From an uncultured Hyphomonadaceae bacterium (lineage in GTDB: Bacteria; Pseudomonadota; Alphaproteobacteria; Caulobacterales; Maricaulaceae), in contig CAJXPX010000013.1 in the NCBI GenBank assembly GCA_913058335.1, positions 1 through 64,000 of the forward strand: a stretch of DNA of 64,000 nt, read 5' to 3'. The first letter of the stretch is position 1. The number at the start of each line of letters is the position of its first letter. Both the position numbers and the translations under genes were made by a program. Positions 1 to 64,000 of the stretch are shown one piece after another. The notes below the pieces were generated by a model, which did no database searches, was not told the DNA's origin, and saw only the letters and a list, made by a program, of their open reading frames with translations.

Positions 1-141
1 ACGGAAAACCAAAGGGAGAATCTATCTCTCTTTTATTTTGTAAGTCACTGAAAAATATATAGGATTTAATGGGGTAAGTGGGGATCTTTATTTTTGTCCC
101 CTCTTGACCTGCTCTAGACAGGAAAACGCAAGACCTAAAAC

Positions 142-819
142 CTATTTAGGCCCAATAGAGATGAGAGATTTCGTCATAAGAGCGAATTTTTCTTTGTGTA
201 TCTCTCCGTCTGGAAAAAAGGTTTTGACCAGACCGGCATTGATGAGCGACAGATGATCAATCTCGCCAATCGCTTCCTCGATAGGCTCCACTTTTTCGCT
301 ATACCCCACCGCATATTTATTGATGAGGCCAATACGCGTTGGCGCAGGGAGCCAATGGAAAAAAGGGACCCCAAAATGCGGTTCCAAAGGAAACCAGAGA
401 TTAGGTGTTTGCATGTAATATCGTTTCGCCACGCGCCGAGATTCAGCCGAGAACTTAGCCATATTTGCATAAGACCCGACATGTTCTATAACGCTGTTGG
501 AATGGGATATATCGAATTGATTGTCGGAAAATTGAGAGAGATCACACCCGTCCCCCACGACCTGAACGATTTTCAAATCCGAGCTTTTTTGTGAATAATC
601 TTCAAGCTCGTCTTCAAAATTGACCGTTGTGATAATGACATGCGCCCGGAGATCTTCGGATAGATAATCCCAATAATCACGACGCCCGCCAATATCGATA
701 ACCGTTACGGGGTCAGAGACTTTCAACGCCTCCCGGATAAGGTTTTCAACCTTTTCAAAGCGTTTCTTTCGAAACTTATATCTGATCGTTTTTGAGTCAG
801 TCGCGTCTATACGTTTCAT
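142..819 (-). CDS. SAM-dependent class I methyltransferase domain protein
   Basis: VIDIGGRRDYW (motif I-like), FDISHSNSVIEHVG (methyltransferase type 11 style). Confidence 0.75.
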   Translation of the reverse strand: MKRIDATDSKTIRYKFRKKRFEKVENLIREALKVSDPVTVIDIGGRRDYWDYLSEDLRAHVIITTVNFEDELEDYSQKSSDLKIVQVVGDGCDLSQFSDNQFDISHSNSVIEHVGSYANMAKFSAESRRVAKRYYMQTPNLWFPLEPHFGVPFFHWLPAPTRIGLINKYAVGYSEKVEPIEEAIGEIDHLSLINAGLVKTFFPDGEIHKEKFALMTKSLISIGPK

Positions 820-911
820 GAATGTCTCTCCTGCGAGTTGCTATACTCGCAAGATTTGAAAAAAGGGTTTAAAACAACCCCCTATTCCGTGAATATCGTG
901 TGACGTCGAAT

Positions 912-3731
912 TTAGGCGTCAGAGGGGTCCTCTGAGGGCGCCTCTGGCGGCGTTTCTTGCTCCGCCGCCTCGGCGTCGTCGTCTTCGCTTTCGAGCACGC
1001 GTTCGACAGAGACAACTCTTTCGCCTTCGCGGGTTTTAATGACGGTGACGCCGCGTGAGCTGCGCGAAACAATTCGGATATTCTGAACAGGACAGCGGAT
1101 AAGTAACCCGCCATCTGTCACGATCATGATTTGGTCGTCTTCGTCAATTGTGAAAGATCGGACAAGTTTCGCAGCCGGATCATTTTTCTTGCGGTCCAGA
1201 TTTTGGGCGGTGACGCCCTGCCCGCCCCGATTCATGCAGCGATAATCATAGGAAGAGCTGCGCTTACCTAAGCCGTCATCCGCCAAAGTAAGCAGGAATT
1301 GCTCGCTGGCTTGCAAATATCCAAGTCGTTCTTCGTCAAGAGAGGTTTCTATTTCCGCGTCGTCCAATGAGTCTTCGGTGTCGTCTTCGCCCTCACTGCC
1401 CGTTAAAGCCCGGCGCATGGCGTTGGCATGTTTCATATAAGCGCGGGCTTCGTCGGTTTCGATATCAACGTGTCTGAGCACGGCCATAGAGATGACTTCA
1501 TCCCCATCGGCCAGGCGAATGCCGCGCACGCCTGAGGAGGTGCGGCCTACAAAGCGGCGTACATCGGTCACGCGGAAGCGGATAGACTTGCCGAGCGCCG
1601 TTGTCAGAAGCACGTCGTCATCTTCGTTACAGAAGCGCACATCGACAATGCCGTCGCCTTCATCGGGTTTCATGGCAATTTTGCCATTGCGGTTTACGCG
1701 GGTGAAATCAGACAGAGAATTCCGCCGCACTCCGCCGGAACGCGAAGCAAACATGATATCCATATCCGCCCACTCATCCTCATTTTCAGGTAGAGCCATA
1801 ATGGAATTGATTGTCTCGTCCTGATCCAGAGGCAGCAGATTGACCAGTGCCTTGCCGCGTGTCGCAGGCCCCCCCAGAGGCAGTTTCCAGACTTTCAGCT
1901 TATAGGCCATGCCGGTTGAGGAGAAAAATAACACCGGCGTATGGGTGTTGGCGACAAAAACAGTTGTGACGACATCTTCGTCTTTCATGGACATGCCGGA
2001 ACGCCCTCTCCCGCCGCGGCGTTGCGCGCGGTAAGTATCGAGCGCTGTGCGTTTCACATAGCCCGCAGAGGTGACGGTAACGACCATATCCTCGACCGCG
2101 ATGAGGTCTTCATCGTCAAAATCAAGTTCGCCTTCCATAAACTCAGACCGGCGCGGAGTGGCATATTTCTCTTTAACTTCAATGAGTTCGTCGCGAATAA
2201 GGGTTTGAACGCGTTCCCGGCTGCGAAGTATATCCAGTAAATCTGTGATAAGAGCTGCGAGCTTCTCGGCCTCATCCGTAATCTCGTCCATGCCGAGCGC
2301 GGTCAGTTTAACCAGACGCAAGTCGAGGATCGCTTTGGCCTGTTCTTCAGTTAGCTGTATCGTGCCGTCATCCAGCAATTTGGAGCGCGGATCGGCGATG
2401 AGCTTGATTAAGGCGCCCATATCCTGCGCGTCCCATGTGCGGGAGAGTAAATTCTCGCGAGCCTCTTTCGGGTTGGCAGAGCTGCGGATAATTTTGATGA
2501 TTTCGTCAATATTGGCGACGGCCGTGGCCAGTCCGACCAGAATGTGTGCGCGGTCACGGGCTTTGGCGAGGTCAAACTTCGTCCGGCGGGCAATGACCTC
2601 CTCGCGGAAGCCAAGGAAAGCCTCAAGCATTTGCCGGACATTCATCTGCTCCGGCTTGCCGCCATTGAGCGCCAGCATGTTGGAGCTGAAGTTTTGTTGT
2701 AATTGAGAGAAGCGGAAAAGCTGGTTTAGCACCACATCCGGGACGGCATCCCGTTTTAATTCCACGACCACACGCATCCCGACCCGGTCAGATTCATCCC
2801 GAACCGCTGAAATTCCTTCAATGCGTTTCTCATTAACAAGCGCCGCTATCTTCTTGATCATATTGGCTTTGTTAACCTGGAAGGGTATCTCGGTAACAAT
2901 AATTGCCATGCGGTCTTTGCGGATTTCCTCAAACTCTGTCTTGGCCCGCATAGTGACAGATCCGCGCCCGGTTAGAACGCCCTGCTTGGCGCCGCTACGG
3001 CCCATGATGAAGGCTCCTGTCGGGAAATCCGGCCCGGGAATGATGTCGAGCAAATCCATATCGGAAAGATTGCCGTCCTCCATCAAAGCGAGGGTGGCGT
3101 CGATAACTTCGCCCAGATTATGCGGGGCGATATTCGTCGCCATGCCGACAGCGATGCCACCTGCCCCGTTTACGAGAAGATTCGGAAAGCGCGCTGGCAG
3201 AACGACAGGTTCTGACTCGGACGCATCGTAATTGTCCTGAAAATTGACCGTATTTTTTTCTATATCGGCGAGAAGCGAGGCGGCAGGCCTATCCATCCTG
3301 ACTTCGGTATAACGCATCGCGGCGGGCGGGTCGCCGTCAATAGACCCAAAATTTCCCTGTCCGTCGAGCAAAGGCAGACGCATGGAGAAATCCTGCGCCA
3401 TACGCACGAGAGAGTCGTAAACAGCGCTGTCACCATGCGGGTGATATTTACCGATGACGTCGCCGACGACCCGAGCCGATTTTTTATAGGCTTTTTCACG
3501 AGTAAACCCGTTTTCATGCATGGAATAGAGAATGCGTCGGTGAACCGGTTTCAAACCGTCGCGCACATCCGGAATGGCGCGAGAGACGATCACACTCATC
3601 GCATAATCAAGATAGGAGCTTTTCATCTCCTCCTCAATACTGATGAGGCTTACCCCTTCAGGGAGAGGCGGCGGCGCATCGTTTTCAGGCAAATCCTCAG
3701 GAGTTTCAGGTGTGTCGTTGTCGTCGCTCAA
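912..3731 (-). CDS. gyrA: DNA gyrase subunit A
   Basis: Full-length Gyr[51 protein letters not shown] (QRDR), [10 protein letters not shown] GyrA-box; start codon reads as TTG. Confidence 0.98.
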
Positions 3732-3934
3732 ACTCTGATCTCCCCATAAAAATGAAGCCGCTCGAATCGCGCGGCTTTTGTCCTTATTTTGATAGCAGTC
3801 AGGATAGCTTACGGCAAATAATTAGGGCGGTTTTCCCGAGCTTTAGGCCTTAATCTCTTTTAAATTTGATTGTGATGGAACACAATCCCCCACCTAATCG
3901 TAGTATGGATGAATTTCAACTTAGGAGCCTGTAT

Positions 3935-4615
3935 ATGACCTTTTCGAAAACCCTTCTCTCAACAGCCTTAATCGCTGCTCTCGCGGCATGTTCCGGAGCA
4001 GATTCAGACCTGCCTCCCGCTAATGATATGCAGACCGAGACCGTAACGCCTGACTCTGACATGTCTATGGAAGACAATACGATGTCCGAAGACACAATGA
4101 ATGACACAGCAATGGACGACAATGAAATGTCCGACACCATGAACGCTGAACGCGGCGAAGTTATGAAAAAAGACATTATGGGCGCTGACGGAGAGAAAAT
4201 CGGCGCTGTTACCCTCACCTCTCTTGGAATGGGCGGAACAGAAGTGAAAGTTGATGTGAGCGGCCTTGAACAGGGCACACATGCATTGCACTTCCACCAA
4301 ACGGGAAAATGTGAAGGTCCTGAATTTAAGTCGGCCGGAGGACATTTCAACCCAACGGATAAAGAACACGGGTTTGACTCGGCGAACGGCCCGCACGCTG
4401 GCGATATGGAAAATATCGACATTGGTGTGAACGGTGAAGGCATTTTCACCGTGGTAAATGAGCGTGTTTCTATCCGGGGCGACAACAGCGAACTCCCTGC
4501 GCTATTGGATGCAGACGGTTCAGCCCTTATGATTCACATGAAAGCAGACGATTATACCAGCCAGCCTAGCGGCGCAGCAGGCGCGCGCGTGGGATGTGCT
4601 GTCATTAAATCTTAG
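3935..4615 (+). CDS. sodC: Superoxide dismutase [Cu-Zn], predicted lipoprotein
   Basis: Lipobox LAAC after signal peptide; HFHQTGKC, GGHFNP, HGFDSANGPHAGD, PSGAAGARVGCAVI SOD motifs; start chosen at 3935 behind TTAGGAG RBS. Confidence 0.93.
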   Translation: MTFSKTLLSTALIAALAACSGADSDLPPANDMQTETVTPDSDMSMEDNTMSEDTMNDTAMDDNEMSDTMNAERGEVMKKDIMGADGEKIGAVTLTSLGMGGTEVKVDVSGLEQGTHALHFHQTGKCEGPEFKSAGGHFNPTDKEHGFDSANGPHAGDMENIDIGVNGEGIFTVVNERVSIRGDNSELPALLDADGSALMIHMKADDYTSQPSGAAGARVGCAVIKS

Positions 4616-4640
4616 ACTCTACCCAGTTTAATTTCTGATT

Positions 4641-4677
4641 TATGGCTCGGTGATTATTCACCGGGCCATATTTTTTT
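4641..4677 (+). terminator. Intrinsic terminator after sodC
   Basis: TATGGCTCGGTGA-TTAT-TCACCGGGCCATA (13 bp stem, one G-T) followed by a T run. Confidence 0.85.
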
Positions 4678-6027
4678 CCACCATTTCACATCAAGTGCGG
4701 GTTCTGACACTTCAAAGTAGCCGCCTTTGCCGCTTTCTTCGATACGGGTGCGAATGTCGCCCGTTGACCAGCCTGTCAAATTCGCGAGTGTTTTGACTTC
4801 TTCGTCTTTGCGGTCATTTACGCTTTGCTTATATTCAGTCGCAGCTTCACACTCCATTTCCCCGTCATACGCATGACGGAGGATGTAACGGCCCTGAAAA
4901 TTACTCTTATCGCCTGTCGTCTTGAACTTGAGGTCTTCCGGAAAGCTCTCGGCGTCATAACGCACATGCAGACGGGTTACGAAGACATCTTGCGCTCCGC
5001 TCGGAGCCGGACGACGAGGCATTATAGAGGGGTCATTTATCGCTTCATCCATCCAGAAGACACCGAGCTCTTGTAATTCATCCCGGCTAAGCGGATCAGC
5101 GGCGCAAGGGTCGCACCAGTTCATGTCCCATGCATATTCCATAAAGACGCCGTGGCCCCCTTCCCGCTCTGCGGTTGTTGAATACATATCCTTATAGAAA
5201 TCACCAAAATCATCTTTGATAAAAATCGGTAGTTCCTTATCAGACGGGATTTTGACCGTTCGGTAATTCGTAGTCTCGACCTTTCCCTTACGGGTCAGCG
5301 CATAAACAAACAAATCCTGATCCCCATTGGCATTAACCGTACCAAGGCGAATAGGGAGCATAAATTTAGGGCTTTCATAAGCCACCGCAATCGGGCGGAG
5401 CATTTCACCGCCTTGTTTGGCTTTTTCTTCCAGATTGACCTTGGCGACGAAGAATTTCATGTCTTGTTTGATATAGCTACCGAGCGTTTTTTCCGCCCCC
5501 TCAGGCACTTTATAGCCATTTTGGTCGAGCCAGATCTGAAGGCCGTTGCTCTCGGTCGCGGAGAGGATGAGGATGTCATATTCGCCGACAGAAAACTGTT
5601 CTTCGATTGTGACACCCAGCGCTTTATCGCCACGGCTTTCACTCTTGATGTTCGGTGCAGGTGAGTTAACTCGTTGCATAGTTTCATAAAGCCGTCGGTC
5701 GCAGGGGTTATCATCGAAATACTCGACCAAACGCGGGGCTGTATAAGCGTCCAGATGTTCCAACAAAGCCGGGTCGGATATATGAACCTGATCTTTGGAA
5801 ATAAGGGTCGGAACAGGAATGACCATAGCAAATTCGGTTGGGTCGCCCTGATAGTCATTCGCCATCGTGATGACGGTGCGCTCGCCATCCCGAACAAGCG
5901 CCACTTTAGAACTCGAGTTGAATAGATCTGTGTCAGCCTTGGCAACATAGAAGCCGCAAAACGCATTGGCCGAGGACGCAAGAGCAAGCAGACTAAGCGC
6001 GGCAGCAGCAGTGAAGATGTTTTTCAT
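4654..6027 (-). CDS. DUF2330 domain-containing secreted protein
   Basis: Signal peptide MKNIFTAAAALSLLALASSANAF then CGFYVAKADTDLFNSSSKVALVRDGERTVITMANDYQGDPTEFAMVIPVP typical of DUF2330; start taken at 6027 rather than ORF-track 6189. Confidence 0.8.
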   Translation of the reverse strand: MKNIFTAAAALSLLALASSANAFCGFYVAKADTDLFNSSSKVALVRDGERTVITMANDYQGDPTEFAMVIPVPTLISKDQVHISDPALLEHLDAYTAPRLVEYFDDNPCDRRLYETMQRVNSPAPNIKSESRGDKALGVTIEEQFSVGEYDILILSATESNGLQIWLDQNGYKVPEGAEKTLGSYIKQDMKFFVAKVNLEEKAKQGGEMLRPIAVAYESPKFMLPIRLGTVNANGDQDLFVYALTRKGKVETTNYRTVKIPSDKELPIFIKDDFGDFYKDMYSTTAEREGGHGVFMEYAWDMNWCDPCAADPLSRDELQELGVFWMDEAINDPSIMPRRPAPSGAQDVFVTRLHVRYDAESFPEDLKFKTTGDKSNFQGRYILRHAYDGEMECEAATEYKQSVNDRKDEEVKTLANLTGWSTGDIRTRIEESGKGGYFEVSEPALDVKWWKKIWPGE

Positions 6028-6047
6028 GGGAGACTCCTTTGTAAAAC

Positions 6048-6989
6048 TTATGGTTTCTGAGTTGTCAGACTGCACGTAGTTACAGGGGAGCGAGCGGTCT
6101 TGGACGGTTTCCGAATTTGTTCTCCGCCTTTCATTCTCTCGGGTTCTTTCTTTGGAAGCCCCTGAATCACAGTATCTAGGGCCGGCCACGCATATCGCTC
6201 TGCCTTGAACACCTTATCAATTAGCGGGACGAGCGGCGCGGTCAGGATGAGAGCTAGAATTATTCCGGCGGCGTTATAAAATCCGAATTGAATCGTGAAT
6301 CCGACCCCTGCGACAATGGCAGCATAAATCAATCGCCCTGCTCTGGCATCTGGCGTCGTTTTAGGATCTGAGATCATGAAAAAGGCAAAAACAAGCAAAG
6401 CTCCGCTTTGCATCTGATGAACAGGAATCGCCAGAGGGTCGCCTAACCAAAATGCGCGGCCAAAAACCAAGGCAGCATAACTGCCGAGAAGAGCAAGGCT
6501 CACATCCCACCGCTTCGCTTTCCCCGTCACCATTCCGCCGAGACCGAGTAGGAGAAGCGTAAGCAAAGGCGCGGCTCCCCATTGTCCGGGAGATATCCAA
6601 GCGGACGTAAAAAGGAGCGAGAGAACAACCAGACCAAAATTGGCGGGGTTGAAAATATGCTTTCCGTTCCACCGCAATAGATATTTTGACGCGACGGCGA
6701 GTATAGCTGCGGTAATTGACAGGGTGAGAGATCCTGTCCGTAAAAGGAGAGTAAGAGACAGAGCTGAAATCAGCGGGCTGCGCGGATCAAACCGCCTGCC
6801 GACAAGACGGTCGGCAAAAGCCTGCGTGACTAAGGTAGAGCCTACACATCCTGCAACGTGCCACCATGCCAAATTAAATCCGAAATGGAACAGGCCGAGC
6901 AGAATAAGAGACGAAAGCACGCCGATTTGATAATGGCGCGGGTCAACGGAAACCGCTAACCAAAATCTTTTCCCCTGCTCTAATACCAC
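6048..6989 (-). CDS. NQR2/RnfD/RnfE-family membrane protein (stand-alone RnfD-like)
   Basis: GKHIFNPANFGLV, MISDPKTTPDARAGRLIYAAIVAG motifs of NqrB/RnfD; multiple TM segments. Confidence 0.8.
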   Translation of the reverse strand: MVLEQGKRFWLAVSVDPRHYQIGVLSSLILLGLFHFGFNLAWWHVAGCVGSTLVTQAFADRLVGRRFDPRSPLISALSLTLLLRTGSLTLSITAAILAVASKYLLRWNGKHIFNPANFGLVVLSLLFTSAWISPGQWGAAPLLTLLLLGLGGMVTGKAKRWDVSLALLGSYAALVFGRAFWLGDPLAIPVHQMQSGALLVFAFFMISDPKTTPDARAGRLIYAAIVAGVGFTIQFGFYNAAGIILALILTAPLVPLIDKVFKAERYAWPALDTVIQGLPKKEPERMKGGEQIRKPSKTARSPVTTCSLTTQKP

Positions 6990-7204
6990 GGCGCGCCTTT
7001 GTAATTGTTACATTGTAACTACACCCTAAAATGTGGCAGAAAAAAGGCAGATGGACAAAAGATTAAATGACAAATGAGTCATAAGGCTTAGAGAAAATGA
7101 AAAGCAATTCCGTGAGAATTGTTATTTCGGGGACACAAAGTGGCTCCCTCAATATCTTCATGACATTCGTAAAAGACACAGCCGTAATAGGCACAGCGCT
7201 TTTC

Positions 7205-7228
7205 GCGTCACCAAATCAATGGTGACGC
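7205..7228. repeat. Perfect 8-bp inverted repeat
   Basis: GCGTCACC-aaatcaat-GGTGACGC. Confidence 0.8.
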
Positions 7229-7307
7229 CGGCATAAATTGTGCCTCGCGGTCTGTCCCCAAATAAGGAAAAGAAAGAAATGCGATCGGGCGTTCAAGATT
7301 GACTGGT

Positions 7308-7814
7308 CTAGAACGGAATCTCGTCGTCTAGATCAAAGTTTTCCTTCGGGCCTTCCATGGCTGAAGCCGAGCGAGAGCCGCCGCCTTGGTCCATATTGCC
7401 GTATCCGCCGCTATCCTGATTGTAGCCGCCGCCGGATGAGCGTCCCCCGCCCCCGCCGGAGCTATTGGCGCTATCGAGCATCGTGAGCGTGCCGTTAAAG
7501 CCCTGAAGCACGACTTCGGTCGTGTATTTGTCATTGCCGTCGCGGTCCTGCCATTTACGGGTCTGTAGCTTGCCTTCGATATAGAGTTTGGAGCCTTTTT
7601 TGACATAGCGTTCAATCACGCCGACAAGACCGTCACTAAACACGGCAATATTATGCCATTCGGTTTTTTCCTGACGTTGCCCCTGCTTGTCTTTCCACTG
7701 CTCTGATGTCGCAATAGAAAAATTGGCGACTTTACCGCCATTGCCGAATGTTCTGATCTCGGGGTCTTTGCCGACATTCCCGATTAGGATCACTTTATTG
7801 ACTGAGCCTGCCAT
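7308..7814 (-). CDS. ssb: Single-stranded DNA-binding protein
   Basis: [21 protein letters not shown]; Gly-rich linker; C-terminal DLDDEIPF. Confidence 0.98.
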
Positions 7815-7961
7815 GTTTCACCTCTTGACGTTTTTGTTCTATATATGTTCTAAAGCCTTGGGCGCGACTCTGCAAGAGCGCCCGGCACCTGACTTGTATT
7901 GAAGGGATGGGCAACCTAAGTCCACAATGAGGCGTAGAAAACCTGTTAACTCTTCCGATAA

Positions 7962-10850
7962 TTGGACGACTTCATGGCCATGCTAAAATCCATTCAGGTT
8001 CGCGGAGCCCGCGAGCATAATCTTAAAGGCGTCAATGTAGATTTGCCTCGTGACAAGTTGATTGTCATAACGGGCCTGTCAGGCTCCGGGAAATCCTCTC
8101 TTGCCTTTGATACGATCTACGCTGAAGGACAGAGGCGTTATGTCGAGAGTCTGTCGGCTTATGCGCGCCAGTTTCTGGAGTTACAGGGTAAGCCCGATGT
8201 GGATTCGATTGAAGGCCTTTCTCCGGCTATTTCGATTGAGCAAAAAACAACCTCTAAAAACCCCCGTTCAACCGTCGGAACGGTCACAGAGATTTACGAT
8301 TATATGCGCCTCCTTTGGGCGCGGGTGGGCGTTCCCTACTCTCCGGCGACAGGATTGCCGATTGAGAGTCAGACCGTCTCGCAAATGGTCGATATTATTA
8401 TGGCGCTGCCGGAAGGCACGAAGCTCTATATCATGGCGCCCTTTGTGCGCGGGCGAAAAGGTGAGTTCCGCAAAGACCTCGCCGAGTTCATGAAGCAGGG
8501 CTATCAACGGGCGAAAATCAATGGCGAGATTGTCCGCATTGAAGACGCCGAAGCGCTGGATAAGAAATATAAGCACAATATCGACATTGTCGTAGACCGA
8601 GTCGTCGTCCGCGATGGGCTTGAGACACGTCTCGCCGATAGTTTGGAAGCCTCTTTGCGGATTGCAGACGGCCTAGCGGCAGCGGAATATGCGGATGATC
8701 CGGAAAAGCGGATTATTTTCTCCGAGAAATTCGCCTGCCCCGTATCAGGTTTTACGATTTCCGAAATCGAGCCACGGCTTTTCTCTTTCAATAATCCTTT
8801 TGGTGCTTGTCCGACTTGCGATGGTCTGGGCAAGGAATTAAAATTCGATGCGGGCCTAGTCGTGCCGGATGAGCGCAAATCCCTTGCGGGCGGCGCAATT
8901 TTGCCATGGTCAAAAAAGCCTGATGGGCTTTATATGCAAACCTTAAAGGCCCTCGCCAAGCATTACGATTTTAAAGTCGATACGCCGTTTGAAAAGCTCC
9001 CCGCGAAAGCTCAAGAGGTTGTTTTATTTGGGACCAAAGGCACGAAAGTCGAGTTCCATTATAAAGATGGCAAGAGGTCTTATAAAACCACTAAACCCTT
9101 TGAAGGGGTTATTCCGAATTTACAGCGCCGTTATCGGGAGACCGAATCCACATGGGTGCGGGATGATCTCGGCAAATATATGTCGGATTCACAATGCGAT
9201 GCGTGCGGCGGCAAACGTCTTCGGCCGGAATCTCTTTGCGTAAAAGTCGCCGGAATGGATATTTCCGAACCGGGCGATATGTCCATCCAAGACGCCTATG
9301 CCCGCTTTAAAAAGCTCGGCACCGAACTCTCCGAAAAAGATATGGAGATCGCAGAACGGATTTTGAAAGAAATACGGGACCGATTGGAGTTTCTGAATGC
9401 GGTTGGCTTGGAATATCTCTCCCTCGGGCGCGGCTCCGGCTCCCTCTCCGGCGGGGAAAGCCAGCGTATTCGCCTTGCCAGCCAGATAGGCTCCGGCCTG
9501 ACGGGCGTGCTTTACGTTTTGGATGAACCCTCCATCGGTCTGCATCAGCGGGATAATTCACGTTTATTGGAAACGCTTCAGAACCTTCGGGATTTGGGTA
9601 ATACCGTGATTGTCGTTGAGCATGATGAAGAGGCTATCCTGACGGCAGATTATGTCGTGGATATGGGCCCCTTTGCCGGGATACACGGCGGAGAAGTCGT
9701 GGCGTCTGGCACGCCGGCCCAAATCAAAAAGTCGAAAGACTCTCTTACCGGAAAATACCTAACCGGGAAAAAGGAAATTGAGATACCGGCCAAACGCCGC
9801 AAGCCAAACAAAGACAAAAAATTATCGGTCAAAGGCGCAACCGGTAATAATCTGAAAAATGTGGATGCAGACTTCCCGCTTGGATTGATGACTTGTGTCA
9901 CGGGCGTATCGGGCGGCGGGAAATCAACCCTGACGATAGAGACGCTGTATAAGGCCGTCGCGAAACGTCTGAACAAGTCGTCTGTACAGCCCATGCCGCA
10001 TAAATCTATCGACGGATTGGAGCATTTGGACAAGGTCATCGACATTGACCAATCCCCCATCGGGCGGACGCCGAGGTCTAACCCGGCGACTTATACGGGG
10101 GCTTTTACGCCCATACGAGACTGGTTTGCCGGACTGCCTGAAGCGAAAACCCGGGGTTATAAGCCGGGACGTTTTTCCTTTAACGTGAAAGGCGGCCGGT
10201 GCGAAGCCTGTCAGGGCGGCGGCGTCATCAAGATCGAAATGCACTTCCTGCCCGATGTCTATGTCACCTGCGATGTCTGCGACGGGGCGCGCTATAACCG
10301 CGAAACCCTCGAGATTAAGTTCAAAGGTAAATCCATTGCCGATATTCTTGATATGGATGTCGATGAAGGCGCAGAATTTTTCAAAGCCGTGCCGACCATT
10401 CGGGACAAGCTGGTGACACTGCAACGCGTCGGTCTCGGCTATTTAAAAGTTGGGCAACAAGCAACAACACTGTCGGGCGGAGAAGCGCAGCGCGTAAAGC
10501 TTGCCAAAGAACTGTCCAAACGCGCCACAGGCCGCACGCTCTACATCCTCGATGAGCCGACGACAGGATTACATTTTGAGGACGTTAACAAATTACTCGG
10601 CGTGCTGAATGAACTTGTCGGCACGGGCAATACGATGATTATCATTGAACATAATCTTGACGTCGTCAAAACGGCGGATTGGATTATCGATATTGGCCCC
10701 GAAGGCGGAGATGGCGGCGGCGAGATCGTCGCGGTCGGCACGCCGGAAGACGTCGCCAAGGTCAAGGAAAGCTGGACAGGACGCTATCTCGGCCCTCTAT
10801 TGGACCGTGACGGAAAACGGAAATCTCCAAAAGCCGAAGCGGCGGAGTAA
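7962..10850 (+). CDS. uvrA: Excinuclease ABC subunit UvrA
   Basis: [60 protein letters not shown]; two ABC signatures; Zn-finger Cys motifs; start may be a few codons downstream. Confidence 0.98.
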
Positions 10851-10857
10851 GCTCGGA

Positions 10858-11844
10858 TCACTCAAATGCCTCCGCCGGATTGTCGCTGTGCCACCAACGC
10901 ACAGCATAGGCAGAGACGCCGGCAATCCACAATATCCAAGCCGAGAGAGCCGTGGCCATAAGGGCCATAGCGATAATGCCAAGGATCATATAAAGGGGGT
11001 TTGAAAATCGGTCTATTGTCGCCTCGACCAATAAGCGGGGATTTTCTCCGCCAAATCCAGACATAGCCGTCAAGAAGTCGGGATTGCCGGAAATCAGCAA
11101 CATGCCGATCAAGCTGACAACGTAATAGCCAATATATCCGCCAATATAGACGACGAGATACACCCCAAAAAGTGACCAGAAACGGTGTTTAGTCACTTTC
11201 TTGGTGGCCCAGAGATGAGTTTTACCATCAAGGGCGGTCAGGGCGGCCGCCGGTGCAAACCGTATTGGGTAGCCAATTAAAACTATGAGGAGCGCAACGA
11301 AACCCAAAACGACAACCAAAGCCCCGAGAGGCGAGAATACCAATCCGAAAACTCCGCCGATAATTGTTATCGCCAAAAGCCCTGACATATAGATTCCCAT
11401 ATAAAGAGCGTAAAACCCGAGCTGCGCCAAAAGATTTCTACCTGTGTGAATATCAAATCGAAGAGGTATCCGGGCAGGCTCTGCCCCTAATAGATATTTC
11501 CGGTACAAAGCGCTCTCCCCTATAGAAGTGGACAACATCAATCCGACCGCAAAAAGCACAGACGGGAAAGCCACTTTCCCCAGGGCCGCCCAAAGAGCCA
11601 GGCTTAACTGTTCCGAAGGTTGTCCGCTTAAAGTTTGCTGATTTACGCGCCAAACCGCCTCTAAAATCTCTCCGTAATGAGGGAGCATTAACGGCAGGCA
11701 TATCATCAAGACGATGAGCGTAGCGGCGCTATGCCAAACCCAGAGCCGAAGGGCATATTCCTTCCCCCCAGGAGTATTAAACCACGCCCCGGCCGCTTGC
11801 CCGAAATCAAAGGGTGTAATCGGCTTTCTAGGCTCGATTTTCAT
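10858..11844 (-). CDS. Polytopic membrane protein, Yip1-like architecture
   Basis: Multiple hydrophobic segments; start at 11844 ([12 protein letters not shown]) behind AGGAGG. Confidence 0.55.
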
Positions 11845-11901
11845 GCTGTTCCTCCTGCATGCGACTCGCTTGTTACATTGCATCTAAAGCAGTCCTGCCT
11901 T

Positions 11902-13299
11902 ATGGCCTCGCCCATGGTCAAGGCAGTACATATTATCGGCGCGGGTTTGGCAGGATCAGAGGCTGCCTGGCAATGCATCTCGCGCGGCGTGCCTGTTATC
12001 TTGCACGAAATGCGCCCCAAACGCATGACAGAAGCGCATCAAGGCGGAGGTTTTGCAGAGCTTGTCTGTTCCAATTCCTTCCGCTCGGATGATAAACACG
12101 GCAATGCGGTCGGCGTTTTGCATGAGGAAATGCGGCTTTCGAATAGTCTGATTATGGGCATGGGCGATATGACAAAGCTCCCCGCCGGCGGCGCGCTCGC
12201 AGTGGACCGAAATAAGTTTTCCGAAGCCGTCACCACAATCCTGCAACAACATCCGCTCGTGACCGTCGAATATGGCGAGGTCAAAGGCCTTCCGCCTAAA
12301 GAGTGGGGCAATACAATTATTGCGACGGGCCCCCTCACAGCGCCTTCTTTAGCGCAGGATATTTTAAAAACGACGGGTGAAGACAGCCTCGCCTTTTTCG
12401 ATGCGATTGCGCCGATTGTTTATAAGGACAGCATTGATTTCGACATTGCGTGGATGCAGTCGCGTTACGATAAAAAAGGCCCGGGCGGGGACGGCGCGGA
12501 TTACATTAATTGCCCCCTCAATAAGGAACAATATGAAACATTTATCGAAGCGCTCATAAATTCGGATCAAACCGAGTTCAAGGACTTTGAAAAAGACACG
12601 CCCTATTTCGAAAGCTGCTTACCGATTGAAGTCATGGCTTCGCGGGGTGCAGAGACTTTGCGCTGGGGCCCGATGAAACCTGTTGGATTGACAAACCCTC
12701 ATAATCCGACCGTAAAAGCTCACGCCATTGTGCAACTTCGTCAGGATAATGCCCTCGGCACACTTTATAATATGGTCGGATTTCAGACAAAGATGAAATA
12801 TGGCGCGCAGGCCGAAATCTTTAAAACAATTCCGGGATTAGAAAAGGCCGTCTTCGCGCGGCTTGGGGGTATTCATAGAAATACATTCATAAACTCCCCT
12901 AAGCTCTTGAATTCACAGCTTCAACTGAAAGACCGCCCTGATATTCGATTTGCCGGTCAGATTATGGGGGTTGAAGGTTATATTGAAAGTGCTTCTTTCG
13001 GCTTGATTGCGGGTCGACTTGCTGCGGCGCAGGCCTTGGGGCAATCAATAGATATGCCGCCACGCACAACCGCGCTCGGCGCTCTGATGGAACATGTCAC
13101 AGGCGGTTTTATGGACGGCCCGAAATCAAAATTCCAGCCGATGAATGTGAATTTTGGATTGTTCCCACCTATGGATGAAGAAATTGTCTATAAGACTCCG
13201 GACGGAAAACGCTTGCGCGGCAAGGATAAGACTCGTTTCCGTAAAGGCCTCTTGGCCAAACGGGCGCTCAACGACATTCTGCCTTGGGCGAAAGCTTGA
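11902..13299 (+). CDS. trmFO: Methylenetetrahydrofolate-tRNA-(uracil(54)-C5)-methyltransferase (FADH2-dependent) TrmFO
   Basis: [62 protein letters not shown]; start at 11902 rather than 11731. Confidence 0.97.
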
Positions 13300-13302
13300 A
13301 TT

Positions 13303-13806
13303 TTAGTCTGATCTTGGACGAAGAATTTGAAATTCTTCATCCGCTAGATTGACCAATATGGTTTTTCCCGCCGGAGAGACTTTGAACACACCGTATTTGG
13401 CGTTTTCATATGTTTCTGCTTTACCATTTTCGAAGTAAAAACGCGGCGCGCCGAAAGTCAGACTTCTATTTGTGCGGGTGTAATTGAATCTTATTTCGTT
13501 GGTTTCTCTTTCCCTGCTCAAATCCACACCCGAAACGCGGGCAACATTATTTTCGTCCAAGGACATAGTGAAAGCCCCTTTCGGAGGGAGATCGTCTAGG
13601 CTCATACCGTCCGGCACGCGCTCCTCGGTATATCTGAGGCGCATATAATCACCGAGCATGAGCGCACGAGGATCAACGGGTCGCAAGTCCAGATAGACTG
13701 TTTGTCCCTCTGTTCTCACTTTATTTAAAACCATAATTTGACTTCCGAATAGCCAGGCTATGACGGTCGTCCCGCTTAAAATAAGGATGAGGCGAATGAT
13801 TTTCAT
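13303..13806 (-). CDS. GDYXXLXY-domain membrane-anchored protein
   Basis: MLGDYMRLRY motif; N-terminal TM; 4-bp overlap with upstream DUF2157/DUF4401-like gene. Confidence 0.8.
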   Translation of the reverse strand: MKIIRLILILSGTTVIAWLFGSQIMVLNKVRTEGQTVYLDLRPVDPRALMLGDYMRLRYTEERVPDGMSLDDLPPKGAFTMSLDENNVARVSGVDLSRERETNEIRFNYTRTNRSLTFGAPRFYFENGKAETYENAKYGVFKVSPAGKTILVNLADEEFQILRPRSD

Positions 13807-15902
13807 GTTATAGCCTCCTGCGTCGAATGACGTTTGGCGACATACCAAATACCTAGAAAGACAAGGCCTACCGCCATCAAAATATAAGACTTCATTCCGA
13901 GAGAGATCGAGAGTTCGTAATAGAACATATAGAGGTAATAAATTTCCAGCAATACGCCAATGATGGCAAGCGTTCTATAGCCTAATATATACCCGGCCAA
14001 AATCAAAAGGAGCGCACTCGCTCCGCCAAAAGGAAACAGACCCATGATAGCAAGAAGTGGAATGAGAACGAAAAGTGGCGGCCTCAAAACTTTGAACGTC
14101 TGGTTCGTTATGTTTAGATAGATTATTGCGGCTGCTGCAATCAGGGCGCCGGCAAAAGAATAACTATAGCGTGTCCAGTCTAAATTTCCTGCAGAAACTC
14201 CGAAGCCAAAAACCTCACCAATGCCAAAAGACAGAGAAGCAAGAACCGGATAAATAAGAAACGCCGTAGCCGCCGCCGTCAACAGGCGTTTATTCAAAAC
14301 GCGGGTGAGGAAGATCATGGCGACCGCTGTGACGAAGGCGGTCAGAATGATGTCGAAATAAGCTAGTTTCAAATAAAAGCCGAGGTAAAAATCGAGCGCG
14401 CCAATTGCAATAAGAGCTGACAGAAACTCTAAAATTGAATCTCTTACAAGGATGATATTTAGCGCGGCTAATATTAATATGGCAAAGACTGGAACGCCCC
14501 ATGGAAAGGTTGAATTTAGTTCAAAAGCAAAGCCGCTTCCGACGACAATCATAGCCGCCCCAACCATGAGAAACGTATTGAAAAGGTGGCGAAGATAGCC
14601 CTGTTTGGATTTGCTTCGCAAAAAAAGTGCGCCCACATAAAGAGGCAGGCCTGTGACCAGCAAAGCCACACCCAAATTATCATTATCCAAAACCGACGAC
14701 AAAATAAGTCCGAAAAAGACGAGGCCAAACAACGTCGTTACAATCCCTGCAAACGCCAAGAACGTCTCTATATACCAAGGGTTTTCCTTGGCTTCGATAT
14801 CCGCTTGAAGGGCGCTAAGTTCGCTTTCGGGAAGAGATAAAACCTGCGATGCCGTTTGAAGATCAATTTGACCGCTCCACTCCTCCTCGCTTTGATCATT
14901 TGTCGGAACAATGCCCCTTTGGGTGATCCGCATATAATGTTTGAATAACAAACCGAGCCCCACCGTCATCCCTGTGAAGATCAAGAAAATCAACAGGAAG
15001 ACGCCCATATGCCAGCCAGACCCTTCAAATATTTTCAACACCATCTGAACGAGCATTGCCGTCACGGCAAATGTCGCGATACAAAGCGCGGCCAGGCCTG
15101 GCCTGAATTTATAGAGATAATAAGTTAATCCGGCCGCGCATAAAAACGCGATTATACTCAACCCGTAAGATAAGCTTACCACATTGGAAGTCCGCCAAGA
15201 CCAAAAGGTCGAGGTAAATGCACTCACCAGAAGGACGCCGCAAATGGCGATCAGGAAGAGACGAAACCAAGACGCCCTCGCCCAATCAAATCTAGGCCGT
15301 ATGAATTGGTCTAATCCCACCACAGAAGTGACGCCGAGAAGAGCGGATACGAGAATGAGCATATCCGCTGCAAGGGGGTGGCCCCCAATGTAAAAACCGG
15401 TCTCGGCATAGGCGAACATGGCGACCAGAGCGATAACAAGCCACACAGCCCAATGCGCCAGATTGCGCGAAACAGCCGAAAATGGCAGAGTCATAACCGC
15501 CCACAGAACAAAGGGTGTGTGAAGCAAAGCTGGCGTTTGATAGACTTGCCCGAACACAGCGAACATCACACCCACAAGGACCGTTGCGGCAATACCGAAA
15601 CTTTTTCCGGCGAGACTATCCAGTCCAAGCACTAGCCACAGCAAAACACTCAGACCTATCGCGCCTCCGACGAGGCCAAATTTCAACCCGTCCGCCAGAC
15701 CAAACCAGTTATGTGCAAAGAAAAAAATAACACCGGCCAATATATGGCCCACCGCCAATGCAAAGAGCGCGCGCAAGGCCCATTTATCCCACCAAATGCT
15801 ATCTCGAAAGGCCTCAAGGGCGAAAAGGTAGTTTTTAGTCGATAGCTTGCCCGCATAGACAAGAGGCCGCAAAATACTCGCCTCAACGCTTTCTGACATC
15901 AT
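13803..15902 (-). CDS. DUF2157/DUF4401-type polytopic membrane protein
   Basis: Many TM segments; pairs with GDYXXLXY protein as in known DUF2157-DUF4401-GDYXXLXY loci. Confidence 0.75.
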   Translation of the reverse strand: MMSESVEASILRPLVYAGKLSTKNYLFALEAFRDSIWWDKWALRALFALAVGHILAGVIFFFAHNWFGLADGLKFGLVGGAIGLSVLLWLVLGLDSLAGKSFGIAATVLVGVMFAVFGQVYQTPALLHTPFVLWAVMTLPFSAVSRNLAHWAVWLVIALVAMFAYAETGFYIGGHPLAADMLILVSALLGVTSVVGLDQFIRPRFDWARASWFRLFLIAICGVLLVSAFTSTFWSWRTSNVVSLSYGLSIIAFLCAAGLTYYLYKFRPGLAALCIATFAVTAMLVQMVLKIFEGSGWHMGVFLLIFLIFTGMTVGLGLLFKHYMRITQRGIVPTNDQSEEEWSGQIDLQTASQVLSLPESELSALQADIEAKENPWYIETFLAFAGIVTTLFGLVFFGLILSSVLDNDNLGVALLVTGLPLYVGALFLRSKSKQGYLRHLFNTFLMVGAAMIVVGSGFAFELNSTFPWGVPVFAILILAALNIILVRDSILEFLSALIAIGALDFYLGFYLKLAYFDIILTAFVTAVAMIFLTRVLNKRLLTAAATAFLIYPVLASLSFGIGEVFGFGVSAGNLDWTRYSYSFAGALIAAAAIIYLNITNQTFKVLRPPLFVLIPLLAIMGLFPFGGASALLLILAGYILGYRTLAIIGVLLEIYYLYMFYYELSISLGMKSYILMAVGLVFLGIWYVAKRHSTQEAIT

Positions 15903-15927
15903 TTCCTCTTCCCCAAACGGTTTTGAG

Positions 15928-16689
15928 TCAGACCTTGCCTCTCAAAGCGGCGATTAGCAAGCGGGTCTGTTTCGCAAAGGCGGTGTAGGTTACAGCCTCG
16001 GTTTTGGGGTCGAAATCGGCTTTAGTGAGTCGTTTCAGGTAAGGCAGAATGAGAGCCGTATAGGCATAAGCGGGAAAAAGCGCTGTTTCCATAGCGTCCA
16101 AGTCGGGTTTTGCCAGTTTATGTCTTTTCTTTGCCGCCTCGCATATCTCTTCGAAGGTAAGCGCGCTCAACATGGATTGATGATAATAAGGATAGGCCCG
16201 CGCCAGACCGGTTAATCCCCAAGACGTGCCGGCATGTTCGACCGCGATATGGGGATCTGCGCCGAGAAGCTTTACCGCAATTTTCATCAGAACGCCTGAC
16301 GTGTTAGCGCTATAGTCTTGAGCCTCGGAGAGGGTTTCGAATGGCCTGGGATCAATGTCTCTTTCCCGGCCGTCAATCAGCTGGTCAACCCAGTAGCGGG
16401 GCACTTCGCCATCCAGAAGAAGTGTTCGCAGGGGCGTGGTGATTTCGTGTTTGCGAACCGTATCAGTTTCGTAAATTTCGGCAATAGCCTCTCGCCACCA
16501 TTGATAACGGATTTGGCCGATCATGGGCTCACTTACCAATTCCGGGACTTTTGCCAGCTCTAAATGAAAGGCATAAAGTAACATCAAACGGCTCCGGGCA
16601 TCGTCCTGTGCGAAGTAAGCAGCGCGTACCCGATCGGCATCGGCTTGCTTTAGCCGCTGCGTTACGTCGTCATGCAACTGATATGTCAT
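15928..16689 (-). CDS. Squalene/phytoene synthase-like family protein (NDUFAF6-like)
   Basis: AFHLELAKVPELVSEPMIGQIRYQWWREAIAEI, DGRERDIDPRPF; start assumed at MTYQLHDD. Confidence 0.8.
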   Translation of the reverse strand: MTYQLHDDVTQRLKQADADRVRAAYFAQDDARSRLMLLYAFHLELAKVPELVSEPMIGQIRYQWWREAIAEIYETDTVRKHEITTPLRTLLLDGEVPRYWVDQLIDGRERDIDPRPFETLSEAQDYSANTSGVLMKIAVKLLGADPHIAVEHAGTSWGLTGLARAYPYYHQSMLSALTFEEICEAAKKRHKLAKPDLDAMETALFPAYAYTALILPYLKRLTKADFDPKTEAVTYTAFAKQTRLLIAALRGKV

Positions 16690-16739
16690 CAAAAAATATC
16701 CAACGTTTTGCGTTTTCGCGCGTAAGATTAAATGTGCCC

Positions 16740-16768
16740 TTGTGGTCAAAAACCATAAGCCCTACACT
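16740..16768 (+). promoter_or_regulatory. Candidate sigma70-type promoter for the sodN operon
   Basis: TTGTGG-17 nt-TACACT about 43 bp upstream of the 16811 start. Confidence 0.35.
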
Positions 16769-16810
16769 AGGTGGGTACATTAGTTTCAACACGGAAGAGA
16801 GAGTGTTTCT

Positions 16811-17017
16811 ATGATAAAATCAGCAAAAATTGCAGCGGCCACAGCCGCTTTTACAGGATTTGCCTCACCGGCCTTTGCCCATGGCGGGCATGTGCACATG
16901 ACCGGTTTCGAGCAAGTCATTCATTTCCTGTCCAGCCCGGTACACGGGGCTCTCGCAGCGATTGTTCTGGCAGGTTTAGGCTATATCGCCTTTAAAACCC
17001 TTCGTAACCGTACGTAA
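16811..17017 (+). CDS. Small His-rich exported/membrane protein upstream of sodN
   Basis: Signal peptide ending SPAFA then HGGHVHMTGFEQVIHFLSSPVHG and one TM; followed 10 bp later by sodN. Confidence 0.75.
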   Translation: MIKSAKIAAATAAFTGFASPAFAHGGHVHMTGFEQVIHFLSSPVHGALAAIVLAGLGYIAFKTLRNRT

Positions 17018-17027
17018 GGAGAATTAC

Positions 17028-17519
17028 ATGTTACATAATTTAGTTTCAAAATTTGACAAAAACATTGAAGGCGCATCGGCTCACTGTGATATCCCTTGCG
17101 GTATTTATGATGCGCGTATCGTGACCTATTATGCGGTCTCAACACTTCGCCAGATGGACATTCTTATAGGGCTTAAAGATAAAGGTCTTTCCGATACGGC
17201 GTTTGCTATGCAAGCCGCCCGTAATACGGCCAAAAAAGAAGAAATGGCTGAGAACACAAAACACCAGACCCGTATCATCTGGGGTGACTTCATGAAGGGC
17301 GACCATCTGAAGAAACATCCTAATGCGCATGAGCTGGCCCATAACATCATGCTCGCAGCGTCTGCCTGTAAGCAGGATCTTCACCGCGAAGACGGCGTCA
17401 AACTCGTCGATGCCTGTAATGAATTCGCAGAAGTCTTCTGGGATATGAAGGGCGTCAAAACGAAAAAAGTTGTTTGCCCTTATGAGCCTAAAGTCGAGGT
17501 CGTCGAACCTGATCTCTAG
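17028..17519 (+). CDS. sodN: Nickel-type superoxide dismutase precursor
   Basis: HCDIPCGIYD Ni-hook motif after a short propeptide (MLHNLVSKFDKNIEGASA). Confidence 0.96.
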   Translation: MLHNLVSKFDKNIEGASAHCDIPCGIYDARIVTYYAVSTLRQMDILIGLKDKGLSDTAFAMQAARNTAKKEEMAENTKHQTRIIWGDFMKGDHLKKHPNAHELAHNIMLAASACKQDLHREDGVKLVDACNEFAEVFWDMKGVKTKKVVCPYEPKVEVVEPDL

Positions 17520-17528
17520 GTAAACCCT

Positions 17529-17831
17529 ATGTTTCGCCTCATCCGCGTGGAGGGGGACAGTATGTCCCCTACTCTGGAAAATGGCGATTACATCCTAATC
17601 CAAAGACCCCGGTCGCAAAAAAATCTGCGGCCGGGGTTAATTTATGTCTTAAATCATGACCGTTTGGGGCGTCTCGTTAAACGTCTAAGCCGAATCGATG
17701 AATCCGGCCTCTGGTTTTGTGGAGATAATCCGCGCTCTACCACACCCGAAAAAATAGGCTCGCTGCCTTATGACGCCCTTATCGGACGAGCCCTGATAGC
17801 GGTAACGCCGAAAGGCATTCGAAGACTTTAA
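17529..17831 (+). CDS. sodX: S24/S26-type nickel SOD maturation protease
   Basis: VEGDSMSPTLENGDYILIQR signal-peptidase-like Ser motif; 9 bp downstream of sodN. Confidence 0.93.
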   Translation: MFRLIRVEGDSMSPTLENGDYILIQRPRSQKNLRPGLIYVLNHDRLGRLVKRLSRIDESGLWFCGDNPRSTTPEKIGSLPYDALIGRALIAVTPKGIRRL

Positions 17832-18799
17832 GCCTCTACCGGATCGCCCGTATTCACTCCGCGCTTGAGATTAAGAATCAGCAGGAGTGGAGAGGCTACG
17901 AATATGGACGAATATGTCCCAACGAACACACCCCAAATCATAGCAAAGGAGAACCCTCGCAGGCCTGCTCCGCCGAGGAAGTAAAGGGCAAACAGGGCCA
18001 GTAAAGTTGTTAAGGACGTCAAAATCGTTCGGCTAAGCGTGTCGTTGATGGATAAATTCAGAAGCTCCGGCATCAACATTTTTTTGTATTTTCGCAAATT
18101 TTCCCGAATGCGGTCATACACAATCACGGTATCATTGAGCGAATACCCCACAATAGTCAGAATCGCGGCAATGATAGAGAGATTAAATTCAATCTGTGTC
18201 AGGCTGAAAACACCGATTGTCAGGATGACGTCATGGAAAAGAGCGAGAACCGCCCCGAGTCCGAATTGCCACTCAAACCGGAACCAGATATAGGCCAAGA
18301 CCATGAAAAGGGCTAAGCCAACCGCCAGTGCCCCTTTGGTTCGAAGCTCGCCGGAAACTTTTGACCCCACGACGCCTTGGTTATAAACGCTGAACGCCCC
18401 TACATTTTCGGTAAGACCCGCTTTGACTTCGTTTAAGGCGTCCTGTTGCGCTGTGGCGCCTGTCTCTTCCGTTTCAGGCTGAAGCGGAATACCGACACGC
18501 ACAAATTCATAGTCTACACCTTCTGTCGAAGGGGGCGCAATATTTTGAACTGTGGCGCCGCTATAGCCAAGGCTCACCATCGTATCCCGAATGGCATCCG
18601 GTTCAGGTTGCTCTCCAAAATCCAGCTCTATGACGGTTCCGCCCGTGAAATCAATTCCGTAATTCAATCCGCGCGTCGCAAAAAGAAAAATGGAAGCGAT
18701 AATCGCCAGGACGGAAAGCGCTCCGGCAAGAGTCCGAAAATTGATGAACGGAACCTTTGAGTCCATAGGTATGATACGGACGAGTGAAATATCTTTCAT
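17828..18799 (-). CDS. secF: Protein translocase subunit SecF
   Basis: GLNYGIDFTGGTVIEL, GYSLNDTVIVYDRIREN. Confidence 0.97.
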   Translation of the reverse strand: MKDISLVRIIPMDSKVPFINFRTLAGALSVLAIIASIFLFATRGLNYGIDFTGGTVIELDFGEQPEPDAIRDTMVSLGYSGATVQNIAPPSTEGVDYEFVRVGIPLQPETEETGATAQQDALNEVKAGLTENVGAFSVYNQGVVGSKVSGELRTKGALAVGLALFMVLAYIWFRFEWQFGLGAVLALFHDVILTIGVFSLTQIEFNLSIIAAILTIVGYSLNDTVIVYDRIRENLRKYKKMLMPELLNLSINDTLSRTILTSLTTLLALFALYFLGGAGLRGFSFAMIWGVFVGTYSSIFVASPLLLILNLKRGVNTGDPVEA

Positions 18800-18811
18800 G
18801 GGTCGGCCCCT

Positions 18812-20425
18812 CTAAATCGGTAAAGTTTTAGGACGTGAACGGCGTAGCCAAGTGGATGTCAGCAACCGCGCAAAGATCACAGCAGTGAAGACGCTCATGA
18901 CAATCCCGATGGCGAGTGTCACTGCAAAGCCGCGAATTGGACCTGAGCCAACAAAGTAAAGCGTCACAGCCGCAATCAATGTCGTAATGTTGGCATCCAA
19001 AATCGGCGCCATTGAACGGCGATAACCCGTTTCAATCGCATTTACGGGCGGCCGCCCGATATGGACTTCTTCTCGAATACGTTCGAAAATAAGCACATTA
19101 GCGTCTACAGCCATACCGATTGTCAGGATAATCCCTGCAATGCCCGGCAAGGTGAGTGTTGCCCCGAAAAGCGAGAGCGCCGCAGCAATGAGAATAATAT
19201 TCACCGTGAGAGCCAGATTGGCAATCGTACCAAACCGAAGCCCGTAGGATAACCACATAAACAAACCGACGCCGACGAGCCCTAATATAGAGGCGATCTT
19301 ACCGGCCTGAATTGAATCATTGCCGAGTTCCGCACTGACAGTCCTCTCCTCCACAATAATGAGTTTTGCAGGCAAGGCACCCGCATTCAAAAGCAGGGAA
19401 AGCTCACGAGCACTTTCAATGGTAAAACTGCCTTCAATAAACCCTGAACCGCCGGGAATGGCGCCATTAATGCGGGGGGCGGTGATGATTTCATTATCAA
19501 GAACCACAGCAAATCTCTGGCCGATATTTTGGGACGTCAGATCGCCGAATAAACGGGCGCATTTAATATTAAAATTGAAGTTCACAATCGGATAATTATT
19601 CTGAGGATGCAGACCCTCCGAAGAAGACTTTAAACACTCACCGGTAATACGTGTGCGTTTATCGACAATCAGCCCGCTAAAGCCGTCCTGCATTGGAAAA
19701 TAAGCCGTCCCGGGAGGCACGCGATCATTTTCAACAGCCGCGCGAATCATCGCTTCGCTGTCAGATTCTTTCCGGACCATATGAAAAGAGAGATTAGCTG
19801 TTTTATTGATACGCTCTTTGATCTCATCAATATTTTTTGCGCCCGGGATTTGAAGCAAGATGCGATCATCCCCTTCCCTCGCCAACGTCATTTCAGTCGT
19901 TCCGGTCGGGTCAATACGTCGGCGTAAGACATTGATGGATTGCGCAATCGTCCGGGTTTGAATGGCGTCGATATTGGCGTCAGTGATTTGGACGCGGAAA
20001 CCTTTATCGCCCTGTTGTTCAACAGATGTTGTGCGCTCTTGGCTCAAAGCTGTTTGATCGATCAGTTCTGATTGAGACCGTAGAATTGACATTGCCGCGG
20101 GCATGTCGGCGGCGTCGCGAAGCCGCCCCACCACCGCATTGTTTTCTACGCGGATAAATTCGGCCCGAATACGTTCATCAGAAAACCCAATACGGATATT
20201 TTCTCTTTCATTATCAAGCGCTTGTTCCATTACGCTCGTCAGATCGACTTCAAGCAGCATATGGGCGCCGCCCTGAAGGTCGAGGCCTAAATTCAATGTG
20301 CGCTGCATAGGCGCTGGCAGTTTTGACCTGACATCCGAAGGCAAAGCATTTGGCAGGGCAAAAAGGATACCCAGCAAAACAGCGCCAAGAATCAGAGTAA
20401 CTTTCCAGCGGGAGAAAAACAGCAT
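18812..20425 (-). CDS. secD: Protein translocase subunit SecD
   Basis: LGLDLQGGAHMLLEVD, INVLRRRIDPTGTTE, GMAVDANVLIFERIREE. Confidence 0.98.
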   Translation of the reverse strand: MLFFSRWKVTLILGAVLLGILFALPNALPSDVRSKLPAPMQRTLNLGLDLQGGAHMLLEVDLTSVMEQALDNERENIRIGFSDERIRAEFIRVENNAVVGRLRDAADMPAAMSILRSQSELIDQTALSQERTTSVEQQGDKGFRVQITDANIDAIQTRTIAQSINVLRRRIDPTGTTEMTLAREGDDRILLQIPGAKNIDEIKERINKTANLSFHMVRKESDSEAMIRAAVENDRVPPGTAYFPMQDGFSGLIVDKRTRITGECLKSSSEGLHPQNNYPIVNFNFNIKCARLFGDLTSQNIGQRFAVVLDNEIITAPRINGAIPGGSGFIEGSFTIESARELSLLLNAGALPAKLIIVEERTVSAELGNDSIQAGKIASILGLVGVGLFMWLSYGLRFGTIANLALTVNIILIAAALSLFGATLTLPGIAGIILTIGMAVDANVLIFERIREEVHIGRPPVNAIETGYRRSMAPILDANITTLIAAVTLYFVGSGPIRGFAVTLAIGIVMSVFTAVIFARLLTSTWLRRSRPKTLPI

Positions 20426-20475
20426 TGTCGGACCCTAAGTAAAACGCCGCGACAGGGCGCGGCGGAGTTTAAGAA

Positions 20476-20799
20476 CTACTTTTTGTCGTTTGCGGCGACC
20501 GTCCGGTTTCGAACATCGGCAATCATAGTACGGACAACTTTAATATCATTATCCCCAAATGTCACCGTCAGCTCTTCTTCATCGACACGTTTTACTTTGC
20601 CAATAAGTCCACCATTTGTGACGATTGTGTCGCCGCGAACAATTTCTGACAAAAGCCGTTTATGAGCTTTTAGCCTCTGATTTTGCGGACGGATAATCAG
20701 AAAGTAAAAAATCAGACCAATCAAAATGAAAGGTAGGATAGAGCCCGCAAGTTGGCCTAAGCCGCCTGCCGGTGCGGATTGCATAATCAATGCGAACAT
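20476..20799 (-). CDS. yajC: Preprotein translocase subunit YajC
   Basis: FILIGLIFYFLIIRPQNQRLKAHKRLLSEIVRGDTIVTNGGLIGKV. Confidence 0.96.
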   Translation of the reverse strand: MFALIMQSAPAGGLGQLAGSILPFILIGLIFYFLIIRPQNQRLKAHKRLLSEIVRGDTIVTNGGLIGKVKRVDEEELTVTFGDNDIKVVRTMIADVRNRTVAANDKK

Positions 20800-20882
20800 A
20801 TTGAGTCCCCAACAAAAAACCGAATAGGTAAATTAGTGTTTTTCTTCTGGGCCTATATAGGCACGTGAGTTCTGATTGCAAC

Positions 20883-20919
20883 GAAAAGGGGCGGCAAAAC
20901 TGTGTTGCCGCCCCTTTTC
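20883..20919 (-). terminator. Intrinsic terminator of LysM gene (possibly bidirectional)
   Basis: GAAAAGGGGCGGCAA-aactgtg-TTGCCGCCCCTTTTC, 15-bp perfect stem. Confidence 0.85.
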
Positions 20920-20938
20920 CTACATCTGCATGAAACGG

Positions 20939-21646
20939 TTATCTGCTGAGGCAATGACCCTCCGGCAAAGTGAGTTTTTGCCCAGGTTTCAATGCGTTCG
21001 GATTGGAAATTTCATTTGAAACGATCAAGTCTTCTACTTTCACACAAGATCTGCGAGAGATCCCGTAAAGAGTATCTTTTGGAAGTACAGCATAAATTGT
21101 ATCTGTATTAGTCTGAGCAGGAAGGACCACCCGGTTGAGCGTTGTACCCGAACGAGACGATTGGGGATCTGTAATAAGCGGTTGGGTTACGGTAGTGTTT
21201 ACAGACAGAGTTGGAGTAGCGGAGGGTATTGTCAATTTCTGACCCAGATCAATTTTATTTCCCGCTAGATTATTCGCCGAACGAATTTCAGAAATTTTTA
21301 CGTTGTAACGCTTTGACAGATTATAAAGCGTCTCTCCCTTTTTAACCGTGTGAGCTTGTTTTGAATCAGACGTCTCTGCCTTTTTGGCAAAGGCCCGAGT
21401 TGCATCCTGAACGCCCTGCTCATATGCTCGACGTCGAGCGGCTTCCTCAATAACACGTTCCAGTTCCGCATCAGAAACATTCACTTGAGTTTGAGTGGAG
21501 GCTTTCTGAACAGACTTGCCAGCGTCCATGCTCCCATAAACTCTCGGCGTAAATTTGTCTTGATCTTGTTCGGACTCCTGCGCCCATATGGAGGTCGAGG
21601 CAAAGAGAAGTGTCGTAACTGTCGAAGCGATAAGTAAATTGCGCAT
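20939..21646 (-). CDS. Periplasmic protein with two LysM domains
   Basis: HTVKKGETLYNLSKRYNVKISEIRSANNL and second repeat DTIYAVLPKDTLYGISRRSCVKVEDLIVSNEI. Confidence 0.88.
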   Translation of the reverse strand: MRNLLIASTVTTLLFASTSIWAQESEQDQDKFTPRVYGSMDAGKSVQKASTQTQVNVSDAELERVIEEAARRRAYEQGVQDATRAFAKKAETSDSKQAHTVKKGETLYNLSKRYNVKISEIRSANNLAGNKIDLGQKLTIPSATPTLSVNTTVTQPLITDPQSSRSGTTLNRVVLPAQTNTDTIYAVLPKDTLYGISRRSCVKVEDLIVSNEISNPNALKPGQKLTLPEGHCLSR

Positions 21647-21754
21647 GGGCTTTTCCTGTTAAAGGCGGCTTTTAAGAGCAATTTATGAACAATCAGGGTT
21701 AAAAAAGAGTTTCTAAACATTAAAATATTTAAAACTTTTGTTTTGGAGCGAAAC

Positions 21755-22579
21755 TCAGTCTTCGGCATCCGCTTGTTTTTTCTCCAGTAAACGGACTGAA
21801 AAAATAGAGATTTCATAAAGCAGATAAATGGCAGACCCGAGAACAATTTGGGTGATAGGATCGGGCGGCGTAACAAAGGCGGCAAAAACAGCAATACCGA
21901 AAAGTGCATATTTGCGGGCCGACTTTAGTTGTTGGGCTGAGACAATCCCGACGCGCCCCAAAAGCGTTAAGATAACAGGCAACTGAAACGACAATCCAAA
22001 AGCCAGAAAAAGAGTCATGGCAAGTCGGAGGTAATCACTAATCTTTGTCATCAGATCAATACGCTGTCCGTCGCCGATCGCTTGCTGATTTAAGGCAAAC
22101 TCCATCACATAAGGAAAGACGAAATAGAAAACGAGGGAAGCCCCCATTACAAACAGAATCGGGGAGAGAATAAGATAGGGCAGAAAAGCGCCCTTCTCAT
22201 TTCTGTACAGTCCGGGAGCAATAAAACGATATATCTGGTAGGCGAAAACGGGAAAAGCCAAAACAATCCCGCCAAATAACGCGATTTTCAGTTTTACAAA
22301 AAAAGTTTCCAGCGGGTGTGTAGCGATGAGGCCGAGGTCAAGTTGAGGAAGATTTGCCTCGAGTTGAGCCATATTGTACCGAATGACAGCCTGCTCAAAG
22401 GGCCACATCAACGCTTGAATAATCTGCCTTAAAAAAGGAATGCAGGTGATACATCCCAGAACGAGCGCCAGAACGCATCGGATCAGACGCGAACGAAGCT
22501 CTAATAGGTGATCCATAAGCGGCGCGCGGCTGGCGTCGACTTCATCCTCTTCAGACTCGATCGTTTTTACGTCACTCAT
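21755..22579 (-). CDS. tatC: Twin-arginine translocase subunit TatC
   Basis: PLMDHLLELRSRLIRCVLA, FAAFVTPPDPITQIVL. Confidence 0.97.
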   Translation of the reverse strand: MSDVKTIESEEDEVDASRAPLMDHLLELRSRLIRCVLALVLGCITCIPFLRQIIQALMWPFEQAVIRYNMAQLEANLPQLDLGLIATHPLETFFVKLKIALFGGIVLAFPVFAYQIYRFIAPGLYRNEKGAFLPYLILSPILFVMGASLVFYFVFPYVMEFALNQQAIGDGQRIDLMTKISDYLRLAMTLFLAFGLSFQLPVILTLLGRVGIVSAQQLKSARKYALFGIAVFAAFVTPPDPITQIVLGSAIYLLYEISIFSVRLLEKKQADAED

Positions 22580-23109
22580 TTGGCAGAATCCGTTTTGCTT
22601 TTCGAACTCTGTTTAGGTTTAGGCTTTGGCTTGGTTTTTGTTTTGGGCTCGGACTTCTTTTTGGACTTAGGCTTAGTCTGAGGTTTAGACTTGGGTTGGG
22701 GTTTGGCCTTGGAGTCAGAGGGTGTGTTGATAGCCAGCTCTGGATTTGTTTCTGAAGAGGTCAGCTCTTGCTTTGATTTGGCGGTAGATTTCGGATTTGA
22801 ATTGGGTTTCGTATTTACGGCGTCGCGTAGATCCTTGTCCAAAGACCGCATCTCGCCGTCAAGCCCGCCCGTGAGATTATCGACTGAGCCCATCTTTTTC
22901 AGGTCTTCCAGTTCCTTACGCATTTCTGCAATTTCATCCTCGGCGCCCATCTCCTCAAAAGCATCTTTAAACTCTTGCCCCAAACCTCTGATTTTAGCCA
23001 TGAAATTACCAAATGAGCGCATGAGTTTAGGCAAGTCTTTTGGCCCGACCACAATTATAGCCAAGAGCGCAAGCACAATAATTTCTGCGAAACCAAACTG
23101 CGGAAGCAT
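22576..23109 (-). CDS. tatB: Twin-arginine translocase subunit TatB
   Basis: MLPQFGFAEIIVLALLAIIVVGPKDLPKLMRSFG; Lys/Pro/Ser-rich tail. Confidence 0.94.
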   Translation of the reverse strand: MLPQFGFAEIIVLALLAIIVVGPKDLPKLMRSFGNFMAKIRGLGQEFKDAFEEMGAEDEIAEMRKELEDLKKMGSVDNLTGGLDGEMRSLDKDLRDAVNTKPNSNPKSTAKSKQELTSSETNPELAINTPSDSKAKPQPKSKPQTKPKSKKKSEPKTKTKPKPKPKQSSKSKTDSAK

Positions 23110-23153
23110 GGATAACCCCTATGGGTTCAGGGCTCGGGGCCCATTTGAGGGGA

Positions 23154-23363
23154 TTATTTAGACGTCTTTTCTTTTTTAGGAGTGACGTTGATCGCGTCGT
23201 CTGAAGCGTCTTTTTCTTCCTCCGTTCCGTCCTTCAGCCCTTTTTTAAAGCTGGTAATGCCTTTGCCCATATCCCCCATGATAGAGCTGATTTTGCCTCG
23301 ACCGCCGAAAACCAATACAGCAATCACGAGAATGATAATAATTTGCCAAGGGCCCAAAGCCAT
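23154..23363 (-). CDS. tatA: Twin-arginine translocase subunit TatA
   Basis: MALGPWQIIIILVIAVLVFGGRGKISSIMGDMGKGITSFKKG. Confidence 0.95.
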   Translation of the reverse strand: MALGPWQIIIILVIAVLVFGGRGKISSIMGDMGKGITSFKKGLKDGTEEEKDASDDAINVTPKKEKTSK

Positions 23364-23465
23364 AATCTTATCCTTTATTTACCCTCAGCTTAGCGCCCTG
23401 AGTGAAAAGGCGCAACAGAAGGTAGCTGTGTTCAGTCGTCAAAATACGAGAGTCAGACCCGGAGT

Positions 23466-24218
23466 TTAGTCCTCATCATCCTCCTCCAGAAAGTCTTCAA
23501 AGAAATTAGGGTCGTCGGTTTCCATTTCAAGAGGATCTTCATCGGTGCTGATATCGTCCATCATTTTGGGTTCCGGCATCTCGAAATCCTTCGGCAATCG
23601 AGGATCAAGAAGTCCGGCTGCTTTCAAATCATCCCGTCCTGGTAAATCCGTAAGGGTTTCAAGATTAAAATGCGCCAAAAAATCGTCTGTTGTGCCATAT
23701 GTCACAGGGCGTCCGGGGGTACGGCGACGTCCACGTAATCTAATCCAGCTCAGCTCCATCAGAACATCCAGTGTGCCCCGGCTGACAGCCACACCTCGAA
23801 CATCTTCAATTTCGGCGCGCGTAACAGGTTGGTGATAAGCAATAATGGCCAAAGTCTCCAGTGCCGCATTAGAGAGCTTTCGCGGAGCTTCTTTTACATC
23901 AGTTAAGTGATGTTCGAGGTCCGGAGCCGTTTGAAAGCGCCAGCGATCCGCCACGCGAACCAGATTCACGCCCCGGCCCGCATAATCACGGGACAGCCGG
24001 GCCAATAAAGCTCCAACATCCACGTCTTCCGGCATTCGGTCCCTGAGGGTTTGCGTGTCAATCGGTTCTACCGCCGCGAATAGTAGCGCTTCGAGTAATC
24101 GCAGATCAGACTCTCCCGTTTCGACATCGCCTGACGGTTTCAGCCTGTCGCTGATTTGGACAATGCCGTTTTCGATGCCGTCCTTAGCATTTTTCACTCT
24201 ATCGGATGAATTGGACAT
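23466..24218 (-). CDS. scpB: Segregation and condensation protein B
   Basis: LLEALLFAAVEPIDTQTL, TLAIIAYHQPVTRAEIEDVRGVAVSRGTLDVLMELSWIRLRGRRRTPGRPVTYGTT. Confidence 0.95.
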   Translation of the reverse strand: MSNSSDRVKNAKDGIENGIVQISDRLKPSGDVETGESDLRLLEALLFAAVEPIDTQTLRDRMPEDVDVGALLARLSRDYAGRGVNLVRVADRWRFQTAPDLEHHLTDVKEAPRKLSNAALETLAIIAYHQPVTRAEIEDVRGVAVSRGTLDVLMELSWIRLRGRRRTPGRPVTYGTTDDFLAHFNLETLTDLPGRDDLKAAGLLDPRLPKDFEMPEPKMMDDISTDEDPLEMETDDPNFFEDFLEEDDED

Positions 24219-25039
24219 CAGGATCGTTCTCCCTGTCTGGAACGGACAAAAATTGGAGTAAAGACGCCGGATTGACGAAGTTCAATATCGCCTTCTTTCG
24301 CCAATTCGAGACTGGCGAGCAGAGAGCTCGCCTTGATGGAGGCCGTGGGCACGTCTATGTCAAGTTCAGTGGTTTGCGGCAGTAAGCCTTCTAACGCCGT
24401 CCACTCTTCCAATGAGGCCCCGGAATTTTTAAGGGCGCGGCGGAGTCTCTCACGCGCCTCTTCGAGGCTCAGAACTTTGGGCTTGGGCAGCTTGTGATTC
24501 TTAAACGCCGATCGCGACCGGGACGTCCCATACGCCTGCAAAAGATCAAAAATTTCAGCTTCATAGAGTGGAGAAGTGCGCGAGCGCAGCCCCTCTGGCA
24601 TCCCGCGTTTATGCACATTTTGTCCGACTTGCGGCAATCTGAAAAGTCCCTCTGCGGCGGCGCGCATTGCATCGAGGCGTTCCAACCGGAATGCAAAATG
24701 GGCGGCCATTTCTTCAGCCTCCATCGTAACTTCGCCCTGCTCGTCTTTCGGGAGGATGAGCTTGGACTTCAAATAGGCCAGCCACGCCGCCATGACGAGA
24801 TAATCCGCGGCCAATTCTATCCGTAAGTGTTGAGCGGATTTGATGAAGGCGATATATTGCTCTGCCAGTTCAAGAATAGAGAGCCGCGCCAAATCCACCT
24901 TTTGCTTCCGTGCCAATTCGAGAAGAAGATGAAGCGGCCCTTCATATCCTTCAATATCAAGGATCAGACCCTCCCCTTCATCAGAGGCATCTGTTGCAGC
25001 CTCAAAATCCAGATCTTCCTGAAACTCCTCCGCCGTCAC
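24218..25039 (-). CDS. scpA: Segregation and condensation protein A
   Basis: GYEGPLHLLLELARKQKVDLARLSILELAEQYIAFI, AADYLVMAAWLAYLKSKLILP. Confidence 0.96.
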   Translation of the reverse strand: MTAEEFQEDLDFEAATDASDEGEGLILDIEGYEGPLHLLLELARKQKVDLARLSILELAEQYIAFIKSAQHLRIELAADYLVMAAWLAYLKSKLILPKDEQGEVTMEAEEMAAHFAFRLERLDAMRAAAEGLFRLPQVGQNVHKRGMPEGLRSRTSPLYEAEIFDLLQAYGTSRSRSAFKNHKLPKPKVLSLEEARERLRRALKNSGASLEEWTALEGLLPQTTELDIDVPTASIKASSLLASLELAKEGDIELRQSGVFTPIFVRSRQGERS

Positions 25040-26046
25040 GAAAGATTGCCCATGAGATCATTAAATTCGGCTTCAGCGGATTGTCTATCCAGCTTGGTCA
25101 GGGAGTCAGCACAGTTTTCGGCAATAATAGCGCGTCTATACGCCTCTCCTTCTAGCGGCGCAGCTCCCTTGGCCACTTCGACCATATCTTTCAGTTTGCC
25201 CGAACATTGCAAAGCAACGTCACAGCCGGCCGCGAGGGCGCGCTCGGTTTTATGGGTCAGGCCGCCCGTCAGGGCTTTCATGTCCAAATCGTCACTCATG
25301 ACCAGGCCCTCAAACCCTATGGCGTCGCGAATCAGCTCTTTCATGCCCTTTTTTGAAACGGTGACAGCAGTTTTGGAGTGAGCCAGATAAACGGCATGGG
25401 CAGTCATGGCCATTGGAGCGTTTTTAAAAGCCTGAAACGGCAGAAAATCGGTGTCTTTAAGAGTTTTGAGATCAGTCGATATTTTTGGCAGAGCTTTGTG
25501 GCTATCCACTTCCGCGCGTCCATGGCCGGGAATGTGTTTTATGACAGGGGCGACACCGCCCATCATCAAACCTGCCATACAGCTATGGGCCATATCGATA
25601 ATGGCGTCTATTTGCGTTGAAAAGGCCCTATCGGAAATAATGGGGTCGGCTTCCGGCTGCGGCAGATCCAGAACCGGTGCGCAATCCGCTGTAATCCCCA
25701 ATTGTCGTAAATCCTCCGCGATAAGACGGTAGGAGAGAAATGCCGCGCGTCGCCCCTTGGCTGGCTCTACTGAATATAGCTCTCCAAAACGGGACGCCGC
25801 CGGATAGGTTGGCCAGTGCGGTGATTTCAATCGTTGGACGCGGCCTCCTTCTTGATCGACAAAGATAAGGCAATCCCGCCCTACGCACTCTCTCAGCTGC
25901 GCACAGAGTTTTTGGACTTGCTGCGGCGTCTCAATATTTCGGCCGAATAAGATAAACGCCCAAGGATCTGCATCCCGAAAAAAGGCGCGCTCGCTTTCGG
26001 TCAAAATCGGACCTGAAAGCCCAAGAATAACAGAAAGAGGCGACAT
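25036..26046 (-). CDS. nagZ: Beta-N-acetylhexosaminidase
   Basis: IFVDQEGGRVQRLK, VIKHIPGHGRAEVDSHKALP, GLVMSDDLDMKAL. Confidence 0.95.
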   Translation of the reverse strand: MSPLSVILGLSGPILTESERAFFRDADPWAFILFGRNIETPQQVQKLCAQLRECVGRDCLIFVDQEGGRVQRLKSPHWPTYPAASRFGELYSVEPAKGRRAAFLSYRLIAEDLRQLGITADCAPVLDLPQPEADPIISDRAFSTQIDAIIDMAHSCMAGLMMGGVAPVIKHIPGHGRAEVDSHKALPKISTDLKTLKDTDFLPFQAFKNAPMAMTAHAVYLAHSKTAVTVSKKGMKELIRDAIGFEGLVMSDDLDMKALTGGLTHKTERALAAGCDVALQCSGKLKDMVEVAKGAAPLEGEAYRRAIIAENCADSLTKLDRQSAEAEFNDLMGNLS

Positions 26047-26844
26047 TTACTTTGTGGTCACGAAACAGGCTTGATTGGAATTCTTAAAAGAATTGCAAAG
26101 TGTGTTTGCGGCGCCCTTATCGGCTAAACCGGCCACGCGCGTGCGATAGTAAATCCCTTTTTCCTCAAGATTTACGCGCTTGATATCCACATAAACCCCA
26201 CTTGGAAGAAGTGAAGAAAACCGGCCTTCCAGTTCGGACCAAACCTTCTGTGCGTCGGCTTCCGAACGCACAGATGCCACCTGCACAACGTAATTGCTGC
26301 CCCCGGTTTGTGGCGGGGTAGCGATAGGTTCGCGGACAGGCGTAGAAGGTGTTGTGACTACAGGCTCCGACGTTGTCGGATTGGATTGCCCGGTCGGCGG
26401 GTCCAGTTGAATATTGGCGCCGGACGGTTGTTCCTCTGCGGGCGGTGTTTGAGCCTGAGAGTTATTTTTGGGGAGCGTAATCGGAATTTCAGGAGCCTGA
26501 GCCTCAGTGACAGTCTCTTCGGGTGTCTCGCCCTTCATGACATCGAACACGCCGCGGTCTTGGTCAGGAACCTGCATACCTTCTTGGTCTTCCGGAGTGA
26601 CTTTGAACGGTGTATTTTCCGCTGTAATCAAAGGCGGCGTATCCCGATCGCGAGTTCCGGGCTGATAAAATTTCAGGAGTAAGAAGGCGATAGCCAATAG
26701 AACAACTGTACCTATTAAAAGCTTTATCAGCCCCTGACGGCCGGAACTGTCCCGCACGTCAAAGGGCGTAAGGGTTTCGTCTTCTGTTTCCATATCCGGG
26801 GAAAAGTGATCGTTATTTGATGTCATTATGGTCCCTCTCCCCAT
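26047..26844 (-). CDS. SPOR domain-containing membrane protein
   Basis: N-terminal cytoplasmic + TM, Pro-rich linker, C-terminal YVVQVASVRSEADAQKVWSELEGRF SPOR repeat. Confidence 0.88.
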   Translation of the reverse strand: MGRGTIMTSNNDHFSPDMETEDETLTPFDVRDSSGRQGLIKLLIGTVVLLAIAFLLLKFYQPGTRDRDTPPLITAENTPFKVTPEDQEGMQVPDQDRGVFDVMKGETPEETVTEAQAPEIPITLPKNNSQAQTPPAEEQPSGANIQLDPPTGQSNPTTSEPVVTTPSTPVREPIATPPQTGGSNYVVQVASVRSEADAQKVWSELEGRFSSLLPSGVYVDIKRVNLEEKGIYYRTRVAGLADKGAANTLCNSFKNSNQACFVTTK

Positions 26845-26870
26845 TTATGCGCCTAATTGCGTCGCAAACG

Positions 26871-26914
26871 AATCATGGAGCCCTTCTCCATAGTTTGGGA
26901 GAAGAGGCCATGAT
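26871..26914 (-). terminator. Imperfect hairpin downstream of gor
   Basis: AATCATGGAGCCCTTCTCC-atagttt-GGGAGAAGAGGCCATGATT; no clear U-tract. Confidence 0.45.
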
Positions 26915-26978
26915 TATAAAGTCGTCACTGTATAAAACCCGTTGTTAAGCCTTCGTTAAGGGCAATATTTCGGTCAAA

Positions 26979-28361
26979 TTATGTCACGATTGTTGTTTTA
27001 TTCGGCTCACGCGGTTTTAATGTTACAATTTCTTCTGCAATCGTTGGGTGAACGGCGCAGGTCAAATCAAACTGTTCTTTAGTCAAACCGGCTTTAACGC
27101 AAATACCTAGGGCCTGAATGATTTCCGGACTGTCATCGCCTAAAATATGGATTCCGATAACGGTTTCCTTTTTCCCGGTTGTGATCAACTTCATAAACAC
27201 TTTTTGGGGTTTGTCGGCCAAAACATTTTTCATCGTCCGAAAATGCGTAGAGTAGATGATCACATCGTCGCCATACTCCTGACGCGCTTCTTGTTCTGTC
27301 ATACCAACGACCCCAATAGGCGGACGTGTAAAGACAGCGCTCGCGACATTCGTGTGGTCATAGGCGGTTTTTTTACCGTTAAAGACAGTCTCAATAAAGG
27401 CAACCCCTTCGCGAATAGCCACAGGAGTCAGATTGACGCGATCAGTCACATCCCCAATCGCGTAAATATTGTTCTGAGATGTTTTTGAGAATTTATCGAC
27501 CTTAACAGCGCCGTTTTCTGCCATTTTTACTCCGGCGTTTTCAAGGCCAAGCCCATCCGTATTTGGCTTTCGTCCCGTTGCCATAAAAACCAGATCAGTC
27601 CCGATTTTGGAGCCGTCATCAAAAGTAACGATATATCCCCCGCCGGTTTTTTTGATTGCGGTCGGAGAGGCATTGAATTTTGTCGTAACGCCGGTGTTTT
27701 CTTGTGCGATACCGACTTCATCCCGAATTTCGGGATCAAACCCTCGCAACAACCGCCCACCGCGGTACACTTGTGTGGTTTTACACCCTAGTCCAGCATA
27801 AATCCCGGCAAATTCACAGGCGATATACCCGCCGCCGATAATCACAACCCGCTCCGGGAGTTCGTCAAGTGTGAACGCATCATCCGACACGATAGCGTGT
27901 TCAACGCCCGGTATTTCGGGGGCCCAAGGACGCCCACCAGTTGCAATGAGAATTGTTTTAGCGGTTTTAGTTTGGCCGCTTTTGGTAAGTTTTACGGTGT
28001 GAGCGTCAATGAATTCAGCACGTTCCCGAAACACTTCGGCCCCATTTTTTTCAAGCAATGTCGAATAAATACCAGAGAGTCTGGAAACCTCTGTTTGGAT
28101 TGAGTCTCTTAAATCAGGCCAGTTAAAACTCGCTTCTTTGACATTCCAACCAAATTTTTGCGCGTCTTGAATAGCGCCGCCGAAATCGGCTCCATATACG
28201 AGGTATTTTTTGGGGACGCAGCCGCGCACAACGCAGGTTCCGCCCGGCAGGCTTTCTTCAGCCACGCCAACTTTCTTGCCGAGTTCGGCCGCTAGGCGCC
28301 CGGCCCGAACGCCGCCGGAGCCTGCGCCAATAACAAATAAATCAAAATCATAATCACTCAT
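26979..28361 (-). CDS. gor: Glutathione-disulfide reductase
   Basis: FVIGAGSGGVRAGRLAAELG, GGTCVVRGCVPKK redox-active motif, C-terminal CAVHPTIAEEIVTL. Confidence 0.95.
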   Translation of the reverse strand: MSDYDFDLFVIGAGSGGVRAGRLAAELGKKVGVAEESLPGGTCVVRGCVPKKYLVYGADFGGAIQDAQKFGWNVKEASFNWPDLRDSIQTEVSRLSGIYSTLLEKNGAEVFRERAEFIDAHTVKLTKSGQTKTAKTILIATGGRPWAPEIPGVEHAIVSDDAFTLDELPERVVIIGGGYIACEFAGIYAGLGCKTTQVYRGGRLLRGFDPEIRDEVGIAQENTGVTTKFNASPTAIKKTGGGYIVTFDDGSKIGTDLVFMATGRKPNTDGLGLENAGVKMAENGAVKVDKFSKTSQNNIYAIGDVTDRVNLTPVAIREGVAFIETVFNGKKTAYDHTNVASAVFTRPPIGVVGMTEQEARQEYGDDVIIYSTHFRTMKNVLADKPQKVFMKLITTGKKETVIGIHILGDDSPEIIQALGICVKAGLTKEQFDLTCAVHPTIAEEIVTLKPREPNKTTIVT

Positions 28362-28416
28362 AAATATCTTTCGTAATTCTCTATTTCAGCTCTGCTTTAT
28401 ATAGGGAGAGGTGAAC

Positions 28417-29121
28417 CTAGTTCTTCGCTAGCTCCATAACTTTTGCGTGATCGACCTCTCCGATAACAATAGTATCTGCCAGATCGATAAAGAGCCCATG
28501 CTCCATCACGCCAGGAATAGACGAGAGCGCTCTAGCGGTATCAATGGGAGATGGTATATGCTCGCATTTACTATCAAGAATCCAATGACCGCCATCTGTC
28601 ACTAATGGCCCGCTTCTGTCTTTAGCTTGGCGCAGAACAGTCTGAGCTTCGCGGCAGCCCGTGTCCTTCAAAGCCTGATAAATTTTATCCGCTGTCATCG
28701 TCAGGCCAAAGGGATCGACTTCTATGGGGAGAGGAAACGCCCCTAAATTTTCAACCATTTTTGAGGCGTCTATAATCACCACCATTTTCGCGGAGGCGTG
28801 GGCGATGATTTTTTCCCGCAACAGACAAGCGCCGCCGCCTTTAATTAAAGAAAACGCCGGGTCGACCTCGTCGGCCCCGTCTATAGTCAAATCTATAGAA
28901 AGAATTTTATCCGCCTCAATCAGAGGGACGCCGGCCTCTATTGCACATTGCGCTGTGCGATCCGAAGTGGGGACTCCCTGAATCTTCCACCCGCCGGCGA
29001 CCTTTTCGCCCAGTTGCTCAATGAAAATTTCTGCGGTCGAGCCTGAGCCAAGCCCAAGCGTCATACCGTCTTCGACAAATTCAAGAGCTGCAAGGGCAGC
29101 ATTTTCTTTCGCCACATTCAT
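28417..29121 (-). CDS. rpiA: Ribose-5-phosphate isomerase A
   Basis: MTLGLGSGSTAEIFIEQL, DLTIDGADEVDPAFSLIKGGGACLLREKI; start at 29121 rather than 29223. Confidence 0.96.
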   Translation of the reverse strand: MNVAKENAALAALEFVEDGMTLGLGSGSTAEIFIEQLGEKVAGGWKIQGVPTSDRTAQCAIEAGVPLIEADKILSIDLTIDGADEVDPAFSLIKGGGACLLREKIIAHASAKMVVIIDASKMVENLGAFPLPIEVDPFGLTMTADKIYQALKDTGCREAQTVLRQAKDRSGPLVTDGGHWILDSKCEHIPSPIDTARALSSIPGVMEHGLFIDLADTIVIGEVDHAKVMELAKN

Positions 29122-29125
29122 TGGG

Positions 29126-30472
29126 TTATCCTTTTGAGTCTTTTCTTTTGGCCTTGGCGGCGCGGTAGCGTTCTGCCCAGCCCGGTTTATGAACTTGCTC
29201 TGCGCGCGCAATGGCGAGGGCATTGTCCGGAACGTCTTTTGTTATCACGCCGCCAGATCCGAGATAGGCCCCCTCCCCAATCGTGATCGGAGCGACGAGG
29301 GAGGAGTTGGTTCCAATGAAAGCACCGTCTTTGATTGTCGTTATATGTTTGTCATAGCCATCATAATTGCAGGTAATGGTTCCCGCGCCGACATTCACTC
29401 CCGCGCCGATAACTGCATCGCCAACATAGGATAAGTGATTGAGCTTACTGCCTTTTCCAATGGTTGATTTTTTGGTCTCGACAAAGTTACCGACCTTAGT
29501 ATTTGCGCCGAGAACCGTTCCAGGCCGTAAACGCGCAAAGGGCCCAATCTGGGCCTTTTCCCCTATCTCTGCGCCTTCAATATGGCTGAAGCTGTGAATG
29601 ACCGCGCCGGAACGGACCGTGACGCCAGGGCCGAAAACAACATTTGCGTCAATGGTAACGTCTTTTTCCAGAACCGTATCATAAGAGAAAAAAACCGTTT
29701 CGGGATGTTTCAGGCTGACACCATTTTGCAAGGCCGCTTCGCGCATGACTTTTTGAAAGGCTGCTTCTGCATTCGCCAGATCTGTACGGTCATTTACGCC
29801 CAGAACTTCATTTTCGTCTGCCGAAACGACTTCGGAGCGCTTGCCGGAGGCTTTTAATATCTCAACGATATCCGTCAGGTAATATTCTTTTTTGGCATTA
29901 TTGTTTTCAACCTTGGAGATCGCCTCAAACATGTCTTTGCAATCGCCTGCCATAACCCCGCTATTGCAGATATTGATTTTTAGCTGGTCTTCAGAGCAAT
30001 CTTTCGCCTCGACTATCGCGTGAAGTGAGCCGTCCCCGGACTCAACTAAGCGCCCATAGCTGGCCGGGTCTGCGGCCTTGAAGCCCATCACAACGAGGTC
30101 AGCCTTTTGTTCCAAACGGTCAAAAACCTGGCCAAGAGTTTCAGCGCGAATTAAGGGGGTGTCCGCGTAAAGAACTACAACTTGTCCGTCAAAATCCTTT
30201 AAAGCGTCCCGCGCTGCGCCAACTGCGTGAGCGGTCCCCAACTGTGGTTCTTGCACCGCAATATCAAAGCCTAAACCTTCAGCTGCTTTCCGAACGTCCT
30301 GATTTCCCTCCCCGACAACACAAATTGTTTTGGTAATGCCCGCGGCCGCGGCCAAAGCTCCGACCCATTCCAAAAGCGGACGTTGGCCTACGGGGTGGAG
30401 CACTTTTGACGTGGCGGATTGCATGCGTGTGCTTTTTCCAGCGGCGAGAATTATGGCGGCTCTTTGTGGCAT
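29126..30472 (-). CDS. glmU: Bifunctional GlcNAc-1-P uridyltransferase / GlcN-1-P acetyltransferase
   Basis: AIILAAGKSTRMQSATSKVLHPVGQRPLLEW, left-handed beta-helix hexapeptides, GTITCNYDGYDKH. Confidence 0.97.
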   Translation of the reverse strand: MPQRAAIILAAGKSTRMQSATSKVLHPVGQRPLLEWVGALAAAAGITKTICVVGEGNQDVRKAAEGLGFDIAVQEPQLGTAHAVGAARDALKDFDGQVVVLYADTPLIRAETLGQVFDRLEQKADLVVMGFKAADPASYGRLVESGDGSLHAIVEAKDCSEDQLKINICNSGVMAGDCKDMFEAISKVENNNAKKEYYLTDIVEILKASGKRSEVVSADENEVLGVNDRTDLANAEAAFQKVMREAALQNGVSLKHPETVFFSYDTVLEKDVTIDANVVFGPGVTVRSGAVIHSFSHIEGAEIGEKAQIGPFARLRPGTVLGANTKVGNFVETKKSTIGKGSKLNHLSYVGDAVIGAGVNVGAGTITCNYDGYDKHITTIKDGAFIGTNSSLVAPITIGEGAYLGSGGVITKDVPDNALAIARAEQVHKPGWAERYRAAKAKRKDSKG

Positions 30473-30581
30473 AGGGTCTTAGACGTTTGACAATTACAGG
30501 GTTTCTACTAGGGCATTGGCTTAACGAAAGTTCGGGAGCACTGCACCCGATAAATTAAGTTTAACTGAGGTCTTTTTCTTC

Positions 30582-31292
30582 ATGACAGTATTGTCCTCGA
30601 AAAATTCACCGCTGCAACACCATAAACGCCCTTTTCGGAACTATATTCTCTGCCTCGATCTGGATGGGACTTTAGTCGATACAGCCCCCGACTTGGTGCG
30701 CGTCACCAATGAGACAATTGCGCTGGAGGGGTTGCCGGAGACAAATTTCAAAGCCGCGCGGCGCGAAGTAGGCTACGGATCCAAAAGGCTGATTGCCAGC
30801 TCTATGGAGAGGCTTGGCCACTCTGTTTCTGAAAAGCGGCTATCCGAGTTGCAAGAGTGGTTTTTAAACCGTTACGCCGAAACCCTGTCAGACCATAGCC
30901 GACCCTTTCCCGGTGTGGTTCAGACGTTGAAAGAACTAAATCGAAAGGGGGCCACACTGACCGTTTGCACGAATAAGCCGGGCTATCTTGCTCGGCCGCT
31001 CTTGGATCAGCTTCACTTAACCTCTTATTTCGCAAATATTGTTGGTGGTGATGAGGCCCCCAAAGCCAAACCTGATCGCCGCCACCTACTCCAAGCCGCA
31101 GGGCAAACCAGGGCGGGCAAAAAAATTGTGATGATCGGGGATAGCTTCCCAGACATTCGGGCGGGACATAATGCCAAAGTTCCGACTATTCTTATGCGCT
31201 ATGGGTATAATCCCATTAACGCGCACCGCCTCCGGCCGACAATCGCTCTGGATAATTTTAGAGAGATTCCGAAAGTTTTAAGTCGGCTCTAA
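30582..31292 (+). CDS. gph: HAD-family phosphoglycolate phosphatase-like
   Basis: CLDLDGTLVDTAPDLVR, VCTNKPGYLARPLLDQL, MIGDSFPDIRAGHNAKVPTI. Confidence 0.85.
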   Translation: MTVLSSKNSPLQHHKRPFRNYILCLDLDGTLVDTAPDLVRVTNETIALEGLPETNFKAARREVGYGSKRLIASSMERLGHSVSEKRLSELQEWFLNRYAETLSDHSRPFPGVVQTLKELNRKGATLTVCTNKPGYLARPLLDQLHLTSYFANIVGGDEAPKAKPDRRHLLQAAGQTRAGKKIVMIGDSFPDIRAGHNAKVPTILMRYGYNPINAHRLRPTIALDNFREIPKVLSRL

Positions 31293-31323
31293 GAGTTTAC
31301 ACCGCGGGGTAAGCATAAGACAT

Positions 31324-31351
31324 AAAAAAACCGTCCCGAATGAACGGAACG
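31324..31351 (-). terminator. Probable terminator of the 66-aa ORF
   Basis: On minus strand CCGTTCCGTtcattCGGGACGG followed by a T run. Confidence 0.6.
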
Positions 31352-31377
31352 GCTTTGATACATAGTAATTTTCAGGT

Positions 31378-31578
31378 TTAAGCGAAGTTCTCAGTCGATT
31401 TCGTCGGAACTCCGTTCACCATATTCGAACGAACATCTGTGCGGGCAGACCGCATAGAAGCCAAGAAGCCGCCCTGAACCAGATTAATACGAACATCATG
31501 TCCGCGTTCAGCCCAGTAAGCTTCAATTTGTTCTTTTAGTTTTTCAGCGCCTTCGCGCGTACAATAGTCACCTTTCAT
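31378..31578 (-). CDS. Small uncharacterised 66-aa protein
   Basis: MKGDYCTREGAEKLKEQIEAYWAERGHDVRINLVQGGFLASMRSARTDVRSNMVNGVP; terminator downstream; resembles small alphaproteobacterial orphan proteins. Confidence 0.7.
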   Translation of the reverse strand: MKGDYCTREGAEKLKEQIEAYWAERGHDVRINLVQGGFLASMRSARTDVRSNMVNGVPTKSTENFA

Positions 31579-31911
31579 GGCATCCTCTTTCGTATTTTAA
31601 TATCGACAAACGAGTTATGGGTCTCTTTTGTCGACTGTTGAATCATCATCCGTGAACTGTAGATAAGCATTGACGTCAGTCATTCAAGAAAACTTATAGG
31701 TTTTTCTTATAAATTCTTTGTCATCTTAATATACTTGAACACACAGCCCTTTATTAGAACGCGACCTACTAAACATAACCCCTAAATAGGCAAGGCCTTC
31801 ACAGTGAATTTAACCCAGTTTAACCATTTAAGGCAGACTGCGTTGAAAGCTTGCGAGGCAGATTAAATAAACTTAACTTATAAACACAGTCTATAAGCAG
31901 TTGGTGGCGCG

Positions 31912-32454
31912 ATGCCTAATCTACATTCACGAATAAAACAACACCGAAAAAAGCTCGGATTGTCGCAGGCAGACATGGCCGATAGGTGCGGCGTGAGTCA
32001 GCCAACCATCGCGAATTGGGAGCGCGGCGGACATCTTCCCCGCAAAGACGCGTTAGAAAAAATCGCGGCTTGCCTTGGAGTCGACTCTATATGGCTACTT
32101 TCAGGGGAACTTCCCGCAGGCCGCAGCCCAGTTTATCAGCACCTAAACACGCCGATCCGCCACATTCCAATCTTTGAATGGACGCGGAACGCAAGGTCAT
32201 TCGCCAACGCCCAACCGACGCGGTATTTAAGTCTGGCGATAGAGCTTGAGGATTTATTCGCTCTCGATTCTCTGGATCATAAAGAGTTCGGTCTGGAGAC
32301 TATTCTAATCTTTGATAAATCCGCCAAACCCGCTGCAAATGCGCAGTTTTTGGTCCAAAACCAAGAGGTCTTATCCTTATGTGAGGGGGCCGAACTAGAA
32401 AATTCCGACTTAAAACCGATAGGCCGCTTAATTTATTCAATACAGGCCCATTAG
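31912..32454 (+). CDS. XRE-family HTH regulator with degenerate LexA/CI-like C-terminal domain
   Basis: IKQHRKKLGLSQADMADRCGVSQPTIANWERGGHLPRKDALEKIAACLGV HTH; C-terminal GRLIYSIQ resembles S24 end. Confidence 0.8.
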   Translation: MPNLHSRIKQHRKKLGLSQADMADRCGVSQPTIANWERGGHLPRKDALEKIAACLGVDSIWLLSGELPAGRSPVYQHLNTPIRHIPIFEWTRNARSFANAQPTRYLSLAIELEDLFALDSLDHKEFGLETILIFDKSAKPAANAQFLVQNQEVLSLCEGAELENSDLKPIGRLIYSIQAH

Positions 32455-32483
32455 AATAAGCTCGAGCGAAAGCCGAAAGACCC

Positions 32484-33299
32484 TTACGGTTTATCCGCCG
32501 GGTCGGACATTGCTTCCATATTGGCATCGGCTTGGCGGATAGCGGCTTCAAGGCGGTCTTCCGCCGTTTGCAGGTTCTTCTTCGGATCTTGATAAAATGC
32601 TGTCAGCTTCATAATTTGTAAAAAGCTCTTATTTAGAAAACGCCCCCAGAACTTCATCGGACGATCAAAATCGAACAACAGAATAACGCGTTCTTCATCC
32701 GTGTCATTCCAGACTTCGTGCTCATACGTGTCATCAAATACGAAAATCTCGCCCTCTTCCCAAGCTGTGATTGTGTCGTCGACGCGGATGCGGCATTTTT
32801 CCCGGTCTTTCGGTATTATCAACCCGATATGAGAGCGAAGTATCCCTTTGGTCACGCCTTTATGTGCCGGAATATGATATCCGGGGGCGAGAATAGAGAA
32901 CATAGCCGTTTGTAAATTTGGAACGCGTTCAAGGATTTCCGCTGTTTTCGGCGCTAAAGACGCATTTTTTTCCAAGCGCTCTCCAAATCCATATAAAACA
33001 AAGGTCTTCCAGTTTTGCTCTTTGGCCAGACGATATTGATCCGGAGAAATTTCCTGAAATCCTGGTATCGCCTCGCGAAATTTCAATACGTCTTTGGCCT
33101 CCGATTGGATTATTTTCCAATTATCGGTAAATTCTTTCAAGAAAGGGAAATAAGAGTTGTCCACTTTTGGTGTATCCGGAACGATGGATTGTTTGGACTG
33201 GAAAGCCGCGATCTTGCGGACGAGCTTCTTTCCGTTCTTTTTTATAAAAGCACGGCGAGGATTTGTAAGATGTTTCGGCTTGTCGATTGAATCTACCAT
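32484..33299 (-). CDS. Aspartyl/asparaginyl beta-hydroxylase (LpxO-like) domain protein
   Basis: ILAPGYHIPAHKGVTKGILRSHIGLIIP, FDDTYEHEVWNDTDEERVILLFDFDRP. Confidence 0.88.
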   Translation of the reverse strand: MVDSIDKPKHLTNPRRAFIKKNGKKLVRKIAAFQSKQSIVPDTPKVDNSYFPFLKEFTDNWKIIQSEAKDVLKFREAIPGFQEISPDQYRLAKEQNWKTFVLYGFGERLEKNASLAPKTAEILERVPNLQTAMFSILAPGYHIPAHKGVTKGILRSHIGLIIPKDREKCRIRVDDTITAWEEGEIFVFDDTYEHEVWNDTDEERVILLFDFDRPMKFWGRFLNKSFLQIMKLTAFYQDPKKNLQTAEDRLEAAIRQADANMEAMSDPADKP

Positions 33300-33311
33300 A
33301 ATGTGCGCCGC

Positions 33312-34520
33312 TTAACCCGAAACGGCCTCATCGTCCATCATGTAATTCCGTGTGACAGGCAAGGCATGCACATCCTTACTTAGCTGAATTTGGAAGTTCA
33401 TATGATTTCCGTAAAGAAACGAGAACTCACTTATAACAAGATAAAACTCCCACATCCGACAGAACCGCTCATCAAACATGGCGGCGATTTTGTCTCTATT
33501 GGCTTGAAAACGTTTCTCCCACTCCGCGAGTGTATAGGCGTAATGAAGGCGTAATATTTCGCAATCTGTCACCCACAGCTTGGCTTTTTCTATTTCAGCA
33601 AAGGTTTCCGAAAGCGCGGGCGAATAGCCGCCCGGAAATATATATTTTCTAATCCAGGCTCCGGTCGTTCCCGGACCGCCCTTCCGGCCAATGGAGTGCA
33701 CGAGGGCGACGCCGTCTTGGGTGAGTAGGCTTTTAATTTTAGAAAAATATTCCTCATAATGCGCCACGCCGACATGTTCAAACATGCCCACACTGACGAT
33801 TCGGTCAAAACTCTCGTTCAGGTCGCGGTAATCAATGAGCCTTAAATCGACTAATTCTTCGAGACCTAATGTCTTCACCCGCTCTCGTCCCAGAGCCAAT
33901 TGTTCTTTAGATAAGGTTATGCCAACAACTTTGACACCGTAATTCTGAGCCAGATAGATCGCCATGCCGCCCCATCCACAACCAATATCCAAAACAGATT
34001 GGCCGGGTTTCAGATAGAGTTTTTCTGCAATGTGCTTTTTCTTTAAACGCTGTGCTTCCTCCAAACTAATATCGGGGCGAGGCCAGTAAGCACAGCTATA
34101 TTGGAGATCCTCGTCCAGAAACAGGCGGTAGAACTCATTTGATAAGTCATAATGATGTTGAACATTTGAACGCGATGCGGATTTTTTGTTACGCTGATGA
34201 AGCTTTTTTAGTCTCTTGAGGGCGCGGTTTAAAACCTTTTGGATAGGGTGGCTACGTAAGCCCCCTCTATTATGGAGAAAGATTTTCAAAAGTCCCCTGA
34301 TACCGCCCTCTTCACAAATCAAGGTCCCTTCCATGTAAGCCTCACCGGCTTTCAGCTCCGGGTTTAGAAAAAGTGTCCGGTATAAGGATTTGTCCGTGAT
34401 CCGTATCGTGGCCTTCGGCTCGCCGCCTGACCCATGGACATGACGGTTTCCATCGGCGTCAATAATTGTGAGTTGCCCGACTTTAACAAATCGGGACATC
34501 ATAGAGTTCAGTAGCTTCAT
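33312..34520 (-). CDS. cfa: Cyclopropane-fatty-acyl-phospholipid synthase family protein
   Basis: HYDLSNEFYRLFLDEDLQYSCAYW, VLDIGCGWGGMAIYLA, GVALVHSIGRKGGP, KYIFPGGYSPAL. Confidence 0.93.
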   Translation of the reverse strand: MKLLNSMMSRFVKVGQLTIIDADGNRHVHGSGGEPKATIRITDKSLYRTLFLNPELKAGEAYMEGTLICEEGGIRGLLKIFLHNRGGLRSHPIQKVLNRALKRLKKLHQRNKKSASRSNVQHHYDLSNEFYRLFLDEDLQYSCAYWPRPDISLEEAQRLKKKHIAEKLYLKPGQSVLDIGCGWGGMAIYLAQNYGVKVVGITLSKEQLALGRERVKTLGLEELVDLRLIDYRDLNESFDRIVSVGMFEHVGVAHYEEYFSKIKSLLTQDGVALVHSIGRKGGPGTTGAWIRKYIFPGGYSPALSETFAEIEKAKLWVTDCEILRLHYAYTLAEWEKRFQANRDKIAAMFDERFCRMWEFYLVISEFSFLYGNHMNFQIQLSKDVHALPVTRNYMMDDEAVSG

Positions 34521-34582
34521 TTTATAACTTTAGATGCGAGGGAAAGTGTTTTGAACGCAACTCTTTGTGAAGTAGCGAGCTT

Positions 34583-35803
34583 CTATTCGGCCGCTTCTAG
34601 CTCTGATTCAGCAAGAGACTGATATTTTAGAAATTCCGCGATTGAATCTGCGGCCACAACCGAGGCTTTGCCGTCAAAGAAATCAAATGTTTCTTCGAAA
34701 GCAAAATTCTGGGCGGGTAAATATCTATCATGGGAGTTTTTAGCGTCTCTCACAGTTTCGATCAAATTTTCGACGCTGTTTAAAACAGGGCCAGTTGTCC
34801 AGCTCATATAGAAGGGGTTGCCGGCCCAGTCGGCGTCATGGCTGTTTAGAAAAATGGTCGGACGGCGGCGTTCCAGAAATTCATAAACCTGTGAACTGAC
34901 ATCGCCGAGATAAATATCAGCCGTGCGGGTATAAGTCATATCCACGCTTTTAGTGGATCCGAGGTCAATATGGATATTCGGCGCATCAAAGAATCGTTCC
35001 GGTAAGCTTTTCCGAAACTTCACCCGTCTGTGTTCAACAGAGGTATGAAGCTTGCGTTGAAACAACATGATATGCGGCGCAAAAATCAGATTGATATCCG
35101 GTGCATTTAAAAATGCCTCCAGAACATCCAGCCCCATATCATACCATGAAGATAGATAAGGATCAAAATGGGGGTTGTAGACGACGATAGGATTATCATT
35201 GTCGAACAGATTTATATTGGCCGGTGTGTGAGGGACAAAATCAAATTTTGGATATCCGCAAACGGCATAACTCCCTTTGCGGATTAGACCTCTTTCCAAA
35301 TGCCGCTTCTTCAGCTTCTCACCAGGAACAAGTACAAAATCAAAATCTCGGATTGATTCTTTCTCTGTCACGGAACGGTCGCCAGCGCCGTGATGGGTCA
35401 AAATAAATTTCAGGTGATCTAATCCAAATTGTGATTTTAGAATCAAAGATGTCGATTCAGGCACAACGAAAACGTCATAGTCCCGAAATATATCAATATT
35501 GTTTTTTAAAATTGAGATGCGGCGCGCCGGAGCAACGGCATTAGCAGCTTTCAACACGCCCCTATCTGCCTTTCCGACCTCAAGGTCAATAAAACGGGTT
35601 TGCTTCGAAAGCTCTGTCCCTAAACCGGATTTGACGAGTTTCTTCTGCTCCTCTGTTGACGTTAGCACATCAATATCCAGAGAAGGGTATCTTAAAAGCA
35701 ACTCCTTCAGAATCGGCGCCGTATGCGCCACCTGATGGGGAACCTCATGATTATAGATAAAACCGACTCTAAGGCTGGGAATTGCTTCTGCGAATTCTGC
35801 CAT
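34583..35803 (-). CDS. CDP-glycerol glycerophosphotransferase (TagF)-like protein
   Basis: ADIYLGDVSSQVYEFLERRRPTIFLNS resembles TagF DYSS motif; VVYNPHFDPYLSSW; HGAGDRS. Confidence 0.75.
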   Translation of the reverse strand: MAEFAEAIPSLRVGFIYNHEVPHQVAHTAPILKELLLRYPSLDIDVLTSTEEQKKLVKSGLGTELSKQTRFIDLEVGKADRGVLKAANAVAPARRISILKNNIDIFRDYDVFVVPESTSLILKSQFGLDHLKFILTHHGAGDRSVTEKESIRDFDFVLVPGEKLKKRHLERGLIRKGSYAVCGYPKFDFVPHTPANINLFDNDNPIVVYNPHFDPYLSSWYDMGLDVLEAFLNAPDINLIFAPHIMLFQRKLHTSVEHRRVKFRKSLPERFFDAPNIHIDLGSTKSVDMTYTRTADIYLGDVSSQVYEFLERRRPTIFLNSHDADWAGNPFYMSWTTGPVLNSVENLIETVRDAKNSHDRYLPAQNFAFEETFDFFDGKASVVAADSIAEFLKYQSLAESELEAAE

Positions 35804-35891
35804 AACTCTAGGATCCCCTGTGACACTTCTGTGAATACGGTTTAAAACGAATTGAGTTTCAATAAAGTTTAAATTTCATCAAGTATAATTA

Positions 35892-36626
35892 TTAAGATAA
35901 ATTTTTTAAGTCCGGATAAACAGGAATAAAGCCTTTATCGTCTTTCAACCAATATTGAATGTCAAAATCGCGTGATATTGCATATTCTTCAAATTTCTGA
36001 GATGGGTCTACCACGATTGGGACATCAACATAGTCCAATACAGGCAAGTCCGCTTTGCTGTCTGAGTAGAAATAGGTATAGGCCCCGCCTGGTGCAATAC
36101 GGGCCATGAGATTTCTCACACGGCTCAATTTTTCATCGCCGTAACAATTAGGGCTTTTAAAGTCTGATTTGAGCCCGCCTGCCTCGTCCCAATCCAGTTC
36201 AGTCGAAACAAACTCACTTATGCCTAATTTACGCGCGATAGGACTCACTACCAGATCCACTGCGGCGCTGGCTAAAACAATAAGATGCCCGTTATCCTTG
36301 TGAAACTTTAGAGCCTCCTGTCCTCCGCGCCTAAGCCCTGTCTGAACCTCACGAAGCGCAAATTCCTGCGCTATTTTAGTCAATTTACTTCTGTTGAAAC
36401 GCTGTAAGCTCCAGCGCATCATTGTTTTCTTAACCGCGCCCCGTGGGAGTTTTCCCCTTTTATATTGCCATTGAAACATTAGAGTGCTGAATAATAGAGG
36501 AAACCATAAATAAGGGCGGCCTCGAACAGTTCGCCACACAAAGCGGCCCCACGTCCCGCGTTTCGTGAGCGTGTAATCCAAATCAAATATGGCAATAATA
36601 AGAGGTTCAGATGTCTTAGCTGTCAT
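35892..36626 (-). CDS. HAD-IB family phosphatase
   Basis: IAIFDLDYTLTKRGTWGRFVWR, VLASAAVDLVV, YFYSDSKADLPVLDYVDVPIVVDP. Confidence 0.85.
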   Translation of the reverse strand: MTAKTSEPLIIAIFDLDYTLTKRGTWGRFVWRTVRGRPYLWFPLLFSTLMFQWQYKRGKLPRGAVKKTMMRWSLQRFNRSKLTKIAQEFALREVQTGLRRGGQEALKFHKDNGHLIVLASAAVDLVVSPIARKLGISEFVSTELDWDEAGGLKSDFKSPNCYGDEKLSRVRNLMARIAPGGAYTYFYSDSKADLPVLDYVDVPIVVDPSQKFEEYAISRDFDIQYWLKDDKGFIPVYPDLKNLS

Positions 36627-37989
36627 CCTGGTGCAAGCCTCTCAAAACCTGACGGGTCAGGATTACAACCAAAACCATACCGACAAAATAACCCGCGACA
36701 ACGGCCAGAGCAGAGCCGATCTCACCGAAATATTTGATTAAAATAAAGAATGAGATGACATAGACGATTAATCCCGCCGCGCGGGCATATATCGCCTTTT
36801 CCGGGCGGTTTGCCGCATAAAACACGGGAAAGAGCGGTGCGACTGCCGCAAATAGGGCGGCCCCTAGAACTAAAACGATGGCTAATGGGATAACCCCTGC
36901 ATATTCAGCTCCCAGAGTGGTTTCGATAATGAATGGCCCAATAACAGCCACGACTCCTGCGAGAAACAAGCCTACTCCGAGGGAGACCAGACTGGCGCGC
37001 GTGACCAGACGTAAAATACGCTGGCCCTCCCCTCCGCTAACGATACGGGCCAGTTCCGGATAGATGACCTGATCAAGGAGCTTTACGCCTTCGGAAAGGA
37101 GTTTCGCAATTTCTTCTGCCCATTTATAAATCGCTACAAATGCCGGACCAAAGGCCCCGCCCACAATCAGAATGGGAAGCTGGTTGACGCCCGCAGCCAG
37201 CGTTGAGTCGATATTAGACTTCCAGACAAAGGCCCATAAGCCCTCTCGAGGTTTAAAAAAGCATTCTTTAGCTTTCAGCACAGGTTTGGCGAGGTGACGT
37301 TTGAGAAGCTCGGACAAGCCCAGCAAAACTTTGAAGACGTAACCCGCAACGGAGGCAACATACCAGACGCAAAGAAATCCAATCATACCCCAGCCCATGA
37401 AATAGGCGAATATCGCGCCCAAGAGACGCACGCCAGGCATAACGATTCCCGCAAACGCCAAGCCGTTAAACTTGTCGAAAAGTCTTAAAACGCCGATAGG
37501 CGTGCCTGTAATCTGAAACAAAACAACCGTTGAATATGCTATCACCAGTGGTTTTAAGTTTTCGACATCAAACCCTGCGCCTTGCGGAGCAAACTGAGGG
37601 TAAGCGGCAACAATAAACGCGTAAAGCTCGAAGAGTAAAATGGCTCCTGCATAGGCCAGCGCGGCCGAAAGCACGTCAATTTTGATCCCAAATTTTATCA
37701 GTCCGGCTAATCGACTAGGGTCTTCATTGTGAACATCATCAGAGCCAAAGCGAATAATAGATTGCCAGCTTTGAAATGTCGCTACTTCGGCAAAAAAGAG
37801 CATGTAACCATGTAGAAAAATAATTGTCCCGAAACTGACTTGGTCATCGAGAGCATTGGCCGTGATCAAAAGCGTGGCGAGTCCCAGCACAACCCCAAAC
37901 CCTCTCGAGCCCACAAGAAGTCCGGTATTCGCCGCTATCCTCTTTCCGACCGTTTTGTTCGATTTTATATCAAGGTCAGGGCGTTTCAT
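36616..37989 (-). CDS. Polysaccharide/lipid flippase (Wzx/MATE-like)
   Basis: 12+ TM architecture; GKRIAANTGLLVGSRGFGVVLGLATLLITANALD; start at 37989 (MKRPDLD). Confidence 0.82.
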   Translation of the reverse strand: MKRPDLDIKSNKTVGKRIAANTGLLVGSRGFGVVLGLATLLITANALDDQVSFGTIIFLHGYMLFFAEVATFQSWQSIIRFGSDDVHNEDPSRLAGLIKFGIKIDVLSAALAYAGAILLFELYAFIVAAYPQFAPQGAGFDVENLKPLVIAYSTVVLFQITGTPIGVLRLFDKFNGLAFAGIVMPGVRLLGAIFAYFMGWGMIGFLCVWYVASVAGYVFKVLLGLSELLKRHLAKPVLKAKECFFKPREGLWAFVWKSNIDSTLAAGVNQLPILIVGGAFGPAFVAIYKWAEEIAKLLSEGVKLLDQVIYPELARIVSGGEGQRILRLVTRASLVSLGVGLFLAGVVAVIGPFIIETTLGAEYAGVIPLAIVLVLGAALFAAVAPLFPVFYAANRPEKAIYARAAGLIVYVISFFILIKYFGEIGSALAVVAGYFVGMVLVVILTRQVLRGLHQDDS

Positions 37990-38740
37990 TTGATAGCCCC
38001 CGCTGACTGAGAATATCGCTGACCAAACGATGATCCGACACTTTGTCAACATCAATGGCCGCTTCCGCGAAAGGCATTAAGACCGGTTTAGCTGTGATTC
38101 CAATTTTTGTTCCTGCCTCTTCAAATGCCTTACCTAATGATAGGCGGCCAAGAGCATAACGAAGGCCGAGCCCTATGCCGATTTTACGGGCTAGTTTTAA
38201 GGGCTGTTTTCTCAAATGCTGGGCATTTTTCCAAAACTCCAACGCTGCCAGACCTTTTTCATTCGCTATATAAAATAAGTTGCATCCGGACACCGCCTCA
38301 TCGGAAAACCGTAAATAGGTCCGCTTCGTATGGGGATATTCTGGCTGAATGACGTTTTCTCTTGCAAGCCCCACACAAAAATCCGCAGCTGATTTCTGTG
38401 ACTCTTTAATAAAATAGATCACCATCTCGGCGGTTAATAGAGGGTGATCCCCTGTTGTCATAATACAGGGGAGCTTGGTCTGGTTCAAAGCGATCAGAGC
38501 GCTATCTGCTGGACCAGCGCCAGATCCTGCCTGTATCCACCCGTCTCCGGCTTTCGGATATCCGGAGATCAGATAGGGGCGCGAAAGTCCGGCCTGATCG
38601 AGCGCGCGCTCTACATATTCTAGCATAGGCCGCCCTAGAAGAGGCGTTTCAACCTTGAATTCCACCTCAAACTCGGCGCAGAGAGGATCAGTTACCCCGG
38701 CTCTTTGTCCGGCTAAAACAAGTGTGTTCACCTCTGTCAT
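37976..38740 (-). CDS. MobA-like NTP transferase (candidate cytidylyltransferase)
   Basis: NTLVLAGQRAGVTDPLC...GRPMLEYVERALDQAG, CIMTTGDHPLLTAEMV; overlaps both neighbours. Confidence 0.78.
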   Translation of the reverse strand: MTEVNTLVLAGQRAGVTDPLCAEFEVEFKVETPLLGRPMLEYVERALDQAGLSRPYLISGYPKAGDGWIQAGSGAGPADSALIALNQTKLPCIMTTGDHPLLTAEMVIYFIKESQKSAADFCVGLARENVIQPEYPHTKRTYLRFSDEAVSGCNLFYIANEKGLAALEFWKNAQHLRKQPLKLARKIGIGLGLRYALGRLSLGKAFEEAGTKIGITAKPVLMPFAEAAIDVDKVSDHRLVSDILSQRGLSNETP

Positions 38741-39897
38741 GTAGTGATTTTTTTCTCGTACATTCTATAGGTTTTATAACGGGTTGCAGAAGCTTCTTCA
38801 CAAATCCCTATCATCCCGGCATTATCTTCCAATATCCAAGAGAGTTCACAATGGGTAAAGCCCTTCTCGCGTCCGGCTTCAAAAACCTTCTCGCAAAGTT
38901 GAGCTACAAGCGCCAGACCTTTACGGGTGTTTTGATGGACTTTGCGGAGCCCCATAAGCGGAATTCTGGCTTGTGTTGCGCCCGAAACTTTCAATCGCCA
39001 GACAAGTTGCGCCCAGCCAAATGGCAGAAGTTTACCGTCCAAGCCTTTTGTAAGTTCGTTCAGATCCGGAATCATCCAGATGTAAGCCGCAGGCTCATCG
39101 TCAATATATCCGACCCACAGACCTTTTTCGAAAATAAGGGGTTTGATTTCCTTGGCCATATGCTCAATTTGATCTTCACTAAAGGGTAGAAACCCCCAAT
39201 TTTCAGACCAAGCATCATTAAAAATATCCATGACCAAGTCCACTTCGCCTCGGAAATTACGCTTATCGAGATGTCGCCAGCGAATGGACTTGTTTCGCTC
39301 GGCATAAGACAGGAGTGATTGAAGGAATTTTGACCGAGGATATCCGGCGGATAATTCAGCCTGATACGCATACATATCGACCGCTTTCGTGAGGCCGAAA
39401 TTTTCACAGTAAGTTTGGTAATCCGACCGGCCATAAGGCATCATGACTGCTGGCGGCGTGTCAAATCCATCAATTAAGAGGCCGCATTCCTCATTTACAC
39501 TCCACTGAGAGGGCCCCACCATACGGCGCCGACCAAGAGTATTGAGCCATTTTTCAGCCGCTTCCAATAATTTTTGGGCGATGGTGTCGTCGGGAATACA
39601 ATCAAAATAGCCAAAAAACCCCGTCTCATCATTATAAAGGGCATCCTGCTTTTCAAGCGTAAAGGCCGCAATCCGTCCGACAACTTCTTCTCCTGAGACG
39701 GCTAGAAATAATTTTCGGTTTGTTGGGGCGCCCGGATTTTTCTCCGGACTGAGTTGTTCTTTACGTTCAAAACGCAGGGGCGCTCTCCAATGGGGATCGT
39801 TCTCGTAAAGTGAATACGGGACAGCCAAAAACCGCTTTTCATCCGCATCGGTTTCAACCGAAATAATCTTAAATGGTTCACTCACACTTATCCCCAA
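38737..39897 (-). CDS. GNAT-fold acyltransferase-like protein (candidate bacterial ceramide synthase)
   Basis: FLAVPYSLYENDPHWRAPLRFERKEQLSPEKNP, WLNTLGRRRMVGPSQWSVNEECGLLIDGFDTPPAVMMPYG; 4-bp overlap with nucleotidyltransferase. Confidence 0.7.
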   Translation of the reverse strand: MGISVSEPFKIISVETDADEKRFLAVPYSLYENDPHWRAPLRFERKEQLSPEKNPGAPTNRKLFLAVSGEEVVGRIAAFTLEKQDALYNDETGFFGYFDCIPDDTIAQKLLEAAEKWLNTLGRRRMVGPSQWSVNEECGLLIDGFDTPPAVMMPYGRSDYQTYCENFGLTKAVDMYAYQAELSAGYPRSKFLQSLLSYAERNKSIRWRHLDKRNFRGEVDLVMDIFNDAWSENWGFLPFSEDQIEHMAKEIKPLIFEKGLWVGYIDDEPAAYIWMIPDLNELTKGLDGKLLPFGWAQLVWRLKVSGATQARIPLMGLRKVHQNTRKGLALVAQLCEKVFEAGREKGFTHCELSWILEDNAGMIGICEEASATRYKTYRMYEKKITT

Positions 39898-39931
39898 CTC
39901 TCAAAAAGAGGCTATCGGGCTTTTGTTCGGC

Positions 39932-40504
39932 TTACTTCGAGAGGTCAACCAAATTGATGGTGATATCTGTGCCTGTTAAAGGCACATCAAAGCTGGTCTC
40001 CGAATATTTCGGGAGGCGCAGGGCCTTTATTTCTGGGTTATTAGACAAACCATACGGCTCTAGAGGTTTGAAATTCCATGCCTTTTTCAATCGGCGATCT
40101 CCGTCAATATCATGGTATCCCACAACGGCATAAGACCCCGGTAAAGGGACATTGATGCAGAGGTTTTGTGGTCCGTTTTCTGCAGGAACTCGAATCAGTC
40201 TTAATTTACCGCTTTTTCTAAGAAAGTTTTCTTCGCCGAACAGCTCAAGCTTCAATATGCCTACATTTGACACATTGGTGACTTTCACGCGAATCTGGAG
40301 GCCCTCCTCAACGCAATAATCCGAAGCATCGGATGGATAGAGTTCCAATCCTAGCTTTTGCCCAATCTCCGAAATTTCCTCTTCGGGTTCCTCCCCGTCA
40401 TCATCTCGACGGTTATCGGCGAATGCACTTGTCGAAGAAATCAATAATACTGTAAATATTACAAAGATTTCGGATAAAAATCTGTGAAGTAAGTTTGCTT
40501 TCAC
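39932..40504 (-). CDS. DUF2141 domain-containing exported protein
   Basis: Signal peptide; LCINVPLPGSYAVVGYHDIDGDRRLKKAWNFKPLEPYGLSNNP typical DUF2141. Confidence 0.85.
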   Translation of the reverse strand: MKANLLHRFLSEIFVIFTVLLISSTSAFADNRRDDDGEEPEEEISEIGQKLGLELYPSDASDYCVEEGLQIRVKVTNVSNVGILKLELFGEENFLRKSGKLRLIRVPAENGPQNLCINVPLPGSYAVVGYHDIDGDRRLKKAWNFKPLEPYGLSNNPEIKALRLPKYSETSFDVPLTGTDITINLVDLSK

Positions 40505-40538
40505 GGTCTGCCCTTATTAAGCCTTTAACTCATAATGT

Positions 40539-40553
40539 TTCAGCGGGGCTGAA
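40539..40553. promoter_or_regulatory. Inverted repeat in divergent promoter region
   Basis: TTCAGC-GGG-GCTGAA between divergently transcribed DUF2141 and lptF. Confidence 0.4.
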
Positions 40554-40605
40554 TACAGACTGAATATGGACAGCTTACAGGAAGAGTAAAGGTCTAACTA
40601 CAGAC

Positions 40606-41823
40606 ATGATGGGCAGGCTGAATCTATATCTATTCAAACGCGCCTCCGTAAACATCGGGGGTTTAGTGGTTTTTGCCTGCTGCGTTCTGCTTTTAGAACG
40701 TCTTTTGCGAATCTTTGAAATTGTATCAAATTCAAGTGATCCTGCGGCGGACGCCACCCGTATGATCTATAATCTTCTGCCTCATTATCTCGGCATGGCA
40801 GTCCCGATGGCGCTTTTACTGGGAACTATTATTACAATAGACAGGTTTTCCCGCTCCAGTGAACTCACAGCGGCGCTTGGCGCGGGGGTTTCGCTTTTTC
40901 ACATGACCAAGCCTTTTGTAATTTTAGGCGGCTTTTTAGCCTGCCTCACCCTATTTATTGAAGGCTATATGCAGCCCGTAGGGCGGTATAACTATCGGCA
41001 ACTCGTTAATGTCGTGAAGCAAGAGAGCTTTACCGCTGCCCTCCGTGAAGGCACATTTACGACCGTGGGAACCCGCACATTTTTCGCTGGCACAGAATTA
41101 GCGGGCGCGGCCATCGGACCCATATTTATATACGAATCAACTGAAAACAGTGCGGGAAACCAAATTGGCTTTCGGATGACAACGGCCAATGAAGGGCGGC
41201 TAATTGTGCAAGAGGCCAGTAATGACCCCGTTTTACAGCTCTCTTCCGGACGGACATATCAAATTGAGAATAACGAGCAGCTCGACGGAGATCTGAGTTT
41301 TAGTAGCTCTGACGTGACCGGAGCGGCCTCCGTTGTTGAATTTCGCGCGCGAGGGGATGATGAACGGGAGCTAACATCTGTCGAACTATTTAAGAACCGC
41401 AAAGGCACTTTTCTCGACACGTTAACAAAAGAGACAAATAATGCCGCCCTGCACCTTCGTCTTGGCAGAGCCTTTTTACTTCTTCTCATCCCTTTCATTG
41501 CCGTACCTTTCGGGTTGAATTATGGCCGAAACCCCTCCTCTGCCGGCATATTCATAGGCGTCGTCTTTTTGGTTTCATTGCAGAAGGCTTTGGAATTTGG
41601 TCAGGGTTTGGGGGCCTCCGCGAAAATTCCGCCTTGGCTGGGCATTTGGTCTGTGATTGCCGTTGTCACAGTCTTTGCAGCCTATATATTCTGGAAAAGC
41701 GCTTATAAAATGGGTCAGCCGCCCTTGACGTCCTTCGCAATGCAGGTCGCCCATTGGCAAAAACAGGTTCGAACAGCCTTTTCCCGCCTACGATCAAAAT
41801 CATCAGGAGCCAGTGGTGTTTAA
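40606..41823 (+). CDS. lptF: LPS-export permease LptF / YjgP-family protein
   Basis: MMGRLNLYLFKRASVNIGGLVVFACCVLLLERLLRIFE; YjgP topology with periplasmic domain; overlaps lptG. Confidence 0.88.
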   Translation: MMGRLNLYLFKRASVNIGGLVVFACCVLLLERLLRIFEIVSNSSDPAADATRMIYNLLPHYLGMAVPMALLLGTIITIDRFSRSSELTAALGAGVSLFHMTKPFVILGGFLACLTLFIEGYMQPVGRYNYRQLVNVVKQESFTAALREGTFTTVGTRTFFAGTELAGAAIGPIFIYESTENSAGNQIGFRMTTANEGRLIVQEASNDPVLQLSSGRTYQIENNEQLDGDLSFSSSDVTGAASVVEFRARGDDERELTSVELFKNRKGTFLDTLTKETNNAALHLRLGRAFLLLLIPFIAVPFGLNYGRNPSSAGIFIGVVFLVSLQKALEFGQGLGASAKIPPWLGIWSVIAVVTVFAAYIFWKSAYKMGQPPLTSFAMQVAHWQKQVRTAFSRLRSKSSGASGV

Positions 41824-42895
41824 GTTCGGTCTCTATTTATCAAAGACCTTTCTAATAACCTGGCTTATGACCGTGTTTGGTTTTTTGGTGCTTATTGGAT
41901 TACTCGATAGCCTGGCGAACGGCGCGGATATTGTGGCGAGCGGAGAAGGCTTCCAAGGCACATTCCGATATATGTTATTACGAGCCCCGGTTATTTTTGA
42001 TCGAATTTTTGTATTTACGCTCGTCGTGGCCATTCTTTTGGTTTTCGTTAAATTGATCCGGCAGCACGAACTTGTCGCTTTGCTTGGATTCGGAATTTCT
42101 GCGCCCAAGCAGATTTTATTGCTTGTCCCAGTTGTTTTAGGCGCCAGTCTGGTTTCAATCACTTTTATTGATATTGCTATGGCTCCGGCTGTGCGGTCCT
42201 TACAGGATTGGGGTATTGGAGAATATAAAATCAAGAACATCACGTCTGAAAACCCTCTTTGGCTTGAAGACGGCGAAGATATTGTTCGGGCTACAGAGCG
42301 CATCAGCTATACGCGCTTGGGGGATATACAAATTTTTGAACGAGGCGACACCGGAGAAGTTGAGTCTGTTTTATGGGCCCAAAGCGCAACGTATAATGAT
42401 CCGAACTGGACCTTAAACGGGGTCAGGATTTTGACCGTTACCGGCGCAAATGGCGAAAAACGAAGCGCCCAAGCAGACGCCTCCCCCCGAATATGGAAAA
42501 CCAGTCAAACCCCAAAGACCATTGCGCGTCTTGCCGCCGAGCCCCGTGATATTTCTCTCTCAGAAATGCGAAATTTCATGATGCGGGGTAATTCAGGTTC
42601 CAAACCAAGATTTGCCTATAGCTTTTGGCACGCTCATCGTCTGACACGCCCCTTGGCCGCTTTGATACTTTTGCTTTGCTGCGTCCCGCTTATGCAGCGG
42701 ACAGGTCGGGAAGACATGGGTGATAAAACCTTGATTATCGGTATTACTATGGGGTTTGTGTTCCTGATTGTGGATGGCGCCATGGCGACCTTTGCGACCT
42801 CCGGCGGTATAGGAGTCGCCACAGCTATTATCTTCCCGCTCGCTCTTTTCGGTTTGCTCGGCGCTTTCATGCTTGTTCGGACAGAGAGCCTTTAG
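41813..42895 (+). CDS. lptG: LPS-export permease LptG / YjgQ-family protein
   Basis: FGLYLSKTFLITWLMTVFGFLVLIGLLDSL; YjgQ topology. Confidence 0.88.
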   Translation: MVFKFGLYLSKTFLITWLMTVFGFLVLIGLLDSLANGADIVASGEGFQGTFRYMLLRAPVIFDRIFVFTLVVAILLVFVKLIRQHELVALLGFGISAPKQILLLVPVVLGASLVSITFIDIAMAPAVRSLQDWGIGEYKIKNITSENPLWLEDGEDIVRATERISYTRLGDIQIFERGDTGEVESVLWAQSATYNDPNWTLNGVRILTVTGANGEKRSAQADASPRIWKTSQTPKTIARLAAEPRDISLSEMRNFMMRGNSGSKPRFAYSFWHAHRLTRPLAALILLLCCVPLMQRTGREDMGDKTLIIGITMGFVFLIVDGAMATFATSGGIGVATAIIFPLALFGLLGAFMLVRTESL

Positions 42896-42904
42896 GTTGC
42901 CGCT

Positions 42905-43843
42905 ATGTCCGTTTTGGCAATTTCCAATGCAAAAGCCCGATCTGTTGCCAAACAAGGTTCCGCGCTTTCTTTGAACAAGCTCCCCGCAGGAGGCGAACAT
43001 TTTATAAGCCAAGACCGAAGCGACCTTCTTCCGCTGTTGAATAAAGCGAGAGTGGAGAAAAGAGAGCATATTTTGATTGAAGGCGGAGACGGAACCGTGC
43101 GCACGGTTATGACGGCCTTATTAAACAGTTACGGGGATGATGAACCCCTGCCCGCTATATCAATATTGCCGAGCGGAACAACCAACCAAATTGCGCGAAA
43201 TATCGGCCTTAAAGACTTCTCTGATTTGAAGGACATTCAGAAAGGCCATGTTCGTTCACACATTACTTCGCTCGTTAAAATTGATAGGATCAATCAAGAG
43301 GCAGGCCCGTCTAATCCGGTTTATGGATTTTTATTCTCTACGGGTGCCCTGCCTCATGTAAGCCGATTTGCGCAGGACAAATTAAACGGAAATGGTGTCG
43401 GCGGCGGAACGGCCGTTGTCGGCGCTGTGATTAAGGCCGTCACAGGGGATAAAGCTCGCCTCATGCCCCCGACGAAACACAAAATGAAAGCCAAACTGGG
43501 GGGAGAAACTCTTTTCAAACATAAAGGCACTGCTCTGGGCACCATAATGACGACCCTTCCCTCTCTTATGCTGGGACTTGATCCGTTTTGGGGAGAGGAA
43601 GACGCGCCCCTGCGAATGACTTGGGCGGATGGTGACAGCCGTAAATTGGGGCGAAATGTAGCTGGCTTGTGGATGGGCCGAAAACAAGATCGGGCACAGG
43701 ATGGATATTACAGTCACAATATTGACCGGTTAACCTTAAAGACAAAAGCTCCGGCGACGCTCGATGGGGATTTCCTCGAACTAAGCGGTCAAAAACTCCG
43801 AATCTCAGCCTCTCGCCCTGTCACCTTTTGGCGCGCGCGATGA
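42905..43843 (+). CDS. Diacylglycerol/sphingoid kinase-family protein (candidate ceramide kinase)
   Basis: ILIEGGDGTVRTVMTALL and ILPSGTTNQIARNIGL DGK catalytic motifs. Confidence 0.83.
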   Translation: MSVLAISNAKARSVAKQGSALSLNKLPAGGEHFISQDRSDLLPLLNKARVEKREHILIEGGDGTVRTVMTALLNSYGDDEPLPAISILPSGTTNQIARNIGLKDFSDLKDIQKGHVRSHITSLVKIDRINQEAGPSNPVYGFLFSTGALPHVSRFAQDKLNGNGVGGGTAVVGAVIKAVTGDKARLMPPTKHKMKAKLGGETLFKHKGTALGTIMTTLPSLMLGLDPFWGEEDAPLRMTWADGDSRKLGRNVAGLWMGRKQDRAQDGYYSHNIDRLTLKTKAPATLDGDFLELSGQKLRISASRPVTFWRAR

Positions 43844-44757
43844 GCGATGCGGTTTTAGACATCATCCGCTCCGAATCCTTGGAGCCCCCTACCCGAGTAA
43901 ACGATATTTTGCAGGCAATAGAGAAGAGGCATAAAGACAGGGTTCAAGCCTTTGTCTATTACGGGTCCTCTTTGAGAGAGATGAATAATCCGGAAAAAAT
44001 GCTGGATTTTTATGTATTGGTGGACAGTTACCGCAAAACTCACGGCACAGGCCCTAGGGCGTTTCTCAACCGCCTCATTCCGCCCGCTGTTTATTATATT
44101 GAGCGCAAAGATGACCAAGGCATTCTTTCGACCTGTAAATACTCTCTTTTAAGTCTGAAAGAGTTTGAACGGCGCTGTTCGGACGAGGTTTTACAATCGC
44201 AAGTTTGGGGTCGATTCTCGCAGCCCTGCATACTTCTGCGCGCCAAAAATGACGATGTTGCAGAGCGTGTATATCGCGCCCGCGCTGATGCCGTTCGGCA
44301 AATGGCTAGCCAGTCTGCGCCCTTGGTGGCGCCGTCAGCGACAGCCTCCGAAATTTGGGGGCGGGGTTTTTATGAAAGTTATCGAACCGAACTACGCCCG
44401 GAAAGTTCTGTTGGGCGGTCTCAGGAGATAGTAGAGCGTTTTTTAGATCGCTACGCCTCGCTCACTACGGCGCTATACGGGCCGCCGGATAAAACAGGGC
44501 ATTATAAATTGTCTGCGGAGACGAAAGATAAAGTCAAAGGGCTTTGGTTTTGGCGCCGCGTTCAGGGCAAACCGCTATCCGTAATCAGAGTGCTGAACAG
44601 TGCCGCGACCTTTGAAGGAGGTCTGGATTACGTCTTGAGGAAATTGAAAAACCATTCAGGGGTGGATTTCCACCCCACAGAATTTCAGCGAAGACATCCC
44701 GTTCTCACGTCTCCTGTTATGGGGTGGAAGCTCTGGCGAAAAGGGGCCTTTCGCTAA
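43840..44757 (+). CDS. Tam41/Mmp37-like nucleotidyltransferase (candidate phosphatidate/ceramide-phosphate cytidylyltransferase)
   Basis: VYYGSSLREMNNPEKMLDFYVLVDSY (GS...DxxVxVD NTase motif), STCKYSLLSLKEFERRC...VWGRFSQPCILL like Tam41 KYGV..; ATGA overlap with kinase gene. Confidence 0.65.
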   Translation: MSDAVLDIIRSESLEPPTRVNDILQAIEKRHKDRVQAFVYYGSSLREMNNPEKMLDFYVLVDSYRKTHGTGPRAFLNRLIPPAVYYIERKDDQGILSTCKYSLLSLKEFERRCSDEVLQSQVWGRFSQPCILLRAKNDDVAERVYRARADAVRQMASQSAPLVAPSATASEIWGRGFYESYRTELRPESSVGRSQEIVERFLDRYASLTTALYGPPDKTGHYKLSAETKDKVKGLWFWRRVQGKPLSVIRVLNSAATFEGGLDYVLRKLKNHSGVDFHPTEFQRRHPVLTSPVMGWKLWRKGAFR

Positions 44758-44760
44758 GGA

Positions 44761-45993
44761 TTACTCAGCAGCGAGTTTGGCCGCCATATTCTGCATCATT
44801 TCGCCCTGCGCGTTTTTCAACTCCCCAAACGCTTTGAGTATCGTATTTATATTCTCTTCAGTATGAGCCGCAGATAAGCTAATGCGGAGTAGGCTAGAGC
44901 TTTGCGGCGTTCCAGGCGGCACAGCCAAGTTTACATAAACGCCGTTTTCAATGAGCCAGTTCCATTCCATAGCCGCCACAGCCTCATTCGGGCGGCGCAC
45001 GGCAATGACCGGACTAGCTTCAGCGCAGAGATCATACCCCATTTCTTTCAATCCGGTATGAAGCTGTTCTGCGCGCTCTTTTAAATTACTCCGTAAATGA
45101 CCGCCGGTTTTAACTTTTTCAACAGCGGCGCGGGCGGCGGCAATGTTGGACGGCGTCGCAGAGGCCGTAAACATATAAGGCCGCATAATTTTGCGTGTAA
45201 TTTCAAATTCTTTATGACGTGAGGCGCAAAACCCTCCCACAGAGGCAAGGCTCTTTGAAAACGTGCCGGAGATAAAGTCAATCTTGTCGAGTACGCCCTG
45301 CTCTTCGGCAATACCGCAACCGTTCGGCCCAAAAACGCCGTAGCTATGGGCTTCATCAATGTACAGATAGCCGCCATGGCGGTGCGTCACGTCAACAAAC
45401 TCATCCACCGGGGCGATGTCCCCAAACATGGAATACATACCTTCGATAACGACCAAAGCGTTGCCGCCCTCTATCTCGCCACGTCGTTGCAAACGCTTAT
45501 CTAAATCTTCCGGTGAATTATGACGGAAACGGATGGTCGAGGCTCCAGTCAGGCGCGTCCCGTCAATGATACACGCATGGGCGTCGGCGTCCATAAAGAT
45601 AACGTCTTTATCGCCGGCCAAGCCTGCTATAGCGGCGAGGTTTGTCTGATAACCTGTTGTAAAAACAATGCAGCTAGGCATTCCAAGGTGGTCGGCCAGG
45701 GCTTTTTCAAGATCGATATGTTCTGCATAAGAGCCATTCGCGACACGAGAGCCTGTCGTCCCGGTGCCGTGGGATTCAACTGCCCTTTTCGCCGCTTCCA
45801 TACAATCTTCGTCAAATGTCAGACCAAGGTAGTTATTTGTTCCAGCCAGAAGGATCTCGCGATTGCCGATACGCCCGCGCGTGGCATCCAGAATGTCATC
45901 AAACTGCACGCCTAGGGCGTCCTGTCCGATTTTCATCATCATATCGACACGGGTTTTGAGCGGTGCGTATTTATCAAAAAGTGAAGACATCAT
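44761..45993 (-). CDS. spt: Serine palmitoyltransferase (alpha-oxoamine synthase family)
   Basis: GTNNYLGLTFD, SHGTGTTGSRVANG, DEAHSYGVFG, GTFSKSLASVGGF PLP-lysine motif; adjacent to ACP, SDR and acyl ligase. Confidence 0.85.
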   Translation of the reverse strand: MMSSLFDKYAPLKTRVDMMMKIGQDALGVQFDDILDATRGRIGNREILLAGTNNYLGLTFDEDCMEAAKRAVESHGTGTTGSRVANGSYAEHIDLEKALADHLGMPSCIVFTTGYQTNLAAIAGLAGDKDVIFMDADAHACIIDGTRLTGASTIRFRHNSPEDLDKRLQRRGEIEGGNALVVIEGMYSMFGDIAPVDEFVDVTHRHGGYLYIDEAHSYGVFGPNGCGIAEEQGVLDKIDFISGTFSKSLASVGGFCASRHKEFEITRKIMRPYMFTASATPSNIAAARAAVEKVKTGGHLRSNLKERAEQLHTGLKEMGYDLCAEASPVIAVRRPNEAVAAMEWNWLIENGVYVNLAVPPGTPQSSSLLRISLSAAHTEENINTILKAFGELKNAQGEMMQNMAAKLAAE

Positions 45994-45998
45994 ATGTC

Positions 45999-46253
45999 CT
46001 ATTCAGAAGTGAGTTCTTTAATGGCGTTAACAAGCTCTCCCACAGTCTTGATATCGCTGACCATCTCCATCGGTATAGAAATGTCATAATGATCTTCCAG
46101 GCCCATGACCAAATCGAAGACAGCCACCGAGTCGACTTCCAGATCGGACATGATCCCGCTCTCCCGATATATCGGACGATTTTGGGGGTTATAGGGTTTG
46201 AGAAGCTCGCAGACCTTTGCGAAAATTTCATCACTATTTGGCGAAGATGTCAT
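45999..46253 (-). CDS. Acyl carrier protein
   Basis: SDLEVDSVAVFDLVMGLEDHYDISIP phosphopantetheine attachment motif. Confidence 0.88.
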   Translation of the reverse strand: MTSSPNSDEIFAKVCELLKPYNPQNRPIYRESGIMSDLEVDSVAVFDLVMGLEDHYDISIPMEMVSDIKTVGELVNAIKELTSE

Positions 46254-46256
46254 ATT

Positions 46257-47165
46257 TTATCCCGGAGCATTATAGCTTTGTACGGTTTTGGCGATGGCCT
46301 CAGCCATCGGCGTTGGGTTGGAAACCAAGTCATTACTTTGCCAATGCTCATAACGGAACTCAGCGAGCTTTCCTAGACTCAAGTGCCCTATAGAAAACAG
46401 TCGCAATGTCAAAGTCGTAATCGCGGCGACGGGGTAGAGTATCATCAAAGGTACAGGAAAAGCTCTGACGGGTCTTTCGAGGGCGTCTTCTCCGTACTTC
46501 GCAAATTGAGGCATTGTCAAAGCTCTCTCGGTCGCTGGCGATACCGTCTTTCCGTCATATTTCCCTTCCAGAGCATATCCAATGAGGTTCTCGACCAAAT
46601 CTGAAACATACACCATCGCGACGGAACGGGTTTTCCAGTCATGGCCTCCCGCAACAGGGAGAAGCCCCCGTTTCATCAATTCAAAAATCGGTTTAGTGGC
46701 GTTATCTCCCGGACCAAAGACTGCCGGAGCGCGAATAATGGCTAATTTACCAGAAAACTCTTGCTTTACAGCCTCTTCCCCCAATTTCTTGGATTTGGCA
46801 TATCGGCTTAACTCCGGCGCTCTCGCCGTTTGAGAAGATAGAAGAATCAAGCGCGGAATATTAGCTATCTCGGCGGCCTTGGCGACACGGCCCGCCCCGT
46901 TAACATTCACTTCTTCGAAGTTTGACCACTTTGGGGCTTTGACCAATCCCGCCAAATGAAAAACGCAATCCGCGCCCTTTATCCAATGGGTCAAATCACT
47001 CGACAGATCACCTTCATATATAAAGAGATTTTCTTGAGCGAGGTCGTCCAAGGCCCCTGAACGCCGGACCAAGGCTTTAACCTTAAAGCCCTGCTCCAAT
47101 AAATTACGAACAAGATGTCGTCCGACAAACCCCGTTGCGCCGGTGAGCGCAATTATTCGAGGCAT
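46257..47165 (-). CDS. NAD-dependent epimerase/SDR (candidate ceramide reductase CerR)
   Basis: IALTGATGFVGRHLVRNLLEQG Rossmann; SRYAKSKKLGEE (YxxxK). Confidence 0.82.
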   Translation of the reverse strand: MPRIIALTGATGFVGRHLVRNLLEQGFKVKALVRRSGALDDLAQENLFIYEGDLSSDLTHWIKGADCVFHLAGLVKAPKWSNFEEVNVNGAGRVAKAAEIANIPRLILLSSQTARAPELSRYAKSKKLGEEAVKQEFSGKLAIIRAPAVFGPGDNATKPIFELMKRGLLPVAGGHDWKTRSVAMVYVSDLVENLIGYALEGKYDGKTVSPATERALTMPQFAKYGEDALERPVRAFPVPLMILYPVAAITTLTLRLFSIGHLSLGKLAEFRYEHWQSNDLVSNPTPMAEAIAKTVQSYNAPG

Positions 47166-47171
47166 ATCGCG

Positions 47172-48974
47172 TTAAGTCTCAGACTTAACAACACGAATCG
47201 ATTCCGCATTTTGAAGATCAATGATGGCGCCGGAGACGAATTTCTCTTTCACACGCGCCCGAGACAATTTACCGGAACTCGTCACAATCATGGTGGATTT
47301 AGGAACGAGCTGTAGCCTGACGGGGACGCCAACTTCCAACCGGATGGCCGCCGTAACAGCCTTGAAAATCTCGTCCAAGAGCTGGGGATCACGCGTCCGG
47401 CATTCGAGCAGAAGCATAATCTGCTTTTCATCTCCTGCTCCGCCAATGGCAAAAGCACAAGCCCGTCCGCAACGATGCGGCGCAGCGGCCTGAGCTGCCC
47501 ATTCAATGTCCTGTGGCCAGATGTTACGGCCATGCCAGAGAATCAGGTCTTTGGAGCGGCCCGTCACAACAAGTTGGTTATCCAGCCAATAACCGAGATC
47601 CCCCGTGTCGAGCCAGCCTTCTTTAGTGAAAGCGGCTTCTGTGGCTTGTGAGTTCCGAAAATAGCCCGGCGAGACGCTAGGGCCGCGCAAACAAATGCGT
47701 CCAACCTTAGAGCCTGTCAGGACGTTATTCTGAAAGTCACGAATTTCAATTTCGTGACCCGGCAACACAGTCCCGCAAGCCACAAATGTTCTTCGGGCCG
47801 CAGCCGGAGTAAGGTCTGTCGCCGTCACAGCTTCAGTTGTGCGCTCATACCGATCCATGTCGATTGTATGCTTTTTAAGCCCCTGCCCCAAAGGCGCAAA
47901 ACTTGCCGCAAGCGTCGTTTCGGCCAAACCGTAGCTCGGGGTAAAAGCACCTTTGTCAAAGCCCATCGGGCCGAACAATTTTTCAAATTCGGTCAGAGGT
48001 TCAGGTCGCACCATATCTCCGCCAATACCAGCCGCACGCCAACTTGAAAGGTCGAGTTCACGATCATCGCGCCAACGGCGAACGCAAAGCTCGTAACCAA
48101 AGGTCGGCGAATAAGATACAGTGCCTTTATGATCATTAATGAGTTGCAGCCATGTCATGGGGCGACGAGTGAAATCTTGAGGATCAATATAATCAATAGT
48201 CATCTGGCTCATCATGGGGGCAAGCATAAACCCGATAAGACCCATATCATGATAAAGCGGCAGCCAACTTGTGGCGCGATCCGTCTCGTTAATCTTAAGC
48301 CCGTGTTTTGTGATAGCGTGGCAATTAGCAGAAACGGAAGACTGCGTCCCGATAATGCCTTTTGGAGAGCTAGAGCTGCCGGAACTATATTGGATATAAC
48401 AAAGATCATCTTCGTTGAATTTACGAAGCTTGTTGCCTTTTGGCAATTTATCCACATCGTCAAACGTCAAAACCGGGATGGCCTGATCATTTAGGGCCGA
48501 ACTCATAATCGGCTCCATCGACTCAGGCGTAAAGAGCGCGTGGAAATCTCCTGTGTCCGCCATTCTCTGAAGCTGTCGTTCATAGCTCCCGCGGCCGCCC
48601 AAAGTAACAGGCAATGGAAGCGGAGCGGGGACGAGACCAGCATATTGGCACGCAAAAAACAGGACGGCGAATTCAGGAGTGGAAACCGCTGCCAAGCCGA
48701 TACGAGAGTTTTTAGGCGCAAATTTCACTAGACGGTAAGCCAGATCAATAGAGCGCTCTCTCAGCTCTTTATAGCTCAAAACTGTTTTCAACCGGGCTTT
48801 GCCGTCAAAATAGTTTAGACCTGTTTTTCCGTGGGCGGCATAATCAAGGCCGTCACATAAAGTTTTAAAGTCACTATGGAGTATCGGCTGTCCGCGATCT
48901 GTCGGAGTAGGAGAAAGGTCGTTTGCAGCTGGTTTGCGCACTATTGTATCTGTCATATTCTTTTCCGCTTTCAA
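47172..48974 (-). CDS. Fatty acyl-AMP ligase / acyl-CoA synthetase
   Basis: YIQYSSGSSSSPKGIIGTQSS AMP-binding; WLPLYHDMGLIGFMLAP; WLDTGDLGYW FAAL signature. Confidence 0.9.
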   Translation of the reverse strand: MKAEKNMTDTIVRKPAANDLSPTPTDRGQPILHSDFKTLCDGLDYAAHGKTGLNYFDGKARLKTVLSYKELRERSIDLAYRLVKFAPKNSRIGLAAVSTPEFAVLFFACQYAGLVPAPLPLPVTLGGRGSYERQLQRMADTGDFHALFTPESMEPIMSSALNDQAIPVLTFDDVDKLPKGNKLRKFNEDDLCYIQYSSGSSSSPKGIIGTQSSVSANCHAITKHGLKINETDRATSWLPLYHDMGLIGFMLAPMMSQMTIDYIDPQDFTRRPMTWLQLINDHKGTVSYSPTFGYELCVRRWRDDRELDLSSWRAAGIGGDMVRPEPLTEFEKLFGPMGFDKGAFTPSYGLAETTLAASFAPLGQGLKKHTIDMDRYERTTEAVTATDLTPAAARRTFVACGTVLPGHEIEIRDFQNNVLTGSKVGRICLRGPSVSPGYFRNSQATEAAFTKEGWLDTGDLGYWLDNQLVVTGRSKDLILWHGRNIWPQDIEWAAQAAAPHRCGRACAFAIGGAGDEKQIMLLLECRTRDPQLLDEIFKAVTAAIRLEVGVPVRLQLVPKSTMIVTSSGKLSRARVKEKFVSGAIIDLQNAESIRVVKSET

Positions 48975-49253
48975 CGCGCTTTGTTCTCTAAAAGGAACAT
49001 TAAAGGTCGCTTCGTCAAAAAACTGTCAATTAGGGTCTGGCCCTATGAGGTAAATATCTCCCTAACACACCCATAAACAGCAGTTTCTCACGCTTTGATA
49101 CAAAATGTGACATAACTGTAACATTAAAAACACAGTTTTTTAGAAAATTCAGGGTTTTCAGAACGGAAGATGCAAAGTCCCGACAATTTAAATTTGTAAA
49201 ACGTGATTGTCTTAAACTCTCTTCTTATAATTTGAAGAATCAGAATCCTGTCA

Positions 49254-49724
49254 CTATTTCGTGAAGTCCGGCTCTCCCGGCCATATCACGATGCGGTGCG
49301 GCAAGTCTTTGTCGGAGACAGTGTTCTCGCTCTCGACCTGATCCCTGACACTCATGCCCGCTTCATGAATTGTTTCCCTAGATCCGGAAACCAAATGATG
49401 CCACTCTGGCAAGTCCTCGCCTTTTGCCACGAGCCTATAGGCACAGGTTTCGGGCATCCAGTGAAGTTGTTCTACTGTGGCGGCCGTCAAAGTCACGCAA
49501 TCCGGCACAATGGACTTCCGATTCGCGTAGTCACGGCAGGCACATGTCTCCGGATTAAAGAGATGGCAGGACACATCTGTCACATATACAGATCCGTCAT
49601 CTTCATCTTCCAATCGGATACAACAGCACTTTCCACAGCCGTCACACAGACTTTCCCACTGCTGACGGCTCAATTCCGCCATATTTTTGGTTTTCCAAAA
49701 GGGTAGATTTGATTTAGCAACCAT
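49254..49724 (-). CDS. YcgN/YkgJ-family Cys-cluster protein
   Basis: [45 protein letters not shown]. Confidence 0.9.
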
Positions 49725-49742
49725 TCAGGCCCCTTACACTAT

Positions 49743-51749
49743 ATGGAAGATATGCCAACCTACCGCGCAGACATTGATGTTGCGAATGATAATAGCCAAC
49801 GTAAAAAGCGGGCTGTCTGGATTGCTGTGGTCGCAGTTGTGAGCGTTATTATTGCGCTATCCTATTATCAGGCGAGACAGTATTTCCTCGAGGGTTTACC
49901 AAAACTGCCGGATAAAGCCACCATGTGGGAAATGAATCTTAAACCTAATATAACCCTTCTAGATAAGGACGGTCAGATCATCGGACACCGCGGCCCCTAT
50001 ATTGGCGAGCCTATGAAACTCGATCAAATGCCCCGCCACGTAGCCGACGCCTTTCTGGCCATTGAGGATGAGCGCTTTTATGAACACACCGGAATTGACA
50101 ATAAAGCAATTTTCCGGGCCTTGGTGACGAACACGTCCACAGGTGAAAAGTCGCAAGGGGCTTCAACCCTGACGCAGCAATTGGTCAAAAATATGGTTTT
50201 GACCCCGGAAAAAACTTATCGACGCAAAGTCCAGGAAATGCTGCTCGCCCGTGATATGGAGGCCAGACTGAGCAAGCCCGAAATTCTGGAGCTTTATTTA
50301 AACCGAATTAATCTTGGGCCTCAGGTTTTTGGTATCGAAGCTGCCTCTCAAAAATTTTTCGGGCATACAGCCAAGACACTCAGCTTGTCTGAAGGCGCAC
50401 TCCTCGCCGCACTACCCAAAGCTCCTAGCCGATATGACCCAACGAAGAATTTCGAAGGTGCCCTCACCCGATCTCATTTGGTTTTGCAGCGCATGACAGC
50501 TAATGGCTTTATTACCCCGGAACAGGAAGTCGAGGCCCGTAAATCCCCGCCGGTCATCGTCGAAGATTCGAATCCTCTCTTAGAGGCTGATATTCTTGGA
50601 TATGTGTTTGATCTGGTTACTGAGCGCGCCCATCAATTAGTAGGCGAGAAAAGGCAGGATCTAATTATCAAAACAACAATTGATACTGCCCTGCAAAAAA
50701 ACGCGGATGCGGCGATAAAGAAAACTCTAAATACTTCCGGAGAAGCCAAAAATATACAGGAAGGCGCTCTTGTCAGTCTCGACAACTATTCAGGGGCTGT
50801 GCGGGCTTTAGTCGGAGGTCGCAATTATGACGTCTCAAAATTTAACCGGGCGAGCCAAGCCGCCAGACAACCCGGCTCGGCATTCAAGAGTATTGTTTAC
50901 GCCGCGGCTATGGAAGAAGGGTTTACTCCCGGCACAATCCGTATAGATCAACCCATCGAAATTAAAGGCTGGTCGCCCGAAAACTATACCCGCCGATATC
51001 GCGGCCCCATCACGATCCGAGAAGCGCTCAAACTCTCTATTAATACCGTAGCCGCCCAAGTTGGATCTGAAATCGGCCCTTCTAAAGTGGTAAGCACAGC
51101 CAAGCGGTTTGGCATCAAGTCTGAAATGCGGCCAGAATATTCCATCGCTTTGGGTACGTCTGAGGTCAATCTTCTGGAACTCACAACAGCCTATTCTGTT
51201 TTCGCCAATGAAGGCCTGCTCAAACCTTCTTATTTCATAACTGAAATTACAGACACCGCTAAACGCCCTCTTTATACACGGCAGACAACTCAACCCAGTC
51301 GGGCCTACGCTGTGCCATATTCTCGTCAAATGACGGGGATGATGCGCGACGTTATCGACTCCGGAACGGGCTATGGCGCGCGTCTTGGCAATCGCCCCGC
51401 GGCAGGGAAGACTGGAACCTCTCAAGATTACAGAGACGCTTGGTTTGTTGGCTTTACAGCGCAATTGACGACAGGCGTCTGGATGGGAAATGATGACAAT
51501 AGTCCGACCAAACAAGTTACAGGCGGCCTCCTGCCAGTCGATGCGTGGAAGGATTATATGCTCGCGTCCCATAAGGGATGGAAGGTCCGCCCTCTAAAGG
51601 CACCGGATCCAAAAACAAATGACCCGGAAACCCGGTTTCAAATCGCCTTTTACGAATCACTTTCTCAGGCATTTCAATCCGAACGAGACATGGCCAACGG
51701 GGTCGCAGCGCCGACACCCGCAAGCCAGCTGACTTCTGCTGAGCGATAG
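49743..51749 (+). CDS. Class A penicillin-binding protein (transglycosylase/transpeptidase)
   Basis: IEDERFYEHTGID, QGASTLTQQLVKNM, QPGSAFKSIVYAAAME (SxxK), SINTVAAQ (SxN), GKTGTSQDYRDAWFVGFT (KTG). Confidence 0.95.
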   Translation: MEDMPTYRADIDVANDNSQRKKRAVWIAVVAVVSVIIALSYYQARQYFLEGLPKLPDKATMWEMNLKPNITLLDKDGQIIGHRGPYIGEPMKLDQMPRHVADAFLAIEDERFYEHTGIDNKAIFRALVTNTSTGEKSQGASTLTQQLVKNMVLTPEKTYRRKVQEMLLARDMEARLSKPEILELYLNRINLGPQVFGIEAASQKFFGHTAKTLSLSEGALLAALPKAPSRYDPTKNFEGALTRSHLVLQRMTANGFITPEQEVEARKSPPVIVEDSNPLLEADILGYVFDLVTERAHQLVGEKRQDLIIKTTIDTALQKNADAAIKKTLNTSGEAKNIQEGALVSLDNYSGAVRALVGGRNYDVSKFNRASQAARQPGSAFKSIVYAAAMEEGFTPGTIRIDQPIEIKGWSPENYTRRYRGPITIREALKLSINTVAAQVGSEIGPSKVVSTAKRFGIKSEMRPEYSIALGTSEVNLLELTTAYSVFANEGLLKPSYFITEITDTAKRPLYTRQTTQPSRAYAVPYSRQMTGMMRDVIDSGTGYGARLGNRPAAGKTGTSQDYRDAWFVGFTAQLTTGVWMGNDDNSPTKQVTGGLLPVDAWKDYMLASHKGWKVRPLKAPDPKTNDPETRFQIAFYESLSQAFQSERDMANGVAAPTPASQLTSAER

Positions 51750-51843
51750 GGTTTGACACTTCTGTCTGATAATTAATCTCCATCCTAACGGTTGAGTAAA
51801 GATTTAACTGTTATCTAGGCTTTTCAGAGCACGGAGATTAGGT

Positions 51844-52560
51844 ATGTCTAGGAACATGAGGATCAGGCAGTCTATTTTATCTTCGATTTGTTTTTTAGCG
51901 CTGAGCAATTCAGCCTTTGCGGTCGAGAGTAAATTAGGGGAATTTGATAAAGATGACGGCACTTATGCTGTTTATCCAGTTTCCACGCCCGAAGAATGTT
52001 CAGCTCTGTGCAAAGCTGATACAAAATGCCGGGGCGCTGTGACTTATCAGCCCGATGTTTCAAAGCCCGAAGCTCAATGCAGATTGAATAACGGCTTCGG
52101 AGAGCATCCGGTTTTCCCCTCTATTCCTCCTACCCCGCTCGACATAGATGTGGCCGTAGAGGATTTAAACGAATACCGTCTTGAAAATGGCCTAGGGCCG
52201 GTCAAAATAAATTATAAACTCAATCTGGCTTCAGAAGTTCACGCGAGAGATTTGGCAAAAGCCGGAATTATATCTCACACTGGAACGGATGGATCTACTC
52301 ACGGTGATCGTGTGCAGCGCCAAGGGTATTATTTTTCAATAGCAGGTGAGAACGTTGCGACAGGCCAGAAAAGTTGGGATGCCGTTTTCCAAGCGTGGAA
52401 AGACAGCCCCGGCCATAATGAAAATCTTTTAAGGGCCGATGTCGTCGATTTCGGCATTGCTCTCGTTTACGAGCCGCAGACAACCTATTCGACCTATTGG
52501 GGTATGATTGTTGCGAGCCCCTTGGACGAAACAAAATATATGTCCGCTGGCGCTCACTAA
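51844..52560 (+). CDS. Secreted protein with PAN/Apple-like N-domain and CAP/SCP domain
   Basis: CSALCKADTKCRGAVTYQPD; LNEYRLENGLGPVKINYKLNLASEVHARDLAKAGIISHTGTDGS, AGENVATGQKSWDAVFQAWKDSPGHNENLL. Confidence 0.85.
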   Translation: MSRNMRIRQSILSSICFLALSNSAFAVESKLGEFDKDDGTYAVYPVSTPEECSALCKADTKCRGAVTYQPDVSKPEAQCRLNNGFGEHPVFPSIPPTPLDIDVAVEDLNEYRLENGLGPVKINYKLNLASEVHARDLAKAGIISHTGTDGSTHGDRVQRQGYYFSIAGENVATGQKSWDAVFQAWKDSPGHNENLLRADVVDFGIALVYEPQTTYSTYWGMIVASPLDETKYMSAGAH

Positions 52561-52589
52561 GCCTTAGAAGCGGCATTAGAGGTTAACCC

Positions 52590-53726
52590 CTAATACCCAT
52601 TTTCTTTTGCGAAGTCGTTTAGGTGGTAATTTCCGTCGCCCAGTAACTCCTGCAAGACGCGGATGCGTTTGAGGAATAGGCCAATGTCATATTCATCTGT
52701 CATTCCAACGCCGCCAAACATCTGAATGCCTTCGAGAGCGGCGAGTTTGGCGACCTCACCAAGTTTTGCCTTAGCCATTCCGGCAAATTTTACGGCGTTT
52801 TCATCGGCATCATCTATTGCTGAGAGAGCCGCGAAAACTGCCGAGCGGCAAAGCTCCAATTCAGTGTAGAGGTGTGACGCCCGATGCTGGAGCGCTTGAA
52901 ATTCACCAATAATTTTGCCGAACTGTTTGCGTTCTTTGATGTAAGTGACAGTCTCTTCGAAAGCTTGCGATCCGGCGCCGAGAAGTTCAGCCGATAAAAC
53001 AGCGCGGCCCGCGCCTAAAACTTTATCCAAAATATCTGCGCCCTCTCCTTCTGTGCCTAATAGAGCGTCGGCTGTCACCTCAACCCCGTTCAGCTCCAAC
53101 CGCCCGGCATTATGGCTATCGACCATAATGGTGCGCTCGACGTTCAAATTCTCAACGGACTTTTCGACGAGGAAAAGGCTCAGGCCGTCCCGGTCACCGG
53201 GCTGTCCGTCGGTGCGCGCCACAACAATATGAGCGTCAGCGACATGAGCATCAAGCACCATGGCTTTACGCCCCGTAATCTTGAACCCGTTACCAGATCG
53301 TTCAGCGCGCGTTTCGGTGCCGAGAGGGTTATGTTTGACCCCCTCATCAATAGCAAAGGACACAATGGCTTCACCGCCTGCGATTTTTTCCAGCCAGGTC
53401 CTGGCCAATTCGCTTTCACTGTTCTTCAAGGCGGTTGCAGAAAGAACTGAGGTTGAGAAGAAAGGGGTCGCGCTTAGATTGCGGCCTATTTGTTCGGCCA
53501 GTAAACCCGCTGCCATAACGCCCATATCGACGCCGCCCTGATCTTCTGGGACCAAAACGCCTGCAAATCCCATTTCAGCCATTTCGGCCCAAAGGGTTTC
53601 GGAATAGCCTTTTTCGTCCCGACTATCGCGAAGCTTGCGAAGGTCTGCCACTGGAGCTTTCTTCTTGAAAAAACCTTCAGCGGTTTCACTGAGCATTTTT
53701 TCGTCTTCGTTTAATATGAGTGCCAT
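52590..53726 (-). CDS. Acyl-CoA dehydrogenase family protein
   Basis: ERKQFGKIIGEFQALQHRASHLYTELELCRSA, GIQMFGGVGMTDEYDIGLFLKR. Confidence 0.93.
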   Translation of the reverse strand: MALILNEDEKMLSETAEGFFKKKAPVADLRKLRDSRDEKGYSETLWAEMAEMGFAGVLVPEDQGGVDMGVMAAGLLAEQIGRNLSATPFFSTSVLSATALKNSESELARTWLEKIAGGEAIVSFAIDEGVKHNPLGTETRAERSGNGFKITGRKAMVLDAHVADAHIVVARTDGQPGDRDGLSLFLVEKSVENLNVERTIMVDSHNAGRLELNGVEVTADALLGTEGEGADILDKVLGAGRAVLSAELLGAGSQAFEETVTYIKERKQFGKIIGEFQALQHRASHLYTELELCRSAVFAALSAIDDADENAVKFAGMAKAKLGEVAKLAALEGIQMFGGVGMTDEYDIGLFLKRIRVLQELLGDGNYHLNDFAKENGY

Positions 53727-53729
53727 AAT

Positions 53730-54908
53730 TTACGCGCCCGGGAGTTGGAGGATATGTTTGGAGATGATGTTTAGCTGGACCTCTGAGGTGCCGCCTTCAA
53801 TGGAATTGGCTTTGGTTCGAAGCCAGTCGCGGGCCAGCTTGCCCTCACTCGACCGCTCACCTTCCCATTCCAGACCGTCATGTCCTGCAGCGTCCATCAT
53901 TAATTCATGGCGGCGTTTATTTAGCTCCGTACCATAATATTTAAGCATGGAACTGTCGGCTCCCAAAGACGCGCCCGCTTTGGCTTCGGCTAATTTACGC
54001 TGCATGGTTAGCCTGAAAGCCCATTCGTCAATTTCAGCTTCGGCCACTTTTGCGCGTAACATAGGGTCAGATAACTTCCCGCTCTCCAGCCCGATTGATG
54101 CCGCCGCAATTTCATGAAGCGGTCGGGTGAGGCCTTCACCGGACCCGCCAATCATTTCGCGTTCATGGGTCAAGAGGTATTTTGCAATGGACCAACCTTT
54201 ACCAACTTCGCCAACCAGTTGATCTTTTGGCACTTTAACATCCTCAAAGAATGTTTCACAAAAAGCCGACTTACCGGAAATAAGAGAAATGGGCCGCGCC
54301 TCGACGCCCTCGCTTTCCATATCAAACAGAAGGAAGGAAATGCCGTCATGTTTCCGGCCTGAATTATCTGTTCGTACAAGACAAAATATCCAGTCGGCCT
54401 TATCAGCGTAGGACGTCCAGACTTTCTGGCCATTGACCAAATAATGGTCGCCTTTGTCTTCGGCCTTTGTCGCTAGGGAGGCTAAGTCCGACCCCGCATT
54501 TGGTTCGGAATAGCCTTGGCACCAGCGAATTTCGCCGCGAGCAATTTTTGGGAGATGTTCTTTCTTTTGGGCGTCATTACCAAACTTCAAAAGCGCGGGA
54601 CCAAGCATCCAAATGCCGAAACTCGATAGCGGTGTGCGAGCTTTTATGCGCGCCATTTCCTTTAGTAAAATGGCTTCCTCGGCCCGGCTCAGATCTGCTC
54701 CGCCATATTGTTTTGGCCAAGTCGGAACCGTCCAGCCCTTTTCAGCCATACGTTCCAACCAAACTTTCTGAGCCTCACTTGCAAAGGTCCAATTCCGGCC
54801 GCCCCAGCAGGCGTCTTCTTCGGACTTCATGGGTTTCCGCATTTCGGGAGGACAATTCTCTTCGAGCCAAGCCCGGGTTTCGAGTTTAAAAGTTTCCAGA
54901 TCAGACAT
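53730..54908 (-). CDS. Acyl-CoA dehydrogenase family protein
   Basis: RWCQGYSEPNAGSDLASLATKAEDKGDHYLVNGQKVWTSYADKADWIFCLVRT; IEGGTSEVQLNIISKHILQLPG. Confidence 0.94.
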   Translation of the reverse strand: MSDLETFKLETRAWLEENCPPEMRKPMKSEEDACWGGRNWTFASEAQKVWLERMAEKGWTVPTWPKQYGGADLSRAEEAILLKEMARIKARTPLSSFGIWMLGPALLKFGNDAQKKEHLPKIARGEIRWCQGYSEPNAGSDLASLATKAEDKGDHYLVNGQKVWTSYADKADWIFCLVRTDNSGRKHDGISFLLFDMESEGVEARPISLISGKSAFCETFFEDVKVPKDQLVGEVGKGWSIAKYLLTHEREMIGGSGEGLTRPLHEIAAASIGLESGKLSDPMLRAKVAEAEIDEWAFRLTMQRKLAEAKAGASLGADSSMLKYYGTELNKRRHELMMDAAGHDGLEWEGERSSEGKLARDWLRTKANSIEGGTSEVQLNIISKHILQLPGA

Positions 54909-55075
54909 AATCTTCCCCTATTTTGTTTAGCCCGGATTCGAGGTGCAAGCCTCCTACCGTTTTGTTGAACTATTTTTAGAGGGCCAAATCGGGCTTGACC
55001 ACCAACCGAAATTGCATAATCAGCCTGAACTCCCTGTATGGGAGTTATACTCCAAGGTCTTCCGCGGGCTGAGGC

Positions 55076-56731
55076 TTAGACATTAAATCCTGCAAGTCTC
55101 CAGCCTTTAAAAACAAGTTCGCGTAAAGTATCATTGGGCTGCCAGATCAAGAAGATTTCCAATAAGTCATTATCATAATTCGTATTCTTATCGCGGGCTT
55201 CGCGTAGGAAATCAGTGGCACCTGCAATGTCACCAAGAAGTCCCAGTATCGAAACCCACATAATCTGCGACCCGACTGGACTGTCGAGAGAGACCTCTAA
55301 AAGAATATCACGAACTTCTTGAAACCGTTCAGCTTGAAAAGCGATAACCAGACCACTCGTATAGAACCACGCAGGAGGTCTGTCTAAGAGTTGCATCGCC
55401 GCCTTCTGGTATGACAAGGCTCGAGCGGAATTACCCTGAAAGGCGTTGGTGAGCGCATAATAAGATAACATTGAATAATCATTGGGGTTCAGAGCCAGAG
55501 ATCTTTGAGCCATTTTTTCAGAAATTTCCAGATTGCCTCTGTGATAATGAGCTTGAAAGAGCGCCATAAAGGCGAGAGCATTATCAGGATCAATGGCAGC
55601 GGCTTTGTTACCATACTCAATTGCGGCGTCTAATCGCTCATTTCCAGGCACTCTTGGCAAGGATAATGTGCAAAGAAAGATGTTGAGCTGTGATCTAATC
55701 GCCCAGGCAGATGAGAAATCATCTTGTGTTTCACTGAGCGTTTCAAACTCTTTCAAAAGTTCTCTTACGCCACTCTTAGAGGGAGAAAGTTTCAGCTCGT
55801 AAAATCTCAATATCGCTTCATAAGAATGCAGGTTGTCCCGCCGTCCCGAGTTATCTCGGCGATTGAAACGATTGACCACACCAAATGGGGCCGCAACTTT
55901 TGCAGCGGTATGAGAGGCAATTTCTTCCTGAATATCAAAAATATCCTTTGCTGAATATTTCTTATCAAAAATTCTCGAAAATACATGTTCGCCTGTTTCA
56001 GTGGACAATAAATCGACGGAGACACGAAGGACGTCTCCTGACCTCCGTACGGTTCCGTTCAGAATAAATTGTACATCATAGTCTTTGGCGAATTTCTTAA
56101 GGTCAACATTCTCGCCGGAATGCTCCACTGTAGGCATTCTCGCAACAATTCTGAGATAGCGAAATTGCACTAAAGCATTCACGATCTCAGCGGTTAAACC
56201 TTTAGCAAAATAGTTTGATTGGTCTGGGCCATTCAAATCATTAAAAGTAAAAACCGCGATACCGGGGCGGGAGCCAAAATCAGTCATTTCGCTTGTATCA
56301 TTCAACGCAACTTGGCTATCCGGGATTGCCAGAGGAAAGTCTTGAAGGGCCTCCCTCCGCATTTCAAAGACCGGAGAATATTGTCCTTTAGGGATTATGA
56401 TACGAACAGGATCTTTTAGTCCATTGGAGCCATAGTAAAGCTCAAGGCGGCGCCTTAATTGCCCAGCTTGTACACGTACAATAGTATCGGCTTGCGGGTC
56501 GAAATCGTCGGGTTTATCAAAAACTTCCAACCCAATAGTGTATCCCTTGAGGAGGTCAGAATTTCCGTTGAGAGTCTCGTGGACAACATAGCTTAAAAAC
56601 CGCTTCATCCGCGTTGTGTCGCGAAAAAGTTTATCCTTCCGGATACGTTCGAGTTGTTCAAGGACAGCCTGTTTTATTTCAGGGTCGATCCCTTGAGGCT
56701 TTTCGAATAATGCCAATGCGGCTGAAGCCAT
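55076..56731 (-). CDS. TolB/FlgO-like N-domain + TPR signalling protein
   Basis: MKRFLSYVVHETLNGNSDLLKGYTIGLEVFDKPDDFDPQADTIVRVQAGQLRRRLELYY; IAVFTFNDLNGPDQSNYFAKGLTAEIVNALVQF; TPR-like repeats; start chosen at MASAALALF. Confidence 0.78.
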   Translation of the reverse strand: MASAALALFEKPQGIDPEIKQAVLEQLERIRKDKLFRDTTRMKRFLSYVVHETLNGNSDLLKGYTIGLEVFDKPDDFDPQADTIVRVQAGQLRRRLELYYGSNGLKDPVRIIIPKGQYSPVFEMRREALQDFPLAIPDSQVALNDTSEMTDFGSRPGIAVFTFNDLNGPDQSNYFAKGLTAEIVNALVQFRYLRIVARMPTVEHSGENVDLKKFAKDYDVQFILNGTVRRSGDVLRVSVDLLSTETGEHVFSRIFDKKYSAKDIFDIQEEIASHTAAKVAAPFGVVNRFNRRDNSGRRDNLHSYEAILRFYELKLSPSKSGVRELLKEFETLSETQDDFSSAWAIRSQLNIFLCTLSLPRVPGNERLDAAIEYGNKAAAIDPDNALAFMALFQAHYHRGNLEISEKMAQRSLALNPNDYSMLSYYALTNAFQGNSARALSYQKAAMQLLDRPPAWFYTSGLVIAFQAERFQEVRDILLEVSLDSPVGSQIMWVSILGLLGDIAGATDFLREARDKNTNYDNDLLEIFLIWQPNDTLRELVFKGWRLAGFNV

Positions 56732-56953
56732 ATTTATCCTAACTATATCTTTAATTTGTATTGGAAAAAGAGCTTTGGCGCAACTCACCTTCTTGTTCAC
56801 TCTGGAAAGAAGAATATAACTTACGTCAATAGGCGAAGGCGATCCTGTTTTCTCCTGTCGTTTCCGTATTGCGTAGCGTTTGACATGATACTTGATAAAG
56901 AAAGAGCAGTCCGAAATATTGATTATTTTGGTCTGGCGGCATAGAGCGCGCTC

Positions 56954-57871
56954 ATGACCTACCGCATTGCCGCGTTATATCACTTTACCGCTTTGCCGGA
57001 TTATGTAGCCCTTCAGCCATCCCTGCAGAAGATGTGTGAGCTTCTGGATATTAAAGGCACTATTCTTTTGGCTCAGGAAGGGATTAACGGAACGGTTTCG
57101 GGTTCAGAAGAAGCGATTGAAAATTTGTTATCTTACTTGAGAGCGGATCCGCGTTTGAGAGAATTGGACGCCAAGTTCTCCGAAGCGGATAGCTCTCCCT
57201 TCTACCGCATGAAAGTCCGGCTAAAAAAAGAGATTGTCACTATGGGGGTGGAAAATATTGACCCCAATAAAGTGGTCGGAACTTACGTAAAACCCTCTGA
57301 CTGGAATGATTTGATCTCGGACCCCGACACCATACTTATTGATACACGCAATGACTATGAAGTAGAAATTGGCACATTTGAAGGGGCCATAAATCCCAAT
57401 ACCAAAACCTTTCGCGAATTTCCGGAATGGGTTGAAAAGAACCGAGATAATCTGACGAAGCCTAAAGTCGCTATGTTCTGCACGGGCGGTATTCGTTGTG
57501 AGAAAGCCAGCGCCTTCATGAAACAAAACGGCTTTGAAGATGTATATCATTTAAAAGGCGGGATTTTAAAATACCTTGAAACACAACCCGAAGACAAAAG
57601 TCTCTGGAACGGTGAGTGTTTCGTGTTTGATCAACGTGTGGCCGTAAAGCACAATTTAGAACAAGGTCAGTATGACCAATGCTATGCCTGTCGCCACCCG
57701 ATCACAGAGAATGATAAAGCCTCTCCACTTTATGTGAAAGGCGTTGCCTGTCCTCGCTGCCACGCCGATATGAGCGAAGACCAAAAAGCTCGGTTCGCTG
57801 AGCGGCAGAAACAGATAGACCTCGCCAAGCAGCGCGGGGAAACACATATAGGGCGTATATCAAAGACTTAG
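56954..57871 (+). CDS. trhO: tRNA uridine(34) hydroxylase (rhodanese-like, YceA/TrhO)
   Basis: [53 protein letters not shown]. Confidence 0.95.
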
Positions 57872-57899
57872 TTTACATATCAGGAGAGAGCTGAACTCT

Positions 57900-58553
57900 A
57901 TGACTGACAATGCCATTCTATATTCTTTTCGTCGTTGTCCGTATGCGATGCGGGCAAGACTTGCCTTAACAATTTCCGAGATGAGTTATGAGCACAGGGA
58001 AGTTTCTTTGAGAAACAAACCCGAGGCTATGCTCGAAGCCTCCCCTAAAGGCACAGTCCCTGTTTATGTTATGCCTTCCGGAGAGGTGATTGATGAGAGC
58101 TTGGCCATTATGCGCTATGCTCTTAGCAAAAATGACCCTCAGAATTGGTTGTTTGATACAACCGACAGAACATCTGAATTTGTTCGCCTAATGGATGAAG
58201 ACTTCAAGCCCCATCTGGATCAGTATAAATATGCCAGCCGTTATGATGACGATGCAAAACGCGGGGATGTCAATCTGGATCATCGCGCTGCGGCTGTTGC
58301 CCTTCTTCAAAAATGGGAGGCAGCCCTCTCGGAAAGTGACTATTTACTTCGAGACACGCCGAGTTTTGCCGATATTGCGACATTCCCTTTTATCCGCCAA
58401 TTCGCCGCAACAGAGAAAGAATGGTGGGCCACGAAACCACTTCCAAAAGTCGCAGATTGGCTGGATAGCTGTTTGAAATCCGATTTATTCAAAAGAATCA
58501 TGAAGAAACGACCGCTATGGGAGCCGCCAGTTCAGGAGTTTGCTTCTTCTTAG
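57900..58553 (+). CDS. Glutathione S-transferase family protein
   Basis: LYSFRRCPYAMRARLALTISEMSYEHREVSLRNKPEAMLEASPKGTVPV. Confidence 0.9.
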   Translation: MTDNAILYSFRRCPYAMRARLALTISEMSYEHREVSLRNKPEAMLEASPKGTVPVYVMPSGEVIDESLAIMRYALSKNDPQNWLFDTTDRTSEFVRLMDEDFKPHLDQYKYASRYDDDAKRGDVNLDHRAAAVALLQKWEAALSESDYLLRDTPSFADIATFPFIRQFAATEKEWWATKPLPKVADWLDSCLKSDLFKRIMKKRPLWEPPVQEFASS

Positions 58554-58668
58554 CTCACTTACCCACGACTTAAATTAGTTATCAACACGCTGTCAGGCAC
58601 AACATCTTGTGAGAATCAATGAAACTCCTAGTTTCTAATTGCAGATTCGAAACAAGGCTTATCTATTT

Positions 58669-59202
58669 ATGTCATTCGCTGATCACCATTGCCTTCGGCC
58701 CAATCCCTCACTTGCGGGCTCTGCCGCTCTGCGTGGTAACCCGACCGAGGTCTTTGAGAGGCTCGCTCTGGCCGAAGGCTATGATATGGAGCGGATTGAA
58801 CTAAACGAAATTGAGCTTTCTGTCCCCGGACTGTGGTGCGATCATAATATTAGCCTGATATGGAACCCCGGAACGGAACAGGTTCAGTGTTTTTTGATGT
58901 TTGAGGGTAAGACGCCGGGAGGTCGCTCTGACGATATTTGCCGTCTCATGTCCCTGATAAATGAGAATCTTTCCACAGGTCATTTTGACTTTTCTACGCG
59001 CGATCAAGCCTTGGTTTACCGTGACACTCTCACCCTGAAAGGCGGCGCCACTCTTCGAACAGAACAGGCTATGGATATAATTGCCTCTGCCTTGGACGCG
59101 GCGGAACGGGGCTATCCCGCTTGCCAATATGTTATTTGGGCAGGCAAATCACCAGAAGATGCCCTAACATCCGCTCTTGTCGATTTAGCCTCTTTTCCCT
59201 AA
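58669..59202 (+). CDS. YbjN-domain protein
   Basis: LWCDHNISLIWNPGTEQVQCFLMFEGKTPGGRSDDICRLMSLINENLSTGHFDFSTRDQALVYRDTL. Confidence 0.8.
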   Translation: MSFADHHCLRPNPSLAGSAALRGNPTEVFERLALAEGYDMERIELNEIELSVPGLWCDHNISLIWNPGTEQVQCFLMFEGKTPGGRSDDICRLMSLINENLSTGHFDFSTRDQALVYRDTLTLKGGATLRTEQAMDIIASALDAAERGYPACQYVIWAGKSPEDALTSALVDLASFP

Positions 59203-59211
59203 TTTTAAGCA

Positions 59212-60519
59212 TTATTGCGGCAGCGAAATTGTCGCGCGCAATCCTCCCAAAGGGCTATCTTCCAATATTAGACTCCCGCCATGTAATTGGGCGATATCTC
59301 TTGCTATCGACAACCCTAAGCCCACACCTTCAATATTTTGGGTTCGGGCCTCATCCAAACGGCTAAAAGCTCGAAAGGCTTGTTTGCGTTTTTCGGGAGG
59401 AATCCCCGGCCCCGAATCATCGACGTAAAACTCAATACGATCGGGCGAAGACTTGACAGACACACGACATCCCTCCGCGTATTTTGTACTATTGGAAATG
59501 AGGTTGGTGAGCGCCCGAGACAAGGCAATCGGGCGTAATGTCGCCATGAGGTCAGGGGCAATGGACTCTATATCCAGCTTAGCTGATTGTCCTTGAACAA
59601 CGGCTTTCAAATAATCCTTTATATTGACGGGTTCAGGCATCTCACTACCCTGACCTCTCGCGAAATCGAGATAACCGTTCAGCATTGTCTCCATTTCCAA
59701 GATATCCTGCCGGGCGGCCCGCGTTTCTTCTGTGTTTTCTTGCAGGGCGAGCTGAAGTTTAAGCCGCGTTAGCGGTGTGCGAAGGTCATGACTTACTCCG
59801 GCCAGCATCATAGTGCGCTGCTCCAAATGCCGCTGAATTCGACTCCGCATTTTTAAAAATGATTGTCCCGCTCTGCGAACTTCTGAAGCGCCGGAAGGTT
59901 TATAATTGCCCAAATCCTGCCCCTTACCGTAAGCATCCGCCGCATCAGCCAATAATGTGATCGGCTTGGCCTGATTTCGAATAAAAATAATGGACACTAA
60001 TGTTAAAAGTACAGTCGCTGTAATAAGCCAGAAAATAAAGACAAAGCCAGTCGGTGCAAACACTCTCTCCCGCGCTGCAATAAACCGAAGATACCCCCCT
60101 TCAACCTGTACCCGGACATCGATATGATTAGGATAACGCGTTGTATCGAACCAGAACGGGTCGTCCAGATTTTCATTCAAAGCCCGACGCAAGGTTTTAT
60201 CCAGATTTGAAAAAAACATTTGCCGCCTCTGTGCGACTGGCAAAGCATCACCTTCTCGGAAGACGACAGAGAGCTGCATTCCCGGACTGAAAAGCGCGTC
60301 TAGATCCTCGGCGCGGACCACGGTCGGATCTTGTTTAAACAAAGTCGTTGCCACGGCGATATCAGCCGCCACACTATCGGAAAGATTTGCGGTAACGCGG
60401 TCCCAATGAGCATTGAAAAAGAAATAGGCGACGGCAATTTGCATCACCGCAATGGGCAAGATGATAATAAGAAGCGCCCGGCCAAACAGACTCTTGGGCA
60501 AATACCGTTTTAAAATCAT
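59212..60519 (-). CDS. EnvZ-like sensor histidine kinase
   Basis: LAGVSHDLRTPLTRLKLQLAL H-box; FYVDDSGPGIPPEKRKQAFRAFSR, GVGLGLSIARDIAQLHGG. Confidence 0.94.
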   Translation of the reverse strand: MILKRYLPKSLFGRALLIIILPIAVMQIAVAYFFFNAHWDRVTANLSDSVAADIAVATTLFKQDPTVVRAEDLDALFSPGMQLSVVFREGDALPVAQRRQMFFSNLDKTLRRALNENLDDPFWFDTTRYPNHIDVRVQVEGGYLRFIAARERVFAPTGFVFIFWLITATVLLTLVSIIFIRNQAKPITLLADAADAYGKGQDLGNYKPSGASEVRRAGQSFLKMRSRIQRHLEQRTMMLAGVSHDLRTPLTRLKLQLALQENTEETRAARQDILEMETMLNGYLDFARGQGSEMPEPVNIKDYLKAVVQGQSAKLDIESIAPDLMATLRPIALSRALTNLISNSTKYAEGCRVSVKSSPDRIEFYVDDSGPGIPPEKRKQAFRAFSRLDEARTQNIEGVGLGLSIARDIAQLHGGSLILEDSPLGGLRATISLPQ

Positions 60520-61229
60520 GCCTCATCCGCGTGACAAATAAGTCGATAGCCCTGCCCTCTAACCGTCAGAATGAAATCAGGCTCAGCGGGATTATCTTCG
60601 ATTTTACGCCGGAGTCGGGTGATTTGAACGTCTACAGCGCGGTCAGAATTGGCATTTATATTCTGAGATAATTCATAGCGCGATACGGTCCCCCCGCCCT
60701 GTTTTGCCAAAAGGTTCAACATGACTTGCTCTCCCGTTGTTAAACGAACGCGCTCCCCATTTTTGGTAAGTAGGTGCGCTTCGAGATCATAGCTATATGG
60801 CCCAAAAACGACTGAATCTAAAGCGGCCGGTCGGCCTGTGCGTCGGAAAACATTATCGATTCGCAAGAGCAGTTCCTCTGGTTCGAAAGGTTTGGACAGA
60901 TAATCATCCGCCCCAGCCCGCAAGCCTGAAATTCTGTCCTCCGCCTCTCCTTTGGCGGTAAGGAGTATTATCGGAACATCGCTTGATTCGCGTAAGCTCC
61001 GAGACAAGGATAGGCCATCTTCTCCGGGCATCATTATGTCCAAGATAAGCAAATCATAAGACAGACCCCGCATTTTCTCCCTGGCAGAGGCTGCATTCGC
61101 GGCGACAGACGTACGATATCCCTCCCGACTCAGATATTTTTGCAATAAGAGACGTATCCGGTCATCATCATCAACAATCAGGATATGGGTATTGGATCGG
61201 TCCAGGCGCGTGGTGGGCGAGCGAGTCAT
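60516..61229 (-). CDS. OmpR-family response regulator
   Basis: ILIVDDDDRIRLLLQKYLSREGY, LILDIMMPGEDGLSL, LLTAKGEAEDRISGLRAGADDYLSKPF; wHTH C-terminus. Confidence 0.95.
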   Translation of the reverse strand: MTRSPTTRLDRSNTHILIVDDDDRIRLLLQKYLSREGYRTSVAANAASAREKMRGLSYDLLILDIMMPGEDGLSLSRSLRESSDVPIILLTAKGEAEDRISGLRAGADDYLSKPFEPEELLLRIDNVFRRTGRPAALDSVVFGPYSYDLEAHLLTKNGERVRLTTGEQVMLNLLAKQGGGTVSRYELSQNINANSDRAVDVQITRLRRKIEDNPAEPDFILTVRGQGYRLICHADEA

Positions 61230-61357
61230 AGATAAATATTCCCTTTTCTTACCTGAAAGGTTGTTGACTTACCCCGTCCCAGAATAAGAATAGGATAAAG
61301 TCAGAATGGCGCGAAAATGCAAGAGCCGCAAGGCCGAGACAGAATAGAGTTAGAAAC

Positions 61358-62242
61358 ATGATCGAAAAAGCATATCATGACCGTGAAGGTCACATCTGGA
61401 TAGACGGCGAGTTCAAAGATTGGCGGGAAACCAATGTCCACCTTCTTACCCACTCTTTGCATTACGGCTCTGCTGTTTTCGAAGGTGACAGAGCTTACGG
61501 CGGAGAAATTTTCAGGCTATCTGATCATTCAGACCGTCTTCTGAATTCAGCCAAACTTCTAGGCTATGAAATCCCTTATACGCGCGAACAAATTGATGCG
61601 GCTTGTAAAGAAACCTTGGAAAAATCCGGTTTAAAGGATGCCTACCTTCGTCCGGTAGCTTGGCGCGGCTCTGAAATGATGGGCGTCGCCTCCAAAAACA
61701 ATGAAATTCATTTAGCCGTCGCTTGCTGGCATTGGGGCAGCTATTTTTCAGACAAAATGAAAGGCATTCGCCTCTGTATTTCTGATTGGAAACGCCCAGC
61801 GCCCGATACAATTCCGTCCAAATCAAAGGCGGCAGGCCTTTACATGATTTGCACCTTGTCAAAAGATGCCGCCGCCGCCAAAGGTTTTGATGACGCCCTT
61901 ATGTTTGATTACCGGGGACGCGTTGCCGAATGCACCGGCGCGCATATCTTTTTTGTTCGCGGAGAGGAACTTCATACACCGACAAATGATATTCTGCTCG
62001 AGGGTATAACGCATGATAGCGTTATCAAACTTGCAGAAGCTCGCGGCTATAAAGTTTTCAAACGTGATATTCACCCCTCGGAAATGGCCCATTTCGATGA
62101 GTGTTTTGTTGTTGGAACAGCGGCGGAAGTGACGCCGGTTCGGGAGATTGACGGCATCCATTATAAGCCGGGGAAAGTCTGCGAAGCGCTTGTTCAAGAT
62201 TATGATAACGCCGTGAATCGGCGTGGAAAAGTGACGTTTTAA
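61358..62242 (+). CDS. ilvE: Branched-chain amino acid aminotransferase
   Basis: LTHSLHYGSAVFEGDRAY, AAGLYMICTLSKDAAAAKGFDDALMFDYRGRVAECTGAHIFFVR. Confidence 0.94.
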   Translation: MIEKAYHDREGHIWIDGEFKDWRETNVHLLTHSLHYGSAVFEGDRAYGGEIFRLSDHSDRLLNSAKLLGYEIPYTREQIDAACKETLEKSGLKDAYLRPVAWRGSEMMGVASKNNEIHLAVACWHWGSYFSDKMKGIRLCISDWKRPAPDTIPSKSKAAGLYMICTLSKDAAAAKGFDDALMFDYRGRVAECTGAHIFFVRGEELHTPTNDILLEGITHDSVIKLAEARGYKVFKRDIHPSEMAHFDECFVVGTAAEVTPVREIDGIHYKPGKVCEALVQDYDNAVNRRGKVTF

Positions 62243-62252
62243 TAGTCACTGT

Positions 62253-62283
62253 CGTCATTACCCGACTATATCGGGTAATGACG
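62253..62283. terminator. Bidirectional terminator between convergent ilvE and glyA
   Basis: CGTCATTACCCGA-ctata-TCGGGTAATGACG, 13-bp perfect stem. Confidence 0.8.
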
Positions 62284-62294
62284 CGCTTTAAATT

Positions 62295-63581
62295 TTACAA
62301 ATCAGAATAAATTGGGAAACGGGCCGTGAGAGCTTTCACGCGCTCTCGTACTGAAGCCTCAATGTCAGGGTTGCCTTTCGGATTTTCTGCCAAAGCATCT
62401 AGAACCTCAGCCATGAGTTTTCCGACTTCGCGAAACTCTTCTGTGCCAAAGCCGCGTGTCGTTCCTGCCGGTGAGCCGACACGGAGTCCGGACGTAACGG
62501 TGAATTTCTCTTTATCAAAAGGAATGCCGTTTTTATTACAGGTAATATAGGCGCGCTCTAACGCTTTTTCCGCCGCATTGCCTTTAACGCCTTTTGGGGA
62601 CAGATCAATTAATGCCAGATGTGTATCCGTCCCGCCTGTAACGACGGCATATCCTGCCTCGACCAGAGCTTCCGCCATAGCGCGGCAATTCTCAATGACC
62701 TGCTTGGCATAAGTTTTAAATTCCGGTTGCAGGCAGTCCTGAAAAGCGACAGCTTTCCCGGCAATAACGTGCATAAGCGGGCCGCCCTGCAGCCCGGGGA
62801 AAATCGCTGAGTTGAACTTCTTAGCGAGAGCTTCGTCATTCGTCAGAATCATCCCCCCTCTAGGGCCGCGAAGCGTTTTATGCGTTGTTGTTGTGGCGAC
62901 ATGAGCATGTGGAAACGGGCTAGGATGTTCTCCGCCGGCCACAAGACCCGCAAAATGCGCCATATCGACGTGAAGATAGGCGCCCACTTTATCCGCAATT
63001 TCACGAAAGCGAGCAAAGTCTATCTGGCGGGAATAGGCAGAGCCACCGCAGATGATAAGTTTGGGTTTGTTTTCGAGAGCCAGACGCTCCACCTGATCAT
63101 AATCAATCAGATGGGTATCCTCACGTACGCCATAAGTGACAGCTTTAAACCATTTGCCGGACATATTTGGCGGCGAGCCATGAGTCAGATGTCCCCCTGA
63201 CGCCAAATCCATCCCCATAATAGTATCACCGGGCTTTATCAGTGCCAAAAAGACCCCCTGATTAGCCTGTGATCCCGAATTTGGTTGTACATTCGCAAAT
63301 TTAACGCCGAATAACTTGCAGGCCCGCTCAATAGCGAGGGTCTCGGTTACATCGACGTGTTCACACCCACCATAATAACGCTTTCCGGGGTAGCCTTCGG
63401 CGTATTTATTGGTGTGGACCGACCCTTGAGCCTCCATGACGGCTTTGCTGACAATATTCTCCGACGCAATAAGCTCGATTTCATGCTGCTGACGCTCTAA
63501 CTCGTCTTTAATACTGTCATAGACAGCAGGGTCGCGCTCTTTGAGAGATTGAGAAAAATATCGACCCGTATAGTCAGTCAT
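62295..63581 (-). CDS. glyA: Serine hydroxymethyltransferase
   Basis: [64 protein letters not shown]. Confidence 0.98.
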
Positions 63582-63686
63582 TGTCCGCTCCGTTTGGGGT
63601 TTTGGCAGGTCTTAACTTCGTCGCAGACGAACGGCAATGCCTAGCTTAAAGAAATAAGGATAGAATCGTGTGCGTTATCGCCTCGG

Positions 63687-64000
63687 CTAAAGCGCTTGGG
63701 CGATGCCAGACGTTGTAAGTCCAAACTCTTCCCAAACGATTTCCAGGGCTTCCATCAGTTCGTCCATCATGGCGTCAGTGTGCAGCGGGCCGGGCGTGAA
63801 ACGAAGGCGCTCTTCGCCGCGCGGCACAGTTGGATAGTTAATAGGCTGTGCGTAGATTCCGAAATCCTCAATCAAACGGTCAGAAATCGCCTGACACTTA
63901 ACCGGATCGCCCACCATTAAGGGGACGATGTGGGTTGGACCATCAACAAAAGGATAGCCCGCATCGCGTAATCTGGATTTGAGTGAATTGGCACGTTCGT
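63687..64000 (-). CDS. hemA: 5-aminolevulinate synthase, C-terminal part (5' end outside window)
   Basis: Open frame to window edge: ERANSLKSRLRDAGYPFVDGPTHIVPLMVGDPVKCQAISDRLIEDFGIYAQPINYPTVPRGEERLRFTPGPLHTDAMMDELMEALEIVWEEFGL. Confidence 0.88.
   Translation of the reverse strand, partial: ERANSLKSRLRDAGYPFVDGPTHIVPLMVGDPVKCQAISDRLIEDFGIYAQPINYPTVPRGEERLRFTPGPLHTDAMMDELMEALEIVWEEFGLTTSGIAQAL

Follow-up and report, generated by a model that had tools for sequence, protein, structure and literature searches.

The sphingolipid gene cluster of Caulobacter crescentus (CC_1168-CC_1152/CCNA_01210-01226) brings together aasR-cerR-acpR-spt, cerS, a ceramide kinase, CpgC, LptF2/LptG2, a flippase, and a nucleotidyltransferase (NTase), CC_1153, in one region (PMC11324152, PMC12275187, PMC10331486) and has been tested genetically (PMC11324152). 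Anionic sphingolipids support the viability of Caulobacter without LPS and are linked to polymyxin sensitivity (PMC12275187, PMC11324152). Caulobacter requires both CpgA and CpgD for CPG2. The mechanism of CpgC was called unidentified in papers from 2025 and 2026. Sphingolipid export through a dedicated LptF2/LptG2/LptC2 set has been proposed for Caulobacter, which possesses LptC2 (PMC11324152). The Hyphomonas locus (H. johnsonii L087; H. neptunium in PMC11324152) contains an NTase-CerK-LptG-LptF/DUF2141-CerS-MobA run, with an HAD phosphatase adjoining the CpgA and CpgD genes.

A Caulobacter-type sphingolipid locus in a marine Robiginitomaculaceae genome

We analyzed a 64,000-nucleotide stretch of DNA (the window) from a marine Robiginitomaculaceae bacterium of the Hellea/Litorimonas group; the papers searched on Litorimonas and Hellea lipids contained no sphingolipid report for either genus. 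The locus contains the following genes:

32484..33299, minus strand: LpxO/OlsC-type Asp/Asn beta-hydroxylase, candidate acyl hydroxylase (PF05118; best NCBIfam model OlsC, below cut-off)
33312..34520, minus strand: CFA-type cyclopropane synthase (PF02353, CMAS; NF053839 558 bits, cut-off 600)
34583..35803, minus strand: TagF-like (Glyphos_transf) transferase, the cassette in place of CpgA/CpgD (PF04464 over gathering score)
35892..36626, minus strand: HAD-IB phosphatase, constant cassette partner (TIGR01490 over cut-off)
36616..37989, minus strand: MATE/Wzx-type flippase (PF13440, Polysacc_synt_3/MurJ-like)
37976..38740, minus strand: MobA-like NTP transferase at the CC_1153 position (PF12804, NTP_transf_3)
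38737..39897, minus strand: CerS-type bacterial ceramide synthase, GNAT-like, P0007 (weak Acetyltransf_1)
39932..40504, minus strand: DUF2141 protein with a signal-peptide-like N terminus (PF09912)
40606..41823, plus strand: LptF2 (PF03739, LptF_LptG)
41813..42895, plus strand: LptG2 (PF03739, LptF_LptG)
42905..43843, plus strand: CpgB-type ceramide kinase, DAGK_cat family (PF00781; adjoins cpgC as in the Hyphomonas locus)
43828..44757, plus strand: CpgC-type nucleotidyltransferase, P0012, Tam41 fold (AF2 pLDDT 88; Foldseek)
44761..45993, minus strand: Spt, serine palmitoyltransferase (Aminotran_1_2; NF047599 equivalog 550 bits, cut-off 500)
45999..46253, minus strand: AcpR-type specialized acyl carrier protein (PF00550, PP-binding; adjoins spt)
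46257..47165, minus strand: CerR-type SDR, candidate 3-oxo-sphinganine reductase (PF01370, NAD-epimerase SDR; operon position as in Caulobacter, PMC11324152)
47172..48956, minus strand: AasR-type fatty-acyl-AMP/ACP ligase, FAAL (PF00501; NF006624 672 bits, cut-off 600)

All 16 open reading frames, which an earlier sequence-only reading had named and placed on three runs, were confirmed open at their coordinates and strands, with the FAAL start corrected to the ATG at 48956 and the flippase start most likely the ATG at 37989, versus TTG 38055 in the earlier call. They form three tightly packed units (minus, 32484-40504; plus, 40606-44757; minus, 44761-48956) in which neighboring genes overlap or sit within about 100 bp of each other; the divergent DUF2141/LptF gap is 101 bp, and the convergent NTase/Spt gap is 3 bp. 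The same arrangement of genes is found in over 20 relatives, which excludes chance.

With orthology to the CC_ genes judged from published gene functions and from Hyphomonas and Phenylobacterium stand-in sequences, the locus shares with Caulobacter the ceramide genes, the kinase, CpgC, LptF2/LptG2, and the flippase, in similar neighbor relations, and has an NTase at the CC_1153 position as a candidate counterpart. This part is a further example of a known locus type, and the kinase for ceramide phosphorylation, the flippase, and the dedicated LptF/LptG pair proposed earlier all find support in it. Unlike in Caulobacter, no CpgA, CpgD, or second LptC was found in the genome, the locus has no CC_1158-type gene, and an HAD-IB phosphatase, a TagF-like transferase, a CFA synthase, and an LpxO/OlsC-type hydroxylase are added. 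The Hyphomonas run and its HAD gene beside the cassette are likewise shared, with CpgA and CpgD standing where the window has TagF. The earlier description of the locus as complete-looking therefore overstates its content. The departure from the known type lies in the last head-group step.

Exchange of putative head-group cassettes at one slot

The sequence-only reading had inferred an anionic head-group pathway with the Caulobacter Cpg proteins as background. That this is the Cpg pathway finds no support, as neither CpgA nor CpgD has an orthologue anywhere in the genome. A search of the whole genome, which is 99.5% complete, gave no match to CpgA, the only two CDP-OH transferases being a tandem pair beside uvrC, and only partial matches to CpgD at 1e-6. 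The published route to CPG2 is thus incomplete in this genome. The CpgA/CpgD position is occupied by a TagF/Glyphos_transf-family protein.

Although the locus is syntenic across Robiginitomaculaceae relatives, the content of this slot varies. Among 18 genomes, the slot holds CpgA in 11 (10 of those with CpgD), TagF in 5, and an ATP-grasp protein with a second nucleotidyltransferase in 2; in a sister group, the Robiginitomaculum relatives, it holds no decoration gene. These sets were never found together in one genome: CpgA occurs in all 11 CpgA-slot genomes and is lacking from all 5 TagF genomes and both ATP-grasp genomes, and CpgD is restricted to 10 of the 11. The HAD-IB phosphatase accompanies every cassette type. 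The slot state requires at least 5 changes on a tree of the locus core, in which long outgroup branches make deep placements unsure, and 4 changes on a tree of the unlinked gene GlyA, which also rejects a single TagF clade. At least four slot switches are therefore required by the locus-gene tree and the unlinked-gene tree alike, and this exchange among relatives goes beyond what had been noted for the window.

The TagF-like protein of the window matches PF04464 just above the cut-off (24.5 versus 22.1 bits). Among its relatives, 13 of 17 match this family, and the motifs HHGAGDR, APH, and GDVSSQ are conserved across all 17. Searches of the PDB returned only noise with the single sequence and weak matches to TagF-like/TarL proteins with the family profile, so the TagF assignment derives mainly from Pfam. 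Family match and shared motifs liken the protein to the TagF/TarF CDP-glycerol glycerophosphotransferases (PF04464), whereas its weak overall similarity, its place in a Gram-negative sphingolipid locus, and the lack of TagD set it apart; no CDP-glycerol synthase in the genome scored over the TagD cut-off (TIGR01518, 33 bits against 165). The five locus copies of TagF form one clade (support, 100/100), and locus-type TagF (65 to 100% identity) is confined to the cassette slot in five of five cases.

We consider it probable that the locus joins a constant ceramide-phosphate core and export system to an exchangeable outer head-group cassette, which would set the final decoration and is of the TagF type here. 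The TagF-family transferase would add one or a few phospho-polyol or phosphoglycerate units, using a nucleotide donor from the MobA-like NTase or another enzyme. The missing TagD and the missing CpgD, as sources of that donor, count against this explanation, as do the narrow margin of the Glyphos_transf match and the failure to find a second LptC. More tentatively, and leaning slightly toward doubt, we suggest that head groups have diversified like O-antigen or capsule types, through exchange at a single slot that may hold CpgA/CpgD, TagF, ATP-grasp with an NTase, or no cassette. On this view, the TagF type would yield a phosphopolyol ceramide resembling a teichoic acid, perhaps an oligomer, with its own LptF2/LptG2 for delivery to the outer membrane.

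It is conceivable, though unlikely, that the plain Caulobacter pathway operates and makes CPG/CPG2, with the TagF-like gene replacing CpgA by using CDP-glycerate from an unrecognized enzyme to give the same lipid. The paper on CpgD itself compares CPG2 assembly to TagF chemistry (PMC12275187), the genes for the CPG stage are all present, and the MobA-like NTase could provide the donor. However, relatives hold chemically different cassettes (ATP-grasp) at the same slot, and CpgD is absent from the genome. To our knowledge, CpgD is the only CDP-glycerate synthase, and we know of no CDP-glycerate route with TagF. Less probable still is a truncated pathway that makes only ceramide phosphoglycerate, with the TagF-like, CFA, and hydroxylase genes as neighbors serving another lipid or a surface polymer. 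The slot indeed lacks any decoration gene in Robiginitomaculum relatives, the CFA and LpxO/OlsC-type hydroxylase families are known from elsewhere to modify other lipids, and TagF paralogues outside the locus adjoin other flippases, but the locus clade of TagF is restricted to this slot, is packed into a run with the flippase and HAD genes, and is mutually exclusive with CpgA.

If head groups do switch by cassette exchange, close strains could differ in outer-membrane charge and in how they respond to phages and antimicrobial peptides. The relatives also offer a natural experiment that sets the putatively constant steps (ceramide formation, phosphorylation, Tam41-type activation, flipping, and LptF2/LptG2) apart from those that vary and helps to assign the enzymes CpgC and CC_1153.

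Predicted ceramide synthesis

Judged by sequence, the locus holds the full Caulobacter-type gene set for ceramide synthesis, as had been claimed for it, in the order FAAL-SDR-ACP-Spt with CerS in the same locus, and (dihydro)ceramide is its predicted product. FAAL, which heads the spt operon in almost every relative, would act with ACP and Spt to form 3-oxo-sphinganine; the SDR would reduce this product, and CerS would acylate it to dihydroceramide. The best PDB match of Spt is the SPT 2x8u (E 2e-108). Spt shares the alpha-oxoamine synthase family with KBL, AONS, and ALAS and scores E 7e-89 against the bioF model, under the bioF cut-off, but that it is one of these enzymes and the sphingolipid pathway absent is hardly credible and is refuted as far as sequence reaches, since it passes the NF047599 equivalog cut-off, KBL and ALAS are two other genes of the genome that pass their own NCBIfam cut-offs, and the specialized ACP, FAAL, and CerS genes are adjacent. 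All of this marks Spt as a true serine palmitoyltransferase. A grouping with KBL/AONS, which the earlier reading had named as refuting its view, was not observed.

As P0007 had no Pfam match over the cut-off, its identity as CerS was settled by homologues, which share a locus with spt in 50 named loci. DUF2141 adjoins CerS in 32 of 50 spt loci and also in 9 of 12 spt loci without LptFG.

Predicted ceramide phosphorylation and activation

A DAGK_cat protein lies at the syntenic place of CpgB, the kinase of the Caulobacter CPG pathway, and would produce ceramide-1-phosphate. Its identity is 62 to 68% to some relatives and near 40% to others. The kinase tree places the window with G003, L048, and L106, its core-tree neighbors, so fast evolution suffices for this spread, and we rejected the idea that the kinase was swapped as well.

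P0012 had no Pfam match of its own over the cut-off, and its identity was settled by homologues and fold. The top five Foldseek PDB matches of its AF2 model are all Tam41, confirming the Tam41-like assignment made earlier, and its profile matches Tam41 6ig2 (E 5e-4). Through this fold, P0012 corresponds to the CDP-DAG-synthase-like CpgC. It differs from the Tam41 CDP-DAG synthase in its expected substrate, which would be ceramide-1-phosphate and not phosphatidic acid. The model thus suggests a CTP:ceramide-1-phosphate cytidylyltransferase that would activate ceramide-1-phosphate, most likely as CDP-ceramide, and the fold offers CpgC a concrete testable reaction.

The MobA-like NTase, compared by position and published function, lies at the syntenic place of CC_1153, a CofC-like NTase. 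Its AF2 model (pLDDT 94) has a generic NTP-transferase fold from which the nucleotide is not discernible; the nearest folds are a Thermus protein and then the GlmU, CMP-Kdo, and IspD types. This enzyme and the HAD phosphatase may help build the first anionic head group, but a Caulobacter CC_1153 mutant still produces CPG (PMC11324152), which is a poor fit with a role of the NTase in that first step.

Proposed flipping and export

The canonical LptF/LptG of the genome are on a different contig, and the locus pair is a second pair, which resembles the pairs of other such loci much more than the canonical one. LptF2 is 38 to 46% identical to the Hyphomonas and Parvularcula locus copies and 22% identical to its own canonical copy; LptG2 is 37 to 43% identical to the same locus copies and had no blastp match to the canonical pair at E 1e-4. 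A PF06835 search of the genome for a second LptC gave one match only, beside LptA/LptB, although a diverged copy may exist. The flippase and the dedicated LptF2/LptG2 would move the lipid across to the outer membrane, with LptF2/LptG2 probably sharing LptB/C/A/D with LPS. The flippase and CpgA form a single open frame in most CpgA-type relatives, which ties the flippase to the head-group enzyme. At the far end of the same run, the LpxO/OlsC-type hydroxylase is of a kind that also adjoins spt loci in Roseovarius.

Locus organization and core

The sphingolipid locus of the window is real and well conserved; its core is another Caulobacter-type locus, and its head-group cassette is a new variant. 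The 16 genes that the sequence-only reading placed at 32484-48974 are borne out as genuine, closely packed open frames, with the starts of the flippase and of FAAL (an AasR-type ligase) better set downstream, at ATG 37989 and ATG 48956, respectively. They lie in three runs:

First run, minus strand: DUF2141, CerS-like, MobA-like NTase, flippase, HAD, TagF-like, CFA, hydroxylase
Second run, plus strand: LptF, LptG, DAGK (ceramide kinase candidate), NTase (43828..44757)
Third run, minus strand: FAAL, SDR, ACP, Spt

The first two diverge across a 101-bp gap, and the last two converge with 3 bp between them. The likeness to Caulobacter is drawn from the published gene content of CC_1168-CC_1152, where five genes serve ceramide synthesis and six the head group, alongside LptC2/F2/G2 and a flippase (PMC11324152). 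Hyphomonas johnsonii (L087) has the same gene runs as the window. The named records closest to the source genome are Litorimonas cladophorae, Hellea, and Algimonas, and its nearest relatives in the tree are labelled Robiginitomaculaceae.

By its sequence, the Spt-like gene is Spt: it scores 550 bits against NCBIfam NF047599 (cut-off, 500), more than against the bioF, KBL, and ALAS models, and the closest solved structures are serine palmitoyltransferases. Because that cut-off is passed and KBL and ALAS are other genes (two further family members in the genome, one passing the KBL and the other the ALAS cut-off), the concern that Spt might group with KBL/AONS falls away at the sequence level. 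The 5-aminolevulinate synthase paralogue (HemA; C13:63744-64790) crosses the window end beside glyA. About half of the genus lacks the CerR-type SDR in its spt operon (L031-L033, L035-L038, L155-L157).

DUF2141 (39932-40504) adjoins CerS in 32 of the 50 spt loci. Of the 12 loci that lack LptFG, 9 (L084, L089-L091, L093, L094, L100, L105, L108) share this arrangement, and DUF2141 may therefore be a ceramide synthesis partner; a literature search found no DUF2141-sphingolipid link.

The locus LptF and LptG are 37 to 46% identical to the locus copies of Hyphomonas and Parvularcula. Compared with the canonical pair of the same genome, the locus LptF shares only 22% identity and the locus LptG has no match at E 1e-4. 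No second LptC was found in the genome. Its sole LptC match lies in a 390-residue protein (L163 970-2148) whose second half appears LptA-like by eye, followed by a separate LptA-like protein (also by eye) and LptB.

The plus-run NTase, the presumed counterpart of CC_1161, had no match in a Pfam search, but a profile from 32 aligned homologues matches Tam41, and the top Foldseek matches of its confident AF2 model (pLDDT 88) are all Tam41. This takes further the published remark that CC_1161 carries a CDP-DAG-synthase-like InterPro domain.

A variable head-group cassette

CPG2 formation in Caulobacter requires CpgA and CpgD. Neither was found anywhere in the window genome (99.49% complete), so the known Cpg route to CPG2 lacks steps here and the earlier proposal of a Caulobacter Cpg pathway is not supported as it stood. 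Instead, a Glyphos_transf (TagF) family protein fills the slot that follows the flippase and HAD. A profile of its relatives weakly matches Cps3D, a capsule polymerase of TagF-like type (E 0.003), and TarL (E 0.054), and the motifs HHGAGDR, FAPH, and GDVSSQVYEF are kept among these proteins. For donor synthesis, the genome has no TagD above cut-off and no CpgD; the predicted fold of the MobA-like NTase is generic. The genome's sole CDP-alcohol transferases are two adjacent genes by uvrC (L043 770-2088), and no separate PssA was found with PF01066. Outside sphingolipid loci, TagF paralogues (about 36 to 42%) adjoin a second flippase (37 to 40%; L146, L147, L148, L151), possibly for another phosphopolyol surface polymer.

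In 20-kb stretches of same-genus and same-family genomes, the locus is the same and the slot genes differ:

CpgA type: CDP-alcohol phosphotransferase, mostly as a fusion with the flippase, together with HAD and a cytidylyltransferase resembling CpgD
TagF type (window, G003, G006, G007, G012): TagF-like protein
ATP-grasp type (G015, G017; L036 15457-17345, L037 16151-18033): D-Ala-D-Ala-ligase-like protein with an additional MobA-like NTase

The ATP-grasp cassette suggests an amino-acid or peptide-like head group. Robiginitomaculum loci L060, L062, and L066 have no decoration gene in the slot. Among 18 genomes searched, CpgA occurs in exactly the 11 of CpgA type and CpgD in all of these except G018. 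Flippase-CpgA is a single frame of about 830 to 860 residues in most CpgA-type relatives (L032, L034, L038, and others).

Cassette switching and proposed pathway

At least five changes are needed to place the four slot states on a tree built from Spt, FAAL, LptF, and LptG, with starred branches forcing three for TagF. GlyA is encoded elsewhere in the genome; on its tree three states require four changes, and a single TagF clade is rejected (AU p 4e-53). The count is approximate because the group was itself delimited by the trait and one gene is a weak species tree. As the locus TagF proteins themselves form one clade, either the TagF state is older and CpgA was regained or TagF moved between lineages.

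Read parsimoniously, the locus would combine an unchanging core with an outer head-group decoration that varies. The core would comprise ceramide synthesis, the kinase, Tam41-type activation, the MobA-like NTase, HAD, the flippase, and LptF2/LptG2. HAD is present in all cassette types and adjoins CpgA/CpgD in Hyphomonas, and CC_1158 is reported absent from H. neptunium; HAD may thus stand in for CC_1158. The hydroxylase, related to OlsC/LpxO and also found by Roseovarius spt loci, is a candidate ceramide acyl hydroxylase, a role reported for a DesA-family protein in Caulobacter (PMC11324152).
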